Source of the DNA: a bacterium
GTDB lineage: Bacteria; Armatimonadota; UBA5829
Length of the DNA stretch: 64,000 nucleotides
Direction: 5' to 3'
Assembly: GCA_021371935.1 (NCBI GenBank)
Contig: JAJFVF010000012.1
Span: 1 to 64,000 of the forward strand
The stretch's first letter is position 1. Every line of letters begins with the position of its first letter. Below, piece after piece: positions 1 to 64,000 of this stretch. The translations under genes and the position numbers were made by a program. The notes under the pieces were generated by a model. That model was not told where the DNA came from, ran no database searches, and saw nothing but the letters and a program-made list of their open reading frames with translations.

Positions 1-191
<191 letters not shown>

Positions 192-278
192 ATTTTGCAA
201 TTATTAACTTAAGGCAAGTATACGAGTTCGCATCAATCTGCAATTGTCAATGGAATGATTGATAACTGAATACGCTTT

Positions 279-394
<116 letters not shown>

Positions 395-401
395 CTAAAT
401 T

Positions 402-434
402 AAAAGCCTCCAGCATTGAGCTGGAGGCTTTTAT
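402..434 (+). terminator. Intrinsic terminator of the rRNA operon
   Basis: A perfect 13-bp inverted repeat (aaaagcctccagc with gctggaggctttt) around a 5-nt loop, ending in a T tract. It sits directly after 5S rRNA. The A-rich left arm makes it potentially bidirectional, so it could also end the convergent alcohol dehydrogenase transcript. Confidence 0.9.
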
Positions 435-491
435 ACATTTCCAGAAATTGAGACTGTCTCACATAAACTCTGGGGACTGCCTCATTCTCAT

Positions 492-1616
492 TTATTGCCC
501 GTCCAATGCAGAAAAAAATAGTTCCTTTGCGAAATCATCCGTCACCTCGACAGGGTTGGTGATCCTGTGGCTGCCATAGCGGTTCATCGCTTCGCAGATG
601 CCACTCCAGTCCGACTCTTTCAGCCCGAACTGTGCCAGGTTGCTGGAAAAACCAGCGGCCTTACACAACTCAATCAGACGAAATGCGACATCATCGCAGC
701 CCATGGCATTCTTTACTTCATTATATGTACCGGGCAATAAGCGTTCGTTCAGCCTGATCACATGCGGAAGCAGTGCCGCCACTGCTTCGGAGTGCCTTAT
801 TCCAGCAACAATGCATATAGCGGGCGCAAGGCTGTGAGACGCTCCAAGACCCATCTGCATCGCAAGACCCGCAAGATAACTGCCAAGTAGGCACGCCAGC
901 CTTGCATCGAGATTATCCGGATCATTCTGACTTTCAGGCAGGCCATTGCATAACTCTTGAATGCTTGCAAGAGCAATGTGCCGCGTATATGCAGTCGATT
1001 TTCTCGACACTGCGCTTTCGATCGCGTGAGAGAATGCATCCATAGCCGTAAGCGTGGTGAAATATCTGGGCAGTGACACAGTCAGTTCAGGGTCGAGTAT
1101 AACGATATCCGGCGTCATCATCGGATCAGATATGCTGCGTTTGATCTGAAGATGTTCATTTGTCAAAACCGATACGCGCGTCGCTTCGGAGCCTGTACCG
1201 GCTGTTGTCGGCGCAAAGACCTGTGCGATAGGGGGATTGACTATCTCACGTCGTTTGAGTTGATAATCCTCAGTATAGCCATCGTTGGTTGCCATGACTG
1301 CGGCAGCTTTGGCTGTGTCCATCACGCTTCCACCCCCAACAGCAATAATTACATCAGCTGAAAACTGTCTTGCCTGCTCGGCAAGCGCATCCACCATTTC
1401 GATAGTTGGCTCATGCTTGATCGGGTCGGCCACCAGACAATCGCTTTTCAGGCCAAAGAGTTGGTCTGCAAGTGTATCAATGAGCTTTGAGCCATGAAGA
1501 TGCTCACCGGTCACAACTATCGCCTTGCGCCCCACCCTGGCAGCTTCCACGGCAGTCTTTGAAAACGCGCCTGCTCCACAGTGCGTGATTTTCGGGCTTG
1601 TTATATCGAATGACAT
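492..1616 (-). CDS. Iron-containing alcohol dehydrogenase family protein
   Basis: A 374-residue NAD(P)-dependent, metal-dependent dehydrogenase of the Fe-ADH (type III) family, cytosolic. The N-terminal Rossmann-like half carries a GGGS motif near residues 94-97 with SVMD after it. The C-terminal helical half has the metal-site pattern: DAFSHAIE (Asp and His ligands), GASHSLAP and RHSEA. The substrate cannot be told from sequence; relatives act on primary alcohols, glycerol or lactaldehyde. The start is the ATG at 1616, preceded by ggaggggag at a good distance. An in-frame TTG at 1631 overlaps that ribosome binding site and is not used. It is transcribed divergently from thioredoxin reductase. 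Confidence 0.9.
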   Translation of the reverse strand: MSFDITSPKITHCGAGAFSKTAVEAARVGRKAIVVTGEHLHGSKLIDTLADQLFGLKSDCLVADPIKHEPTIEMVDALAEQARQFSADVIIAVGGGSVMDTAKAAAVMATNDGYTEDYQLKRREIVNPPIAQVFAPTTAGTGSEATRVSVLTNEHLQIKRSISDPMMTPDIVILDPELTVSLPRYFTTLTAMDAFSHAIESAVSRKSTAYTRHIALASIQELCNGLPESQNDPDNLDARLACLLGSYLAGLAMQMGLGASHSLAPAICIVAGIRHSEAVAALLPHVIRLNERLLPGTYNEVKNAMGCDDVAFRLIELCKAAGFSSNLAQFGLKESDWSGICEAMNRYGSHRITNPVEVTDDFAKELFFSALDGQ

Positions 1617-1651
1617 ATTTCTCCCCTCCAAACCAGGAAATTATATCACTT

Positions 1652-1680
1652 TTGCAGGAGGACGGTATTGTCTGTATAAT
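1652..1680 (+). promoter_or_regulatory. Probable sigma70-type promoter for thioredoxin reductase
   Basis: A perfect -10 hexamer TATAAT lies at 1675-1680. A weak -35 (TTGCAG, 1652-1657) lies 17 bp upstream. Transcription would start near 1687, only 10-25 nt before the apparent start of the reductase, and after the in-frame stop at 1688-1690. Confidence 0.6.
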
Positions 1681-1702
1681 AGAGGTGTGACTACAAAGGG
1701 GG

Positions 1703-2647
1703 ATAACTGACACGTACGACGTAATTGTTCTTGGCGGAGGTCCTGCCGGTCTGACGGCTGGCATATATGCATCCAGGGCAAGGCTATCTACGCTCCTGGT
1801 GGAGAAAAACTACCCTGGCGGGCAGTTGATGATGTGCGAAAGCATCGAAAACTACCCTGGCTTCGCAGCGACATCCTCCGGTTACGACCTTTCCAACGCA
1901 ATGCGCGAGCAGGCTGAAAAATTCGGTATGAAGACCAGGATCGCCGAGATCGACCGCATAGACCTGTCAGGCGATATCAAAGTACTCCACTCCGCCGACG
2001 GTGAGCAGATCAGGGGAAAAACCGTGATCCTGAGCCTTGGCGCCAAACCCAGGAGTCTCGGTGTGCCCGGCGAAAAGGAATTTCTCGGCAGGGGAGTGTC
2101 ATACTGTGCATTATGCGATGGCGCATTTTTCAAGGGCAAGAAACTGGCCGTTATCGGTGGTGGGGACACGGCGGTGGAGGACAGCGTGTTCCTCACCCGA
2201 TATGCTTCAGAGGTCTCGATTATCCATAGACGAGACAAACTCCGTGCCCAGCGCATCATTCAGGAGCGAGCATTATCGCACCCTGTGATAAACGTGCATT
2301 GGAATAGCATAGTAAAGGGTATCGGAGGGACCGACACTGTCGATCATCTGGTATTGGAGAATGTTGTTACAAGACAGACTGTAGAGATGCCGGTCGATGG
2401 AGTATTTATCCTTATCGGCCTCGACCCGAACACAAAAATGCTCGATGGTCAGATCAATCTGGATGAGAACGGCTACATCATTACAGATGAGAATATGCAG
2501 ACAAATATCCCCGGAGTATTCGCGGCGGGTGATGTTCGCCATAAACTGCTGCGACAGATAGTGACAGCCTGCGCGGACGGCGCGATAGCGGCCACCGCTG
2601 CCGAAAAGTATATCGAGTCCAGGCAGGGGTTAGGCAGCAAGCAGTAG
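1703..2647 (+). CDS. trxB: Thioredoxin-disulfide reductase, start codon non-canonical
   Basis: A flavoprotein that reduces thioredoxin with NADPH. Seen in order: the N-terminal FAD-binding GGGPAG, the redox-active CALC followed by DG near residue 135, the NADPH-binding GGGDTA and the C-terminal AAGDVR FAD motif. About 314 residues, the usual length. The oddity is the start. The reading frame for the whole FAD motif is intact back to a stop at 1688-1690, yet no ATG, GTG or TTG occurs in frame between 1691 and 1798. The ribosome-binding-like aaaggggg at 1695-1702 is followed by ATA (1703) and ACG (1712). The GTG at 1799 is far inside the fold. Either a rare start codon is used, or one G too many in the run at 1698-1702 hides a GTG start at 1686. 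Identity is certain; the first residues are not. Confidence 0.88.
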   Translation: MTDTYDVIVLGGGPAGLTAGIYASRARLSTLLVEKNYPGGQLMMCESIENYPGFAATSSGYDLSNAMREQAEKFGMKTRIAEIDRIDLSGDIKVLHSADGEQIRGKTVILSLGAKPRSLGVPGEKEFLGRGVSYCALCDGAFFKGKKLAVIGGGDTAVEDSVFLTRYASEVSIIHRRDKLRAQRIIQERALSHPVINVHWNSIVKGIGGTDTVDHLVLENVVTRQTVEMPVDGVFILIGLDPNTKMLDGQINLDENGYIITDENMQTNIPGVFAAGDVRHKLLRQIVTACADGAIAATAAEKYIESRQGLGSKQ

Positions 2648-2675
2648 GCGGCAGAGTAGAATCAGCCGGTTCATC

Positions 2676-4124
2676 ATGATAAAAACCACACTTCGGAGTG
2701 TGCTCAAGCTGGCGCTGTCTGTTCTGGCAGCAGTAACGGCAGTCGTGCTTGTGGCAGCACTTGCAATACAATATAGAATCCACATTGCCAACGAGTGGCA
2801 GCAATATGTCTATTTGCCTGTAATGAGCGCGCCTCAAAAAGCAGACCGCGTGTTGGTCTTTGCGCCGCATTCGGATGACGAGACCCTCGGTTGCGCAGGG
2901 ATGATTGCAAAGGCTGTCGAGAACGGGGCAAGTGTGCATGTCACGTTGATTACCAATGGCGATGGTTTTAGGTTCGCGGTCGGCAGAGCATACAAAACTT
3001 TAAGAGTCACTCCGAAAAAGTGTGTCACTTTTGCTTACAGGAGACAAAAAGAGACTCTGGGTGCACTCTCCAGTCTGGGCGTTCCGCCTGAGCGGGTTAC
3101 GTTTCTCGGGTATCCTGACAGGGGCATTGTCCAGATGTGGACAAAGTACTGGGACAGGGACACTCTTTATCTTTCCCATGCGACCAAGTCCATGCATTCT
3201 CCCTACACCGATTCGCTGACCAGATATGCTCCATACTGCGGTGAGGCGCTGATGGATGACGTAATGCATGTTTTGGAGCGCGATAGGCCCACCGATGTAT
3301 ATCTGCCTCACCCACTGGATAATCACCCCGATCACTATGCCACCTATTGCTTTGTAGCAGCAGCTATCGAGCAGCTTATATCTGAGCATCGCGACTTCGC
3401 AAAAAAAATCAGGCTCCACACGTACCTGGTCCATAGAGGCGACTGGCCGGTTCCGAAGGGCTATCACCCCAAAGATCCGCTGGCTCCGCCATATGCAATG
3501 GCATCTGGTGACACTCGGTGGAAGTCGCTGCCATTGGGACCGCAGGTCGCCAAGCTCAAACGAAAGGCCATCGGCGAGTACAAGACCCAGACGGCTGTCG
3601 AGAAAAGCTTCATGATGAGCTTTGCCCGAGGCAATGAGATATTCGGCGATGTGCCGGATCGCAAAGTGAACAGGGTCGAGTCATGGCAAATTGCTGTAGA
3701 CGGCAACCCCGATGACTGGCGAGGAATACCCCAGGCAGTGGTGGACCCGGTCGGCGATTATGTTATGGCGAGCCTGAGCAAGGGCGGTGACGTGCGTGCT
3801 ATATACCTGTGCTCAGACAATGACTATCTTTACGTGCGCATCGACTGCGCAAAGAAGCTCTCGAAACAGGTGAGGTACACGATCAATGTCCGCGGGATCA
3901 GCGACACGGACTCGGATGACTGGTATACGGTCTCAATCAAACCTCCGCGCAGATGCACCCCAAAAGACACTCACTGGGCATACAAAAACAACGTGCTGGA
4001 GGTCGCAGTGCCGTTGAGCAAACTGCGCCTGGATGAAGACATGTTTATCCAGGTCAAGACCATGACTATGAAAATGACTGTTGACCAGACGGGCTGGCAC
4101 GCCGTAGAGTTTGGCGCTGACTAA
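2676..4124 (+). CDS. Membrane-anchored LmbE/PIG-L family deacetylase with CBM9-like C-terminal domain
   Basis: 482 residues. Residues about 10-33 form one hydrophobic anchor, so the protein is probably tethered on the outer face. The central domain is LmbE/PIG-L-like: PHSDDE near residue 64 and HPDH near 216 supply the zinc ligands and the catalytic Asp known from N-acetylglucosaminyl deacetylases. From about residue 345 a second domain begins with AVDGNPDDW and a beta-rich stretch typical of CBM9-like sugar-binding modules. A zinc-dependent N-deacetylase acting on an envelope or extracellular glycan is the natural reading; the substrate is unknown. It starts 28 bp after trxB on the same strand but shares no evident function. 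Confidence 0.8.
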   Translation: MIKTTLRSVLKLALSVLAAVTAVVLVAALAIQYRIHIANEWQQYVYLPVMSAPQKADRVLVFAPHSDDETLGCAGMIAKAVENGASVHVTLITNGDGFRFAVGRAYKTLRVTPKKCVTFAYRRQKETLGALSSLGVPPERVTFLGYPDRGIVQMWTKYWDRDTLYLSHATKSMHSPYTDSLTRYAPYCGEALMDDVMHVLERDRPTDVYLPHPLDNHPDHYATYCFVAAAIEQLISEHRDFAKKIRLHTYLVHRGDWPVPKGYHPKDPLAPPYAMASGDTRWKSLPLGPQVAKLKRKAIGEYKTQTAVEKSFMMSFARGNEIFGDVPDRKVNRVESWQIAVDGNPDDWRGIPQAVVDPVGDYVMASLSKGGDVRAIYLCSDNDYLYVRIDCAKKLSKQVRYTINVRGISDTDSDDWYTVSIKPPRRCTPKDTHWAYKNNVLEVAVPLSKLRLDEDMFIQVKTMTMKMTVDQTGWHAVEFGAD

Positions 4125-4563
4125 GCAGACGTAATTTCAGGTTTTGAGTGAAACGAACTGAGCGTGAAATCCAGATTTTTAAGCGTGGAGAGTTCGTTTT
4201 GGCTGTTTTTTTATTAGTTATTGGTTATTAGTTGTTAGTGACTGGTTGTGTGACTGCCAACCGGCTGTATCAAAATCGACTATTCCTTCCTTGTTCATTC
4301 TCAGAGAAAATTTCCCTCTCATAATAACAGTACGACAACTCGGGCAAAATGTGATGAAATGGCCGGTACATTTCAGCTAAATGTTGTTCATGGGTTGTGA
4401 ATACAGGAGATTGGTGTTGGGGTGAGTGTGCCCGGCGGATTCGGCAGCGGAGCTTGGCTTTAGTGTTCGGCTTACACGTTATTTACTGCTACCGAATAAC
4501 GAAAGCGCATACAGGGGATGAATATCCCAAATAACATAGGCCCGGGATTCAAATCCCGGACCA
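4125..4563. other. Intergenic region with heptamer repeats and small hairpins
   Basis: No gene is seen. Positions 4213-4247 hold five tandem degenerate heptamers (ATTAGTT, ATTGGTT, ATTAGTT, GTTAGTG, ACTGGTT). A perfect 8-bp hairpin (ccgggatt / aatcccgg) lies near 4543-4560 and may help end the minus-strand gene at 4564. Its arms resemble a tRNA T-arm, but no tRNA body is present. Confidence 0.5.
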
Positions 4564-4938
4564 TCAGGACTGCCAAAAATAGAGAAAGTCTATCTTGTGT
4601 TCCTCGTTGAAATGTACCAAATAGTAGCACGATGGCAATATTTTACTATAACGAACCAACTTGCCACCTTGAGGGATCAAATTGATTGGAATGTCGGGAA
4701 GCATCGTTTTATCATTACGATTCAGAACTATCGGAGTACTGTCCCAGAGATAGTTTGCCTGAGTTTCTGTCATACCGTAATCCAGCAAATTTTGTACACG
4801 TAATAATTCAATGCTGCTTTTGCACGTTTCCAAGCTGAAAAACAAATAAAGAACCAATCCAGTGAAGAGTATGCCTAATAAATAGATTTTGAGTTTACTA
4901 GAGCTGACCTTTGGGATGTTGCCCACATTTTCTTCCAT
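4564..4938 (-). CDS. Hypothetical single-pass membrane protein
   Basis: 124 residues with no family I recognise. A short charged N-terminus precedes one clear transmembrane helix (about residues 17-36, rich in Leu, Ile, Phe), then an approximately 85-residue soluble part that would lie outside the membrane. The soluble part ends in an aromatic stretch (YLVHFNEEH, DFLYFW). It is followed in its own direction by no gene for 2.4 kb, and is 57 bp downstream of another small membrane protein. Possibly a recent or lineage-specific gene. Confidence 0.55.
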   Translation of the reverse strand: MEENVGNIPKVSSSKLKIYLLGILFTGLVLYLFFSLETCKSSIELLRVQNLLDYGMTETQANYLWDSTPIVLNRNDKTMLPDIPINLIPQGGKLVRYSKILPSCYYLVHFNEEHKIDFLYFWQS

Positions 4939-4995
4939 TTCTGATTCTCCATTTGCAGCTTATGCTTCATTTACTATTTGAGTAAAAGCACGTGT

Positions 4996-5223
4996 CTACT
5001 CACCTTTTTCTTTCGTTTCTAGAGCAGAAATAAAAAGTGCCACACCTGATATAAATATCAAATATGGCGACCGTTGGTCACATGCTCCTAGAGTCGCCAT
5101 ACCGAAGCCAATTCCAAAAACTAAGAACGCTAATAATAGCCGCAAATTTCTGCGCTTTTTTATACCGAACGCTATACAGCAAGCTGCAGACATGGACAAC
5201 GCGAATTTATCGATCCAATCCAT
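4996..5223 (-). CDS. Hypothetical small membrane protein, two transmembrane segments
   Basis: 75 residues: a first hydrophobic helix (about 7-21), a basic loop IKKRRNLR, and one or two further hydrophobic helices (about 29-46 and 52-66), ending in a charged tail. It begins 12 bp downstream of the slipin stop on the same strand, so it is probably co-transcribed with the slipin. No family recognised. Confidence 0.5.
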   Translation of the reverse strand: MDWIDKFALSMSAACCIAFGIKKRRNLRLLLAFLVFGIGFGMATLGACDQRSPYLIFISGVALFISALETKEKGE

Positions 5224-5235
5224 TATGCTGGTGCC

Positions 5236-6012
5236 CTATTCCTTTTTCGCCCCAAGAACATCTGCAGCCTTCATAAACGAAGTCAGCAGGTCAATAGGTA
5301 CAGGGAAGACGATTGTAGAGTTGTGTTCAGCGCCTACCTCAGTAAGGGTCTGCAAGAACCTAAGCTGCAGAGCCTGAGGGTTCTGGCTGATGATTGCTGC
5401 TGCATCTGCGAGTTTCTGCGCTGCCTGGAACTCACCCTCGGCGTTGATGACCTTTGCACGGCGCTCGCGCTCGGTCTCGGCCTGGTTCGCCATGGCGCGC
5501 TTCATAGTCTCAGGCAGACTGACGTCTCGCACCTGCACGCCGGTCACTTTGATGCCCCAAGGCTCTGTGGCCTCGTCGATTATGGTCTGCAGGTGCATGT
5601 TGACCTTCTCGCGCTCGGAGAGCAGTTCGTCAAGCTCCGCCTGACCGATTACGGAGCGCAGTGCAGTCTGAGCCTGCAGCGATGTTGCCCTGATCCAGTT
5701 CTCGACCTTGGTAATCGCGTTCTCGGCGTTCACCACCTGGAAGAAGACTACTGCATCCACCATCACCGACACGTTGTCGCGGGTGATGATCTCCTGCTTG
5801 GGCACATCCATCGTGATGACGCGGGTGTCGATCACGATCATCTTGTCGATTATCGGCCAGACGAACCTGATCCCCGGCAGTTTGACATGATCGAACCGCC
5901 CGAACCGCAGCAGCACGCCTCTGTCCCATTCACGGATTATGCGGATCGAGCTGAGCAGCACGATAACCACAAAGAAGATAATTACACCAAGAAAAGCGCT
6001 TAAAGCCTGCAT
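5236..6012 (-). CDS. Slipin family (SPFH/stomatin-like) membrane protein
   Basis: 258 residues. An N-terminal membrane anchor (about 5-24) precedes the SPFH/band-7 domain, recognisable by REWDRGVLLRFGRF, the PGIRFVWP segment and MDVPKQEIITRDNV. A C-terminal helical region (AMANQAETERERRAKVI) is the usual oligomerising coiled coil. Slipins form large membrane scaffolds and bacterial ones pair with an NfeD protease. Exactly such a gene lies upstream on the same strand, which makes the assignment firm. Its role is likely in membrane protein quality control or microdomain organisation. Confidence 0.92.
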   Translation of the reverse strand: MQALSAFLGVIIFFVVIVLLSSIRIIREWDRGVLLRFGRFDHVKLPGIRFVWPIIDKMIVIDTRVITMDVPKQEIITRDNVSVMVDAVVFFQVVNAENAITKVENWIRATSLQAQTALRSVIGQAELDELLSEREKVNMHLQTIIDEATEPWGIKVTGVQVRDVSLPETMKRAMANQAETERERRAKVINAEGEFQAAQKLADAAAIISQNPQALQLRFLQTLTEVGAEHNSTIVFPVPIDLLTSFMKAADVLGAKKE

Positions 6013-6069
6013 TTGTTTCCTCCGAAATTGTTATTAGTTTTTCGAGGTAATTGCAAAAGTCATCAACCA

Positions 6070-6149
6070 TGTCATTTCGAGCGCAGCGAGAAATCTGCTG
6101 TTACAGCGTTAGGTTCAAAGCAGATTCCTCACATTCGTTCGGAATGACA
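6070..6149. repeat. 80-bp inverted-repeat element (tgtcattTCGAG type)
   Basis: An imperfect palindrome whose ends begin tgtcatttcgagc on one side and, on the complement, tgtcattccgaac, each running into an aatctgct inner arm. The element lies between the slipin and NfeD genes without breaking either. Repeats of this look are widespread in bacterial genomes as non-autonomous elements. Only one copy is in this window. Confidence 0.65.
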
Positions 6150-6252
6150 AAGATTAAGACGTTCTCTCGTTTTGCAATTGGCTCTTTTGCTATTGGTTGT
6201 TAGTGGGATCAGCATTATCCAACATACCGGACTAATCACTAAGAACCAATAA

Positions 6253-7554
6253 CTAATCACTCTCATGCTTTCGCACGGTGAGTTTGAGACCGGACATGGA
6301 CACCACATACACACTCTCGCCCTTTGATATGACGCCATGTTCGCTGGTGGCACTCCAGAGTGAGCCGTCAACAAATATCTCGCCTGTCGGGTCAAGGTCT
6401 GTCCTTGCTTCGCCTATATGTCCAACGACACCTTCCCTGCCCGACACATATGGCCGCCTCATAGCCCTGATTCCAAGGCTGATTACAAAGAAGAAAAATG
6501 CGCCGGTGACCAGAGCCACGGCAATTAGCACCCATAATGAAACCATAAAACCCTCCGACGACCGGAACAACATCATAAGCCCGAAAAACAGACTGACTAC
6601 TCCACCCACCGACAACACCCCATGCGTTGGTGTGAACAGATCGATCATAAACAGCACTATAGCCAGGCCGATGAATGCAAAGCCCGCAGTGTTCACCGGG
6701 ACCACTGAGTATGAATATAGCAGCAGCAGGACTGCGATCGAGCCGAGCACACCCGGAAATATTGCGCCGGGGTTGGCAAGCTCGTAGATGATGCCGTACA
6801 TCGCGATCATGGTCAGAAACAATGTGACATACGGATTGCTCAAAAAGTGCAGGAACGAGTCCAGCATGCCCATCGGCATCTCTTTGAGCGGAGCATCGGC
6901 TGTGTGAAGCGTGACTATCGCGCCGCCTGTTTTTACTTTACGACCATCTATCTTTTTCATGAGCTGCGGTGTGTCTTCTGCAACATAGTCGATCACGTTC
7001 TTTTTCAGGGCGGCTGAAGCTGTCAGTGTGGCAGCCTCACGCACTGCCGAGGCTGCCCAGTCTGCATTGCGACCCCGTTTCTCGGCTATCGATCGCGCAT
7101 ATTCGGATGTATAATTTACTTGCTTTCTTTTTAAGGTTTCGTCCGTTTTTTCGGCTTCGCCGCTTGGGCTGATGCTCACGGGCGTGGCTGCCCCTATGCT
7201 GCTGCCGGGTGACATTGCCGCCACGTCAGCCGCCATTGTGATTAGCGCCCCAGCCGAAGCTGCCCATGCCCCGCTCGGCGAAACATATACAATCACGGGA
7301 ATCTTGGCTGCGAAGAACGACTTCACGATCTTTTGCATGGATGAGAGCAGCCCGCCGGGTGTGTCCATCACGATCAGTACTGCCTGCGCGCCTTCTGACT
7401 GGGCTCTGTCGATGCCGTCGCTGATGTAATCTGCTACAGCGGGGTCGATCTGGCCGTCTAAGTGCAGGACGTAGATGGGCGCGACTTTCGCCGCATGCGC
7501 GGCAAGAGGAAATAGAAACAGCAATATCGTTATCAGTATGATAGAGCGCTTCAT
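6253..7554 (-). CDS. NfeD family membrane-bound ClpP-class serine protease
   Basis: About 433 residues. A signal peptide (about 1-22) leads into a ClpP-like domain with GGLLSSM and the nucleophile region GAWAASAGA; a downstream KKNVID segment holds a candidate catalytic Lys. Several transmembrane helices follow (about 230-350). The C-terminus is an NfeD OB-fold (GVVGHIGEARTDL through SGLKLTV). NfeD proteases cleave membrane-associated proteins with slipin partners; the slipin gene follows 240 bp downstream on the same strand. The ATG at 7554 is preferred over an in-frame TTG six bases upstream because MKRSIIL gives a normal signal peptide. Confidence 0.92.
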   Translation of the reverse strand: MKRSIILITILLFLFPLAAHAAKVAPIYVLHLDGQIDPAVADYISDGIDRAQSEGAQAVLIVMDTPGGLLSSMQKIVKSFFAAKIPVIVYVSPSGAWAASAGALITMAADVAAMSPGSSIGAATPVSISPSGEAEKTDETLKRKQVNYTSEYARSIAEKRGRNADWAASAVREAATLTASAALKKNVIDYVAEDTPQLMKKIDGRKVKTGGAIVTLHTADAPLKEMPMGMLDSFLHFLSNPYVTLFLTMIAMYGIIYELANPGAIFPGVLGSIAVLLLLYSYSVVPVNTAGFAFIGLAIVLFMIDLFTPTHGVLSVGGVVSLFFGLMMLFRSSEGFMVSLWVLIAVALVTGAFFFFVISLGIRAMRRPYVSGREGVVGHIGEARTDLDPTGEIFVDGSLWSATSEHGVISKGESVYVVSMSGLKLTVRKHESD

Positions 7555-7615
7555 ATTCAATAAGTTTCTATATGCAGGGCAATAAGTCCTTTATCTGCAA
7601 ACTAAAAGAGGCCGA

Positions 7616-8197
7616 TCAGGATTCAAACATAGGTTGATTATTCTTCCACCTTTGCATAGCAGTTATCTCCTTGTTGGATGTCTTAATCACTATGGATGCC
7701 TGACTTCGCAAGTCGGGATTGGAGCTTTTTGTCAGCAGCAGCAAAGAAGCATCCTTTGCACGCTGAAGATAATCGAGCATAACATCGACAAACTCCGCAT
7801 CGAAGTGGCGAATGTTGGCCTGCATCAGCCTTCTGAAATCCACATTTGAGTTTGCACAGTATTCGTTTATCTGCCTGCCGGTCATTTGGCTATACCAGAG
7901 TTCGAGCTTTTTGTTTAGATCATATTGTTCATGCCTGATATTATCCGAGAGCTGCCTTAGCCCGGTATCCATGGTGTATTTCACTTCCACTTCGGCCAGA
8001 GCCTGAGTATCGCTGTGGAGCTGATACATCGATATCATGTAACGCAGATCGAACTCGACTCCTGACAGTTTGTTCAAAGAGGAAAGCGACCTCAAATCAC
8101 TGCCTGGAGGCCGTGTTCCCACTTGACACTCTTCACATATTGCCATAAGAGGAACGGAGCACATTATGACTGTAAGCAGCAATGCCGTTCTCATCAT
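7616..8197 (-). CDS. Secreted DUF305-like protein
   Basis: About 193 residues after choosing the ATG at 8197, which is preceded by aggag at 5 bp and opens a clear signal peptide (MMRTALLLTVIMCSVPL). The mature part is helical with two DUF305-like blocks: FDLRYMISMY with LRQLSDNIRHEQYDLNKKLELWY, then FVDVMLDYLQRAKDA with LRSQASIVIKTSNKEITAMQRW. The usual HH metal pair of DUF305 proteins is largely absent (MISMY and MLDYL replace MIxHH), so metal binding is doubtful. Function unknown; DUF305 proteins are often found with envelope or metal stress genes. Confidence 0.65.
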   Translation of the reverse strand: MMRTALLLTVIMCSVPLMAICEECQVGTRPPGSDLRSLSSLNKLSGVEFDLRYMISMYQLHSDTQALAEVEVKYTMDTGLRQLSDNIRHEQYDLNKKLELWYSQMTGRQINEYCANSNVDFRRLMQANIRHFDAEFVDVMLDYLQRAKDASLLLLTKSSNPDLRSQASIVIKTSNKEITAMQRWKNNQPMFES

Positions 8198-8345
8198 ACC
8201 ACTCCTGATTGCACGAATTGTGACACGTAATGTACTTTCCCGTGCGTAGATATGGGCAATCGAATTTACATGAAATCCACTAATCAATTGACCGAATTAG
8301 CGCTAAATCGGCTATTATAGATAATATACAGTCTTGGAGGCATTC

Positions 8346-9161
8346 TTGGAAATCACACAACATATACCTGCGGACCTCGCAGCAATTCGCAAGAAGAAAC
8401 CGCTGATCCACAGCATTACCAACTTTGTGGTAATGAATGAGACCGCCAACACCACACTCTGCATCGGTGCGCTGCCCATTATGTCGCACGCAGTGGAGGA
8501 AGTCGAGGAGATGGTAGGCATCGCGGGCGCATTGGTCCTCAATATCGGCACCCTCACACCAACATGGATCGATGCCATGGAGCTTGCCGGCAAACGAGCC
8601 AACGAGCTTGGCATACCGGTAATCCTTGACCCTGTTGGTGCAGGCGCCACAAAGCTCAGGACCGAGTCGAGCAAACGCCTGCTTGAAAATGTGAAGGTAT
8701 CTATCGTGCGCGGCAATGCCGGTGAGGTCGCCACGCTTGCAGGAATCGCCGCGGAGGTGCGCGGGGTCGAGTCTATTGGTGCCGAGGCGGGGACAGATGA
8801 GATCGCTAAGAAGTTTGCATCAACATACGGCTGCACTGTTGCGATCACCGGTCCCGTGGATGTGGTGAGCGACGGCAGCAGAATCGCTCATATTTCCAAT
8901 GGCGATGCTATGCTCGGCAAAGTGGTCGGAACGGGATGCATGTCCAATGTAATAGTAGCCTCATTTGCCGCTGTTGATAAGGATGCGTTCAGCGCAGCAG
9001 TCGGCGGCCTGGCTGTGTTTGGAATTGCAGGCGAGATGGCAGCCAAGACTTCTGGTGAGAGACCCGGCACGTTTCATGTCGAGCTTTACAACGCGCTGTA
9101 TGCCATAAGTGCGGCTGATATAGAATCGGGCGGCAGAGTGCAAATATCTTGTAGCAAATGA
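8346..9161 (+). CDS. thiM: Hydroxyethylthiazole kinase
   Basis: Phosphorylates 4-methyl-5-(2-hydroxyethyl)thiazole with ATP for thiamine salvage; cytosolic. About 271 residues, the normal size. It shows the family hallmarks PLIHSITNFVVMNETAN near the N-terminus, the ILDPVGAGA segment, the RGNAGEVATL loop and the C-terminal GTGCMSNVI phosphate-binding region with the catalytic Cys. The start is TTG at 8346, which sits 5 bp after ggagg; the in-frame TTG at 8334 overlaps that site. thiE is not adjacent; thiD is 22 kb away. I see no TPP riboswitch in the short leader. Confidence 0.93.
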   Translation: MEITQHIPADLAAIRKKKPLIHSITNFVVMNETANTTLCIGALPIMSHAVEEVEEMVGIAGALVLNIGTLTPTWIDAMELAGKRANELGIPVILDPVGAGATKLRTESSKRLLENVKVSIVRGNAGEVATLAGIAAEVRGVESIGAEAGTDEIAKKFASTYGCTVAITGPVDVVSDGSRIAHISNGDAMLGKVVGTGCMSNVIVASFAAVDKDAFSAAVGGLAVFGIAGEMAAKTSGERPGTFHVELYNALYAISAADIESGGRVQISCSK

Positions 9162-9236
9162 TATAGAACCGAAGGACTTTTGCCCTCCAACATACAAGAC
9201 TTACAGGTGACACAATAGCAATAGACGAGGATTTCA

Positions 9237-10331
9237 ATGGAAAAAAGAGTTCAAGCTGAGCATGGGATTATTTGTGAACTGCCCGGCGAAAGATTCGGTT
9301 ACTTTGCGTGGCCGTCGGTTGCGCGTATGGATGACGGAACACTTGTGGCGGCAAGTTCGGGCTTACGGACCAGCCATATTGACCCATGGGGCAAGACAGT
9401 GATCAACATCAGCCGCGATGATGGGAAGACGTGGTCCTGGCCGCGTATAATCAACGATTCGCCGATAGATGACCGTGACGCAGGCGTTATCTCGCTCGGC
9501 GGCGATAAACTGCTCGTGACCTGGTTCACATCCGACACGCGCGAGTATACAAACGAGCACTATGCCAGGATGTTCAAGGTCGAGGAGTGGAAAGACACTC
9601 TCTCTTTCTGGACGGATGAGCTTGTCGATAAATGGTTCGGTTCATGGGTGATCACCAGCGACGATGCCGGTGACACATGGGACGGACCGTTCAGGTCTCC
9701 CGTTACTTCGCCTCATGGTCCGATCAAGCTGGCCGATGGTGACCTGCTCTATTTCGGCAAGGGATTTACCAGAGTTAGAGCCGAAGGCCACATTATGGCT
9801 GCTCGAAGCAAAGACGGCGGGCGAACATGGGATGTGGTCGGAACAGTGCCGATGTATGAGGGCACCATCCCCGATAACTATCACGAGCCGCATGTTGTTG
9901 AGTTGCCGTCCGGCAAGCTGATCGGGATGATTCGTGTCGAGAGATTCGATCCTGAAGACAAGGAAAAAGGACTTATCAACTTCAGCATGTTCCAGACCGA
10001 GTCTATTGACGGCGGAAGGACATGGAGCGATATGAAGCCTACGGGCATATTGGGTTCACCGCCGCACCTTATCCGCCACTCGTCGGGAGCGCTGGTGTGC
10101 GTTTACGGATATCGAGCGGAGGGCTATGGGCAGCGTGTGCTGCTTAGCAAGAATGACGGCGAGACATGGGAGAACTGGATCATACGTGACGATGCTCCCA
10201 ACTGGGACCTCGGCTATCCCGCTTCGGTGGAGATGAGTGACGGCAGCATCTATACGATATACTATCAAGCGGTCGCACAAGGCGAGAAGTGCTCGCTGAT
10301 GTGGTCGCGCTGGAGCTTGCCGTCATTTTAG
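9237..10331 (+). CDS. Sialidase-fold (BNR/Asp-box) protein, putative exo-glycosidase
   Basis: 364 residues with five Asp-box repeats spaced as in a six-bladed sialidase propeller: SRDDGKTW, SDDAGDTW, SKDGGRTW, SIDGGRTW and SKNDGETW. An Arg-rich FAWPSVARM opening and the ending SLMWSRWSL are also typical of the sialidase superfamily. There is no signal peptide, so it may act on imported sugars. True sialidase activity is not proven. Its neighbours, an SGNH hydrolase and a GH4 enzyme, point to glycan degradation. The start ATG follows gagg at 6 bp. Confidence 0.8.
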   Translation: MEKRVQAEHGIICELPGERFGYFAWPSVARMDDGTLVAASSGLRTSHIDPWGKTVINISRDDGKTWSWPRIINDSPIDDRDAGVISLGGDKLLVTWFTSDTREYTNEHYARMFKVEEWKDTLSFWTDELVDKWFGSWVITSDDAGDTWDGPFRSPVTSPHGPIKLADGDLLYFGKGFTRVRAEGHIMAARSKDGGRTWDVVGTVPMYEGTIPDNYHEPHVVELPSGKLIGMIRVERFDPEDKEKGLINFSMFQTESIDGGRTWSDMKPTGILGSPPHLIRHSSGALVCVYGYRAEGYGQRVLLSKNDGETWENWIIRDDAPNWDLGYPASVEMSDGSIYTIYYQAVAQGEKCSLMWSRWSLPSF

Positions 10332-10383
10332 TAAGACGAATATATCAAATACGCAGTAACCGTTTTTTGTTTCGGAGTCCAGA

Positions 10384-11016
10384 TTGAAGATTATATGCTT
10401 GGGTGATTCGATTACGCTGGGCATCAGGCCTGGTGTTGCAAATGAGCAGACCTTCGAGTTTTTGCTCACAAGTATGCTGGTCGATGACGGCATCGACGTT
10501 GAAATAATAAACGCAGGTATCGGCGGTGAGAACACGGCAGGCGGGCTCGAAAGATTCGCCAAAGATGTGATTGGCGCTCACCCGGATTATGTGACGATCA
10601 TGTACGGCACAAACGATGCTGCGGTAAATGAAGGTTGCACTGAACCCAGAGTCTGCCTGTCGGACTACGAGTCCAATCTGCGATCCATGATATCCCAGGC
10701 CGGATCAGCAGGTATTGCCTCGATCATCATGACCCCTATTCCTTTGGGAGATCACTGGTCGTATGTGGGTCACAGACCGTATAAAGAGCAGGGTGCTAAC
10801 TGCGTAATCAAAGCATATGTCGATGCTGTCAGAAAGATTGCCGCAGATGAAAGCATCCCACTGATTGACAATCACGCTGCCTGGTGGGAGTGGCAATCAA
10901 AAACCGGCTCCAGAATCGAGACTCTGCAGACGGATTCGTGCCATCCCAACCCGGCGGGCCATAAGCTGCTGGCTGAAACGATGTATAAGGTTATTCATAT
11001 GATCGCGAAACGTTGA
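10384..11016 (+). CDS. SGNH/GDSL-type hydrolase
   Basis: 210 residues. The four SGNH blocks are visible: GDS (Ser9, nucleophile), the NAGIGG block with its Gly, GTND (Asn77) and DSCHP (Asp184 and His187). No signal peptide. Such enzymes are carbohydrate esterases, lipases or acyl hydrolases; location next to a sialidase-like protein and a GH4 enzyme suggests deacetylation or de-esterification of a sugar. It starts with TTG, with ggag 7 bp upstream, 52 bp after the sialidase-like gene. Confidence 0.85.
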   Translation: MKIICLGDSITLGIRPGVANEQTFEFLLTSMLVDDGIDVEIINAGIGGENTAGGLERFAKDVIGAHPDYVTIMYGTNDAAVNEGCTEPRVCLSDYESNLRSMISQAGSAGIASIIMTPIPLGDHWSYVGHRPYKEQGANCVIKAYVDAVRKIAADESIPLIDNHAAWWEWQSKTGSRIETLQTDSCHPNPAGHKLLAETMYKVIHMIAKR

Positions 11017-11020
11017 TCGT

Positions 11021-12400
11021 TTATCGTATCAGCCACTCAGGCAGCCACTCCCTATCACGCTCAACAAGATCATTAAACAGCGAACGCATACCAGCCGGGT
11101 CAAGACACGCTCCCGCCAACGGGTCGAGGAGCACAGCGTTGAACGCAGCGCGCGCATCCTCATTCGCTATAGCCTCGACTATCTGCGAGTGCACCTCAAT
11201 ATTGCGCCTGCACAGCGATGCGCAAGGCTCCGGCAGAGGATCGACCGTATCCGGGTGCAGACCATCTTTATCTACCTTCACGGGCAGTTCGACTGTGGCT
11301 CCTGTCGGCAAGTTGGGTATATAGCCCTTGTTTGCAACGTTAAGACTCATAGTGCGGGCAGTGTCCGTAATAACAGAATGTACTATCCTCATCCCGTATT
11401 CTTCGCTCAGCGCAATAGGAACGGACGTTTCGTCCAGCAACTGCTGTTTTTGTTTGTCCCAATTCTTGGCCCAGTGCTTTTCATACAGGTAAATATCCCA
11501 ATTGAGCGGGATTTTCTGCTCCACGCGCCCTGCGGGAGGCTCGGATGGCTCAATTATCTGGCCTCCCCATCCGCCCATACCGAAGTTAAACGACGGGTCT
11601 TCATGGTCGAATACCGCAAGGGGCTTGAACCATTCCCGGAAATAAGGCACGTATTCCGCGGAATGATAGCTCGATTCAGTTACGAAATATCCGGCAGCGT
11701 CCATCAGAGCGAATCTCACAGGGTCCTGCTCACGGACTGAGGGCAGGATCTCTCGGAGCCGTGGATACATATCCTGTCCGTTATGCTTCATCTCCAGTAT
11801 CCAGAGCATGTGGTTGATACCCCAGCCGCGCAGATACAGCTCATCAGCAGGTATTTCAAGAAACCCTGCCAGCAGAACACGGGTGTGTTCCAAACCATGG
11901 CACATGCCCACAGAGCGAACGTCGGTCATGGCGTTTACGACCCAGCAGTTTACCGCCATCGGATTTACATAGTTAAGGAAAAGTGCGTCAGGGCACATCT
12001 GCTCCATATCGCGGGCTACACTCAGCGCCAGTATTCCGGTTCGTATACCTTTGAAGACACCCGAGGGACCCAGTGTATCGCCTATTGCCATCGGCACTCT
12101 ATGATCGATGCACACTTGGACCTCACGCTTGCGAGCCTCAAGACCATTGGGCTCATACATAGCGAAGACAAAGTCAGCACCATCCAAAGCCTGTCTGCGG
12201 TCAAGTGTCTTGGTTACGCTGATCTGCCGTTTCTGCTGTGAAATCACTTTGTTGACCAGCATTTCGGTCGTCTCCAGGCGGCTTGCGTCTATGTCCATTA
12301 ATGCCAGTTCAATAGGCGGCAAATCGTCAAAGGTCGCCAAGTCGATCACGAGTTTTCGAGCGAAAATATAACTGCCTGCTCCAATGAACGCTATTTTCAT
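11021..12400 (-). CDS. Glycoside hydrolase family 4 (alpha-galactosidase/6-phospho-glucosidase type)
   Basis: About 460 residues. GH4 enzymes use NAD+ and a divalent metal for a redox-assisted hydrolysis. Seen: the N-terminal Rossmann motif GAGSYIFA, the DIDASRLE strand, the NYVNPMAVN stretch, the metal site MCHGLEHT (Cys and His) and GINHMLW. The substrate (alpha-galactoside, alpha-glucuronide or a phosphorylated disaccharide) is not decidable from sequence. The ATG at 12400 is chosen: aggag lies 5 bp upstream and MKIAFIGAGS follows directly. It converges on the SGNH gene with a 4-bp gap. Confidence 0.88.
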   Translation of the reverse strand: MKIAFIGAGSYIFARKLVIDLATFDDLPPIELALMDIDASRLETTEMLVNKVISQQKRQISVTKTLDRRQALDGADFVFAMYEPNGLEARKREVQVCIDHRVPMAIGDTLGPSGVFKGIRTGILALSVARDMEQMCPDALFLNYVNPMAVNCWVVNAMTDVRSVGMCHGLEHTRVLLAGFLEIPADELYLRGWGINHMLWILEMKHNGQDMYPRLREILPSVREQDPVRFALMDAAGYFVTESSYHSAEYVPYFREWFKPLAVFDHEDPSFNFGMGGWGGQIIEPSEPPAGRVEQKIPLNWDIYLYEKHWAKNWDKQKQQLLDETSVPIALSEEYGMRIVHSVITDTARTMSLNVANKGYIPNLPTGATVELPVKVDKDGLHPDTVDPLPEPCASLCRRNIEVHSQIVEAIANEDARAAFNAVLLDPLAGACLDPAGMRSLFNDLVERDREWLPEWLIR

Positions 12401-12539
12401 CATTACTCCTCTACATCTGCTTGCTTGTGGGTTCATTATCACACTCTGGAATTGTGCCTGTCAATACGAATTGCGAAAAGCTGAAATGACACATCCATAC
12501 TTGGAAGGAAACGTGACGATTTGTGTCTAAGGCCGTCCT

Positions 12540-13478
12540 ATGTTTAGCCCTACTGAATCCGGCATAGACCAGGATGCTCTAAAGCACTATATGGATGAGC
12601 AAATATACTCTCTGCCGGGAATCGAAAACCATCGAGATGTGTTTACAGTTCTCCTGACCGGGAGTCGCGCAACTGGAAAGCATAGCGTGACCTCGGATAT
12701 CGACATCGATGTTTTGTGCCCGCAGAACGTATATGATGTAGTGCAGATGGAAGCATATCGAGCAGGCTTTATCAAATCGCAAACATCGTTCTTTTGTATA
12801 CAGCCGGCGGAAAAAACAGGTCACTATTTTGGTATTGAATTAGGCAACCCACATTTTTCTGTAACCCCGCTCGAAAAGGTCCAGAAGCAATTTAGTGATT
12901 ATGAAGATGTGCCGTTGTGGATTTGGACGAACGCCAAGATCATCACTGATCCAAGCCGACAATTCAAGAATATTTGCAATTCATTTACTGCATATCCGCA
13001 TGACATACTGATAAACAAGATCAAGTATCACTGGCTTATGGGCTGGTATTGGGCTATTGAAGTCTATCCGCTGCACCATAAATCGGACGATGAGCTGCTG
13101 CCCGCAGCAAGTTCGCTACTCAATGCTATCAACGAGTTTCTGAGAGTGTTTTTCCTTGTCGACGGGAAGCCTTTTCCATATACGGAGCGGTTGGTCTGCC
13201 ATGCCGCCGATACCACACTCGGTCACAAGTCCCTTGCTTACTTGAGAGATATAGTCGATCTGGTGGTGGGCAAAACGCTTCCCGATATGCACCCCTGGCA
13301 GCGTCTGGACTCTGCATTTGAGTCCTTGTGCTGTTCAGACAAGAACCATGATGCAAAGCTGCATCAAGAGATGTGGGACCACATGCTGGTGGAAACAGGA
13401 CTCGACGAAGAGTGGGTTGACTCGGCGTTCGACAATATCGATGACCTGATCAACGGCAGCTTGGGTCCACCTCCATAG
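12540..13478 (+). CDS. Nucleotidyltransferase-fold protein
   Basis: 312 residues. The N-terminal third carries the polymerase-beta nucleotidyltransferase signature: TGSRATGKHS followed by SDIDIDV, with both catalytic carboxylates. The rest is helical and resembles the DUF4037-like domain found after such folds (YPHDILINKIKYHW and AINEFLRVFFLVDGK). It could modify a small molecule or a protein by adding a nucleotide; aminoglycoside adenylyltransferases share the fold but nothing here points to resistance. Stands alone between two unrelated genes. Confidence 0.75.
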   Translation: MFSPTESGIDQDALKHYMDEQIYSLPGIENHRDVFTVLLTGSRATGKHSVTSDIDIDVLCPQNVYDVVQMEAYRAGFIKSQTSFFCIQPAEKTGHYFGIELGNPHFSVTPLEKVQKQFSDYEDVPLWIWTNAKIITDPSRQFKNICNSFTAYPHDILINKIKYHWLMGWYWAIEVYPLHHKSDDELLPAASSLLNAINEFLRVFFLVDGKPFPYTERLVCHAADTTLGHKSLAYLRDIVDLVVGKTLPDMHPWQRLDSAFESLCCSDKNHDAKLHQEMWDHMLVETGLDEEWVDSAFDNIDDLINGSLGPPP

Positions 13479-13620
13479 GAAACAATATAGCGCCGGTCTG
13501 TCAGTGATGACCAGTATTATGCGAAATAGAATCAAGGATGCCGTGGTATGGCCCGCGGCTTGAAAGCAATTTACGTTCATTTGTGCCGTCACTCTGTAAT
13601 AGATACAAGCGAGGGTAATT

Positions 13621-14550
13621 ATGATAAAGAAACTGATTCTCATAGTTTTTTTGATGCTCATTGCATTTCCAGCATCTTGTGACGGCACAAACACGTTAAT
13701 AGCCTGGCCAGGGTGGATTGTCTCGTCGACAGAGGACCTCTACATGGGGCACAAGCATACATCGTTTCCACTCACAAACATGTTTGATGGCGATGTAAGT
13801 ACCGCTTGGGTATTCAGCGGAAATGGCAAAAGGATTGACGGCAGCCCGTCAGGATATGAAATCAAGCTGACTCGTGATGAGGATGTGAAACCCGTAACTG
13901 TTGACAGTATTTGGATCATGAACGGCTATAACAAGTCACAAGAACTGTTTTTGAGAAACAACCGGATTACCAAGCTTAATGTCTTCATTAACGGCAAATA
14001 CATTAAGACTGTTAAGCTGGCAGATTCAATGGGTTGGCACAAGATATCGATTCCGGGGAAGCCTGTCACCGAAGTCAGACTGGTTTTCAATGGATTTGCA
14101 ATAGGCCGAGATAATGACATATGTATTTCCGAGATAGCTCTTTATAATCAGGACAAGAAAATCAACATGAATATGCCAAAGCTTGTTGAGTTTACGGAAG
14201 GCGACGGCGATTGTGGATGTGGCCAAATGTTTTATGTGATCGACCACAAAGGTAAACGACTTAAAAGCTATGATATGGAATCTCCTTGCGTATGGAGTCC
14301 CAGCGGAAGATATATTGCTTGTGTCGAGCTGTGTAAGAATAGGAAACTCTGGGTGATGGATACATCTACTGAAAAGGTTATAGTGCGACAAACTATTCCA
14401 GGGGATAATTGGAGTTGGTCTGAAATAGACCATTGGAAAGATGAACACACTTTAGTATTTACTTTGGTAAAGCAGCTTCCAGGAAAGACAAAAGACGGCG
14501 ATTACAAATACGAATACTATAAAAAGACCATCAAGATTCCTAATCAATAG
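13621..14550 (+). CDS. Secreted protein with NADase-type glycan-binding domain and WD40-like blades
   Basis: 309 residues. A signal peptide (about 1-20, ending in ASC, perhaps a lipobox) is followed by a discoidin-like domain of the NADase-type glycan-binding kind: FDGDVSTAWVFSGNG, ISIP and the NGYNKSQELFLRNNR motif. From about residue 185 there are PD40/WD40-like blades (CVWSPSGRYIACVE, KLWVMDTSTEKV). Probably binds a surface glycan or polymer. The last ~30 residues are Lys-rich. No catalytic domain is seen. Confidence 0.7.
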   Translation: MIKKLILIVFLMLIAFPASCDGTNTLIAWPGWIVSSTEDLYMGHKHTSFPLTNMFDGDVSTAWVFSGNGKRIDGSPSGYEIKLTRDEDVKPVTVDSIWIMNGYNKSQELFLRNNRITKLNVFINGKYIKTVKLADSMGWHKISIPGKPVTEVRLVFNGFAIGRDNDICISEIALYNQDKKINMNMPKLVEFTEGDGDCGCGQMFYVIDHKGKRLKSYDMESPCVWSPSGRYIACVELCKNRKLWVMDTSTEKVIVRQTIPGDNWSWSEIDHWKDEHTLVFTLVKQLPGKTKDGDYKYEYYKKTIKIPNQ

Positions 14551-14649
14551 ACCAGGAGACAGCTTATTCCCAAGGGCATACTGGTATTAGCTTGCCTTAT
14601 CTCCGCATATCTCCTACTCTCCTCATTTTTGTGATTTACGCTCGTTCAA

Positions 14650-14678
14650 TTGACTTGGGAACTTGATTGTGATATCGT
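14650..14678 (+). promoter_or_regulatory. Probable promoter of secA
   Basis: TTGACT (14650-14655) and TATCGT (14673-14678) are separated by 17 bp, 82 bp upstream of the secA ATG. gaggaattggg supplies the ribosome binding site. Confidence 0.5.
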
Positions 14679-14760
14679 ACATACATAGATTGAGTATTCG
14701 GGGAAGCAGTGGGGACGACCCCAATGTTTCCCTTTTTTATGTATCCACAGAGGAATTGGG

Positions 14761-17700
14761 ATGAACATAATTAAGCTATTCAGCGCCAATGAGCGCGAGA
14801 TAAAGAAGTTCCGCAAGGTCGCTGATCAGATAACCGCTCTTGAACCATCCATAAAGTCTCTGACTGATGAGCAGCTTCGAGCAAAAACAGACGAGTTCCG
14901 CGAGCGCATCGCTCAGGGTGAGACTGTTGACGACTTGCTTGTTGAGGCATTTGCAGTTGTGCGCGAGGCCGGCATTAGGACGCTTGGGATGCGCCATTTC
15001 GATGTTCAGCTCATCGGTGGAATGGTGCTCCACCAGGGTCGCATCGCCGAGATGAGGACCGGTGAAGGCAAGACACTGGTCGCCACTCTTCCACTCTACC
15101 TAAACGCCCTCGAAGGCAAGGGCGCGCATCTGGTCACTGTAAACGACTTCCTCTCAAAGCGCGACGCTGCCTGGAATGGTCCACTATATCATTTTCTTGG
15201 CCTAACTGTCGGCTCGATCCATGGGCAGAGCGCAGAGAGCGGCGGGAGTGGAAATTCATACATGTTCGACCCCGATTATGCCGCTGAAAGCCCGCTGGGA
15301 TGGGATAAGCTCAGGCCTGTGACTCGCCAGGAGGCATACGCCTGTGATATCACGTATGGGACCAACCATGAGTTCGGGTTCGACTATTTGCGTGACAATA
15401 TGGCTTTCCGAGCTGAGGATCTGGTGCAGCGTGAGCTTCACTATGCCATCGTCGATGAGGTCGACTCCATTCTTGTGGATGAGGCAAGGACCCCGCTGAT
15501 TATTTCCGGGCCGGGCAACCGTTCCAGCGATATGTATTATAAAATGGACAAGGTCGTCCGCAGACTCGTCAAAGAGCGCGATTACACGATCGATGAGAAG
15601 GCCAAAACGGCCATGCTCACTGAAGACGGCACTCGCAAGGTCGAAGAGATCACCGGCTGCGGCAACCTCAGTGACCCTGATAATATTGAGATAAACCAGT
15701 ATGTCAATGCGGCCTTGAAGGCTCATGCCGTATTTAAGAAAGACATCGACTATGTGGTCAAGGACGGCCAGGTTATCATCGTCGATGAGTTCACAGGCAG
15801 GCTCATGTTCGGCAGGCGCTGGAGTGATGGACTCCATCAGGCAGTCGAAGCAAAAGAGGGCGTCCCGGTCGAGGAAGAAAACCAGACCCTGGCAACCATC
15901 ACATACCAGAACTATTTCCGCCTGTATGACAAACTTTCGGGTATGACCGGCACTGCAAAGACGGAAGAAGAAGAGTTCCGCAAGATATATGCGCTCGATG
16001 TGGTCGAGATTCCGACAAACCGCCCCGTGATCCGCAAAGACTCACCGGATGTTATCTATAAGACCGAAGAGGCCAAGTTCCGCGGGATAGTAACTGAAGT
16101 TTTGAAGGCATATACGCGCGAACAGCCTGTGCTGGTCGGCACACGATCTATCGAAGTCTCCGAGCGGGTAAGCGAAAGGCTTTTATCTGAGAGGCTCCAG
16201 CTTTTGGCTGCAACAATCATCCTGCGATCACGGCTGGATGCAGACAAAGAGATCGGCGATGAGAAGCAGGAACTCTTCAACCATCTAAACTCCAAATTCG
16301 AGACTCTCGGTATCAATAATTTCAGCAAACTTGCTAAAAGGCTTGAGGTCGAGCTTAACATGCTCAGTGATGCCAATATCAGCGAATTGGCGTCGATCCT
16401 TTCGATCAGACCGAGTGGAATCGCCAAACTCCGTGAGGCCCTAAAAGAGGGTATCGTTCATAACGTATTGAATGCCAAATACCACGAGATGGAAGCGCAG
16501 ATCATATCTCAGGCCGGCCGCCGTGGAGCAGTAACTATAGCCACCAACATGGCAGGCCGTGGTGTTGACATCATACTTGGCGGCTCAAAGCTTTCTGATG
16601 ACGAAGAGGCCGAGTTTGAAGATGACCCGATCGAGATGCAGGCTTTCGATATGTCTGACCTCACCTGGGATATGGACTCATGGAAACAGCATAACCCGGA
16701 CAAATATGACGAATCGCTGAAGAATCCGAAGACGCTGAACGTGATCGAGCGGGGCGGCATGTATATAATCGGCACAGAGCGGCATGAGAGCCGCCGGATC
16801 GACAACCAGCTCAGAGGCCGTTCCGGCAGACAGGGTGACCCAGGCGCGTCCAAGTTCTTCGTCTCGTTTGAAGACGAACTGATGCGCCTGTTTGGCGACA
16901 AGTCGGGCTCATGGATGTTCCAAGGCTGGCAGGAGCATGAGGCGATCGAGCATGAAGGCGGCCTGGGCAAAGTCCTCTCGAAAGCTATCGAGCGGGCGCA
17001 GAAGAAAGTCGAAATGCACCACTTCGAGATGCGCAAGCACGTTCTCGACTATGACGACGTGATGAATGTCCAGCGTGAGACTATCTATAAAGAGCGCCGC
17101 CGCATCCTCGAAGGTGCCGACCTCCGGGCGACTGTAATTGGCTACCTGTATGAGACTATGCAGGCAGCAATCGATATGTTCTGTCATGAGGGCATGGCGA
17201 CTAACGAATGGGACACAGACGGCTTGTTCCATTATGTAAACGGCATTCTTCCTTTGGAATTATATGCCAATCCATCTGATCTCAAGGGCAAGAAGCGTGA
17301 TGAGCTCTCGGATATGCTCGATGAGATAGTCGATAAGAGCTATGAGGCCAAGGAACAGGAGATCGGCGTTGAGCTGATGCGTGATATCGAACGCCATGTG
17401 ACCTTGGATATGATAAACCGCAAGTGGATCGATCACCTGGACGCGATGGACTTCCTGCGTGAGGGAATCGGCTTACGGGGCTATGCTCAGCGCGACCCGC
17501 TGGTCGAGTATAAGAAAGAGGCCTATGACCTCTTCTCGGCTATGCTCGACAGCGTACAGGAAGATATGGCCAAGATAATGTATCGTGTCCAGACTCAGGA
17601 GCCTCCAAGGCGCAGACGCCTGACATATGATAACCTCATTGAGATGTCATCCGAAGGTCCTCAGGGCATGGGTGAGGATCAGGCAAAAATGGCCAAAGTT

Positions 17701-17808
17701 GCAGCCACGATAAAGGGCAAGCACGGCAAGATAGGCCGCAACGATCCTTGTCCGTGCGGCAGCGGCAAGAAGTTCAAGAAGTGCTGTATGGGCAAGTTTG
17801 AACAGTAA
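14761..17808 (+). CDS. secA: Preprotein translocase ATPase SecA with a large NBD2 insert
   Basis: The motor of Sec export, acting with SecYEG at the inner membrane. Visible: Walker A MRTGEGKT near residue 100, DEVDSILVDEART, the preprotein cross-linking domain, the second nucleotide domain with GTERHESRRIDNQLRGRSGR, the helical scaffold, and a C-terminal zinc-binding SEC-C motif (CPCGSGKKFKKCC). At 1015 residues it is over 100 longer than Bacillus SecA. About 85 extra residues (roughly 475-560) lie between SIEVSERVSERLL and EGIVHNVLNAK, and a second acidic insert follows GGSKLSDDEE. Both keep the reading frame and flanking motifs intact, so the protein should be functional. Confidence 0.97.
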   Translation: MNIIKLFSANEREIKKFRKVADQITALEPSIKSLTDEQLRAKTDEFRERIAQGETVDDLLVEAFAVVREAGIRTLGMRHFDVQLIGGMVLHQGRIAEMRTGEGKTLVATLPLYLNALEGKGAHLVTVNDFLSKRDAAWNGPLYHFLGLTVGSIHGQSAESGGSGNSYMFDPDYAAESPLGWDKLRPVTRQEAYACDITYGTNHEFGFDYLRDNMAFRAEDLVQRELHYAIVDEVDSILVDEARTPLIISGPGNRSSDMYYKMDKVVRRLVKERDYTIDEKAKTAMLTEDGTRKVEEITGCGNLSDPDNIEINQYVNAALKAHAVFKKDIDYVVKDGQVIIVDEFTGRLMFGRRWSDGLHQAVEAKEGVPVEEENQTLATITYQNYFRLYDKLSGMTGTAKTEEEEFRKIYALDVVEIPTNRPVIRKDSPDVIYKTEEAKFRGIVTEVLKAYTREQPVLVGTRSIEVSERVSERLLSERLQLLAATIILRSRLDADKEIGDEKQELFNHLNSKFETLGINNFSKLAKRLEVELNMLSDANISELASILSIRPSGIAKLREALKEGIVHNVLNAKYHEMEAQIISQAGRRGAVTIATNMAGRGVDIILGGSKLSDDEEAEFEDDPIEMQAFDMSDLTWDMDSWKQHNPDKYDESLKNPKTLNVIERGGMYIIGTERHESRRIDNQLRGRSGRQGDPGASKFFVSFEDELMRLFGDKSGSWMFQGWQEHEAIEHEGGLGKVLSKAIERAQKKVEMHHFEMRKHVLDYDDVMNVQRETIYKERRRILEGADLRATVIGYLYETMQAAIDMFCHEGMATNEWDTDGLFHYVNGILPLELYANPSDLKGKKRDELSDMLDEIVDKSYEAKEQEIGVELMRDIERHVTLDMINRKWIDHLDAMDFLREGIGLRGYAQRDPLVEYKKEAYDLFSAMLDSVQEDMAKIMYRVQTQEPPRRRRLTYDNLIEMSSEGPQGMGEDQAKMAKVAATIKGKHGKIGRNDPCPCGSGKKFKKCCMGKFEQ

Positions 17809-17850
17809 GTCCGGTTGACTCTATATGAATCTTGATGGTTCTTGATTTGA

Positions 17851-17877
17851 TGGTCCGGAGAATCTTTCCCCGGACCA
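17851..17877. terminator. Possible terminator after secA
   Basis: A hairpin with arms tggtccgg and ccggacca closes 43 bp after the secA stop. It has an interrupted stem and is followed by a mixed A/T tract rather than a clean T run, so it is only a moderate candidate. Confidence 0.4.
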
Positions 17878-17917
17878 AAATATGCTTGATTATTGGTGGC
17901 AGAAATGATGCCGCTGT

Positions 17918-17958
17918 GTGTATAATGCATTGATATCATACACATTTTGTGGTATACT
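17918..17958 (+). promoter_or_regulatory. vapBC promoter with overlapping inverted-repeat operator
   Basis: TTGATA (17930-17935) and TATACT (17953-17958) are 17 bp apart. An imperfect palindrome with arms gtgtat (17918-17923) and atacac (17938-17943) spans the -35 region. A VapB-type antitoxin or the VapBC complex normally binds such a palindrome to repress its own operon. The site is seen; the binding is inferred. Confidence 0.55.
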
Positions 17959-17987
17959 CCATATGACTCGAAACCGGAGGGGTCAAC

Positions 17988-18200
17988 ATGCGCACCAATA
18001 TTGTGATAGACGACGCTTTGATTAAGGCCGCACAGGAAGCCACCGGGCTAAAAACTAAGAAGGCCGTTGTGGAAGAAGGACTGCGGCGTCTTGTCAAATG
18101 CAAACAGCAATTAGACGCTATCAATGCGCTCAAAGGATCGGCAGATTGGGAAGGCGATCTTAGGGCGCTTCGCGAAAATAGAGTTGTTGCAAAATGGTAA
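17988..18200 (+). CDS. vapB: VapB-type antitoxin
   Basis: 70 residues. The N-terminus MRTNIVIDDALIKAA is a ribbon-helix-helix DNA-binding segment of the VapB (DUF2191-like) class. The C-terminal tail, with DWEGDLRALR, is the part that usually wraps the toxin. It overlaps the following vapC by 7 bp, the classic translationally coupled arrangement. cggagggg lies just upstream of the ATG. Confidence 0.88.
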   Translation: MRTNIVIDDALIKAAQEATGLKTKKAVVEEGLRRLVKCKQQLDAINALKGSADWEGDLRALRENRVVAKW

Positions 18201-18580
18201 TCGTGGACAGTTCGGTCTGGATCGACCTGCTGAGAAATCGCGAAACACCTGAGACGCTTGCCTTTGAGCGCCTCGCAGCAGAAGAGGAAATCGGGCTTGG
18301 TGACTTGATTTTGTATGAGGTGTTGCAGGGTGTTACTCCTGCAGATCGGTTCGAGAAGGTCAAGTCTCATCTGCTTGCGTTCGATGTTTTTACAATGGGT
18401 GGCCGTGATCTCATACTTGAAGCCATTCAAAATGCGCGCACTCTGCGTTCACAGGGAATTCAAGCGGCAACAGTAGACTGCCTCATCGCGACATTTTGCA
18501 TTATATCAAACAGCCGACTTCTCAGCTCAGACCACCATTTCCAGCCGTTTGTAGACATTCTCGGCCTTACTATGGCCTAA
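18194..18580 (+). CDS. vapC: VapC-type PIN-domain toxin ribonuclease
   Basis: 128 residues. The PIN-domain acidic residues are present: VDSSVWIDLL (first Asp), the Glu in ILYEVLQG, TVDCLIA (third acid) and SSDHHF (fourth). VapC toxins cut specific tRNAs or rRNA when freed from VapB. The full-length domain and the intact partner suggest a functional module. Its gene lies immediately upstream of a GNAT gene disrupted by a mobile repeat. Confidence 0.9.
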   Translation: MVIVDSSVWIDLLRNRETPETLAFERLAAEEEIGLGDLILYEVLQGVTPADRFEKVKSHLLAFDVFTMGGRDLILEAIQNARTLRSQGIQAATVDCLIATFCIISNSRLLSSDHHFQPFVDILGLTMA

Positions 18581-18623
18581 CCGTGGCGGCAATTTCCGAA
18601 TCCCGGGAAAAGAGATACTTGTT

Positions 18624-19227
18624 TTGATTATTTTTGAAACCCAAAGGCTGATAGCCCGTTATTGGGAACCTGATAAAGACGCCGAGCAGGCCTTTCGCAT
18701 TTATTCCCACCCCGAGGTAACCCGCTTCATACGTGCTCCAAAAGATATTCCTATTAATGTGGATGCGCAGAGAGATGAACTGATGAAGAAATGTGCCGAG
18801 TATCGTCACAACGACGGCACAGGCTACTGGCCCGTATTATGCGTAAAGCGCATAATACGGGTCTCCGAGAGCATTATTCACGTTTCTCGTGAATAATGCG
18901 GGCTGGGCGCTTGAAGAAAAGGAGTCAGGCATAGTAGTCGGAAGCGTAATCTTGAAGTGGCTGCCGGATGCGGACCGGGTTCCAACAAAGGACATGGAGG
19001 TCGGCTGGCATATGGGTCGTGAGCACTGGGGCAAAGGCTTTGCGACCGAAGCAGGGATGCGAGCTGCGCGCTATGCCCTGGATACTCTAGGCCAGAGCGT
19101 GATATATGCCGTAGTCAGGCCGGGTAATGAACGTTCCGTCCGTGTGACTCAAAGGATCGGCATGCGACCGGTGGGCACGACAAACAAGTATTACGGCGCA
19201 GAACTGCTGCTTTTTGAGTTGAGATGA
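18624..19227 (+). pseudogene. GNAT family N-acetyltransferase, interrupted by a 72-bp repeat element
   Basis: The N-terminal part (18624-18830) reads FETQRLIARYWEPDKDAEQ and onward to GTGYW. The C-terminal part (from 18903) reads ALEEKESGIVVGSVILKW, then GWHMGREHWGKGFATEA (acetyl-CoA loop) to the end. Between them lies the element at 18831-18902 and a duplicated CTGG. Removing the element and one CTGG restores GYWALEEKESG in one frame, a perfect RimJ/RimL-like protein. As it stands the insert (76 bp) shifts the frame and the first ORF stops in the element's second hairpin. The two halves are unlikely to fold separately. Confidence 0.88.
18831..18902 (+). mobile_element. Double-hairpin MITE-like element, copy A1 (disrupts GNAT gene)
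   Basis: 72 bp. First hairpin cccgtattatgcg / cgcataatacggg, linker tctccgagag, second hairpin cattattcacg / cgtgaataatg, end cggg. Flanked by CTGG at 18827-18830 and 18903-18906. Because the host gene's frame is known, this is the clearest proof that the unit inserts as a block with a 4-bp duplication. Confidence 0.9.
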
Positions 19228-19236
19228 AATAGACAG

Positions 19237-19266
19237 AAGTGCCCGGACCGGCAAGTCCGAGCACTT
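19237..19266. terminator. Hairpin between convergent GNAT remnant and encapsulin gene
   Basis: Arms aagtgc-cggac and gtccg-gcactt pair nearly perfectly around a short loop, between two convergent genes. A bidirectional terminator is likely, although T tracts on both sides are weak. Confidence 0.55.
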
Positions 19267-19296
19267 CCTATCGCATCTCCGGCCATCGGAGCTTGA

Positions 19297-20103
19297 TTAT
19301 GCTTTCAGCACACACACGGATGCTGGCACTTTTATGTATGGTGTCAGACTTTCGGAGATACTAAACACAAACCTCTCATCTTCAGGACCGATGTAGCCGG
19401 TCGTCATGTCCTGGCCGATTATTATAGAAGCAAACTGCTTGCCCGCAGCCAGCAGCACCCCTCCGTTTTTGATCCCCGGAGCCTTAATGACACTGCTGCC
19501 CACCATGCTCTCCACATGCTGCATCTCGGTTTGGTTGCCCTGGGGATATCGTTTATACAGCAGATTATAGAGGTTCGGCGAGAGCGCCAGCAGATATGGT
19601 CCATGAAAGCCTGACACATCAAGTGTGCTCAGCGCTTTTATAATATCGTTTGCCGCCGAACCGATTTCTTCCCAACTGCCGAGTTTGCTCGACTGGGTGC
19701 CTTTGGCATTGAGCAGCCCTTCTATTCCAAGTTCCTTGCTGCCTTCAAATATCAGGACATCTTCCGCTGACGCCATGTTCATGGCGGCGGATGCAACTGC
19801 TTCAGTGTCCAGCGAAAACCCGCTCGACTCAAATGCAGCCAGGTCGCGTGCTCCGAGTGAGAATGTGGTCTCAATAAGTGGAACAGCGAGCATGTTGCCG
19901 GCAGTTACCTTTGGGTCCGATTCTTTGATTGTCTTGTCCGGCAGTGGAATACTCTTCAATGCCAGACCATACGGTCCTTCTATATCAAGCAATTTTCTTG
20001 CGGATAGTTGACTCTTTGCGGAGGAAATCACTATCTCGTCCAGTCTGGAAAATACTTCCTCCGACCCCGAAAAATCTTCACGTCCGAGATATTTATTCGT
20101 CAT
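19297..20103 (-). CDS. Family 1 encapsulin shell protein
   Basis: 268 residues, the normal encapsulin size. Encapsulins adopt the HK97 phage-capsid fold and self-assemble into a protein nanocompartment that holds cargo enzymes. Recognisable are the N-terminal helix region (WxE-type, here GSEEVFSRLDEIV), the ARKLLDIEGPYG segment that binds cargo peptides, and the C-terminal TGYIGPEDERFVFSISESL. It follows the ferritin-like cargo gene by 23 bp on the same strand, with aaagga 7 bp before the ATG. Together they form an iron-storage type encapsulin operon. Confidence 0.92.
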   Translation of the reverse strand: MTNKYLGREDFSGSEEVFSRLDEIVISSAKSQLSARKLLDIEGPYGLALKSIPLPDKTIKESDPKVTAGNMLAVPLIETTFSLGARDLAAFESSGFSLDTEAVASAAMNMASAEDVLIFEGSKELGIEGLLNAKGTQSSKLGSWEEIGSAANDIIKALSTLDVSGFHGPYLLALSPNLYNLLYKRYPQGNQTEMQHVESMVGSSVIKAPGIKNGGVLLAAGKQFASIIIGQDMTTGYIGPEDERFVFSISESLTPYIKVPASVCVLKA

Positions 20104-20126
20104 TTTGGTGTCCTTTCACAGCAATA

Positions 20127-20534
20127 CTATTTCAATGATCCTATCGTCAGCTCAGCTTTATCTTTTTCAGCCTCGGAGCCTGACTCGTGCTCGGCTTTTT
20201 CGGCAGGCGTAGCCGGTTCGAGTTCGCCTCTCGCCACTTCTTCAGCCATTTCCTTCACTTCGGCTGCGCCATTGGCGAGCCACGCGTCTTCCTCATATTT
20301 TGTAAGGATGTTTATGAGTTCAGTGAACTCGCCGACATGTACGCGTTCCTCGTTCGCAATATCCAGAAAAACCTTTTTGGCCAGAGGATTATCTGTGGCG
20401 TCCGCATGAGCCTCATATAACGCTGTGGCCTCTTCTTCTGCTGCCACATCGAGCCTGAGCGCTCTGATCAACTCGGTGATCGTCATCTTTTTTGATGGAG
20501 TATTTCCATAGAACGGATCTGAAAAACTGGGCAT
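20127..20534 (-). CDS. Encapsulated ferritin-like protein (encapsulin cargo)
   Basis: 135 residues. Two helices carry ferroxidase ligands: EEEATALYEAH (Glu33-35) and IANEERVHVGEF (Glu62/63, His66), the pattern of EncFtn proteins, which form a decameric ferroxidase that works only within its shell. After an acidic, Glu/Ala-rich linker (about 100-127) the last seven residues are LTIGSLK, a textbook encapsulin targeting peptide. ggagg precedes the ATG at 6 bp. It would oxidise ferrous iron and deliver it into the encapsulin made by the next gene. Confidence 0.93.
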   Translation of the reverse strand: MPSFSDPFYGNTPSKKMTITELIRALRLDVAAEEEATALYEAHADATDNPLAKKVFLDIANEERVHVGEFTELINILTKYEEDAWLANGAAEVKEMAEEVARGELEPATPAEKAEHESGSEAEKDKAELTIGSLK

Positions 20535-20610
20535 TTGGCACCTCCAATATATGTTTTAATGCTCAGCTACAATCTACCCACCTGCAAATTCAATCAAACA
20601 CAACTATTGA

Positions 20611-21492
20611 TCAGACCAGCGCGCCCGCAATGGTGCTCACCATCGACTCCAGGCTGGTCGGCTCGAAGTTGAACTCCTCATAAACCCGCATGCGGTCGGC
20701 CTCCACAGGCACATCAGGGATAAGTTTGAACATCTTGATATAGTCCTCGACGACCACCGGGCACATACCCATCTGACTGAAAAACTCGCGAGCCTGGTCA
20801 TCATTCATCTGAATATACTGCACGTCTTTGCCGACGGCATCCGAGACTATATCGGCGACTTCGTCCATCGTATAATCCCTGCCGCCGAGAATATCGTATT
20901 CTTCCTTCTCGCCTTTTGCTCCGCGCATCAGAGACTTTACTGCCGCATATGCAATGTCTTCGGTGGATACCATCGGGATGGGCACGTCAGGAGGGAGAAG
21001 TGTGGATATGATGCCATGGCTGCGTATCATATCCATCTGCTTATATAGATTGTCCATAAAGAACGCCGGGCGCAGAAATGTGCAGTCGACACCGGAGGCA
21101 AATATGGCGTCTTCTATCGCGGCTTTCGATTCAATCTGAGCAATCCCGGTCTTTGCATGCGCTCCAATCGAAGACATATGTACCACATGGTTTACAGTCG
21201 AGTCTTCCAGTGCATGGCCATAGTTTTTGCCGATGGCGATCTCTTCTTTGATGTAGTTATCGCTTGCAATGTTTATCGGGGTCATCAAAAACGTTCCGTC
21301 ACAGCGGTCAAGAGCATCTTTTACATCCCCGATGTTGAGCATGTTTCCTTCGATTATCTCAGCTCCGCGGTTTTTAAGCACATCGGCCTTTTGCGGCAAG
21401 CGCACCATTGCCCTCACGGCCACACCAGACTCCAACAGCATGGCGGCAACTCTGCCGCCGACATTACCTGTCGACCCGAATACACTTATCAT
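20611..21492 (-). CDS. NmrA-like NAD(P)-binding (atypical SDR) protein
   Basis: 293 residues. The N-terminal GSTGNVGGRV is the Rossmann NAD(P) motif of atypical SDRs; AMVRLPQKADVLKNRG and the EGNML strand follow as in NmrA/quinone-oxidoreductase-2 proteins; HVVHMSSIGAH gives the SDR core. Such proteins act as redox sensors or NADPH-dependent reductases. No partner gene indicates the substrate. aaggagg lies 8 bp upstream of the ATG. It may share a transcript direction with, but is 77 bp ahead of, the encapsulin operon. Confidence 0.82.
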   Translation of the reverse strand: MISVFGSTGNVGGRVAAMLLESGVAVRAMVRLPQKADVLKNRGAEIIEGNMLNIGDVKDALDRCDGTFLMTPINIASDNYIKEEIAIGKNYGHALEDSTVNHVVHMSSIGAHAKTGIAQIESKAAIEDAIFASGVDCTFLRPAFFMDNLYKQMDMIRSHGIISTLLPPDVPIPMVSTEDIAYAAVKSLMRGAKGEKEEYDILGGRDYTMDEVADIVSDAVGKDVQYIQMNDDQAREFFSQMGMCPVVVEDYIKMFKLIPDVPVEADRMRVYEEFNFEPTSLESMVSTIAGALV

Positions 21493-21603
21493 GGTAACAG
21501 CCTCCTTGTGAGCAATTCTAATTAATTAAATTCACGATTTTTTGTATTTTAATGGTATAAAAAACAATAGCGGTACGCAGGCGACAAACTGTGAACTACC
21601 TAA

Positions 21604-21675
21604 CCTGGATTATGCACTTCTCGCATAATCCGGGTCTCCGAGAGCATTATTCACGTTCTTCGTGAATAATGCTCG
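21604..21675 (+). mobile_element. Double-hairpin MITE-like element, copy A2
   Basis: 72 bp, same two-hairpin layout and tctccgagag linker as A1, in the intergenic space upstream of the NmrA-like gene. Flanked by CTAA (21600-21603) and CTAG (21676-21679), one mismatch from a perfect duplication. The end has decayed to gctcg instead of gcggg. Confidence 0.88.
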
Positions 21676-21744
21676 CTAGCTGAGTTGTTTCCCATGGAGG
21701 GGGCTTTATCAAACCATGATGGATAGGCCTGCCGCATGTATGAC

Positions 21745-21780
21745 AAAGGGCGCTTTGCAGTATATGCAAAGCGCCCTTTA
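21745..21780 (-). terminator. Terminator after the gene at 21807
   Basis: A 15-bp near-perfect stem (aaagggcgctttgca / tgcaaagcgcccttt) with a short loop. The A/T-rich arm ends make it work in both directions. It lies 27 bp after the stop of the minus-strand gene downstream of 6S RNA. Confidence 0.8.
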
Positions 21781-21806
21781 TTATCTTCAGTGCCGTCTTT
21801 GGCAAC

Positions 21807-22007
21807 CTATGTTTTCAGTATCTCTATTTCATCTCTCCTGAAACAGTGAACTGTCGTATCGCGGCGATGAGGAAATGTTATCGGTCTATGCTTGACCACT
21901 AGCATATCGCCCTCATCATCCGCTCCACAGACCTTTCCGAGCATGCCGTCATACTCATCTCTGGTCTTCATTCTCACTATCGCTCCCGAGAACTCGCTCT
22001 GTGTCAC
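21807..22007 (-). CDS. Small hypothetical protein downstream of 6S RNA
   Basis: About 66 residues when the GTG at 22007 is used, which follows aaggggg at about 8 bp. The open frame continues upstream into the 6S RNA gene, but that part is not protein-like and should be ignored. The sequence, RMKTRDEYDGMLGKV then DDEGDMLVVKHRP and a His/Arg-rich end, looks like a small beta-rich domain; I do not recognise a family. It may be read from the same transcript as 6S RNA. Confidence 0.45.
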   Translation of the reverse strand: MTQSEFSGAIVRMKTRDEYDGMLGKVCGADDEGDMLVVKHRPITFPHRRDTTVHCFRRDEIEILKT

Positions 22008-22056
22008 CGTTGACACCCCCTTGCGACATACTCCTCCCGGGTGCTTTACAATATAT

Positions 22057-22245
22057 AAAAGCCCCACATGTGCCGTGTGCCTACCGAGTTTTTGAACCCT
22101 AGCGAACCAGGGCGGAGTCTCCTGTCGACCTTCGCGATTTCCCGATTGCTCGGGACTGCCACTTTGGATCGGCAAGTAAAGACTCCTACAATTTTGAGTG
22201 TCGGCTCAAAACTTCCTCGACTAATCACGTACACCGCAGGGCTTT
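22057..22245 (-). ncRNA. ssrS: 6S RNA
   Basis: About 189 nt on the minus strand, folding as one long rod. The 5' aaagccc pairs with 3' ggggctttt; tgcggtgt pairs with acacggca with a single mismatch; agttttgagcc pairs with gggttcaaaaact around the central region; ggagtc pairs with gactcc further in. The stretch ttgagccga on the 5' side and agggttcaa on the 3' side match the corresponding segments of Escherichia coli 6S RNA as I recall it. 6S RNA mimics an open promoter and traps housekeeping RNA polymerase in stationary phase. Ends are estimated from the closing stem. Confidence 0.8.
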
Positions 22246-22322
22246 CTTACATTACCCATATTGCATTGCCATGTGTATATTACCACACCATGGCGGCCTT
22301 TACAACCGAAATCGAGGCCGGT

Positions 22323-22739
22323 TTACTGATTTTGACGCACAAAATTGAGCTGAAGGTCGCTGATCAGCCCTCGCAGCGCTGTGCGGTCCTGTTCCTCAAT
22401 GTAAGGCTGGAGCTTATCGACTATAAACACCACCGTATCGATGGCGACCTTGGCCTGGGTAAGGTCTTTGGATATTTCTTTTTGTCCTGGTGCAAGCCGC
22501 AAGCCCATCAGCATCCAGGCCTGTTCGGCCAACATACTCACCATAAACTCCATAGTCGCGTAAACATTCGGCGGCGGCATACCTGCCTGCTCGTCATCAG
22601 CCGAAGCTGCTTCCTGAGTCGGTTCCGCTGTCTGACCCGCCTTTGGCTCCTCGGCAGGAGACTGCTCGACATTTTCTTCTTTCAAAGTGCCGTCAGCGTT
22701 GACTCTTCTCTTGTCCGTCACTTTCGGTTCTTCGTCCAT
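22323..22739 (-). CDS. DUF1844 domain-containing protein
   Basis: 138 residues. The first ~55 are charged and low-complexity (VTDKRRVNADGTLKEE, then Glu/Pro/Ala-rich). The second half is the DUF1844 domain: ATMEFMVSMLAEQAWMLMGL, the KDLTQAKVAIDTVVFI helix and LISDLQLNFV. The family is widespread in diderms, of unknown function, probably helical and cytosolic. Its start overlaps the end of the upstream VanZ gene by 47 bp, an unusually long overlap. Confidence 0.85.
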   Translation of the reverse strand: MDEEPKVTDKRRVNADGTLKEENVEQSPAEEPKAGQTAEPTQEAASADDEQAGMPPPNVYATMEFMVSMLAEQAWMLMGLRLAPGQKEISKDLTQAKVAIDTVVFIVDKLQPYIEEQDRTALRGLISDLQLNFVRQNQ

Positions 22740-23106
22740 ATTTATCGCCTCCCATATGTATAGCTAGTGCAATAACCGCTATGGCTGCTCCAAGCGTGTC
22801 TGCTGCCAAATCCAGCAGGTCGAACGTGCGTCCCGGCACGTATAGTTGATGCACCTCATCAGTCAGGCCATATGCTGCAGAAATACCTATCGTGATAACG
22901 ATCTGCTGCCACTTGGGCGCCGTTATGTTCAATGCCCGCCATGTGAGAAAACCGAGCACTCCGTATGTGAGTGCATGCTCGATCTTGTCTGAGTAATCAA
23001 TCTTGTCCAATCCGGGTATTGAAGGTAGTTTGGATTGAGACGAGAGAAAAAATATTAGTCCCATCCAAAGCACCACCGGTCCCCATCGGTAAATCTTATC
23101 TTTCAT
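22693..23106 (-). CDS. VanZ-like family membrane protein
   Basis: About 137 residues with four hydrophobic segments. The VanZ pattern is clear: FFLSSQ after the first helix, DKIEHALTYGVLGFLTWRAL, and DEVHQLYVPGRTFDLLDLAADTLGA. The basic C-terminus is cytoplasmic. VanZ-family proteins sit in envelope metabolism loci, but the biochemical role is unknown. The ATG at 23106 is preferred over an in-frame GTG at 23127 because MKDKIYRW leads directly into the first helix. Confidence 0.85.
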   Translation of the reverse strand: MKDKIYRWGPVVLWMGLIFFLSSQSKLPSIPGLDKIDYSDKIEHALTYGVLGFLTWRALNITAPKWQQIVITIGISAAYGLTDEVHQLYVPGRTFDLLDLAADTLGAAIAVIALAIHMGGDKYGRRTESDGQEKSQR

Positions 23107-23127
23107 AAATAAACTTGTTGAAAGCAC

Positions 23128-23694
23128 TTATCCATTACGTTTCCAGTCATCTATCGTCAATTCATAATAACTATAGTCGCCACTGAGTTGTTCACAATCT
23201 GGAACTTGCCTGTATGCAGTTTTGATGTACCGCATACCGCTTTTCTGTTGCACCTTACCGCTCGCAGGGTTATCAACATGATGATGCGTATACACTTTTT
23301 CAACTCCCAATACAGAGAAAGCAAAATCCAAAACACACTTACAAGCCTCAGTCATTATACCTTGATTCCAATACTTTCGACTTAACAGGTAATGAACAGA
23401 AACGCTGTTATCTTCATTGTTTATTTCATTGAGATAAATGTAGCCTATAGCCTGTGAAGCATCTTTGAGTACAATAACCCAGTGATATGTTTCTGGATTT
23501 GAATACTCTTCGATCCAACGCGACAAAAGAGACTTTGTTTCCTCGATATTCTTGTGTGGTTCCCATCCCCAAAATCGGCTAACCTCCGGGTCTGTTACCC
23601 AATTACGAAACATATCTTCTGCATCGTTCATGTTATATCTTCGTAAGACGACTCGATTTGTTTCGATTGTTCGCGTTCCTACATGATTCAACAT
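23128..23694 (-). CDS. GNAT family N-acetyltransferase (RimJ/RimL-like)
   Basis: 188 residues. It starts TRTIETNRVVLRRYNMNDAEDM, followed by WVIVLKDASQAIGYIYL, LLSRKYWNQGIMTEA (acetyl-CoA pyrophosphate loop) and NPASGKVQQKSGM, a complete RimJ/RimL-type fold. Related enzymes acetylate ribosomal protein N-termini or small amines. It is intact, in contrast to the disrupted GNAT gene at 18.6 kb. Ends 21 bp before the VanZ ATG on the same strand. Confidence 0.88.
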   Translation of the reverse strand: MLNHVGTRTIETNRVVLRRYNMNDAEDMFRNWVTDPEVSRFWGWEPHKNIEETKSLLSRWIEEYSNPETYHWVIVLKDASQAIGYIYLNEINNEDNSVSVHYLLSRKYWNQGIMTEACKCVLDFAFSVLGVEKVYTHHHVDNPASGKVQQKSGMRYIKTAYRQVPDCEQLSGDYSYYELTIDDWKRNG

Positions 23695-24199
23695 GGTGGT
23701 AATCTTCCGTCACCTGTTTGCCATTAAAACATATAGCATAACGACGCATGTCCTTGTCAACCATGCGTTGTACCGCCATAGATCCATGCCATTTCGTCTT
23801 TTTACAGGCGATGATCCGGATTGATCAGGTGCGACGCTCGTTTTTCGGATAGCAAAATGTCCTACCACTGATTTCATGCTGGCACCTAATGAACCGACCG
23901 ATTTAAGAGAAAATAGCCCGGCGCTTTCTGCGGAAGGAACAATTGCTCCACCAGCCTTCGCTATACGCTTCTTCGAAGCTCAGGGCTACGGCTGGCAAGC
24001 CGTGGTTTTGCTTCGCATGTCACATGAGTCTGTGAACATACTCCTTTGGCCTGGATTAGAGCAGATGTTACCCAAAACGCTCTCAACCGGTTCTTCATCC
24101 GCCGAAGCTTCAGCGGAGGAGGATCTATCGGGCCGTTTTTCCTTGATAGTGGGGGGCATTCTTGTCCCTGACTTATGTATCCCGGCATTCCTGCCGATT
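23695..24199. other. Intergenic region with decayed palindromic repeats
   Basis: No convincing gene. Open frames here translate to low-quality peptides. Positions 24098-24117 are a near-perfect palindrome (tccgccgaagcttcagcgga), a type of short palindromic repeat found scattered in many genomes. Other imperfect hairpins (ggctacggctggcaagccg near 23984) suggest further repeat debris. Confidence 0.5.
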
Positions 24200-26365
<2,166 letters not shown>

Positions 26366-26445
26366 TCAGCGCTACATCATGTTATCATACGCGCCGGCGT
26401 TGTCAAAGTAACACAAAGGAACTTTCGCAGTCTAAGCGCAATACT

Positions 26446-26545
26446 ACTAAGTAAAATACTGCCTTGAACTTGTATCAGAGAATGTGCTTCTAATATACTG
26501 GTTCTAAACCAAAACGCACAATTTACTCTGCGTAAATTGCTTAGT
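26446..26545 (-). mobile_element. MITE-like repeat, copy B1
   Basis: About 100 bp, read on the minus strand: actaagcaatttac at one end and a complementary actaagtaaaatac end at the other, with the shared internal part ctctgatacaagttcaaggc. It matches copies B2 and B3 at 43 and 60.8 kb over most of its length. It lies just before dusB. Confidence 0.8.
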
Positions 26546-26585
26546 GATCTATATACCCTCTCAGAGGGTTTCGGAGATATGTGTA

Positions 26586-27560
26586 TTGAACCCCTTCAAA
26601 ATTCGTGATGTCGTGGTCGACCCGCCTTTGGTCCTTGCGCCAATGGCGGGTGTGACCAACCATGCGTTCAGAGTCATGTGTAAGCGCAGTGGAGGCGTCG
26701 GGCTGGTCTGCACCGAGATGTTCAGCGCCTACGCAATCAAATTTCGCGATCCACGAACGGCATCCATGCTCGACTGGACGGATGAAGAGCGCCCCGTCAG
26801 CGCTCAAATCTTCGCTGGTGACCCTCAGACTGTAGCCATAGGCGTCAAAGCGATGCGCGATCATGGCGTGGATGTGGTGGACGTGAACTTCGGCTGCCCC
26901 GTGCCCAAGGTCGCCAAGAGCGGGTCCGGCGCAGTGCTCTTGAAGGATATGGGCTTGGCGCGAGAGATCCTGGCTGCCGCCCGCGAGGCGACGGATGGAC
27001 CCCTAACCATAAAGACCCGGATAGGGTGGAATACCGACGACGTGACTGTCTTCGAGCTTGCCCAAGCTGCTCAGGATGCCGGAATAGACGCAATATCTGT
27101 GCACGCGCGGACAGCAGTTCAGGGGTATTCAGGAAAGGCCGATTGGGATATAATAGCCGAAGTGGTCAAGCGGGTGGATATACCCGTGATCGCAAATGGC
27201 GACGTCAAAAGCCCGACAGACGCAGCCAAAATGTTTGAGCAGACCGGCTGCGCGGGCGTAATGATCGGCAGGGCGGCTCTGGGTGACCCTTGGATATTCA
27301 GCAGGACAGCCCATTACCTGAAAACTGGAGAACTGCCTGCCGAACCGGATTTCAGGAAGCGGCTTCAGGGAGCCAGAGAGCATGCCGCGCTGCTTAGAAT
27401 GGTGTTGGGTGAAGCCCGTGCCGCAAAAGAGATGCGCGGACATTTAGTTTTCTATCTGAAAGGCATGCCCGGCGCGCCTGCGCTGCGCAACAGACTTATG
27501 ACGACCAGATCGGTCGAAGAGATATTAGAGGTACTTGATGAAGCGTGTGGTGAGTGTTAG
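26586..27560 (+). CDS. dusB: tRNA-dihydrouridine synthase (DusB-like)
   Basis: 324 residues. A flavoenzyme that reduces specific uridines in tRNA. Seen: PLVLAPMAGVTNHAFR (FMN phosphate region), NFGCPVPKVAKSGSGA with the catalytic Cys, KTRIGW, VHARTAVQGYSG, IANGDVKSP and the GVMIGRAALGDPW loop. The TTG at 26586 is chosen because ggag lies 9 bp upstream and LNPFKI is the usual beginning. It overlaps the next gene by 23 bp and heads a three-gene operon with a quinate-dehydrogenase-like and an acyl-ACP-reductase-like protein. Confidence 0.93.
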   Translation: MNPFKIRDVVVDPPLVLAPMAGVTNHAFRVMCKRSGGVGLVCTEMFSAYAIKFRDPRTASMLDWTDEERPVSAQIFAGDPQTVAIGVKAMRDHGVDVVDVNFGCPVPKVAKSGSGAVLLKDMGLAREILAAAREATDGPLTIKTRIGWNTDDVTVFELAQAAQDAGIDAISVHARTAVQGYSGKADWDIIAEVVKRVDIPVIANGDVKSPTDAAKMFEQTGCAGVMIGRAALGDPWIFSRTAHYLKTGELPAEPDFRKRLQGAREHAALLRMVLGEARAAKEMRGHLVFYLKGMPGAPALRNRLMTTRSVEEILEVLDEACGEC

Positions 27561-28452
27561 CCTTGGTTCCTCGACTCGGGACAAGACTTCGCAGGTGGAA
27601 ATACTCGGTCAGAAGTTTGAAGTGTCGCGAATCGGAACCGATGGTGACATGACCAAGTTTGCCCAGCTTGTTCGAGAGTTGGACGGCGATGTGGATGCAA
27701 TCGGACTGGGCGGGATCGACCGATATCTCTGGACGGACAAACGCCGCTACACAATCCGTGATGCCGATAGGCTGGCAAAAAACGCCGTGAAGACACCTGT
27801 GGTCGACGGCAGTGGAGTCAAAAACACTCTCGAACGCAGGACCATCGAGTATCTGCAGTATAATGGTCTGGTAGACTTCGGCAATAGCAACGTCATGGTC
27901 ACCAGTGCAGTGGACCGTTTCGGCATGGCTCAGACAATTGCCAAGTTATCCAAGAGCGTGGTCTATGGCGATCTGATGTTTGCCTGCAATATCCCCATCC
28001 CGATGCGCTCATATGCCACAATCCGCATGGCGGCACAGACTTTGCTGCCCCTGGTATGCCGCCTGCCGTTCAAGTGGATATATCCCACCGGCAAAAAACA
28101 GGAGATTACTGTCCCCAAATATCAAAAGTACTATCACTGGGCGGATGTAATAGCCGGTGACTGGCATTTCGTCAGGCGAACGATGCCCACGATCGAATCA
28201 GGCCTGCTGCGAGGAAAAATAATCATAACCAATACACTGACCGAACAGGATATAGCAATGCTCAAGGACTATGAGGTCAGTCTTATTGCTACGGCGACTC
28301 CCAATCTCGCCGGACGCAACTTCGGGACAAATGTGTTGGAGGGAATTCTCATAACCCTGCTCGGCAAACGTCCTGAGGAGACGAGCGTAGAGGATTATTC
28401 CTGCCTGCTGGAGAAATTGAACTGGAAGCCCACCATAACTGATCTGACCTGA
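27538..28452 (+). CDS. Quinate 5-dehydrogenase-like protein, function unproven
   Basis: 304 residues. Starts MKRVVSVSLGSSTRDKTSQV, contains DAIGLGGIDRYLWTD and an extended region with IATATPNLAGRNFGTNVLEG near the C-terminus. I recognise it as the conserved protein often labelled quinate 5-dehydrogenase in such genomes, but I see no classical Gly-rich nucleotide-binding motif to confirm that. It overlaps dusB by 23 bp and is followed 28 bp later by an acyl-ACP-reductase homologue, so it probably works in the same step as that protein. Confidence 0.6.
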   Translation: MKRVVSVSLGSSTRDKTSQVEILGQKFEVSRIGTDGDMTKFAQLVRELDGDVDAIGLGGIDRYLWTDKRRYTIRDADRLAKNAVKTPVVDGSGVKNTLERRTIEYLQYNGLVDFGNSNVMVTSAVDRFGMAQTIAKLSKSVVYGDLMFACNIPIPMRSYATIRMAAQTLLPLVCRLPFKWIYPTGKKQEITVPKYQKYYHWADVIAGDWHFVRRTMPTIESGLLRGKIIITNTLTEQDIAMLKDYEVSLIATATPNLAGRNFGTNVLEGILITLLGKRPEETSVEDYSCLLEKLNWKPTITDLT

Positions 28453-28480
28453 AGAACAACACGGCATAAGGACTGTAGCT

Positions 28481-29551
28481 TTGGAAAAATTTGCATTTAT
28501 AATACACCCGCTGTCTGCAAAACGGGACATCGCCCGTAAGTATCCCTTCGTGAAGATGCTTCCAGAAAACTGGGTCGAGTTTGCATTGAGATACAAGAGC
28601 CCGATGGAAGTATCGCACATAACGGGTGTGAAGTCGATTACCGGTGTTGAGGCGGAGGGGTGGTTTGTCGGTTGTCCGCTTTCGCCTAAGCTGATGCTCG
28701 AGCTTCCGATTGAAGAGGTCTGGAGAAAGATCATCGGCACGGTCAAGCTTGCCGAGGCTCATGGCGCAAAGATAGTGGGACTGGGCGCATTTACGTCAGT
28801 GGTCGGCGACGGTGGGATTACTGTTGCCAAGCACTCCAACATAGCCGTCACCACAGGCAACAGTTACACTATCGCCACAGCCATCGAAGGCTCGCTCAAA
28901 GGCGCAGAAATGATGGGTATCGACCCGCATGAGGCGCATGTGGCGGTTGTCGGAGCCACAGGCTCGATTGGCAAGACCTGTGCACGCATACTCTCAAAAA
29001 CAGCAGCAGCGACTACTCTCGTCGGCCGCGCAAAAGATCGCCTGGAAATCCTTGCCGACGAGATATCTTCTGAAGTGAACGGCACCGTCAAAGCGACGAC
29101 CGATATCGAATCCGGTATAAAAGATGCAGATATCGTGGTCACAGTCTCTAGCGCAGTCGATGCGATAATTGAGCCTAATTTCATTAAGAGTGGTGCCGTG
29201 GTCTGCGACGTAGCCCGACCTAGGGATGTATCGATCAAAGTCCAAAAGGAGCGCAATGACATCCTGGTGATAGAGGGGGGCGTAATCGAACCTCCAGGAG
29301 ACGTGGATTTCGGCTTTAACTTCGGCTTTCCTCCCAAAACAGCATATGCATGCATGTCTGAGACTATGATGCTTGCTCTGGATGGCCGATACGAAAACTT
29401 TACTCTGGGCAAAGAGGTCTGCGTGGAGCAGGTCGAGCAGATCAATCAGATTGCGAAAAAGCACGGCTTTAAACTCGCCGGTTTCAGAAGTTTTGAGAAA
29501 GCCGTCACCGATGAGCAGATCGAGCAGATCAAAAAGAATGTGAAGCGATAA
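28481..29551 (+). CDS. Acyl-ACP reductase-like dehydrogenase (COG5322 type)
   Basis: 356 residues, resembling cyanobacterial long-chain acyl-ACP reductase. Shared features are LGAFTSVVGDGG, VTTGNSYTIATAIEG, the Rossmann VVGATGSIGK and the AYACMSETMMLALDG block, where Cys291 corresponds to the thioester-forming Cys of the cyanobacterial enzyme. The N-terminus is FAFIIHPLSAKRDIARKYPF. Cyanobacterial enzymes make fatty aldehydes. Here no aldehyde-deformylating oxygenase is next to it, so the substrate is open. It could equally be a shikimate/quinate-type dehydrogenase, as its upstream neighbour is labelled. Confidence 0.75.
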   Translation: MEKFAFIIHPLSAKRDIARKYPFVKMLPENWVEFALRYKSPMEVSHITGVKSITGVEAEGWFVGCPLSPKLMLELPIEEVWRKIIGTVKLAEAHGAKIVGLGAFTSVVGDGGITVAKHSNIAVTTGNSYTIATAIEGSLKGAEMMGIDPHEAHVAVVGATGSIGKTCARILSKTAAATTLVGRAKDRLEILADEISSEVNGTVKATTDIESGIKDADIVVTVSSAVDAIIEPNFIKSGAVVCDVARPRDVSIKVQKERNDILVIEGGVIEPPGDVDFGFNFGFPPKTAYACMSETMMLALDGRYENFTLGKEVCVEQVEQINQIAKKHGFKLAGFRSFEKAVTDEQIEQIKKNVKR

Positions 29552-29653
29552 TACTATCGCATCGCAATCCATAACATACCCGACAAGCGGACAAGCATGC
29601 CAACAAAAATGGTTAGAGGAAAGAATACCTCCAACCATCACTGGGCGAACCCA

Positions 29654-31324
<1,671 letters not shown>

Positions 31325-31341
31325 TTATATTTGTCTGGTGA

Positions 31342-32112
31342 TTATTTGAAAAAGTAGTCCAATTGTCCTTTGCCGAGCTTGACCGAATGCTCTATCGCCT
31401 TTGAGACATAGTCCTTCGCAAACTTCACAGCATCAATGATCTCATCACCCTGCGCCAGCCTTGCTGCTATAGCGGCGCTCATAACGCACCCTGTGCCATG
31501 CATGTTCTTCTCAAACCGCCTGCCTGCAAACTCATAGAAATCCTGGCCGTCATAGAGAACATCCACCGGCTCGCCCTCTATATGGCCGCCTTTAACCAGC
31601 GCATACTTTGCGCCCATCTCTACCAGCGCCTTCGCTGCGTCTCTGGCCGATGGCGCATCCTTTACAGATATGCCGGTCAGTTTTTCAGCTTCAAGCGCAT
31701 TAGGAGTGATCAGAGTCACTCTAGAAATCAGTCGGCGCTTCATGCGCTTGATAGCAGGCTCCGTTAAAAGCACCTCCCCGTGTTTTGCGCTCATTACGGG
31801 GTCGAGAACCACATTTGGTATCTCGCGCCTTGCAATCCGCTCGGCCACAACATCGACTATCCTAGGCGAATAGAGCATGCCTATCTTGCATGCGCCCACA
31901 CTATAATCGCGCATCGCCGCATCTATCTGCGCGGTCACGATCATCGGCGGCACTTTGTTTACCTTGTGGACGCCATGCGAGTCCTGCACGGTCACATTCG
32001 TCACGGCGCACAGTCCGTAGACTCCCATATCCCGAAATACGGCCAGATCAGCCTGTATTCCGGCTCCGCATGACGAATCAGACGCTGCGATTGTGAGTGC
32101 AATCGGTGTCAT
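31342..32112 (-). CDS. thiD: Bifunctional hydroxymethylpyrimidine kinase/phosphomethylpyrimidine kinase
   Basis: 256 residues; makes HMP-pyrophosphate for thiamine synthesis. The family start LTIAASDSSCGAGIQADL, then VTNVTVQDSHGVHKV, VLDPVMSAKHG, ITPNALEAEKLTG, LVKGGHIEGEPVDVLYD and the anion-hole region MHGTGCVMSAAIAARLA are all present. It overlaps the upstream NagD-like gene by 4 bp (ATGA), so the two are co-translated. Thiamine genes are split: thiM is at 8.3 kb. Confidence 0.95.
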   Translation of the reverse strand: MTPIALTIAASDSSCGAGIQADLAVFRDMGVYGLCAVTNVTVQDSHGVHKVNKVPPMIVTAQIDAAMRDYSVGACKIGMLYSPRIVDVVAERIARREIPNVVLDPVMSAKHGEVLLTEPAIKRMKRRLISRVTLITPNALEAEKLTGISVKDAPSARDAAKALVEMGAKYALVKGGHIEGEPVDVLYDGQDFYEFAGRRFEKNMHGTGCVMSAAIAARLAQGDEIIDAVKFAKDYVSKAIEHSVKLGKGQLDYFFK

Positions 32113-32912
32113 AGCAACTCCTCGAGAGTCTCGATTATTCGATCAGGCTTCAGATCACCCGTGGCACTTTCGGCCTGCTCTCGTGAGGTAACACCGGTCA
32201 AAACCAACACCGTCTGCGCCCCGGCGCGGTTTCCAACCAATATATCAGTGTCCAGTCTGTCGCCGACCATTACCGAACGCTCAGGCGGACAGTTTGTAAA
32301 CTCCAAAATCTTGTCGTATGCATAAGTGGCTGGTTTGCCGATCACGAACGGTTCGACATCCGTGGCCGTTCGCACGGCAGCCACCATGCATCCGCCGCCC
32401 GGCATGAGAGTACCACTCTCCATCGGAAATGTGGCGTCCTCATTTGTGGCAATAAACTTCGCACCCCTATGAATAGCTCTCTGAGCACGCGCGAGCTTGT
32501 GGTAGTTGAAATCTCTGTCGATGCCTACTGTCACAAAGTCGATCTTCGCATGAGGCTCTTCCTGGTCATATATGACCTTCATTCCCACAGCCTCGAACTC
32601 CTCGGCCATGCCCTTCTCGCCGATCCTGTATACGGTCTTACCGACGGCGTTCATCTCGACAAAATAAAGTGCGGTGGCATATGATGAGGTCATAATCTCT
32701 TCTATGGGCGTAGGAATACCCATAGACGCGAGCCTGTTGACATAGGATTTTCGCGACCGTGCGGCGTTGTTGGTGTAGAATCGGACGGCGTGTCCACGGT
32801 CTCGCAGGACCGATAGTAACTCAATCGCATGGGGCTGCAGCTCTTTGCCGCGGTAGATTACCCCGTCGAGGTCAAAAACATAGGTGAGTCTGTCCGTGTT
32901 TGATAACTGCAT
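32109..32912 (-). CDS. HAD-IIA family hydrolase (NagD/phosphoglycolate phosphatase-like)
   Basis: 267 residues. The HAD motifs are visible: FDLDGVIYRG (nucleophile Asp and acid/base Asp), FYTNNAARS, the cap region, IGKPATYAYDKILE (Lys) and MVGDRLDTDILVGNRAG. NagD-type enzymes dephosphorylate small phosphates, such as nucleotides or 2-phosphoglycolate. The coupling to thiD suggests a house-cleaning or thiamine-phosphate role, but that is inference. ATG at 32912; a GTG one codon upstream is possible. Confidence 0.88.
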   Translation of the reverse strand: MQLSNTDRLTYVFDLDGVIYRGKELQPHAIELLSVLRDRGHAVRFYTNNAARSRKSYVNRLASMGIPTPIEEIMTSSYATALYFVEMNAVGKTVYRIGEKGMAEEFEAVGMKVIYDQEEPHAKIDFVTVGIDRDFNYHKLARAQRAIHRGAKFIATNEDATFPMESGTLMPGGGCMVAAVRTATDVEPFVIGKPATYAYDKILEFTNCPPERSVMVGDRLDTDILVGNRAGAQTVLVLTGVTSREQAESATGDLKPDRIIETLEELL

Positions 32913-32993
32913 CACGGGTACTCATTGTATCAAGTCTGCGGGGTAAAGTAAAGAATTTCTCTCCATTTTATAAAGGTTTTTCCATCGCCCGTG

Positions 32994-33002
32994 TGATATA
33001 AT
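32994..33002 (+). promoter_or_regulatory. Extended -10 promoter of argS
   Basis: TGATATAAT gives a TG-n-TATAAT extended -10 element at 32994-33002. No good -35 hexamer is visible. It is 33 bp before the argS TTG start. Confidence 0.5.
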
Positions 33003-33034
33003 ATTCAGGCACTTTTTGAAGGGATGTTCACAAA

Positions 33035-34987
33035 TTGATTCAAGACGTTGTAGCAAAAGCAATTAACAAGATTCTCTCCACCAAGGAGGTTGCTTTCAAT
33101 ATTCCACCCAAACGCGAGTTTGGAGATTTTTCCACTGCAGTATGTCTGGCACAGGCCAAGATACAAAAGCGCGCGCCTATGCAAATTGCGCAAGACGTCA
33201 AAGCACAACTTGAGCAGGTAAAGCTCCCGTTTGTCAGCGAAATTCTTGTCACGCCTCCGGGATATCTCAATTTCAAGATCAATCATCCTGAGTATGTCAA
33301 GTCCATCATCAACCAGGTGGCCAAAGAAGGCGAAAGATATGGCTGCTCAAATGTCGGGCGTATGCGCAAGGTTTTGATAGAACATACAAATGTGAACCCA
33401 AACAAAGCCATGCACATCGGGCACCTGCGCAACGCAATCATCGGCGACAGCGTGGTCCGAATCTTGAAGAAGCTCAACTACAAAGTCGAGGCATGCAATT
33501 ATATTGACGACACGGGCGTTCAGGTCGCGGATGTGGTCGTGGCGATGCTTTATATGGACGAGCCAAAGTATCAGGGCGGCAATGATCTGAGCGCTATCTG
33601 GGCAAAGTGGGACAAGTCTCAATCGTTCGACTACTGGTGCTGGGAAGTATACTCGCGTGTGGCTCAGGCATATGAGAACGATGAGGAGCTTAAAGCCAAA
33701 CGTGCTGAAATCCTGCATGCGGTCGAGAGCCAAAATAGCGCCATCGCAAAGTTTGCAAAAGAGGTTGCCACAAAGATAGTCGAGGCGCACCTGGCGACAG
33801 TCAGTCGCCTGAACGTCTTTTATGACCTCCTGAACTGGGAATCTGACATTTTTCTGCGCGGATTCTGGAAGAAGGCGTTCGGGCTGCTCAAATCATCCGG
33901 CGCCATAGTCCATGAAACCAAAGGTCCAAACGCAGGCTGCTGGGTCGTGAAATTCGGGCGAGGAGTATTCCAGACCGAAAATGGGCTTAAAAGCGAGGAC
34001 AAAGTGCTCGTCCGCTCGAATGGAACCGTCACATACACCGGCAAAGATATCGCTTACCAGATGTGGAAGTTCGGCGTGCTCGGTCGTGATTTTCTATACA
34101 AGCTCTGGGGAATTCAGCCAAACGGTAATGAACTCTGGACCACAGCGCCGGACGGTGTCGACATGGATCGGTTCGGCAGAGCGGAAAAGGTTATAAACGT
34201 AATCGATGTACGCCAGAGCTATCCGCAGCAGATAGTCTATAGCTGCCTGCGCAAACTCGGATACAAAAAAGAAGCCAGGAACTCGACGCATCTGGATTAC
34301 GAGGTCGTGGTCCTATCAAATGCTGCTGCAGCAGAGCTTGGAATGGAAGTCGATTCACAGGACCAGGGAACTCAGGCTATGTCAGGGCGCAAAGGACTCG
34401 GGGTAAAGGGCGACGACCTGATAAACACTATGGTCAAGCGCCTATCGGAAAAGGTCAACAAGGAACAGAATGCACACATCCTTGCCGCATCGGCAATCCG
34501 ATACTTCATGTCCAGGATATCGACCGGCAAGATGATTGTCTTCGACTTCGATGAGGCGCTCCGCACCACGGGAGATACCGGCGTCTACTGCCAATATGCT
34601 CACGCGCGGGCATGCAGCATCCTTGCCAGAGCCGTCCAGGCACATCCCGGCATATCCACACATGCGCAAAAAAGCCTGCTGCTTCCAGACAAAATAACCG
34701 TGCCGGAAGAAAACTTGATAAAGAAAATAGATGAGTTCGGCTCAGTGCTCAAAAAGGCAGGAAAAGAACTATCTCCTGCCCCGCTTGCTCACTATGCTTT
34801 CGAGCTTGCTACGGTGTTCACGGAATTCTATGAAACTCCTGACCCGGATGCCCCTCAGCAGACACCATTCATCAAGATCGAGGACCCCATTTTGCGCACT
34901 TATCGCCTTACACTGGTGGATACTTTCCGCCAGAGTATGGCAAACTGCCTGGATGCGCTGGGGATCATACCGCTGGAACATATATAA
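33035..34987 (+). CDS. argS: Arginyl-tRNA synthetase
   Basis: 650 residues; charges tRNA-Arg. The N-terminal domain (Add1) begins the protein; the class I HIGH signature is at about residues 127-130 (AMHIGHLRNAI), preceded by EHTNVNPNKA, an ArgRS hallmark. DYEVVVLSNAAAAELG and MSGRKG stand in the KMSKS region. The C-terminal anticodon domain ends TFRQSMANCLDALGI. Longer than the common ~560 residues, through insertions in the catalytic domain. The start is TTG at 33035, near the extended -10 promoter. Confidence 0.95.
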   Translation: MIQDVVAKAINKILSTKEVAFNIPPKREFGDFSTAVCLAQAKIQKRAPMQIAQDVKAQLEQVKLPFVSEILVTPPGYLNFKINHPEYVKSIINQVAKEGERYGCSNVGRMRKVLIEHTNVNPNKAMHIGHLRNAIIGDSVVRILKKLNYKVEACNYIDDTGVQVADVVVAMLYMDEPKYQGGNDLSAIWAKWDKSQSFDYWCWEVYSRVAQAYENDEELKAKRAEILHAVESQNSAIAKFAKEVATKIVEAHLATVSRLNVFYDLLNWESDIFLRGFWKKAFGLLKSSGAIVHETKGPNAGCWVVKFGRGVFQTENGLKSEDKVLVRSNGTVTYTGKDIAYQMWKFGVLGRDFLYKLWGIQPNGNELWTTAPDGVDMDRFGRAEKVINVIDVRQSYPQQIVYSCLRKLGYKKEARNSTHLDYEVVVLSNAAAAELGMEVDSQDQGTQAMSGRKGLGVKGDDLINTMVKRLSEKVNKEQNAHILAASAIRYFMSRISTGKMIVFDFDEALRTTGDTGVYCQYAHARACSILARAVQAHPGISTHAQKSLLLPDKITVPEENLIKKIDEFGSVLKKAGKELSPAPLAHYAFELATVFTEFYETPDPDAPQQTPFIKIEDPILRTYRLTLVDTFRQSMANCLDALGIIPLEHI

Positions 34988-35084
34988 CCGTAACCGCTTA
35001 AGGACTCAATTTTTCTTAAAGTATTGTCAGCCGATAAGGCCGCCAACCTGGGTTGAGTCCCAAAACTAAGGTGAAGCTCATATA

Positions 35085-35167
35085 TCATTCCCAGCTTGAC
35101 TGGGAATCCAGGAACCGACCCTACGATGAAAGCAGAGTGTCTGGATTCCCGCTTTCGCGGGAATGAC
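35085..35167. repeat. 83-bp inverted-repeat element (gattcccgctttcgcggg type)
   Basis: Two hairpins in tandem: tcattcccagcttgactggg followed by aatccagg, and further on ggattcccgctttcgcgggaatgac. The outer ends are complementary (tcattccc / gggaatga). This look is widespread among non-autonomous bacterial repeats. It lies between argS and the secreted Ig-like protein. Confidence 0.65.
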
Positions 35168-35268
35168 ACAAGCCTGGCTCCTTCAATAAGGGACCCACCC
35201 GCTGCAATTGTTGACTTTCATACACTTCCATGGTAGAGTCTGGTGGGCGGAGTGTGAGGAAAATGGTT

Positions 35269-37074
35269 ATGGACAAAAGGAAAATCAGACGAATAGTGAG
35301 CCTGGTAGTGGCGATGTGTATGACACTTTCCGTGGTTGCGTCCGCGGCCGAGGCGGCAGTCGGCACATGGCTTGCTCCGCAGCCCGGCCAGACATTTACG
35401 ACTCGTAATATAGAAGTGGCCGTAGGCTATAACACACACTCTGACCTCAATGTGACCAAACTCGAACTCTGGGTGGACGGCAAACTATATGCCAAAAAGA
35501 TCTTGGCGCGACCAGAGCCGCGAGGTGTATGCTCATTCTGGTGGGACACAGCACACTACTCCGATGGACCGCATAACCTGGCTGTTAAAATCTATGCGGG
35601 CAGTGATCTTCTATCAACTGTAAGAAGCACCGGTACCGTAGGCAATTATAGATATGATCTTCGTCCGCCGACCGTTCGCTTCACCAATATAAAAGATGGT
35701 GATGTCCTAAAAGGCATAACCACTCTTAAGCTCAATGCCAACGATGACAGCGGCGAGCCGCCTGTGGTCAGCCTGCTAGTGGACAAATCTCTCAAGCTGG
35801 TGCAGAACAGGCCGCCGTATGACTATGATCTGGACACAACAAGCTACTCTGACGGCGACCATGAGATCAGGTCATTCGCATTTGATGGAGCGGGCAATAA
35901 GAGCGATGCCGCAGTCGTGCAGGTTGCGTTCAAAAATGGCGTCGAAAAGCCGGTTGTAGCTGCCCTGAATGTGAAGTCCCATCCAAACCCTGAAATATAT
36001 GATGAGGCTCCTGCTGAAGCAGTCCCGACTATGTCGTCAGCCTCGGTATCCTCGCCATCAACAAGAAACAGCGCAGGTAGAGCGAAACTCGATGTCAGTG
36101 CTTCCGCCAGTGCGGCAGCGCCTTCACTGCCCGTTGCATCTGTGCCTAAGGCAAAAGCAGCTTCCGTTGCGTCACCTGCAGTGAAGCAGCATGATGTCGA
36201 GAAATCATATCAGCCAAAAACCAGTTCGGCGGCAAAGCCAGTTATTATTGTCCAGGCACCGACAATTGCAAAGATTGCACCCGCACTTGAACCGGCAAAA
36301 ATATCTATCCCGGCGGTGAGTGCAAAGCCGAACCAAGTAATAGACACGCAGCTTCCGACAGTGCGCTCCGAAGCAGTCGAGTCCATACAGGGTGTCATTT
36401 CAGCTAACAGCGTTGAGCCTATCCAGCACCTTGAATCATATGTGTCACCAGTTGCACCGGTCGATATGTCTCAGTCCGCAACAGCCAAATCAATCATCCT
36501 GCAAGCTACGCAGGCCTCAGGCTCACCGGAGCAGCCATTGCAATCCAGTGAAGCCGTTGTCGGCAATGTGACCAGAATGGCTATGGCTCCGGCAGCTATG
36601 ATCCGCTCGGAAAGTATGAAAGCTGAGATGAGTGACGGCACGAATTCCGCGCAAGAGCCGCAAGCTCCTGTCGCTGCAAAGCCGAAACCTGTCCGTGTCG
36701 CCGCTGTGCCGTTCGTGAAAGATATCAACTCTGAGTCGGCTTCAAATCGAGTTTATGCATGCACACCTCCATTAAAGAAAGACACACGCGCTAAACTCGA
36801 AAAGAAAATAGCCCCAGCCTCAGGCAAAGTAAAGCTGCGTGACCTATATAATAACCTCAACGGAATCCTGTTCTGGGACAGCGAGACTAAAACCGTTACG
36901 GCAATGTCAGGCGATATGAAGATCGATCTCAAGATCGGCAGCAAAGTCGCAATAGTGAACGGCAAACAGATGCAGATAAGCGAGGCGCCGTATATCGTAA
37001 ACGGCAGGACGGTGATAGACGCAAGTGTGTATCATCAGGCAAGCGTATTTCTGTCACGGTTCGCATCCAGGTAG
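35269..37074 (+). CDS. Secreted protein with two Ig-like domains and a copper-amine-oxidase-N-like domain
   Basis: About 601 residues from the ATG at 35269 (gagga 8 bp upstream). A signal peptide runs to about residue 30 (SVVASAAEA). Two Big_7-type Ig-like domains follow; each has a SYSDG/HYSDG turn (DTAHYSDGPHNLAV and DTTSYSDGDHEIRS). Residues of about 240-500 are a low-complexity Ala/Pro/Ser/Val linker. The last ~80 residues (LRDLYNNLNGILFWD through VNGRTVIDASV) are a copper-amine-oxidase N-terminal-like domain, a common surface-attachment module. It is probably cell-wall or envelope associated. Enzymatic activity is not expected. Confidence 0.72.
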   Translation: MDKRKIRRIVSLVVAMCMTLSVVASAAEAAVGTWLAPQPGQTFTTRNIEVAVGYNTHSDLNVTKLELWVDGKLYAKKILARPEPRGVCSFWWDTAHYSDGPHNLAVKIYAGSDLLSTVRSTGTVGNYRYDLRPPTVRFTNIKDGDVLKGITTLKLNANDDSGEPPVVSLLVDKSLKLVQNRPPYDYDLDTTSYSDGDHEIRSFAFDGAGNKSDAAVVQVAFKNGVEKPVVAALNVKSHPNPEIYDEAPAEAVPTMSSASVSSPSTRNSAGRAKLDVSASASAAAPSLPVASVPKAKAASVASPAVKQHDVEKSYQPKTSSAAKPVIIVQAPTIAKIAPALEPAKISIPAVSAKPNQVIDTQLPTVRSEAVESIQGVISANSVEPIQHLESYVSPVAPVDMSQSATAKSIILQATQASGSPEQPLQSSEAVVGNVTRMAMAPAAMIRSESMKAEMSDGTNSAQEPQAPVAAKPKPVRVAAVPFVKDINSESASNRVYACTPPLKKDTRAKLEKKIAPASGKVKLRDLYNNLNGILFWDSETKTVTAMSGDMKIDLKIGSKVAIVNGKQMQISEAPYIVNGRTVIDASVYHQASVFLSRFASR

Positions 37075-37100
37075 GCGTCACAAGATAACCAGGAAGAATT

Positions 37101-37134
37101 GAGGAACCTGATACAGCCCAGGTTCCTCTTTTTG
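37101..37134 (+). terminator. Intrinsic terminator after the secreted Ig-like protein
   Basis: A 10-bp stem (gaggaacctg / caggttcctc) with a short loop followed by ttttt. It directly follows the stop of the Ig-like gene and lies just before the end of the convergent QueG-like gene. Confidence 0.88.
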
Positions 37135-37138
37135 TTAT

Positions 37139-38185
37139 CTAGGTTTTCTTCTCGACTTTTGAAGGCAAAAGCCATCGAGGACGTTTGATAAAATCACCGT
37201 CTTTGAACGTCTGCTCGACCAGACCATGCTTTTCCAGATAGTTGAAGCAGCTTCGCATACATCCGCGCGATGCTCCAATTCCATAGCTGACCATATCACC
37301 CCATCTCTGCAGCATGGCATGGCCCTCTATGATATAGCCGGAAGGAAACTCGGACGATGCCCTCCATGCGCCTGTCGACATCGGCCAGCAGAATTTGTAG
37401 GCGGCTTCTTCGCTCATCTCCTGCGCAGTAACGTCCATATTCCAACCTGGAAAGCTCTTGTGGATGAATGGGGAGACGCGCGAGTCACCGCCATGATATA
37501 TGAGTGTGCATTTTCCCATATCCACATCGCCCCACTCATAGGTCTTGTCCTCTATCGTTACCTTAACTGATTTGCCTTCCTTTATGTGAGGAATGGCGCC
37601 GGGACAACCCTTGACGCACTGCATGCACCTGGTGCAGATCGAACCCGGTTCAACCAACGGGTCAGGCTCCAACGGCATGTCTGTGATAATCGCATGCACT
37701 CGGACACGCGGACCATATTTCTTGGTCAACAGCGCCTTGGACCAGCCAATTTCTCCCAACCCGGCGGCAACAGCCGCTATGCGAATTGCAAGGTGCACAT
37801 TTGGAGGCACACCGCCCTCTCGCAGCGGCGGTATGTCCTGCTGGATCTCAGATGCGCCGGAGTAATATGGAACAGCTTCCCAGCCATGATCCTCTATCAG
37901 ACACGCCAGATCATATAATGGAATCTGGATAAACTGCATATTCAGCAGACCGCAGTAGTCGAACGTGCTGTATGACGCCCAGTAGGTCCCCTCTTCTATG
38001 CCTCGCCATCCACCGTGAATGATTCGTTTGCCCACTACTATAACCGAGCGCGCCTCGGGAAAGATGGATGCAGGATGCATGCGGGCAGGCGCGCCGTCGA
38101 ACCGCTCGATATTCGCCACACCAACCAGGTCAAGCCCATGAGAATATGCGAACTCTTTAATTTTCTCTTTTGTGAGCACCGTCAT
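37139..38185 (-). CDS. QueG-like iron-sulfur protein, paralogue 1
   Basis: 348 residues related to epoxyqueuosine reductase and reductive-dehalogenase-type proteins (COG1600). Seen: LVGVANIERF, SVIVVGKRI, GLGEIGWSKALLTKKYGPRVR and a [4Fe-4S] motif CTRCMQCVKGCPG. Unlike true QueG there is no clear second four-Cys cluster; the later cysteines are spread (CTLIYHGG, CWPM, CMRSC). Its substrate is unknown. The stop of its upstream paralogue is adjacent, with its ATG starting 1 bp after, so they are co-transcribed. Confidence 0.72.
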   Translation of the reverse strand: MTVLTKEKIKEFAYSHGLDLVGVANIERFDGAPARMHPASIFPEARSVIVVGKRIIHGGWRGIEEGTYWASYSTFDYCGLLNMQFIQIPLYDLACLIEDHGWEAVPYYSGASEIQQDIPPLREGGVPPNVHLAIRIAAVAAGLGEIGWSKALLTKKYGPRVRVHAIITDMPLEPDPLVEPGSICTRCMQCVKGCPGAIPHIKEGKSVKVTIEDKTYEWGDVDMGKCTLIYHGGDSRVSPFIHKSFPGWNMDVTAQEMSEEAAYKFCWPMSTGAWRASSEFPSGYIIEGHAMLQRWGDMVSYGIGASRGCMRSCFNYLEKHGLVEQTFKDGDFIKRPRWLLPSKVEKKT

Positions 38186-39052
38186 CTACATATACTCCGG
38201 ATTGAGCGAACGCGTCTGATGCACAACAGCCCATGGCTTTCGCACTCTGAGCGGATTGTTGAGTTTATTTGTAAGGCGGCATTCCTTTTCCAGATAGTCG
38301 ATGCAGCTTCGTGTGCACAGTGCTCCATAGCGCTCCGTTTTGGCTGCAGGATAGTCACAGTTCGGATTTGCACCGTTTTTGCATTCGCGGCACTTTGTGT
38401 CATCTATCGATGCCACGAGCATCTCTTTGCCGCAGATTGTGATCGTCTTCTCGCCTTCAGCGCTTATCGCACCGTTGGGACAGAATTTTACGTGTTCCTT
38501 GCAGTGAGAGCATACGCTGCCCTCGAAAATATCGTCGGGCTCAAGCTCCGCTGTGGTCAGGATCATCTGCAGACGCTGTCTGGGACCGAACTCCGGGGTC
38601 AGAAACATTCCGCAGTAGCCGATTTCACCCAGCCCTGCGCGCACCGCCGCATCCGTAACATCGACCATAACGTTAGGCGCAGGCTGATCCGGCCTTACAG
38701 CGATTCCCATGGGCGGAGTCTCAATGGGCAGGTCCTGAATTGGAACAGCTTCCCAGCCGTTGTCTTCGATATACTCGGCAACGCGAAACGTGGCGGTCGC
38801 CAATACACGCAACTTAAGCCAGACGTTGCCATAGAGGCTATAGTTGTCGAACTGGGTGCCTTCTTCGATCCCGCGGAGCGTGCCGCGTGTAATCCGCTTG
38901 CCGATAACAATGACCGACCGCACATGGGGCTGAATCGAAGCAGGGTGATGCTCGGCTGGGATGCCGCCGAAACGCTCTATGGGAGCAATTCCGATAAGAT
39001 CGGCTCCAGCAGTCTTTGAAAATGATTTGAGTTGAGTTGTGAGTGTGTCCAT
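38186..39052 (-). CDS. QueG-like iron-sulfur protein, paralogue 2 (altered cluster motif)
   Basis: About 288 residues, clearly homologous to the next gene: DLIGIAPIERFGGIPAEHHPAS, VIVIGKRITRGTLRGIEEGT and AGLGEIGYCGMFLTPEFGPRQR. In the usual CxxCxxCxxxCP position it reads CSHCKEHVKFCP, so the third cluster Cys is His. Additional Cys residues lie downstream (KCRECKNG, NCDYP, LCTRSC). The ATG at 39052 follows ggagg at 6 bp. The tandem pair probably forms one complex or works on one substrate, under the AraC regulator upstream. Confidence 0.72.
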   Translation of the reverse strand: MDTLTTQLKSFSKTAGADLIGIAPIERFGGIPAEHHPASIQPHVRSVIVIGKRITRGTLRGIEEGTQFDNYSLYGNVWLKLRVLATATFRVAEYIEDNGWEAVPIQDLPIETPPMGIAVRPDQPAPNVMVDVTDAAVRAGLGEIGYCGMFLTPEFGPRQRLQMILTTAELEPDDIFEGSVCSHCKEHVKFCPNGAISAEGEKTITICGKEMLVASIDDTKCRECKNGANPNCDYPAAKTERYGALCTRSCIDYLEKECRLTNKLNNPLRVRKPWAVVHQTRSLNPEYM

Positions 39053-39118
39053 CGCCGCCTCCATAAGTTCACCACTCTCAGTCTAGCGTGACTATTGAAA
39101 CAGCGGCAACACAGGGCT

Positions 39119-40318
39119 TTACCCTGAATGAACATGTTTTGACCGATATTCACTCGGCGAGGTGCACTCGATTGCCCGAAAAACCCTTCCGAAGTGCTGC
39201 ACGCTTCCGAAACCGACCCGGAACGCTATATCGGTGATGGAGAGGTTATTATCCAGCAGCAGACGCTTTGCTTCATCTATCCGAAGCCGGTTTATATGCT
39301 CGACCACTCCGGCTCCCATGGCTTTCTTAAATGCACGGCTCAGGTATGAGGCGTTCACTCCCAACTTGCGCGCCAGGTAGTGCAGGCTAAGCTCAGGATC
39401 GTACAAATTATCCTTTATGAGCGAGTCCGCAATGCAAGAGAGCTGATTTACTGATGAATGAAACCTTGCATGCACCTTTGCAGTAAAGCCGGCGGCAGCC
39501 TCTTCGAGCAGTTCTTTCAGGCGAGAGTAGTCGTATGTCGTCGAGATTTCGCTCAGGCAGCGCTCAGAATCACGGGCGACCTCGGTCGATTCAACACCGA
39601 CCTCAATTGCCCCCTGCGCCATCAATATGACCATACTCTGCAGGATCGGGCGGAGGTAAATCAGACCCAAATAGCTTGACGTAAAGAGTGTGTGCGATAC
39701 GTCGTACATCACATTACCGACCTGTGACTTATCGCCGCTGCGCACGAGACGGTATAGACTATTGCCCAGGCGCCAGTATGTCGCCAGGAACGGAGATGGA
39801 GACATTGTCTTTTCATCGTATACAAACACTTGGTTGCTGCCCAAACGCACTTTGCTGCGCTGGGCTACAACCGCAAGCTGCGACGCCAACCGCCAAGCCT
39901 GCATCGACTCATCAGCCAAAAATGCAAGACCTATGGTCACAGACAGTGATGCAGACTCGTTGATTTGCTTATGCAGCGACTTTATGTGCTCGATCAGTTC
40001 CGGCTGTGACATACCGCCCAGCATCCCGCACCAATAGAGAGAGTTGGCATGGGCGAAACCGAGCAGTATGCGCTGTGACGGCTGCAGACGTGAGGATATC
40101 ACGTCTTTGACTGCTTCCAGAGCGCTGCGCCGTTCATCAGGCGAAAGGGTGTGGTAGTCATCCAGACACAGGCAGATGACATAATCGGGAAACCTGCCGC
40201 CGAGAGCTTCTTTATGGACGCCGGACACCGTGAGCGTTGGGTCATAGGTGTCATCAGACGACAGTTCGGGATAGACCATATGGTTCCAAAACACGCCATT
40301 CCATAAAGACACGTCCAT
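39119..40318 (-). CDS. AraC family transcriptional regulator
   Basis: 399 residues. The C-terminal ~100 residues form the double helix-turn-helix of AraC proteins: LARKLGVNASYLSRAFKKA and ITDIAFRVGFGSVQHFGRVFRA, ending SPSEYRSKH. The long N-terminal sensor part is not a cupin; it has a degenerate, cyclase-like pattern seen in YesN-type regulators. It lies upstream of the two QueG-like genes on the same strand and probably controls them. gggggg precedes the ATG. Confidence 0.85.
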   Translation of the reverse strand: MDVSLWNGVFWNHMVYPELSSDDTYDPTLTVSGVHKEALGGRFPDYVICLCLDDYHTLSPDERRSALEAVKDVISSRLQPSQRILLGFAHANSLYWCGMLGGMSQPELIEHIKSLHKQINESASLSVTIGLAFLADESMQAWRLASQLAVVAQRSKVRLGSNQVFVYDEKTMSPSPFLATYWRLGNSLYRLVRSGDKSQVGNVMYDVSHTLFTSSYLGLIYLRPILQSMVILMAQGAIEVGVESTEVARDSERCLSEISTTYDYSRLKELLEEAAAGFTAKVHARFHSSVNQLSCIADSLIKDNLYDPELSLHYLARKLGVNASYLSRAFKKAMGAGVVEHINRLRIDEAKRLLLDNNLSITDIAFRVGFGSVQHFGRVFRAIECTSPSEYRSKHVHSG

Positions 40319-40366
40319 TGACCCCCCTAGATTTTCCTTCTACTTAGGCTAGGCCATTACCTCTAA

Positions 40367-40438
40367 CCCGGATTATGCACTTTCCGCATAATCCGGGTCT
40401 CCGAGAGCATTATTCACGTTCATCGTGAATAATGCGGG
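40367..40438 (+). mobile_element. Double-hairpin MITE-like element, copy A3
   Basis: 72 bp, two hairpins and the tctccgagag linker, between the AraC regulator and the Lon-like gene. Flanked by CTAA (40363-40366) and, after one extra T, CTAG (40440-40443). Confidence 0.9.
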
Positions 40439-40520
40439 TCTAGCTCATGCTTGTTTTCAGGCCGAATGCGCTTGGGTAAACATCCTTTAGTCACTTCAGA
40501 CATCATAGCGGAGGTAAAAA

Positions 40521-42992
40521 ATGGCCGAAATCAAAGAGCTGGCCGCAGACGAGTTGACTCATACTTGCAACCCTGATGATCTCGGGTTTGAAAGCACCGC
40601 AGATATCTCGCCGATCGAAGGAACCGTGGGGCAGGAACGCGCGGTGAGCGCGGTAGACTTCGGACTCGGAATACGCACGCACGGATTTAATATATATGTC
40701 GCCGGTAAGCCGGGCACGGGCAGAAACTCCAGTGTGCTTTCGCATGTAAATGCAAAAGCCAAAAATGAGCCCTCTCCTAAAGACTGGTGTTATGTCAACA
40801 ATTTTGCTGACCCGTATCATCCCAAAGCGATTGGAGTAGCGTCAGGCAAAGGCACTGAGCTTGCGGAGGACATGGATGAGTTCATTAGAGTTGCTCGTGA
40901 AGAGTTGCCGCGCGCATTTGAAAGTGAAAACTATGGCAAGCGCAAGAGCGAGATAATGGACGATATTCAACACAGGCGCGAAGCTCTGTTGGCCGATTTA
41001 CAAAAAGAAGCAGCCGACCTGGGATTCAACATAGAGGCAACCCCTGTCGGAATAGCGTCTGTCCCGCTCACAGCCGAAGGCCGGGCATATAACCGAGATG
41101 AGTATGATGCCCTGCCGGATGAGAAAAAGCAGGAAATCAAACAGCGCGGACAAAAGCTGCAGGAGAGCACAAACCAGTTCGTCTCACGCTCGCGGGGATT
41201 GGAAAAAGAAGCTCAGGACAAAGTCCGTGATCTGGACCGTGAGATAGCACTTTTTGCGGTGGGTCATCTCCTCGAAGACCTCCGCGCTAAATATCAGATG
41301 TGCAATGGTTTCGGTGACTGCAAGGCCATTTTGGATTATCTTAATGAGGTCGAAAATGATATAGTCGAGCATCTGGATGACTTTAGATCGCAGGAGAAGA
41401 AAACACAGCCGGGTATGCCGCCTGCTTTCGAAGAATTGGCAGAGTCCACATATGACCGATATAAGGTCAATGTCTTCCTTACGCAAAAAGATCACGACGG
41501 CGCGCCTGTGATACGTGAAAATAACCCGACGTATAATAATCTGCTCGGCAAGATAGAATATAAATCGCGGTTCGGGTTCGTCAGCACCGATCACAATATG
41601 ATTAAGTCGGGAGCAGTGCACAAGGCAAACGGCGGGTATTTGATCGTGCAGGCTCTGGACGTGCTGTTGAACCCGTTCTCATGGGACGGCCTCAAGCGCG
41701 TAATGCGGGCAAAAGAAGCCGCACCCGAGAACCTGATCGACCAATACGGGCTGATGTCAGTCGCAACGATCAAGCCGGAACCGATACCGCTGGATGTCAA
41801 AGTAGTAATGGTCGGCAGCCCATACATATATTACCTGCTCTATTACCTTGATGATGAATTTCGCAAGTTTTTTAAGGTCAAAGCGGACTTCGATATAGAG
41901 ATGGCGCGCAGCGATAAGCATGTGGCGCAGTACGCCGCGTTTGTCGCCGACTGCTGCAAAAACCTTGAGCTCAAACCTTTCCACAAGAGTGCCGTGGCCA
42001 AGATAGTTGACTACGGCTCGCGCGTTATTGAAGACAAGGGTCGGCTCTCCACCCGGTTTATAGACATATCAGACCTGGCAAGCGAGGCTTCATATTGGGC
42101 AGAGGGCAGCGATATCGTGATGGCCGAGCATGTCGATAAAGCTCTGGAACAGAAAGAATACCGCTCAAGGATGATAGAGGACAAAGTCCAGAGCCTGATC
42201 GACGAAGGCGTAATTATGATCGACGCCGATGAATCCAAAATCGGACAGATCAACGGCCTCTCTATATATGACTTGGGCGATTTTTCGTTTGGAAGGCCTT
42301 CGAGAATCACAGCAAGGGTAGCGGCTGGGCGCGGCAAGATAGTGGATGTGCAGCGTGAAAGCGAGATGGGTGGACCGATCCACAGCAAGGGTGTAATGAT
42401 CCTCACCGGCTACCTGGAAGGCATGTATGCGATGGACAAGCCAATTGCAGCATTTGCTACCATTGCATTTGAGCAGCTCTATGACGAGGTCGAGGGCGAC
42501 TCTGCTTCATGCGCCGAGCTTTATGTGCTACTATCAGCCATAGCCGACATCCCGATCAAGCAGGGCATCGCCGTCACGGGTTCCATGAACCAGCACGGAC
42601 AGGTCCAGCCTATAGGTGGAGTAAACCGCAAGATCGAGGGGTTTTATGCTGTCTGCAAGTCCAAGGGACTCACCAGCGATCAGGGTGTAATGATCCCGGC
42701 CTCCAATATCCGGCACCTGATGCTCAAGCCTGAGATAGTTGAAGCGGTGCATGAGGGTAAATTCCATATTTGGCCGGTGGAGACAGTGGATCAGGGGATC
42801 GAAATAATCACAGGAATTCCGGCTGGGGAAAAGGCTGCCGATGGCACATATCCTGAAGGAAGCGTTCATTTCCTGGTCAATAAGAGGTTGATGGAACTCG
42901 CCCAGACAGTCAAAGAGTTCGCCGCGCCACAAACTGCCACCCCCACAGAAGAAAAAGAGCCCGCGGCAAGCATGGAACAATTTGAGATCTAG
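40521..42992 (+). CDS. Lon-like ATP-dependent protease (AAA_32/S16 family)
   Basis: 823 residues. An atypical Lon lacking the N-terminal LAN domain. The Walker A-like motif GKPGTGRNS carries Arg where Lys is usual, as in many of these proteins. Long helical segments follow (about 110-290). The C-terminal S16 protease has the dyad Ser663 (GDSASCAE) and Lys704 (GGVNRKIEG). It probably degrades damaged or regulatory proteins in the cytosol. cggaggt precedes the ATG. Confidence 0.9.
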   Translation: MAEIKELAADELTHTCNPDDLGFESTADISPIEGTVGQERAVSAVDFGLGIRTHGFNIYVAGKPGTGRNSSVLSHVNAKAKNEPSPKDWCYVNNFADPYHPKAIGVASGKGTELAEDMDEFIRVAREELPRAFESENYGKRKSEIMDDIQHRREALLADLQKEAADLGFNIEATPVGIASVPLTAEGRAYNRDEYDALPDEKKQEIKQRGQKLQESTNQFVSRSRGLEKEAQDKVRDLDREIALFAVGHLLEDLRAKYQMCNGFGDCKAILDYLNEVENDIVEHLDDFRSQEKKTQPGMPPAFEELAESTYDRYKVNVFLTQKDHDGAPVIRENNPTYNNLLGKIEYKSRFGFVSTDHNMIKSGAVHKANGGYLIVQALDVLLNPFSWDGLKRVMRAKEAAPENLIDQYGLMSVATIKPEPIPLDVKVVMVGSPYIYYLLYYLDDEFRKFFKVKADFDIEMARSDKHVAQYAAFVADCCKNLELKPFHKSAVAKIVDYGSRVIEDKGRLSTRFIDISDLASEASYWAEGSDIVMAEHVDKALEQKEYRSRMIEDKVQSLIDEGVIMIDADESKIGQINGLSIYDLGDFSFGRPSRITARVAAGRGKIVDVQRESEMGGPIHSKGVMILTGYLEGMYAMDKPIAAFATIAFEQLYDEVEGDSASCAELYVLLSAIADIPIKQGIAVTGSMNQHGQVQPIGGVNRKIEGFYAVCKSKGLTSDQGVMIPASNIRHLMLKPEIVEAVHEGKFHIWPVETVDQGIEIITGIPAGEKAADGTYPEGSVHFLVNKRLMELAQTVKEFAAPQTATPTEEKEPAASMEQFEI

Positions 42993-43067
42993 ATTATTTT
43001 GGGCGTAAGACATTCGAGAGTGCTGGATGATGATGAGCCGGAGGTGACTTCCGGCCTTAACAATTCC

Positions 43068-43243
43068 ACTAAGCAATTTACGCTATGTAAATTGCACGTC
43101 TCGGTCTGAATTCCGTATTCAGAACACATATCTCTAGCTCGTATTATTCACGAGGAACGTGAATAATACTCTCAGAGACCCGGATTATGCGGCAAGCGCA
43201 TAATCCGGGCTAATACAAGTTCAAGGCCGTAATTTACTTGACA
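43068..43243 (+). mobile_element. MITE-like repeat, copy B2, split by copy A4
   Basis: Left part 43068-43137 and right part from 43210 match B3 at 60.8 kb: hairpin gcaatttac / gtaaattgc, then gcacgtctcgg and the tail atacaagttcaaggccgt. Element A4 sits between cacatatctct and atacaag, where B3 continues directly. B2 therefore predates A4. Confidence 0.82.
43138..43209 (-). mobile_element. Double-hairpin MITE-like element, copy A4, nested in B2
   Basis: 72 bp in reverse orientation: the cattattcacg-type hairpin first, then the linker ctctcagaga, then the cccggattatgc-type hairpin. Flanked by CTAG (43134-43137) and CTAA (43210-43213). Confidence 0.9.
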
Positions 43244-43287
43244 CAATGACGCGATACTCTTTTTACCGGTTTGTAATTATTATGGAA

Positions 43288-43314
43288 GTGTGGCGGCTCC
43301 CAAAGCCGCCACAC
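43288..43314. terminator. Hairpin terminator between Lon-like and tautomerase genes
   Basis: An 11-bp perfect stem (gtgtggcggct / agccgccacac) between the end of the Lon-like transcript and the convergent tautomerase gene. No clean T tract follows, so efficiency is uncertain. Confidence 0.55.
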
Positions 43315-43326
43315 ACAACCTCATCA

Positions 43327-43509
43327 CTATTTATCAGCCAGAAGAACTCCGCCTACACCGATATTTTCTCGATCATACTCGCGGATAAGCACAACAAATG
43401 CCTCTTTGCGGATGCCGGTCACCTTGGAGGCTGTCTCTGTGAACTCCTGCGCAAGTTGAGCCTTTTGCTCTTTTGTTAATGTCTTTCCATTGAATGTGAT
43501 TACGGGCAT
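43327..43509 (-). CDS. 4-oxalocrotonate tautomerase family protein
   Basis: 60 residues, the normal size. The initiator Met is followed by Pro (MPVITFNGKTLT), the catalytic base of the family after Met removal; KEQKAQLAQEFTETASKVTG and the VLIREYDRENIGVGG end complete the small beta-alpha-beta fold. The real substrate is unknown; homologues are promiscuous tautomerases or dehalogenases. gagaggt lies 9 bp before the ATG. Confidence 0.88.
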   Translation of the reverse strand: MPVITFNGKTLTKEQKAQLAQEFTETASKVTGIRKEAFVVLIREYDRENIGVGGVLLADK

Positions 43510-43603
43510 TTTTGTCTACCTCTCTATGGATCTATTGCTCAAATCATTATATCACCTAATACGGCTTGACATTATGCTCGACGCAGGGCTAGACTACCTG
43601 TAA

Positions 43604-44407
43604 ATGAACAGTATATCAGGACAAAAAGACCCCCTCATAAAACTGCTGCGTGAGCTTGTCGGAGAGGATGGGCGCAGGCGAAACAGTCTCTTTTTTGCGG
43701 AGGGGGAGGAACTGGTCAAACGCGCATTTGACTATGGCGGCCGGGTCGAATCGGTAATATTCACTGATAAGTATTCGGCTGCACAGGAATCACAAGCCCT
43801 GATCGAAAGAGCTGCATCCGCCGGTGTGGATGCATATCAGTGCACTGAGGGATTGCTGGCAAAAATTCTCGACGCCAAACCTACACCAGAGTGCCTGGCA
43901 ATTGTTGAGAGAAGGGTGGTCGGGCTGGAGAATGTTTTTTCCGCTGAGTGCCCCCTGGTCCAAATGGTCGAGAGCTGCGAGAACGCAGATAATCTCGGTA
44001 TGCTGCTTCGCTCGACGGATGCCGCAGGAATTGACGGAGTCGTCCTTGCAGCTAATACTACCGACCCGTTCAGCCGTCGTGTTGTCCGCGGCTCAAGAGG
44101 GGCGGTCTTCACTGTGCCGATTTGCATCCATCAAAATTCGGCAAAAATTATCGAGTGCGCCCATGCGAGAGGACTGCAGGTGATCGGGACATCGGCAAAT
44201 GTCGACATGCCATACACCTCAGTCGACTTTACAAAACCCACGATGATTGTGGTCGGCAATGAGCATACCGGCATATCGGATACAGTGCGCCGGGTGGCTG
44301 ATATGGTGGTGAGAATTCCTATGGTTGGCAAGATAAATTCGCTCAATATCGCAGTGGCAGCAAGTGTTGTGATGTACGAGGCAGTGAGACAGAGATGTAG
44401 ACCATGA
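43604..44407 (+). CDS. SpoU/TrmH family RNA 2'-O-ribose methyltransferase
   Basis: 267 residues. The N-terminal substrate-binding part (LFFAEGEELVKRAFD, SVIFTDKY) is of the YsgA/TrmH-B type. The knotted SPOUT domain has ENADNLGMLLRSTDAAG (motif 1), VVGNEHTGIS (motif 2) and IPMVGKINSLNIAVAASVV (motif 3). It methylates a ribose in rRNA or tRNA; the exact site cannot be read from sequence. Confidence 0.9.
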   Translation: MNSISGQKDPLIKLLRELVGEDGRRRNSLFFAEGEELVKRAFDYGGRVESVIFTDKYSAAQESQALIERAASAGVDAYQCTEGLLAKILDAKPTPECLAIVERRVVGLENVFSAECPLVQMVESCENADNLGMLLRSTDAAGIDGVVLAANTTDPFSRRVVRGSRGAVFTVPICIHQNSAKIIECAHARGLQVIGTSANVDMPYTSVDFTKPTMIVVGNEHTGISDTVRRVADMVVRIPMVGKINSLNIAVAASVVMYEAVRQRCRP

Positions 44408-44442
44408 ACCATTCAGGGTCGCCGATATTCGCATTTGGGAAC

Positions 44443-44471
44443 TTGACTTTGCGCACATAACGTAGTATCAT
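44443..44471 (+). promoter_or_regulatory. Promoter of carD
   Basis: TTGACT (44443-44448) and TATCAT (44466-44471), 17 bp apart. Each differs from consensus at one base. It leaves a structured leader of about 120 nt before the carD ATG. Confidence 0.65.
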
Positions 44472-44503
44472 ATGCATATAATATTTTCATTACTCCACCA
44501 TTA

Positions 44504-44597
44504 GTCCGCGCCGAAATACTTCTCGGACGGGTTTTGTGCCTCGGGCTCCCAGCCCGGAAATCCCGGCGCGACTTGACGAAAGGAAACTGTTTTCCTA
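44504..44597 (+). promoter_or_regulatory. Structured 5' leader of carD
   Basis: Stems that can be drawn: an outer cgcgccg (44507-44513) with cggcgcg (44564-44570), an inner cgggct / agcccg, and a competing gtccg (44504-44508) with cggac (44524-44528) that would break the outer stem. A small ggaaa / tttcc hairpin lies just before the ATG at the ribosome binding site. I do not recognise a known riboswitch. Confidence 0.4.
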
Positions 44598-45071
44598 ATG
44601 GATGTCGGTGATACAGTCTTGCACCCTAGATATGGCGTGGGAATAATTGATGCCATCGAACGTCGTGAACAGGACGGCCAGTCCCGCGAATACTACGTTA
44701 TCCCCAAGCCATCTATTTGCTCAACAATCTTCGTCCCTGTCGATTCTGCTGATGAACTTGGACTTCGTCCCGTGTCAACACCGGATAAAATCCAAGAAGC
44801 ACTTCACATTCTGGCCGGTGATGAAGATGTGCCAAAAGATGATGGCCTGCGAAACCTTACCTGGGGTGATCCAATCGCTCTTGCAGGCGCTATACGCCGC
44901 GGAGTGACAGAGCCGAAATCTCGCTATCCAAAAGTTAGTGAACAGCATCAGCTCAAAAGAGCAAAAAAACTGCTTGCAGAAGAGGTGTCGGCTGTCCTTG
45001 GAATAACGGAAGAGAGTGTGATCGCTATAATGGACGATCATTCCGAGCATACAGTGAGCGTTGCCCGTTAA
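44598..45071 (+). CDS. CarD family transcriptional regulator
   Basis: 157 residues. Begins with VGDTVLHPRYGVGIIDAIE, the Tudor-like RNA-polymerase-interacting domain shared by CarD and TRCF; the helical C-terminal domain (KRAKKLLAEEVSAVLGITEE) binds DNA near the promoter's -10 upstream edge. CarD stabilises open promoter complexes at rRNA and other promoters. Its own promoter and an unusual leader are described separately. Confidence 0.92.
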   Translation: MDVGDTVLHPRYGVGIIDAIERREQDGQSREYYVIPKPSICSTIFVPVDSADELGLRPVSTPDKIQEALHILAGDEDVPKDDGLRNLTWGDPIALAGAIRRGVTEPKSRYPKVSEQHQLKRAKKLLAEEVSAVLGITEESVIAIMDDHSEHTVSVAR

Positions 45072-45141
45072 TCTCCTGTGTTTTGTAGGCCTGCCAGTGC
45101 CATTCAGACGGCTCTGATGAGTGTTTACGCCAAGATCAAGC

Positions 45142-46119
45142 TCAGCTTAGCATCTCTACAAAACTTTCTATCCTGACCTTTGTGCGCGCGTCCAGCTTTG
45201 TCGGAGCATCACCCTCGATCGTCAATATCGGAATGTCTATCCGACTGCGTATAATCAAGTCCTGAATCTGCCTGAAACAAAAACTCTGAGTGTAATGGAT
45301 CAGACCTTCCAGACCACGTCTTTCCATTTCACGGCTGATATCCTCTATTCTGCCGAATACGTCATATGGATAGGTGTAGGCGGCATACTGCTCTATCAGA
45401 TCGGCCGTCTCATACGGCATGGCGAACTGACGAACGACCTCATTAAACACTACCCTCGCCCCAAGGCTCTCGATATATTCATAGAAGTCAGTGAAGATGG
45501 GCGGGATGCCCACAAAACCTAGCTTTAGTTGTGAGTTGTGAGTCGTGGATTGTAAATCGGCTTCAGCCAGGCGTTTGTCGATATCCGACTCAAATGCGTC
45601 GGGATCGCCCATAAAATCGCTGCAGTTGACCTGATAATAATGGTTTTCAAATGAAGATATGGCATCTGTGCGCCAGGTCAACTCGTCGAGTCTGGATACT
45701 TTTCGTCTGATCCTGTCGAGCCGCGCTTTCCACTCATGTGCGGCATCCCATGTGGTTCCCAGACGGTCGATCAGCTTGTCTATCGCCATTCGCAGCAGCA
45801 CGCGGTCGCGTCCATATGGATATGCAAACGGGATAATCTCGATACCCGCTATCTCCAGGGTCTCGACCATAGCCTGAGTCTGTGAGCAGTCGCCCTCTAC
45901 AACCGCTATCAGCGCATCGATATCTGCTCTCTTTGCCGCAGAGTAGATGCCCTTGATCCATCCGCATGCATTCCGGGGATAGCCGTCATACTCAGCCTCC
46001 GCAACCATGGCGGGAGCCTGCTCTGAGGTTATGAAAATATTGTTGAGGTCCACAGGCACGCAGCCTGCAGCATAAACGACCTCGACGGGTATGGTGGATG
46101 TAATTCCTATTTTCTTCAT
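45142..46119 (-). CDS. 2-hydroxyacyl-CoA dehydratase-like (HgdB/BcrC type) protein
   Basis: 325 residues. Resembles the D-subunits of 2-hydroxyacyl-CoA dehydratases: ITSTIPVEVVYAAGCVPVDLNN, CGWIKGIYSAA, VVEGDCSQTQAM and HYTQSFCFRQIQD, where Cys residues bind a [4Fe-4S] cluster. No second subunit and no ATP-dependent activator gene is nearby, so classical dehydration is doubtful. Positions 45529-45556, inside the gene, are a heptamer-like repeat encoding STTHNSQL. ATG overlaps the queE stop by the ATGA motif, so it belongs to the queDE operon. Confidence 0.78.
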   Translation of the reverse strand: MKKIGITSTIPVEVVYAAGCVPVDLNNIFITSEQAPAMVAEAEYDGYPRNACGWIKGIYSAAKRADIDALIAVVEGDCSQTQAMVETLEIAGIEIIPFAYPYGRDRVLLRMAIDKLIDRLGTTWDAAHEWKARLDRIRRKVSRLDELTWRTDAISSFENHYYQVNCSDFMGDPDAFESDIDKRLAEADLQSTTHNSQLKLGFVGIPPIFTDFYEYIESLGARVVFNEVVRQFAMPYETADLIEQYAAYTYPYDVFGRIEDISREMERRGLEGLIHYTQSFCFRQIQDLIIRSRIDIPILTIEGDAPTKLDARTKVRIESFVEMLS

Positions 46120-46853
46120 GGCAAATTGAGTATCTTGTGGCACTGCGGTATCACTCGGACATCCGCAAGCCGATCCATGGCTGTCTCCTGCATATGGATC
46201 AGTGATGAGGCATCGAAGCGCACGCCGCTGATCGGCTGGATCACAAGAGGAATCTCACGGTCGATTGATGCTATCAACGCCGCACATCTGATAACCTCGT
46301 CATCCGGCGTGACGGGCGCTACTACCGACTTCACAAACACTTGCTTTTGAGCGGCGATCTTTAAAAACTTCTCATGCAGATCCCACAGTTCCGACATTCC
46401 GCATGCACTCGGCAGTTTTATGTCCATCGCAATAATATCCGTGTGTTGCACAACACGAGCCAGAGCGTCCGGCAGAATCCCATTGGTCTCAAGATATGTA
46501 GTAATCCCGGCGCCGCTTAGCCCCGGCATCAAATGTGAGAGAAAATCCACTTGAACAAGGGGCTCTCCGCCCGTAAGCGCCGCGACTTTCGACCCGAGCC
46601 GACGGCATGCCTTGATTGCTGTTTCGGCGTCGATAGGATTAGGCAATTCATCGAATTTTTGACCACCTGCCCCAAGTTCGACTCTTGCCAGCGCAGGTTT
46701 CGGGTCGCGTGAGCCCATCGTATCGCAATACTTGCATGACAAATTGCATCCGGCAAGCCTGACAAATGTCTGTCTCTGGCCGCAGTAGATGCCCTCACCC
46801 TGGATAGAGGTAAATATCTCGCACAACCAGCCGGGCTGATTCACATCGGTCAA
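46116..46853 (-). CDS. queE: 7-carboxy-7-deazaguanine synthase (radical SAM)
   Basis: 245 residues from the TTG at 46853, 6 bp after gggagga. The frame continues upstream into queD but that is not coding. A radical SAM enzyme for 7-deazaguanine (queuosine) synthesis: IFTSIQGEGIYCGQRQTFVRLAGCNLSCKYCDT with the CxxxCxxC cluster motif, TGGEPLVQ, ETNGILPD and MDIKLPS. It overlaps the next gene by 4 bp and follows queD by 2 bp. Confidence 0.93.
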   Translation of the reverse strand: MTDVNQPGWLCEIFTSIQGEGIYCGQRQTFVRLAGCNLSCKYCDTMGSRDPKPALARVELGAGGQKFDELPNPIDAETAIKACRRLGSKVAALTGGEPLVQVDFLSHLMPGLSGAGITTYLETNGILPDALARVVQHTDIIAMDIKLPSACGMSELWDLHEKFLKIAAQKQVFVKSVVAPVTPDDEVIRCAALIASIDREIPLVIQPISGVRFDASSLIHMQETAMDRLADVRVIPQCHKILNLP

Positions 46854-46855
46854 TG

Positions 46856-47218
46856 TCAATCCTCCCGATAATATGTTGCGCAGGAAGATGGAGTCTCCCA
46901 AACACTTACGCTCTGTACGGAATCGGCTTCGGCATTTACGCGGTCGTATATAAACCGAGCTATGTTTTCTGCTGTAGGATTTTGATCCGAAAACTCCGGC
47001 AATTCGTTTATATAATGGTGGTCCATGTAATCTAGAGCAGCTTTGAGTATCTGCTTGGCTCTGCGAAAGTCTATGGCCATGCCCAGAGAGTCCAGGTCTT
47101 TTACACGAAAACACACCTGCACCCTGTATGTATGGCCGTGGAGCCTGCTGCAGTTGCCCTGGTAGTCGGGAATGCGATGAGCTGCGTCGAAACTATCTTC
47201 TATGGTAATCTCATACAT
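46856..47218 (-). CDS. queD: 6-carboxytetrahydropterin synthase
   Basis: 120 residues. Zinc-dependent first committed step of queuosine synthesis. FDAAHRIPDY, the zinc-binding CSRLHGHTYRV and the MDHHYINEL segment with further His ligands, and WETPSSCATY, are the QueD pattern. First gene of the queD-queE-HgdB-like operon. Confidence 0.94.
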   Translation of the reverse strand: MYEITIEDSFDAAHRIPDYQGNCSRLHGHTYRVQVCFRVKDLDSLGMAIDFRRAKQILKAALDYMDHHYINELPEFSDQNPTAENIARFIYDRVNAEADSVQSVSVWETPSSCATYYRED

Positions 47219-47286
47219 GTAATTGGCGCTCCTTGAACATAAGAGATTATATCATAGATATGATTTAGGAGTTGTGGGTTATTGAT

Positions 47287-47316
47287 TTGACACCTGAATG
47301 CGTGCGAACCTATAAT
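47287..47316 (+). promoter_or_regulatory. Consensus promoter of the cell-wall operon
   Basis: TTGACA (47287-47292) and TATAAT (47311-47316), both perfect, 18 bp apart, 23 bp before the PBP1A start. It points away from the divergent queD operon. Confidence 0.8.
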
Positions 47317-47338
47317 TTAGTGCGAATCGGGAGTAAAG

Positions 47339-49666
47339 GTGAATATGAAATCCGCGTCATCGCGAAGAACGGAATCAACTCGCAGTAAGCGCAGCAGACT
47401 GCGATCCATAGTTACTATTTTGCAGGTGATGATTCTGCTTGGGATCAGCGCCTCTGTGGGAATAGCGCTTGGACTGTTTATCAACCTGTCCAATGTTCTG
47501 CCGAAAGTCGGAGACTTCGAAGCGCCGGAAGCGACGATCATCTATTCCAGCGACAATGTCATCCTCGGCAGGATATACCGCGAGGACCGTACCAACGTGC
47601 CGCTCAACGATATCCCCAAAACCCTGCGCAATGCAACCGTAGCAATCGAAGACAAACGGTTTTATCACCACTCCGGGATCGACATGAAAGGTGTAGCGCG
47701 CGCCGTATGGCAGAATGTCCGAGGCCAGAGACTCGCTCAGGGCGGCAGCACCATAACCCAGCAGCTTGCCAGAAACGTCTATCTTACACAGAGAAAGTCC
47801 CTTAACAGAAAAATACAGGAAGCCGTGCTCGCTATCCTCATGGAGCGCAACTTCACTAAAAACAAAATACTTGAACTATATCTCAACCAGGTATACTACG
47901 GCAGCGGAGCGTTCGGTGTGCAGGCTGCCTCACGTGTCTATTTCGGTAAGGACGTGGGCAGGCTCGACCTCGCTCAATGCGCTATGCTGGCCGGTCTGCC
48001 TCAAAAGCCTTCCGGCTATTCACCTCATGAAGACATAGACGCAGCCGTCGGCAGGCGCAACGTCGTCCTGGATGCCATGGCCGAGCAGGGATATATCACT
48101 CCCGAGCAGAGGGACGAAGCCAAGGCCGAAAAACTGTATGTCATAAGGCGAACCAAGGGCCGCAATACATACAAAGCCCCGCATTTTATCGACTACGTAA
48201 CCAAGCAGATGAGAGACAAATACGGCGATGACGTTCTGTTTAAGGGCGGCCTCAGAGTCTATACGACCCTCAACTATAGGATGCAGCAGATTGCCGAGGA
48301 TGCGCTGCGCAACGGTGTGAGAAAACATGAGAAACTACGTCACGTAAGTGAGGGCTGCTTTATTGCGATTGAGCCGGCCACAGGCTATGTGAGAGCCATG
48401 GTCGGCAGTGTGGACCCGGCCAGCCAGTATAATCGATGCGTTCAGGCCAAGCGGCAGCCGGGAAGCGCCTTTAAGGCGTTTGTCTATACCGCTGCACTTG
48501 CGGCTGGAATGAAGCCCTCCGATAGAATTTTGGACGAGTCCGTCTCATATCCTAACGGCACAGGCGGCACATGGAGACCAAAAAACTACGACAACAAATA
48601 TCATGGCTGGGTGACGATGGAGTCGGCTGTCGCAAGGTCGATCAACATACCGGCTATCAAGGTGGCTGAAAAAGTCGGAATCAATAACGTGATCAAATAT
48701 GCCGAGTTGATGGGAATAGCCTCTCACCTGGAGCCTTATCTGTCCACTGCCATCGGCGGCATAGGCGGACTGCGACCTATAGAGATTGCTTCGGCATACG
48801 GAACATTCGCAAACAAAGGCATTCATGTCGACCCATGCTCGATAATCCGTGTGACAAACAGTCGTGGTGAAATTCTTCAGGATTACGTGCCCGAGGGCAA
48901 CAGGGTTATATCCGAGCGAGTTAACTCGGAAATGGACAAGATGCTCAGGGCAGTCGTCACCGGCAGAGGCGGGACAGGCTACGCAGTCAAGAGTATTCGC
49001 GATGCCCGAGGTAAAACCGGCACAACCAACGATGACAGAGATGCATGGTTCATCGGCTATGTGCCGGGCAAACTGGTCGCGGCATGCTGGGTCGGCAACG
49101 ATAACTATGCCCCTATGAGGCACGCATTCGGTGGAGTCGTATGCGCCCCCGTCTGGAAAGAGTTCATGAGCCAGTCTCTGCCCATCTATGACAAGATTCA
49201 TCAGGATGAAAACCAGGCACCCAACAGAGTAAAAATTAGCGACACTGCCAAGGACACTCCAAAACGAGAGCAGACTGCCGCCGATACACATAAAGACGAT
49301 ACTCCAAAAGAGGAGCCATCGCCGGATGTGACTGAAACCGATTCCGATGTCGTCACTGTTAAAATCTGCAATGAGAGCCAGATGCGAGCAACCCGATATT
49401 GCCCGGCAACTCATACTGAAAAGATGCTCCGCGGCACTGAGCCGACTTCATATTGCACTATCCACACACGTGACTGGTATAACGAACATAAGCAGCAGCA
49501 TACGCAGCGAACAAATACATCACCCAATACGCAATACGTCCCGGCAACTGTCTGTAAGGAAACCGGAATGCTGGCAACGAGAAACTGCCCGTCTGTGCGC
49601 AAACTGGTGCCAATTGATGAAGTGCCGACACAGGTGTGTAACGTACACAGCCACCCGAGAGAATAG
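47339..49666 (+). CDS. PBP1A-type bifunctional penicillin-binding protein
   Basis: 775 residues. Class A PBP: builds and cross-links peptidoglycan. A membrane anchor (about 25-50) precedes the GT51 glycosyltransferase (EDKRFYHHSGIDMKGVARAV, GGSTITQQLARN, LELYLNQVYYG). The transpeptidase has Ser376-x-x-Lys379 (GSAFK), a SAVARSIN block and Lys559-Thr-Gly. The last ~110 residues hold two short Cys-containing repeats (ICNESQMRATRYCP and VCKETGMLATRNCP). The GTG at 47339 is 5 bp after gggag; an ATG two codons later is the alternative. First gene of a three-gene envelope operon. Confidence 0.92.
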   Translation: MNMKSASSRRTESTRSKRSRLRSIVTILQVMILLGISASVGIALGLFINLSNVLPKVGDFEAPEATIIYSSDNVILGRIYREDRTNVPLNDIPKTLRNATVAIEDKRFYHHSGIDMKGVARAVWQNVRGQRLAQGGSTITQQLARNVYLTQRKSLNRKIQEAVLAILMERNFTKNKILELYLNQVYYGSGAFGVQAASRVYFGKDVGRLDLAQCAMLAGLPQKPSGYSPHEDIDAAVGRRNVVLDAMAEQGYITPEQRDEAKAEKLYVIRRTKGRNTYKAPHFIDYVTKQMRDKYGDDVLFKGGLRVYTTLNYRMQQIAEDALRNGVRKHEKLRHVSEGCFIAIEPATGYVRAMVGSVDPASQYNRCVQAKRQPGSAFKAFVYTAALAAGMKPSDRILDESVSYPNGTGGTWRPKNYDNKYHGWVTMESAVARSINIPAIKVAEKVGINNVIKYAELMGIASHLEPYLSTAIGGIGGLRPIEIASAYGTFANKGIHVDPCSIIRVTNSRGEILQDYVPEGNRVISERVNSEMDKMLRAVVTGRGGTGYAVKSIRDARGKTGTTNDDRDAWFIGYVPGKLVAACWVGNDNYAPMRHAFGGVVCAPVWKEFMSQSLPIYDKIHQDENQAPNRVKISDTAKDTPKREQTAADTHKDDTPKEEPSPDVTETDSDVVTVKICNESQMRATRYCPATHTEKMLRGTEPTSYCTIHTRDWYNEHKQQHTQRTNTSPNTQYVPATVCKETGMLATRNCPSVRKLVPIDEVPTQVCNVHSHPRE

Positions 49667-49682
49667 GGGCATGTGAGTCGTA

Positions 49683-51524
49683 ATGGTAAGTAGATCCGAA
49701 GACCGCAAACTCCAACTCGCGAGAATAAATACATTCGCTGTAATTGCGGTTGTCCTTTTCCTAATCTTGATTGCGCGGCTGTGGTATTTGCAGATCGCAC
49801 TCGGCAATGAGCTGATGAGAGCATCCGAAGCAAACCGCATCAAGCTCCTGCGCACGCGCGCCCCTAGAGGGACCGTGCTCGACCGAAAAGGCCGGGTGCT
49901 TGCCACAAGCCGTCCACAGTTTGTGGTGTTGGCGACGCCGGATGTCCTCAAAAAAGACAAGCATGCAATAAACACCCTATGCGGTATCCTTGCCATTACC
50001 CCAGTGGAGCTTGAAGACAGGCTCCAAATGAGCATGAGAAAAGGTGAAGCAAGACCCGGCTCACCCGTCAGAGTCGAGGTCGATGTCCCGCTGGCCACCG
50101 TTGCACGTATCGGTGAGATGAGGATGGATTTGCCGGGTGTGAGCGTCGAACTCGACAATCTCAGAAACTATCCCGACGGCGAGGCGGTGGCTCATGTGAT
50201 GGGTTACCTCGGTGAGATAAGCGAGGAACGGCTCGCCCAGACGAAAAAAGAGAATAAAGACTATAGGCCGGGCGATTATGTAGGCAAGTCCGGCATAGAA
50301 CGGGAGTATGAAGACCTGCTCCGAGGCCAAGACGGCGGTAAACAAATCGAAGTCAATGCCATGGGTCGGGCAGTCAGAATATTAGGTGAGAAACGCTCGA
50401 CACCTGGAAAGACTCTCAAACTTACAATCGACAGAGACCTTCAAATCGCCGCTGAACGATCACTCGGCAAACAGACCGGCGCAGTCGTGGCTATCAGTCC
50501 TAAAACAGGTGCCGTGCTGGCTATGGTCAGCAAACCTTCGTTTGACCCCAATATCTTCGTCAAAAGAATAAAACGCAGCGATTGGGACAGAATAACCCGT
50601 GAGCGAGCACTACAGAACAGAAGTGTATATAATGTCTATCCGCCAGGCTCCACATTCAAACCGATTATGGCGATTGCCGGGCTGGTATATCATCAGTGCA
50701 ACAAAAACACCACGGTCAGCTGCCCAGGATCTTTTCACTTCGGGCGTACATTCCGCTGCTGGAAAGTCCACGGCCGGGGTGTGACGTTCACCAGGGCTAT
50801 TGCTGAGTCGTGTGATGTCTGGTTCTACAAACTGGCTCTGCGACTTGGCATCGACCGAATGGCAAAAGTTGCCAAACAGTTCGGTATCAGCCAGGCAACC
50901 GGCATCGATCTGCCGTATGAAAGCCGTTACGAAGACAATCACGTGGGCACAATGCCTTCCACCGCCTGGAAGAAAAAACGTTTTAAGAACCATCCGGAAC
51001 AGCAGAAATGGTATCCCGGCGAAACTCCGAGCTGCGGAATAGGCCAGGGATATGTCGAGACCAGCCCACTTCAGATGGCTGTGGCAATTGCGGCAGTTGC
51101 AAACAAAGGCAAGGTCTACAGGCCTTATCTGCTGGATGAAGTATTGGACCGCAACGGCAAAGTGACAATGCGCACAAAACCGTATATTAAACGCCGTGTC
51201 GATGCTTCTGATGAGGATTTTGAACTGGTCCGGCAGGCAATGCGCGCTACGATTACCCAGGGAACAGGTCGTGTGTGCAATATCCCCGGCATCACTGTCG
51301 CCGGTAAGACCGGGTCGGCTGAAAACAGAGGACCCGCCCACGCATGGTTCGTCTGCTTCGCACCGCTGGAAGACCCTCAGATTGCAGTCGCATGCATAGT
51401 CGAACATGGCCGCCATGGAGCCAGCGCCGCAGCGCCCGTCTGCCGCGCCATCATGGACGTATATTTCGGTAAAAAGAAGATTGGCGAAATTGAAGAGAAG
51501 AAAGTCTCAGTCAGCGGAGACTGA
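49683..51524 (+). CDS. mrdA: Penicillin-binding protein 2 (elongation transpeptidase)
   Basis: 613 residues, class B PBP of the Rod elongasome. One membrane anchor (about 17-37), then the pedestal with RTRAPRGTVLDRKGRVLATS, and the transpeptidase domain: Ser323-TFK (PPGSTFKP), SCDVWFYKLA, and Lys542-Thr-Gly (AGKTGSAENR). It follows PBP1A after 16 bp. mreB/mreC/rodA are not in the window. Confidence 0.93.
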   Translation: MVSRSEDRKLQLARINTFAVIAVVLFLILIARLWYLQIALGNELMRASEANRIKLLRTRAPRGTVLDRKGRVLATSRPQFVVLATPDVLKKDKHAINTLCGILAITPVELEDRLQMSMRKGEARPGSPVRVEVDVPLATVARIGEMRMDLPGVSVELDNLRNYPDGEAVAHVMGYLGEISEERLAQTKKENKDYRPGDYVGKSGIEREYEDLLRGQDGGKQIEVNAMGRAVRILGEKRSTPGKTLKLTIDRDLQIAAERSLGKQTGAVVAISPKTGAVLAMVSKPSFDPNIFVKRIKRSDWDRITRERALQNRSVYNVYPPGSTFKPIMAIAGLVYHQCNKNTTVSCPGSFHFGRTFRCWKVHGRGVTFTRAIAESCDVWFYKLALRLGIDRMAKVAKQFGISQATGIDLPYESRYEDNHVGTMPSTAWKKKRFKNHPEQQKWYPGETPSCGIGQGYVETSPLQMAVAIAAVANKGKVYRPYLLDEVLDRNGKVTMRTKPYIKRRVDASDEDFELVRQAMRATITQGTGRVCNIPGITVAGKTGSAENRGPAHAWFVCFAPLEDPQIAVACIVEHGRHGASAAAPVCRAIMDVYFGKKKIGEIEEKKVSVSGD

Positions 51525-51583
51525 GTTGATTTGATATTTAGTATATTGTATTTTATATTTGGCTATATGCGAGGAGCCTGACT

Positions 51584-53809
51584 ATAAGGATACCGATTAT
51601 AATCATACTTGCGCTTGCACTCTGCACCAGCGTCATGGCTGCTGACCAGACTGAAGGGCGTGTGGTGCTCGTTGTTGCGGGCGGCATAAGCATTAGGGAT
51701 ATTGCCGATCCTGCTTTCCCGCACCTGTGGGACCTGATGCACAGCGGGTCAGCTGCGCTTATGAACGTGCGCACAGGCAGAGCCAGTAAAGATATCGATC
51801 CGGTAGACAAACCCGGCATGGAACCCGGCTGCGTGAGCCTGGGTGCAGGCACGCTGGCCGTGGCTGGAGCGGAAACTCGCCGTGCAGCCGGTGTGGACTG
51901 CCTGATAAATGGCGTTCGCGCGGGCAGCATATATAAATCGAGGACCGCGCTCGACTATGGGGATGCTCGGATAGTCCACACTGAAATCGGCAAGATACTG
52001 CGAGCCAATGAAGAGGCGTCTTACAGGGCGCACCCAGGCGTTATCGGCTCGGCTTTGCATGAGGCTGGGATAAAGACCGCCGTGATCGGAAACTCGGACA
52101 TTCCAGGCCAAATGCACCACGAGGCCGTAGCGATTGCAATGGACAAAAATGGCATTGTCGACCTCGGCAATATCGACTTACCAAGTCTGGCTCTGGTCGA
52201 CTCGGACTCACCATACGGCATTCGAACCGACCAGGCAGCTCTGATGAGTGAGTTCGACCAGGCAGCGAACAGATGCAGATTTATCGTGATAGACGTCGGA
52301 GACACATCCCGCGCAGATATATATGCCGACTCTTGCACGAATGAGCAGGCAGCCATGTTAAGACGTCAGTCAGTACACCATCTGGACGATTTCATATCGA
52401 AACTGACTGCAAAACTCGATTTCAATAAAGACGTTCTGATTGTGCTCTCACCCAACTCGCGCAGTTTCAGCGATATCGATGAAGAAAAACTGGCACCCGT
52501 AATCGTTAAAGGACCAGGCTTTGGAGTCGGCACACTGACCTCGCCGTCAACGCGCCGACCAGGGCTCATTACGATCAGCGATGTAGCCCCGACGATCATC
52601 TCACTTCTCAGAGTCGAACCTGAGCAGCCGATGGGTGGGCGGCCGTTCAAATTTGTGAAGCAGAACAATAATATCAGTAAGCTCCTTCAGTTGAACCTGG
52701 ATGCGGCCAAGCAGGACCAAAGGCAGCCTGCTATGCGCGTAGGAAGTATAGTTCAGTCCGTGGCAGTGATCCTGGTGACGCTTGCAGTTGTCCTCGGAGT
52801 GTCGCGTCCGGTAAAAAAGCTTGCCGCATGGGTCGCCTTGGTGCCACTTGCTATCCCAATTGCTATGCTCTATCTGCCGCTTGTCTATTCCGGCGGACTG
52901 GTCGGCACAATAATATGGCTGATCGTCATCACAGCAGCAATTGTGCTCGTATGCTCCATGCTCTTCCGTAATCCGGTAAGGGCAATGGGATGGCTGTGCG
53001 GAATTGTTGTCGTGAGTCTGATGGTCGATCTGGTGCGGGGAGCGCCTCTTATCAAATCGTCAGTCGCCGGATACGGCATGATTGAGGGCGCGCGGTATTA
53101 CGGCATCGGAAATGAACTTATGGGAACCATGCTAGGTTCATCGATCATCGGCATGGGGATTGTGCTTGCCGCATGGAATGCTCAGGCGTGGAAAAAATGG
53201 ATGGCCGCAATTATTGTATATGTGCTGGTGCTTGTCTTTATTGGAGCGCCGAACCTGGGCGTAAACCTTGGCGGAGCGCTTGCTGCAGCACTTGCGCTCT
53301 GTGCAACACTGCTTGCACGGCGCGGCAAATGGCCGGGTTGGCGCACATTCGTTGTTGCATTACTGGTAGTATTTATTGCGTTTGGTGCGCTATTCGGACC
53401 CGACTTGCTGCGCGGTGGAGCTTCACAGTCACATGTCGGCCGTGCACTCAGCGCATCGGGCAGTGGGAGCGATATTCTTTGGATCGCCGAGCGCAAGATG
53501 GCGCTAAACTTCATGCTGCTGGCAACAAGCGTGTGGAGCAGACTGCTTGCACTGAGTCTGATCGGATATCTACTTGCGCTGTGGCAAGTCAGCCGCAAAG
53601 CGCTGGAAATTTTCCCGAGGGATGAAAAAGCCGCAATGGTCGGGACTTTCATAGGCATATGTGGAGCATTTGCATTTAATGATTCGGGTGTTCTCGCTGC
53701 AGCAACGTGCGCTGTGGTACTATGGATGCTGCCCGCCGTTCGTCTGCTTAGCCTTGAACAAACAAAAGGGCCGAGAGATATCTCCCGGCCCGAAGCAACG
53801 AATCAGTAA
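51584..53809 (+). CDS. Unknown polytopic membrane protein with alkaline-phosphatase-like extracytoplasmic domain
   Basis: About 741 residues. The first ~340 residues of the mature part look like an alkaline-phosphatase-superfamily domain: ALMNVRTGRASK, GCVSLGAGTLAV, HRAHPG-like segments, LAPVIVKGPGFGVG, STRRPGLITISDVAPTI. Several expected metal-site acids are missing (VVAGGIS where VVDG is usual), so catalysis is uncertain. Then about a dozen transmembrane helices follow. The ATG at 51635 would leave out a signal-like peptide RIPIIIILALALCTSVMA, in frame from an ATA at 51584 that is 7 bp after gaggag. Third gene of the PBP operon; its role is probably in wall or lipid-carrier metabolism, by location only. 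Confidence 0.7.
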   Translation: MRIPIIIILALALCTSVMAADQTEGRVVLVVAGGISIRDIADPAFPHLWDLMHSGSAALMNVRTGRASKDIDPVDKPGMEPGCVSLGAGTLAVAGAETRRAAGVDCLINGVRAGSIYKSRTALDYGDARIVHTEIGKILRANEEASYRAHPGVIGSALHEAGIKTAVIGNSDIPGQMHHEAVAIAMDKNGIVDLGNIDLPSLALVDSDSPYGIRTDQAALMSEFDQAANRCRFIVIDVGDTSRADIYADSCTNEQAAMLRRQSVHHLDDFISKLTAKLDFNKDVLIVLSPNSRSFSDIDEEKLAPVIVKGPGFGVGTLTSPSTRRPGLITISDVAPTIISLLRVEPEQPMGGRPFKFVKQNNNISKLLQLNLDAAKQDQRQPAMRVGSIVQSVAVILVTLAVVLGVSRPVKKLAAWVALVPLAIPIAMLYLPLVYSGGLVGTIIWLIVITAAIVLVCSMLFRNPVRAMGWLCGIVVVSLMVDLVRGAPLIKSSVAGYGMIEGARYYGIGNELMGTMLGSSIIGMGIVLAAWNAQAWKKWMAAIIVYVLVLVFIGAPNLGVNLGGALAAALALCATLLARRGKWPGWRTFVVALLVVFIAFGALFGPDLLRGGASQSHVGRALSASGSGSDILWIAERKMALNFMLLATSVWSRLLALSLIGYLLALWQVSRKALEIFPRDEKAAMVGTFIGICGAFAFNDSGVLAAATCAVVLWMLPAVRLLSLEQTKGPRDISRPEATNQ
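53768..53791. other. Long palindrome inside the gene end
   Basis: A near-perfect 24-nt palindrome, gggccg-a-gagatatctc-c-cggccc, lies in the last codons of the polytopic protein gene and close to the convergent stop at 53803. It may act as a bidirectional terminator despite being coding. Confidence 0.45.
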
Positions 53810-54603
53810 TTGGGTCTTAACGCCGGCAGGGTGATCATGGTAGAGGGCCCTGCCCCGGCACATTTGCCCGGCACTTGATATTGAGCAAATTTGCTCATAT
53901 TCTTCTCTTGGATGCTTGCGCTGTAAATACTCTGCCTCGGGAATGGATAGCATGTAAAATTGAACGCTACACTATACGGCACTCCCTGCATCACCGCAAT
54001 CTCCTCATATAGCACACCCCGCCTGATGTCCATAAGCGTATGGCCGATGGGGTAACCGGTCTCCATCGCTATATTTGTTGCAAGGGCGACGTCCATCCAG
54101 TCATAACCCATCGCATAATACCTGAACACCTCCGCACGCGTCAGCAGCACGTTGCCTGTCTTGTTATAAATAGCATAACAGGCGCATGGACCCGCACCGA
54201 CTGTCTCAGACGGGCAGAGACATTTGTCTGCTATCGCAATCATGTCCGCCAGGCAGACATTATACTTGGCCGCTACGCTGTTCCAGTCTTTGCACTCGCA
54301 GTAACTCGCCAGCACGTCGCTGACTGAAACACAAGCCTTTTTGGCAATGGCCGCTGCTATGGCTATGTCCTTGTCACTGTAGCCTTGATTGCGCAGGTCA
54401 CACAGCTGCTGTTGAGTCAGACCGAAAGTGCACATCAGACAATTGTCAACCGATTGCACCTGCGCTGACGACGGACAAACGGCGCATGGGTTGCTGGGAC
54501 ATGTCACAGTCGGGCAAGTATTGCTCGGACAACATGAGTCGGCTGCTAAGACGCCAGCCGCACAAGCGAGAGTCAGGGCGCAAACCATTACGAAAAGTCG
54601 CAT
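53803..54603 (-). CDS. Secreted cysteine-rich protein with two ~60-residue repeats
   Basis: 266 residues, not recognised. A signal peptide (about 1-20) ends in VLAAD, followed by a Cys/Pro/Ser run (CCPSNTCPTVTCPSNPC). Two repeats then align: LTQQQLCDLRNQGYSDKDIA to the VAAKYNV region, and LTRAEVFRYYAMGYDWMDVA to the IAVMQGV region, each with GY, D-A/I-A and IA positions conserved. About 19 Cys remain in the mature protein, mostly in the first half, suggesting disulfides or metal binding outside the cell. It overlaps the end of the polytopic gene by 7 bp, tail to tail. Confidence 0.65.
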   Translation of the reverse strand: MRLFVMVCALTLACAAGVLAADSCCPSNTCPTVTCPSNPCAVCPSSAQVQSVDNCLMCTFGLTQQQLCDLRNQGYSDKDIAIAAAIAKKACVSVSDVLASYCECKDWNSVAAKYNVCLADMIAIADKCLCPSETVGAGPCACYAIYNKTGNVLLTRAEVFRYYAMGYDWMDVALATNIAMETGYPIGHTLMDIRRGVLYEEIAVMQGVPYSVAFNFTCYPFPRQSIYSASIQEKNMSKFAQYQVPGKCAGAGPSTMITLPALRPNY

Positions 54604-54655
54604 CTCGGTGCCTCCTTATGAATAACTGAATATCGGGCATAGTCGGCGAATGAGG

Positions 54656-54695
54656 CTCCGAGAGCATTATTCACGATCTTCGTGAATAATGCGGG
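54656..54695 (+). mobile_element. Partial double-hairpin element, copy A5
   Basis: Only the linker ctccgagag and the second hairpin cattattcacg / cgtgaataatg with cggg are present; the first hairpin is lost. Followed by CCAA. A decayed copy. Confidence 0.8.
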
Positions 54696-54826
54696 CCAAG
54701 CCTCTCGCACTGCGTACCCTCGCTTTTGTTACCCAGTGCCACTTTTGTGCAAACCTGTTGACAATGTGGCGACAAAGCGTTTACATAAATCAGCCAAATG
54801 GCTCGGCAGGAGCCTCGCCCTCCCAG

Positions 54827-54897
54827 CCCGGATTATGTGCGAAGTGCATAATCCGGGTCTCCGAGAGCATTATTCACGTCCCTCGTGAATAGTGGGG
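54827..54897 (+). mobile_element. Double-hairpin MITE-like element, copy A6
   Basis: 71 bp (one base lost at the end). Flanked by an exact CCAG duplication (54823-54826 and 54898-54901). Confidence 0.9.
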
Positions 54898-54981
54898 CCA
54901 GCACCCCTGTCGTGCCGAATGCTGCCGAATTACTGGGGAAATGTTATAGCTCTCAGAGGCTTTTTAACTTCGTTTGGGGAA

Positions 54982-56100
54982 TTACTTGGCCACTCTCTTC
55001 AGCAGCACAACGCCTGCCCCAAGACCAAGCACATTGGCCGTAAATGCACCCACAAACGGCGCCATATCGCCCTGGACGGCCAGTGATGACGTGTAGCGCC
55101 ATATGAGCCAGTATATGAGGATAAGCAGCAGACTGAGGCCGAAGCCCACAGACGAACTGCTTCTGCTGGGTCTGATGCCCAAGGGAGCTGCCAGAAGGGC
55201 AAATATCAGGCTGGAAATAGGCAGGGCGAGTTTGTTCCAGCGCTCGACGTCCAGATCGTTGATCTTCTCCTGTGGTCTGTCTGGATGAGCCCTGACATAT
55301 TTTATAAATTGAGAAAGCTCCACAAAACTCATCTGCTCAGGATCCTTCTGATAGAGCGCAAACTGGTCGGGAGTCTTCTCGATCTTGATCTCGCGGGTCT
55401 GGGACTTCTGGAAGTTCCAGAGGTCGGGGTGATCCGTGCCAAGGCCTATCTGCAGATAGCCGTCATAGAGCAGCCATTTATACTTATTATCAGGGTTGTT
55501 GTCGATCCCCGCCCATACGGCATGATCGGCATATATGAGAATCGAAGGACGGCCTTCGCTGTCACTCTGGACGACAGTAACCTTTTTGAGCGTACGGCTC
55601 TTTGTATCCATTCCGCCGCCGACCCTGATGAGCGACCTCGTGCCCTCATCTACCAGGCTGAACGGCTGATCCGAAGGCATTTCCTGCTTGAATACCTCCG
55701 CCTGAAGTTCCTTGTTCCTCATATTGGCATACGGAGCAACGGCTTCGTTGAGCAGTATGGAACCGCCGCTGACCAACAGACCCAGCGTGATGACCGGCAC
55801 CACCAGTCGATATAAACTAATGCCGCCTGCAAATATGGCTATGACCTCGCTGTCGCTGGATAGTCGGCCAATGCCCAACAGCACGGCAAGCAGTGTCGCC
55901 ATGGGCAAAGTGATGACCACTATCTGAGGCAGAATCAGAACCACGATCTCTATCGCGGTGAGAAGAGGCATGCCGTTCATGACCCAGGTGGTGAGTTTGA
56001 GCAGATATGATCCGCTGAAGAAGACACCTGTAAATGCGATTACGCCGAATGCGAACGGACCGAGCAGTTCGCGCCAGATAAGTCTGTCCAATAGCTTCAT
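54982..56100 (-). CDS. LptF/LptG family LPS export permease
   Basis: About 372 residues. Six transmembrane helices around a large periplasmic beta-jellyroll, the YjgP/YjgQ architecture: LDRLIWRELLGPFAFG start, TLPMATLLAVLLGIGRLSSDSEVIA, and C-terminal LALPISSLIFALLAAPLGIRPSRSSSSVGFG. With LptB it extracts lipopolysaccharide from the inner membrane. Only one such gene is present here; relatives use LptF-LptG pairs. The ATG at 56100 follows gagg at 5 bp. Last gene of the lptC-lptA-lptB-lptF/G cluster. Confidence 0.9.
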   Translation of the reverse strand: MKLLDRLIWRELLGPFAFGVIAFTGVFFSGSYLLKLTTWVMNGMPLLTAIEIVVLILPQIVVITLPMATLLAVLLGIGRLSSDSEVIAIFAGGISLYRLVVPVITLGLLVSGGSILLNEAVAPYANMRNKELQAEVFKQEMPSDQPFSLVDEGTRSLIRVGGGMDTKSRTLKKVTVVQSDSEGRPSILIYADHAVWAGIDNNPDNKYKWLLYDGYLQIGLGTDHPDLWNFQKSQTREIKIEKTPDQFALYQKDPEQMSFVELSQFIKYVRAHPDRPQEKINDLDVERWNKLALPISSLIFALLAAPLGIRPSRSSSSVGFGLSLLLILIYWLIWRYTSSLAVQGDMAPFVGAFTANVLGLGAGVVLLKRVAK

Positions 56101-56107
56101 GCAGGCC

Positions 56108-56827
56108 TCACATCTCGAACCGGTCGCCAAGGTAGAACTTGCGGGCGATGGGGTCGTTAGGCAAATCGGCTGAAGCTCCAGCGGTCTTTATCTCGCCCTC
56201 GGACATTATATAGGCGCGGTCGGTGATGGCGAGGGTCTCACGCACGTTGTGGTCAGTAATTACTATGCCGATACCCTTGTCCTTGAGGTGACGGACAATA
56301 TCCTGGATATCGCCGATTGCAATCGGGTCGACGCCCGTGAACGGCTCGTCCAGCAAAATGAACCTCGGATCGGTGGCGAGGGCGCGGGCTATCTCCACCC
56401 GTCTGCGCTCACCGCCGGATAAGACCTGGCCTTTGCTGTTGCGCACATGCGTCAGGCCGAACTCATTCAGTAGCTGGTCTGTGCGAACCAATCTCTCCTT
56501 CTTGCTGACGCCATGCATCTCCAGCACCAACAGGATGTTCTCCGCCACAGTAAGCTTTCTGAATACAGATGGCTCCTGCGCAAGATAACCCAAACCCAGA
56601 CGCGCGCGCATAAACATGGGCTTGTTTGTTATGTCCTTATCGTCAAGGGTCACCTTTCCCTCGTCGGGCTTGACCAAGCCGACCATCATATAAAAAGTAG
56701 TCGTCTTACCCGCACCGTTCGGACCCAGCAGGCCGACAGTCTCGCCTGTGGACATGGACAGACTGACATCGCTGACCACACGGCGTCCCTTGTATATCTT
56801 GACCAGGTTATGTGCTTGGAGCTTCAC
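56108..56827 (-). CDS. lptB: LPS export ABC transporter ATP-binding protein LptB
   Basis: 239 residues. ATPase that drives Lpt transport. [11 protein letters not shown] (Walker A), [18 protein letters not shown] (the LptB Q-loop form), [15 protein letters not shown] (signature), [15 protein letters not shown] (Walker B) and [10 protein letters not shown] are intact. Its ATG overlaps the lptA stop by 4 bp and it ends 7 bp before the permease start. Confidence 0.96.
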
Positions 56828-57447
56828 TTGGGGGCTGTCGCCTCTTTCTTTGGAGTTAATTCAATCCTGCTCAGGCCGGGACTACTCTCCAGTCTGAAAG
56901 CCGGACTTGGAGTCGACTTGAGGTCTATGGTGGCTTTATCGCCGGTCATAACCGCAGGCTCAGTATAGAGCGCAGGATTTGTGTTTACTATCTTTACATT
57001 GCCGACAAGATATGCCTTTTGCACGACGCCGTCGTATGTCGCGCTGTCGGCTGTGGCCGTGGTGACTGTCTTGAGGCTGGTCTTGGGATCACAGGTGGTA
57101 TACGTCAGTTTGACAAGACCGCAGAGTTCGGCTGACTTGATCGCACCCATGGGTCCGGAAACCGAGCCGATGATTACCATCATCTTATCGGATTCGGCCT
57201 CAAAAAATGTCCCCGCAGCCTGGTCGATCATTTTTGCATACACACTTTTGTCGGCGACTACTTTATATGAACCGTCTATAAGATTTCCGTCGATTATGGC
57301 GGCGACTATGGTGACTCCATTGCTCTCGTATCGTGTCAATGCGAATGCCGGAACATATATCATTACACACAATACTATAGTCATTACTATAAGCAGCCGC
57401 ATCCTTTGACGAGGCTTAGGATGCTGAACCAGCCTATGTATATTCAT
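56824..57447 (-). CDS. LptA/OstA-like periplasmic protein
   Basis: 207 residues. A signal/anchor hydrophobic stretch (about 16-36, [21 protein letters not shown]) leads into a beta-rich OstA fold with the alternating strands [44 protein letters not shown]. It would bridge the periplasm between LptC and LptD. The start is ATG 57447, or the Met 15 codons later, since the first ~15 residues are unlike a signal peptide. It overlaps lptB by 4 bp. Confidence 0.85.
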
Positions 57448-57454
57448 ACCGATA

Positions 57455-58072
57455 CTACAATCCTTTCCCGGAATCCATGACCCTGATGCTCTTCATGGCC
57501 GTGTCGGCGATAAATGCAGCGCCCTGCATATTGCCCATGGTGGAGTTTATCTTTACCCCGCCGTCACCGACCACCTTCTGCTCTTTGGCATACCATTTCA
57601 TCCACTGCGACCTGACCGTGGTGTTTCTCTCCAATGATTTCAGAGTCACCCCGCCGGTGGCCGTTACTATGCGCTTTGTCGTGTCGGCAATGACCTTTGG
57701 CGCGGTCATGGTGGCCACCAGTTTGCCGTTTTCATACAACTTGCCGGAGAAATTCGTGAGCCGGCCGATCCTGGTCACCTCGCCGCCGCTTACTTCCTTG
57801 GCTGAAGCGCTCATACGCACATGACCATTTTCCACCCAACTGAATGTGACGCCCTGCTGGCTGAACTGCAGCTTGGGACCATCGTCGACTCTGGGCAGCA
57901 TATATGCCTGCGGCTTTTTTTCTGTGTCAGTTTTGTTCTGCGAGGTTTGCGCCTGGTTATCACTTGCCTGAGCGACCGGAACCTGTGACACACTCGGCTG
58001 ACGCTTCCCGCATCCGGCTACAAGTAAAACCATAACCCCAACTAAAACCAGAACTATATTTTTCAAACGCAT
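57455..58072 (-). CDS. lptC: LptC-like lipoprotein
   Basis: About 205 residues. From the ATG at 58072 (gagggg upstream) it has a lipoprotein signal with lipobox LVAGC near residue 21. An Asp/Gln/Thr-rich spacer and a LptC-type beta domain follow (VTFSWVENGHVRMSASAKEV, GRLTNFSGKLYENGK, VTATGGVTLKS, MKWYAKEQKVVGDGGVKI). Bacterial LptC is usually membrane anchored by a helix; here the anchor is lipid. First gene of the Lpt cluster. Confidence 0.85.
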   Translation of the reverse strand: MRLKNIVLVLVGVMVLLVAGCGKRQPSVSQVPVAQASDNQAQTSQNKTDTEKKPQAYMLPRVDDGPKLQFSQQGVTFSWVENGHVRMSASAKEVSGGEVTRIGRLTNFSGKLYENGKLVATMTAPKVIADTTKRIVTATGGVTLKSLERNTTVRSQWMKWYAKEQKVVGDGGVKINSTMGNMQGAAFIADTAMKSIRVMDSGKGL

Positions 58073-58178
58073 AACACCCCTCGACGGGCTCCGCAGGACC
58101 CACACAAGGAATGGACGGGGATACGAACCGGGTCTTGCCAAACCAAGTTTATCACAACTGGATATAGTACGCAAAATC

Positions 58179-60176
58179 TTAACACCAATGGGAGTCGGGC
58201 AGAAGCTTCTTCATGGCGGCTATTTCATCACGCAGTTGGGCGGCACGCTCGAAGTCCAAGTCTTTGGCTGCCTTTTTCATCTGGCGCTCGGTCATGGAAA
58301 TCGTGCCGAGCAAATCGTCGAGTGAAAGCGGCTTCTTGTCGGCTTTCTCACCCGACTGCTCGTATGTGTATGTGTCTATGTCCTTGCCGCTCTCTATGAG
58401 GTCGCGCACCGCTTTGGCTATGGTCTTGGGTGTTATGCCGTGCTCCTCGTTATACTTTGCCTGGATTGCTCGGCGGCGGTTGGTCTCGTCTATGGCGCGG
58501 CGCATTGAGTCTGTGACATTGTCGGCATACATTATAACTTTGCCCGAAACATTGCGTGCTGCACGGCCAATAGTCTGGATAAGCGATGTCTCTGAGCGCA
58601 GAAAACCCTCCTTGTCGGCATCTAGTATGGCAACGAGAGAGACCTCGGGCAGGTCCAGACCCTCGCGAAGGAGGTTGATCCCAACAATAACATCATGTAC
58701 GCCGAGCCGCAGGTCGCGCAAAATTTCAGTGCGCTCGAGAGTCTTGATCTCGGAGTGCAGATAGTGAACTTTCAGTCCCAGCTCATACAGATATTCGCTG
58801 AGGTCTTCGGCCATCTTTTTGGTGAGTGTGGTGACCAGCACCCTCTCGCTGCCCTCGACACGGCGCTTGATCTCGTCTATGAGGTCGTCTATCTGACCCA
58901 TGGTCGGCCTGACCTCCACCTCGGGGTCCAATAGACCTGTAGGACGGATCAACTGCTCCACAGTCTGCGAAACATGCCCCGTTTCAAACGGACCGGGAGT
59001 GGCAGAGACGAATATCGCTTGATTTACCAGCTTCTCGAATTCGGCGAATTTGAGTGGACGGTTATCGAGCGCAGATGGCAGCCTGAAGCCGTATTCGACC
59101 AGGGTCTCCTTGCGCGAACGGTCACCGGCATACATCGCGCCGAGCTGCGGGATTGTCTGGTGAGACTCGTCTATAAAAATCAAAAAGTCTTCCGGGAAAT
59201 ACTCGACCAGAGTGTGGGGAGTGCTGCCGGGAGGACGGCCGTCCAGAATGCGCGAATAGTTCTCTATGCCGCTGCAGTATCCCAGTTCGCGCATCATCTC
59301 CATATCGAACCTGGTGCGCTGCTCGATACGCTGAGCCTCAAGGAGCATATTCCTGTCTGTAAAATACTTTACCCGTTCATCAAGCTCTCTCTCGATCTCA
59401 ATCAATGCCTTTTCCATCTTATCGGCGGGCGTGACGAAATGGCTGGCAGGATAGATCGTGACGGCATGATGAGACGATATGACCTCACCGGTCACTGAGT
59501 GGATCACGTTGATCTTCTCGACCTCATCACCAAAAAATTCCACGCGAGTGATCGACTCTTCGTCCTTGGGCTGGATCTCGAGTATGTCGCCGCGGACTCT
59601 GAATGTCCCGCGTCCAAGGGCGATATCGTTGCGGGTGAACTGCATATCGATCAGCAGGCGCAGTATCTGTTCTCGCTCATATGTCTCGCCGACACGCAGG
59701 GCCAGCACAATCTTGGAATAGTCCTCTTTGGAACCGATGCCGTAGATGCAGCTTACGCTTGCAACTATCAGCACATCGCGCCTTTCGAGCACGGCTTGGG
59801 TGGCTGAGTGGCGCAGACGGTCGATCTCGTCATTGACTGATGAGTCCTTTTCGATATATGTGTCCGTCTGCGGTATGTAGGCCTCAGGCAGATAATAGTC
59901 GTAATAACTGACAAAATATTCAACCGCGTTATTCGGAAAAAATTCCCTGAACTCAGAACAGAGCTGGGCAGCGAGGGTCTTGTTGTGCGCGATCACCAGA
60001 CTCGGGCGCTGGATCGCCTCGACTACATTCGCCATTGTAAATGTCTTGCCCGAACCGGTTACGCCCAGAAGCTGCTGAAACCTGTAGCCGACCTCGATTC
60101 CCTCGACAAGCTGGGCTATTGCCTTTGGCTGGTCGCCGCTGGGTTTGAATTCTGCTCTTAGTCTAAATTTGTCCAT
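58179..60176 (-). CDS. uvrB: Excinuclease ABC subunit B
   Basis: About 665 residues; central helicase-like subunit of nucleotide excision repair. [10 protein letters not shown] (Walker A), the beta-hairpin [45 protein letters not shown] and a C-terminal UvrC-binding UVR motif ([20 protein letters not shown]). The ATG at 60176 gives the usual [10 protein letters not shown] start; the frame continues some 20 codons upstream. No uvrA/uvrC nearby. Confidence 0.96.
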
Positions 60177-60248
60177 ATCCACCAAGCCGCACGTTTGTTC
60201 GGCTTTCATGATAGGGCAAAGACAGGCAATGGTCAAGGTGAAGAGTTT

Positions 60249-60280
60249 GGGAAGGGTCGAGTGAACTACTCGACCCTTCC
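60249..60280. terminator. Hairpin between uvrB and response regulator
   Basis: A 12-bp stem (ggaagggtcgag / ctcgacccttcc) around a 7-nt loop. It would end the minus-strand transcript of the response-regulator gene at 60361. No T tract on that side. Confidence 0.5.
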
Positions 60281-60360
60281 TAGGAGGAGAGCCTGGAAGT
60301 CTAATTTAACCTCCATCGCTTTGTTGAAATGTCAATCATGGGTTATGAAACACTGCGCTG

Positions 60361-60786
60361 CTATGCAGCAAGCTGATTGTCATAACCATCAGTCTCGTCA
60401 CAGCAATCGAGAACTCTTATCATCAGTTCGAATACTTCTTCAGGAGGCAGCGGCTTTACATAACATTCAGCAGCCCCCATATTCATTGCAATCCTCTGGA
60501 TAGATGGCATCTGATTATCCATGCCCAAAATTGTCGGTGGAGCACTGTCTAAAGCACGCATAAGACGCAATAGCTCCAGGCCACTGATATCACGCAGCCT
60601 CAAATCCATTATTACCACACTGTACTTGAGGATGTGCATTATCTGCCAGGCATGCCAGCCGGCATCTATTTGATCCACGCTACATCCTTGACTGCGTAGA
60701 TATCCAACTAGAGCATTAGCGGCTTCATGATGCTTGTACGATTCAACTACGAGTACACGCAATTGAGATCCTGCAGCCTGTCTCAC
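60361..60786 (-). CDS. Stand-alone response-regulator receiver protein
   Basis: 141 residues, a receiver with no output domain. VLVVES at the N-terminus carries a single acidic residue (Glu15) instead of the usual Asp pair. The phospho-acceptor Asp61 is in VVIMDLRLRD, and KPLPPEEV has the conserved Lys-Pro. It could be phosphorylated, and may act by protein-protein interaction like CheY or Spo0F. No histidine kinase is adjacent. It lies 152 bp from a second, degenerate regulator. Confidence 0.82.
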   Translation of the reverse strand: MRQAAGSQLRVLVVESYKHHEAANALVGYLRSQGCSVDQIDAGWHAWQIMHILKYSVVIMDLRLRDISGLELLRLMRALDSAPPTILGMDNQMPSIQRIAMNMGAAECYVKPLPPEEVFELMIRVLDCCDETDGYDNQLAA

Positions 60787-60807
60787 AGATCATCCTCCAT
60801 TATCTAG

Positions 60808-60904
60808 GCAATTTACGCTATGTAAATTGCACGTCTCGGCCTAGATATCGTATACTCAGAGCACATATCTCTGATACAAGTTCAAGGCCGTGATTTACTT
60901 GACA
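60808..60904 (+). mobile_element. MITE-like repeat, copy B3
   Basis: About 97 bp, the intact form of family B: hairpin gcaatttac / gtaaattgc, gcacgtctcgg, cacatatctctgatacaag and gttcaaggccgtgatttact. Bracketed by CTAG at 60804-60807 and 60905-60908. Element A7 follows at once. Confidence 0.82.
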
Positions 60905-60908
60905 CTAG

Positions 60909-60938
60909 CCCTGATTATGCTGGAAGCGCATAATCAGG
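60909..60938 (+). mobile_element. Single-hairpin derivative of the double-hairpin element, copy A7
   Basis: Only the first hairpin remains: ccctgattatgc, loop, gcgcataatcagg, 30 bp. Still flanked by an exact CTAG duplication (60905-60908 and 60939-60942). Confidence 0.85.
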
Positions 60939-61613
60939 CTAGTGCATCTGCGCATTCATACTGCGCGCAATTTCTCTTCGAGAATTAACACCGAGTTCCT
61001 GGTATATCCGGCGCAAGTGGGTCTTTACTGTGTTGATACTCAAATATGCAGCAGTGGCAATTTCTTTGTTTGTGAGTCCTTTGCTGACGAGATCGAGTAT
61101 CTCTTGCTCTCTTGGGGATAGATTTGATATCGACTGATAGCATTCAGAAATATCGTGGGGAATTCCACATCGTGCACACTCACGCACTGCATCGACAAGC
61201 ACACTGATGTCAAACGCATAGCCGCCATCAGCCACTTCTCTTAAAGAAGAAACAAGCTCTTCAAGAGAACACGTTTCAAACACACAACCACTTACGCCTA
61301 CGCTGATTGCCTGCGCCAGATTGTCTACCCTTAGCCGAGAAGCTAGAATAATCCACTTTGCTTCAGGATATTCCTTAGCCAGTTCCTGCGCCGCATCGGT
61401 TCCCGACCCGTCAGGAAGTGAAAATCCTATAAGCACAATATCTGGCCTGGCATCAGCAATAACCGACCTTGCATCCTTGACAGAGCCGGCCTCACTTACT
61501 ACCCTGAACTCACCTAGCTCAGAAAGACGACGAGCCAGTAGTTCTCGAAACATCTTGTTGACATGAACAACAACAATACGAGTTTCTTTTCCACGATTAT
61601 TTCCATGAGCCAT
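60939..61613 (-). CDS. NarL/LuxR-type regulator with a degenerate receiver domain
   Basis: 225 residues. The C-terminal LuxR helix-turn-helix is complete: LSPREQEILDLVSKGLTNKEIA, then YLSINTVKTHLRRIYQELGV. The N-terminal receiver has the right size, but the phospho-acceptor site is Gly63 (VLIGFSLPDG), the conserved Thr is Ala91, the Lys is Glu113 (VFETCS), and the acidic pair is missing (VVVHVNK). It is therefore probably not regulated by phosphorylation. ATG 61613 after ggggg at 9 bp. Its stop overlaps the end of the A7 flank (CTA). Confidence 0.88.
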   Translation of the reverse strand: MAHGNNRGKETRIVVVHVNKMFRELLARRLSELGEFRVVSEAGSVKDARSVIADARPDIVLIGFSLPDGSGTDAAQELAKEYPEAKWIILASRLRVDNLAQAISVGVSGCVFETCSLEELVSSLREVADGGYAFDISVLVDAVRECARCGIPHDISECYQSISNLSPREQEILDLVSKGLTNKEIATAAYLSINTVKTHLRRIYQELGVNSRREIARSMNAQMH

Positions 61614-62090
61614 CGTACAACACCCCCTTGGGCAACACATTAAAAGATGGATTCTGGTTTCGTGGAATCAGCCCCACAATGTGTGTTTTATATGCTAATG
61701 TGCTACATTCCTTCGCATTTGCTGAAAAATTTTTGCGAATTCCGGTATACCCTTTTAGGCAATCGCCTAGTGCATTAATCAATGCGGTCTTAGTAGTCCG
61801 GTATGTTATATTCTGCCTACTCATCTTATAATACCTCGTCAACAAGCAATTTCGATGAAATGCATTATAATTATGAGGACAATTGCGACAAGGATTATCA
61901 CCCAAGTGGAGTGATAAACGTATGACAATAAAGTGTGATACTGGCAGCACAAAAGGTTAACACAGGAGATTAGCCTTACTCATTCGCTATGGGCTAATTA
62001 TGTGGCGACTCAGCCTAACCCGGATTATGCGCTTACCGCATAATCCGGATCTCTGTGAGCATTATTCACGTTTCTCGTGAATAATGCGGG
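61614..62090. other. Intergenic region with element A8
   Basis: About 400 bp without a convincing gene, followed by element A8. A minus-strand open frame (61597-61950) could begin at an ATG near 61820 preceded by gagg, but its product looks arbitrary and it would run into the ribosome binding site of the regulator gene. A short inverted repeat aggcaatcgcct occurs near 61759. Confidence 0.5.
62019..62090 (+). mobile_element. Double-hairpin MITE-like element, copy A8
   Basis: 72 bp, the most canonical copy: cccggattatgcg / cgcataatccgg, linker atctctgtgag, cattattcacg / cgtgaataatg, cggg. Flanked by an exact CTAA duplication (62015-62018 and 62091-62094). The right duplication contains the stop codon of the LptD-like gene. 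Confidence 0.92.
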
Positions 62091-64000
62091 CTAAAAACTC
62101 AGCGCAGAAAACTCTACCCGGAAGCGTCTGCGCGACTGTGACCAGATGATTTGCGCTTGCTGCCTGCCAAGAGCTTTTGCAAGAGATATCTCGAAATCGG
62201 AGTAATTGGAATCGGTGGAATCGGAACTGGCAAACTTCTGGAATAGGCTTTGTACGCTCAACCTCCAGGTTGGACGGATGGTGTAACCAAAGTCCCCAAA
62301 CGCACTAATGGTTGAATCATCAAGACCGTAAGTCAGATTGATATTCGAACTCCATAGTTGAGATGGCCGTAAACTTAAGTTTGAGCTGAGCCTCTGAGCA
62401 TTATAACCGCTTGTGGAATCAGCAAACGAATATGAGTAGTTGAGACCGAATGAACCTATATTACGCAGATTCCGAGAATATCCGGCGCTTGCATAGATAG
62501 ATGTGCCGGGAGATGAACCTCCCCAACTGCGAAGGGTGGTTAGTGAAGTGTTGAGCGTACCTTGTCCGAACTTAATAGGCTTGCCGTAAAGCTGCAGCCC
62601 TAAACCTCTGCCTATTTTTTCCCCCGAGTCAGAGCTAATGGCGCTGTTATATGTCAGTCTGGTGGTGAATGAATAAGACAGCGCACCGCCCATCATAGGC
62701 TTTGCACGTGACTGAATGTACGCTGTCGAATAATATCTATCGTCGTTGTTGCGTAACATATTTCCACGCAGATTCCACGAGAAATTGTAGTTGCCAAGCG
62801 ACCGGCTGTAGTCGACCGTCCCATAGAGATTTTTGTGAGAAGGAAAATCAAAATAAGTGTATAGGCGAGAATCGTTGTTGAATTCCCTTCTGTTACTCCA
62901 GGACAATCCCCAATCACCAGAGGTTATTCGACTCACTTCAAACTTGCCTTCAGTCGATCCATCTGAGGTATATTCCTGATCGAGATCGAGCTGCCAGCCG
63001 GCATTGGAATAGTTATACTCGGTCGATTCACTGTGGCGCAGTCTGACCGAACCTGTGCCGTTGGGGGTTAAAGAATAGTATATCGGCAAATCCATCTGTA
63101 GACCATCGGTGCCATAAGTGAGCATCTGGCCCATTCCAGCACTTCGGTCGCTTAATGAAAGAACATGAAGAGGAACACTCAGAACCTTATCGCCTTCAAG
63201 ATAGAAGTTGGCGCGCTTTATCTTTACCTCTTCGCCCGGGCGGATAATTAGACTGCGCGCACGAACAAACATATTTGATTCCGCGACAGGCTCAAAATCA
63301 AATTTTATCTTTTCATCAGGCTTTGTATCCGGTTCGGTAAACATATCCCGTCCACGAAAGAGCAGCCTGTGAGCCCCGTCTTCAGCCGGAGTGATCAGCA
63401 CACCGCTCATCTTATCAAAACTGTAATACAAGATACTCGCAGCTATCTGCTTATCACCGCGTTTGATGACTATGTTATCTCCGCCTAAGCAGGCACGCGC
63501 ACGGAGAATGTTGTTCTTTGCATCTATCTGCGCCTCTTGGGCAGTGATACTCAGACCTCTGTGGCATATTGTGACCCCACCTGCGGCATCCACCTTTTTG
63601 GAACTGATATCATAACCAAGATACTTGCTGCTTGATACAGATATAAAAGACTCGTTGAACATCTCAGTGCCCGGCGCAAGAAAATCAACACTGATCTTGG
63701 CTATGGCTCTGCCATTTGAAGCTACTGCGGATATTAACGCCGTGCCAATAGTCGTGTCGCTCTGAAGCCGTACACGCGCTATCCCTGAAGTGGTCTGGGC
63801 ACTGTTTTCTATGACACCCAGACTTGTTGTGAACTCCACAAGCGTGCCATCCGGGACTGCGTCACCGTCTGAATCTCTCACGTCGGCGGTGATTGTGGTC
63901 GCGCTGAAAGAGTCGGCAACTATCGCCTGAGGCTGGGCGCGGAGTCGCATAGTGTAGTCATTGATGGCGGCATCCGCAGACACAGTGCTCAGGGCAAACA
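62091..64000 (-). CDS. LptD-like outer-membrane protein with an N-terminal Ig-like domain (partial at window end)
   Basis: At least 636 residues; the start lies beyond 64000. The first visible residues (FALSTVSADAAIN) look like the end of a signal peptide. A Big_1/invasin-like Ig domain follows (SATTITADVRDSDGDAVPDGTLVEFTTS). Next comes an OstA-like domain (YDISSKKVDAAGGVTI, AQIDAKNNILRA), a linker with RARSLIIRPGEEVKIKRANFYLEGDKVLSVPLHV typical of LptD, and then a long beta-barrel of alternating strands ending in a Phe (FSALSF), as in outer-membrane proteins. Probably the LPS insertion pore, although it is 4 kb from the other lpt genes. Confidence 0.72.
   Translation of the reverse strand, partial: FALSTVSADAAINDYTMRLRAQPQAIVADSFSATTITADVRDSDGDAVPDGTLVEFTTSLGVIENSAQTTSGIARVRLQSDTTIGTALISAVASNGRAIAKISVDFLAPGTEMFNESFISVSSSKYLGYDISSKKVDAAGGVTICHRGLSITAQEAQIDAKNNILRARACLGGDNIVIKRGDKQIAASILYYSFDKMSGVLITPAEDGAHRLLFRGRDMFTEPDTKPDEKIKFDFEPVAESNMFVRARSLIIRPGEEVKIKRANFYLEGDKVLSVPLHVLSLSDRSAGMGQMLTYGTDGLQMDLPIYYSLTPNGTGSVRLRHSESTEYNYSNAGWQLDLDQEYTSDGSTEGKFEVSRITSGDWGLSWSNRREFNNDSRLYTYFDFPSHKNLYGTVDYSRSLGNYNFSWNLRGNMLRNNDDRYYSTAYIQSRAKPMMGGALSYSFTTRLTYNSAISSDSGEKIGRGLGLQLYGKPIKFGQGTLNTSLTTLRSWGGSSPGTSIYASAGYSRNLRNIGSFGLNYSYSFADSTSGYNAQRLSSNLSLRPSQLWSSNINLTYGLDDSTISAFGDFGYTIRPTWRLSVQSLFQKFASSDSTDSNYSDFEISLAKALGRQQAQIIWSQSRRRFRVEFSALSF

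Follow-up and report, generated by a model that had tools for sequence, protein, structure and literature searches.

How did a 72-bp element come to lie inside a copy of a second, longer repeat, and can the order in which the two families spread be read from such a nest? The question is raised by positions 43068-43243 of the stretch of 64,000 nucleotides analyzed here (hereafter the window), which belongs to an uncultured genus of Armatimonadota. The genome itself (G000) is a 3.54-Mb assembly of 22 contigs that is about 98% complete. A sister genome of the same genus (G004) served as the comparator for empty sites, and G003 and G001 represent further members of the genus. Our results make it likely that the two repeats, A and B, are unrelated non-autonomous MITE families, and that the composite of one within the other was copied as a unit.

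Two dispersed repeats in the window

Alignment of the 176-bp nested sequence against its own genome gave 58 matches, element A gave 56 and family B about 43, in each case among the matches listed; these figures are not exact copy numbers, as one copy may count twice or more and 40 candidates were scored per genome. B is a dispersed repeat with a copy number far beyond chance, and the 14-bp motif at its end (CTAAGYAAWTTACG) has 90 matches at ≤1 mismatch versus 2 for the reversed motif. Among 84,980 species genomes, the exact B pattern occurs only in Armatimonadetes bacterium UBA5829. Neither exact pattern was found in IMG/VR contigs, and a search of Rfam with both elements returned no known RNA family.

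The features of the window are collected in Table 1. A sequence-only reading of this DNA had placed A inside B at 43068-43243, with coordinates that proved correct within 1-2 bases, A4 being exactly 72 bp, and had recognized B3 as uninterrupted at the A site, where it does read through as CATATCTCTGATACAAG. The 30-bp single-hairpin element at 60905-60942 raises the possibility that half an A element is able to move alone. The A element at 21603-21674 is located about 0.4 kb from a 6S RNA gene (Rfam) at 22057-22245 on the minus strand.

Table 1. Members of families A and B located in the window.
Feature	Position	Strand	Remarks
B2, family B element interrupted by A4	43069..43241	+	about 97 bp without the insert; composite about 170 bp
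A4, two-hairpin element A (72 bp) within B2	43138..43209	-	flanking tetramers CTAG (left) and CTAA (right)
Left-end hairpin of B (GCAATTTAC ... GTAAATTGC)	43073..43095	+	most conserved part; hairpin folds likewise in B3
B3, uninterrupted B element	60804..60902	+	
Single-hairpin A-like element, 30 bp	60905..60942	+	CTAG at both flanks; flush with B3
B1, divergent uninterrupted B element	26447..26544	-	
Free A element	40367..40438	+	without surrounding B
Free A element	62018..62089	+	CTAA at either flank; L023
Free A element	18830..18901	+	CTGG at either flank
Free A element	21603..21674	+	flanks CTAA / CTAG; L169
Half A element, second hairpin only	54655..54698	+	absent from the matching position of the sister genome

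Family B inserts into CTAG and doubles TA

Family B elements are 97-99 bp long, have no coding capacity and end in AGYAAWTTACG, with terminal inverted repeats CTAAGCAATTTACG / CTAAGTAAATTACG, a size and structure typical of MITEs; together with its target, the end of the element reads CTA-AGCAATTTACG. Two loci have exact empty counterparts in the sister genome. At L035, GCGA-CTAG-CAAGG in G004 corresponds to GCGA-CTA-[AG...CT]-TAG-CAAGG in G000, and at L037 the sequence TACC-CTAG-AAATT in G004 faces the same CTA-[AG...CT]-TAG pattern in G000. L044, L032, L051 and L053 are also empty in G004, their target tetramers differing by 1-3 substitutions, and at L002 the CTAG is present in G004 next to a diverged right-hand sequence. 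These empty sites indicate that B inserts in CTAG and doubles TA, so that B joins the target duplication and empty sites of a MITE to the 2-bp TA duplication of the IS630/Tc1-mariner type. The earlier suspicion that B is a mobile insertion is supported by its absence from several loci of the sister genome. The 4-bp CYRR duplications looked for at the flanks of B were not seen, only the TA within CTAG being doubled.

The ends of B also had to be redrawn. The acttgac tail that had been taken as an end is, in B2 and B3, a decayed form of the true right end, ...TTTACT followed by TAG. Similarly, the CTAG tetramers around B3 had been read as the target of that element; on the left stands the element's own end, altered by one substitution, and the right CTAG stems from the 4-bp duplication at the adjoining A-like element (60905-60942). 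The prediction that the ends are the conserved part was upheld by an alignment of B, in which identity is 0.88 on the left and 0.82 on the right versus 0.67 in the middle, and these ends are probably the part recognized by a transposase. Elements of a subfamily, C, have ends 93% identical to those of B at both sides and an unrelated core: in B, the ends are conserved and the middle can be exchanged. A third hairpin of about 35 bp (AGAGTCACATTTCC..GGAAATCTGACTTA) was observed in certain B- and C-type elements, within their left loop (L204, L205, L206, L210 and L223 in G000; L067, L069 and L071 in G003), with two such hairpins in tandem at L069.

The CTAG that holds the nested copy L003 in G000 is occupied in G004 by another element (L184; G004:C69, about 72.2-72.5 kb), which has similar CTAAG ends around a different core. 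This CTAG sits at the end of an upstream open frame, and the locus suggests that one CTAG was used repeatedly.

Element A duplicates four base pairs

Element A consists of two hairpins linked by TCTCYGAGAG within 72 bp that have no coding capacity, and its ends, CCCG.ATTAT, form imperfect terminal inverted repeats (CCCGGATTATGC / CCCGCATTATTC), again a size and structure compatible with a MITE. Identical 4-bp flanks were found in 28 of 44 copies, compared with a mean of 7.3 and a maximum of 17 in 20,000 shuffles. The duplicated tetramers are mostly YTAR, to which the CYRR first proposed must be corrected, although TGTA, TATA, TAAA and CTGG are also seen; A thus has the target duplication of a MITE, in the 4-bp YTAR form expected of an IS5-derived element. 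Duplication of TA only was also considered for A and is ruled out by the same identical tetramers. At L052, where A adjoins B in G000, the corresponding place in G004 (L064) contains B and no A.

Could hairpin elements of this kind be moved by a Y1 single-strand transposase in the style of REP/RAYT or IS200/IS605, without target duplication? Both A and B have terminal hairpins adjoined by CTAG, and the pairing of A hairpin 1 has been maintained by 11 compensatory double changes versus 2 on shuffling, a count that is supportive only since the aligned rows are related. However, the duplications of A are direct 4-bp repeats rather than inverted ones (TGTA/TGTA, TATA/TATA, TAAA/TAAA, CTAA/CTAA), which does not fit REP/REPIN elements mobilized by RAYT, and the empty sites of B resolve into a duplicated TA and symmetric ends. 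Such a mechanism is, in our opinion, scarcely credible.

It also seems very improbable that the host maintains these repeats for a function of its own, as transcription terminators or RNA processing sites, with their nesting incidental. Strong hairpins (folding z of −4.4 and −9.0) would suit this role, as would the finding that 12 of 62 B-type ends contribute a stop codon in frame with an open frame of 100 codons or longer, the two remaining frames giving counts of 2 and 1. On the contrary, copies differ between the sister genomes, the empty sites are clean, and members of the genus have anywhere between about 50 A matches and none. The stop codon bias itself is explained by CTAG targeting together with tolerated insertion; at L035 in G004, the CTAG is directly seen as a gene's own stop codon.

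The same nest recurs at seven loci

An A element or its remnant is found at one internal site and in one orientation in seven B copies (L001-L005, L054 and L055), of which L004, L054 and L055 are truncated or decayed. The order of events, which the sequence-only reading considered directly readable at 43068-43243, cannot simply be taken from this locus, as the arrangement is shared by seven loci and probably arose once and was copied. The B site that received A reads CTAA, within CTCTAATAC, and because A duplicates 4 bp, a fresh insertion there should give CTAA on either side. Instead, the left junction is CTAG in five nested copies and CTGG in one (it is decayed in L054), while the right junction, where kept, is CTAA (GTAA in L002). 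A single insertion that mutated before being copied is the best explanation for this shared mismatch between left and right tetramers, and we regard a single origin of the composite, followed by spread of the roughly 170-bp unit on the ends of B, as the probable history, even though the tree of B backbones leaves it undecided.

In that tree the nested copies fall in two places, with 4 state changes and no single nested clade shown, but the AU test does not reject such a clade (p = 0.22 over 99 columns), the backbones being too short to decide. Two groups of nested backbones would be compatible with A having entered this internal CTAA in several B copies independently, the composite never having moved as a unit. 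Such repeated hits are conceivable because A, which prefers YTAR, has inserted repeatedly at the terminal CTAR sites of B (L033, L049, L052, L059, L219 and L222), where it lies flush in either orientation. Yet all seven internal copies share one orientation (two-sided chance of 0.016 if random), every readable left tetramer is CTAG or CTGG where a fresh 4-bp duplication should have left CTAA, and G004 has neither the composite nor a bare B at L002, L004 and L054. We consider independent insertions unlikely on these grounds. The genes on either side of B2 are separated from each other in G004.

Insertion, target and duplication are directly observed for each family, as is the repeated, identical nesting. 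A mechanism in keeping with these observations would have B cut and pasted in trans into CTAG by a TA-duplicating transposase, presumably IS630/Tc1-mariner-like or IS711-like, and A moved by another transposase, presumably IS5-like and duplicating YTAR. At some point, A would have inserted at the CTAA inside one B copy, whose outer ends remained functional, and the resulting B(A)B composite may then have been copied, moving as a unit, to at least seven loci including 43069-43241. Tentatively, and with less than even confidence, we further suggest that the A-carrying B is a stable composite that multiplies on its outer ends, and that a B end rebuilds the stop codon upon insertion in CTAG (C-TAG to C-TAA-G), thereby entering gene ends harmlessly.

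Relative ages and missing transposases

B2 does contain A4, as stated by the earlier claim that B is older than A, but this claim is too simple given that B-type elements also lie inside A copies (L079 and L208). In this reverse nesting, elements of subfamily C are located inside the second hairpin of A (L079, 2043-2135; L208). A lies inside or flush with B at many loci, and the two families were active in overlapping periods. B has 16 matches in G003 and 6 in G004, whereas A, abundant in G000, has five in G004 and none in G003, a distribution that suggests an earlier spread of B than of A in the genus. A is likewise without matches in G001.

Whether A and B share a partner transposase had also been asked. 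Their different duplication rules, 4 bp for A and TA only for B, make this unlikely. A search for DDE_3 genes across the genus found none, and the DDE_3 loci of other genera in the class are without B ends and thus provide no IS630-type match. DDE_Tnp_1 (PF01609), searched in the own genome, is represented by one gene with ends unlike those of A. This sole DDE_Tnp_1 transposase found in the genome (L203; G000:C12, 310.9-311.7 kb) is bordered by inverted repeats CAGGGCAATCGCATG and presumably resembles ISAs1. Pairs of B ends 0.5-3 kb apart among the 90 end matches, judged by eye, included none resembling a full-length element. Hence, the autonomous partner with the same ends that a MITE would have was not found in the families searched (DDE_3 and DDE_Tnp_1), which suggests that the autonomous partners are missing or lost.

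Comparison with known elements

By their anatomy, A and B are MITEs like the Correia elements and like RUP, proposed to be mobilized by IS630-Spn1. In pneumococcus, RUP is about 100 bp long and gene-less, with short terminal repeats, insertion at TA and many intergenic copies (PMC2229807). B shares the length, the lack of a gene, the short terminal repeats, the TA insertion and the many intergenic copies, but its target is CTAG and no IS with matching ends was found; the likeness drawn here is one of anatomy. Correia/NEMIS elements of Neisseria have short and long forms differing by an internal segment of about 50 bp (PMC2229807), reminiscent of B and B(A)B, except that the internal segment here, A, is also mobile as a free family and makes a duplication of its own.

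As for the duplications, IS630 of Shigella sonnei doubles TA in the target CTAG according to the title of Tenzen and Ohtsubo 1991 (cited in PMC2170065), as does B, which unlike IS630 encodes nothing and belongs to a genus in which our search found no DDE_3. IS711 of Brucella duplicates the TA of YTAR, with a reported preference for palindromic repeats (PMC2266754); B doubles TA likewise, but IS711 is a full IS, and the likeness drawn here is one of duplication rule. IS5 makes a 4-bp YTAR duplication (PMC10359306), as does A, which differs in being 72 bp long with two hairpins. The resemblance of B to IS630/IS711 and of A to IS5 would accordingly concern how duplications work and is not proof of membership.

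BOX, RUP and SPRITE elements are inserted into one another in pneumococcus (PMC3049150); mutual nesting of small repeats is thus already known, and the present case has an unusually readable history. A limited literature search found no work on MITEs of Armatimonadota. Here, one genome interleaves two MITE families that differ in how they duplicate their targets, which allows relative ages to be read from nests and from empty sites. Copies with an element nested in them are informative on whether cargo inside a MITE prevents it from moving, and the missing transposases lead one to ask how families of this kind survive or die out.
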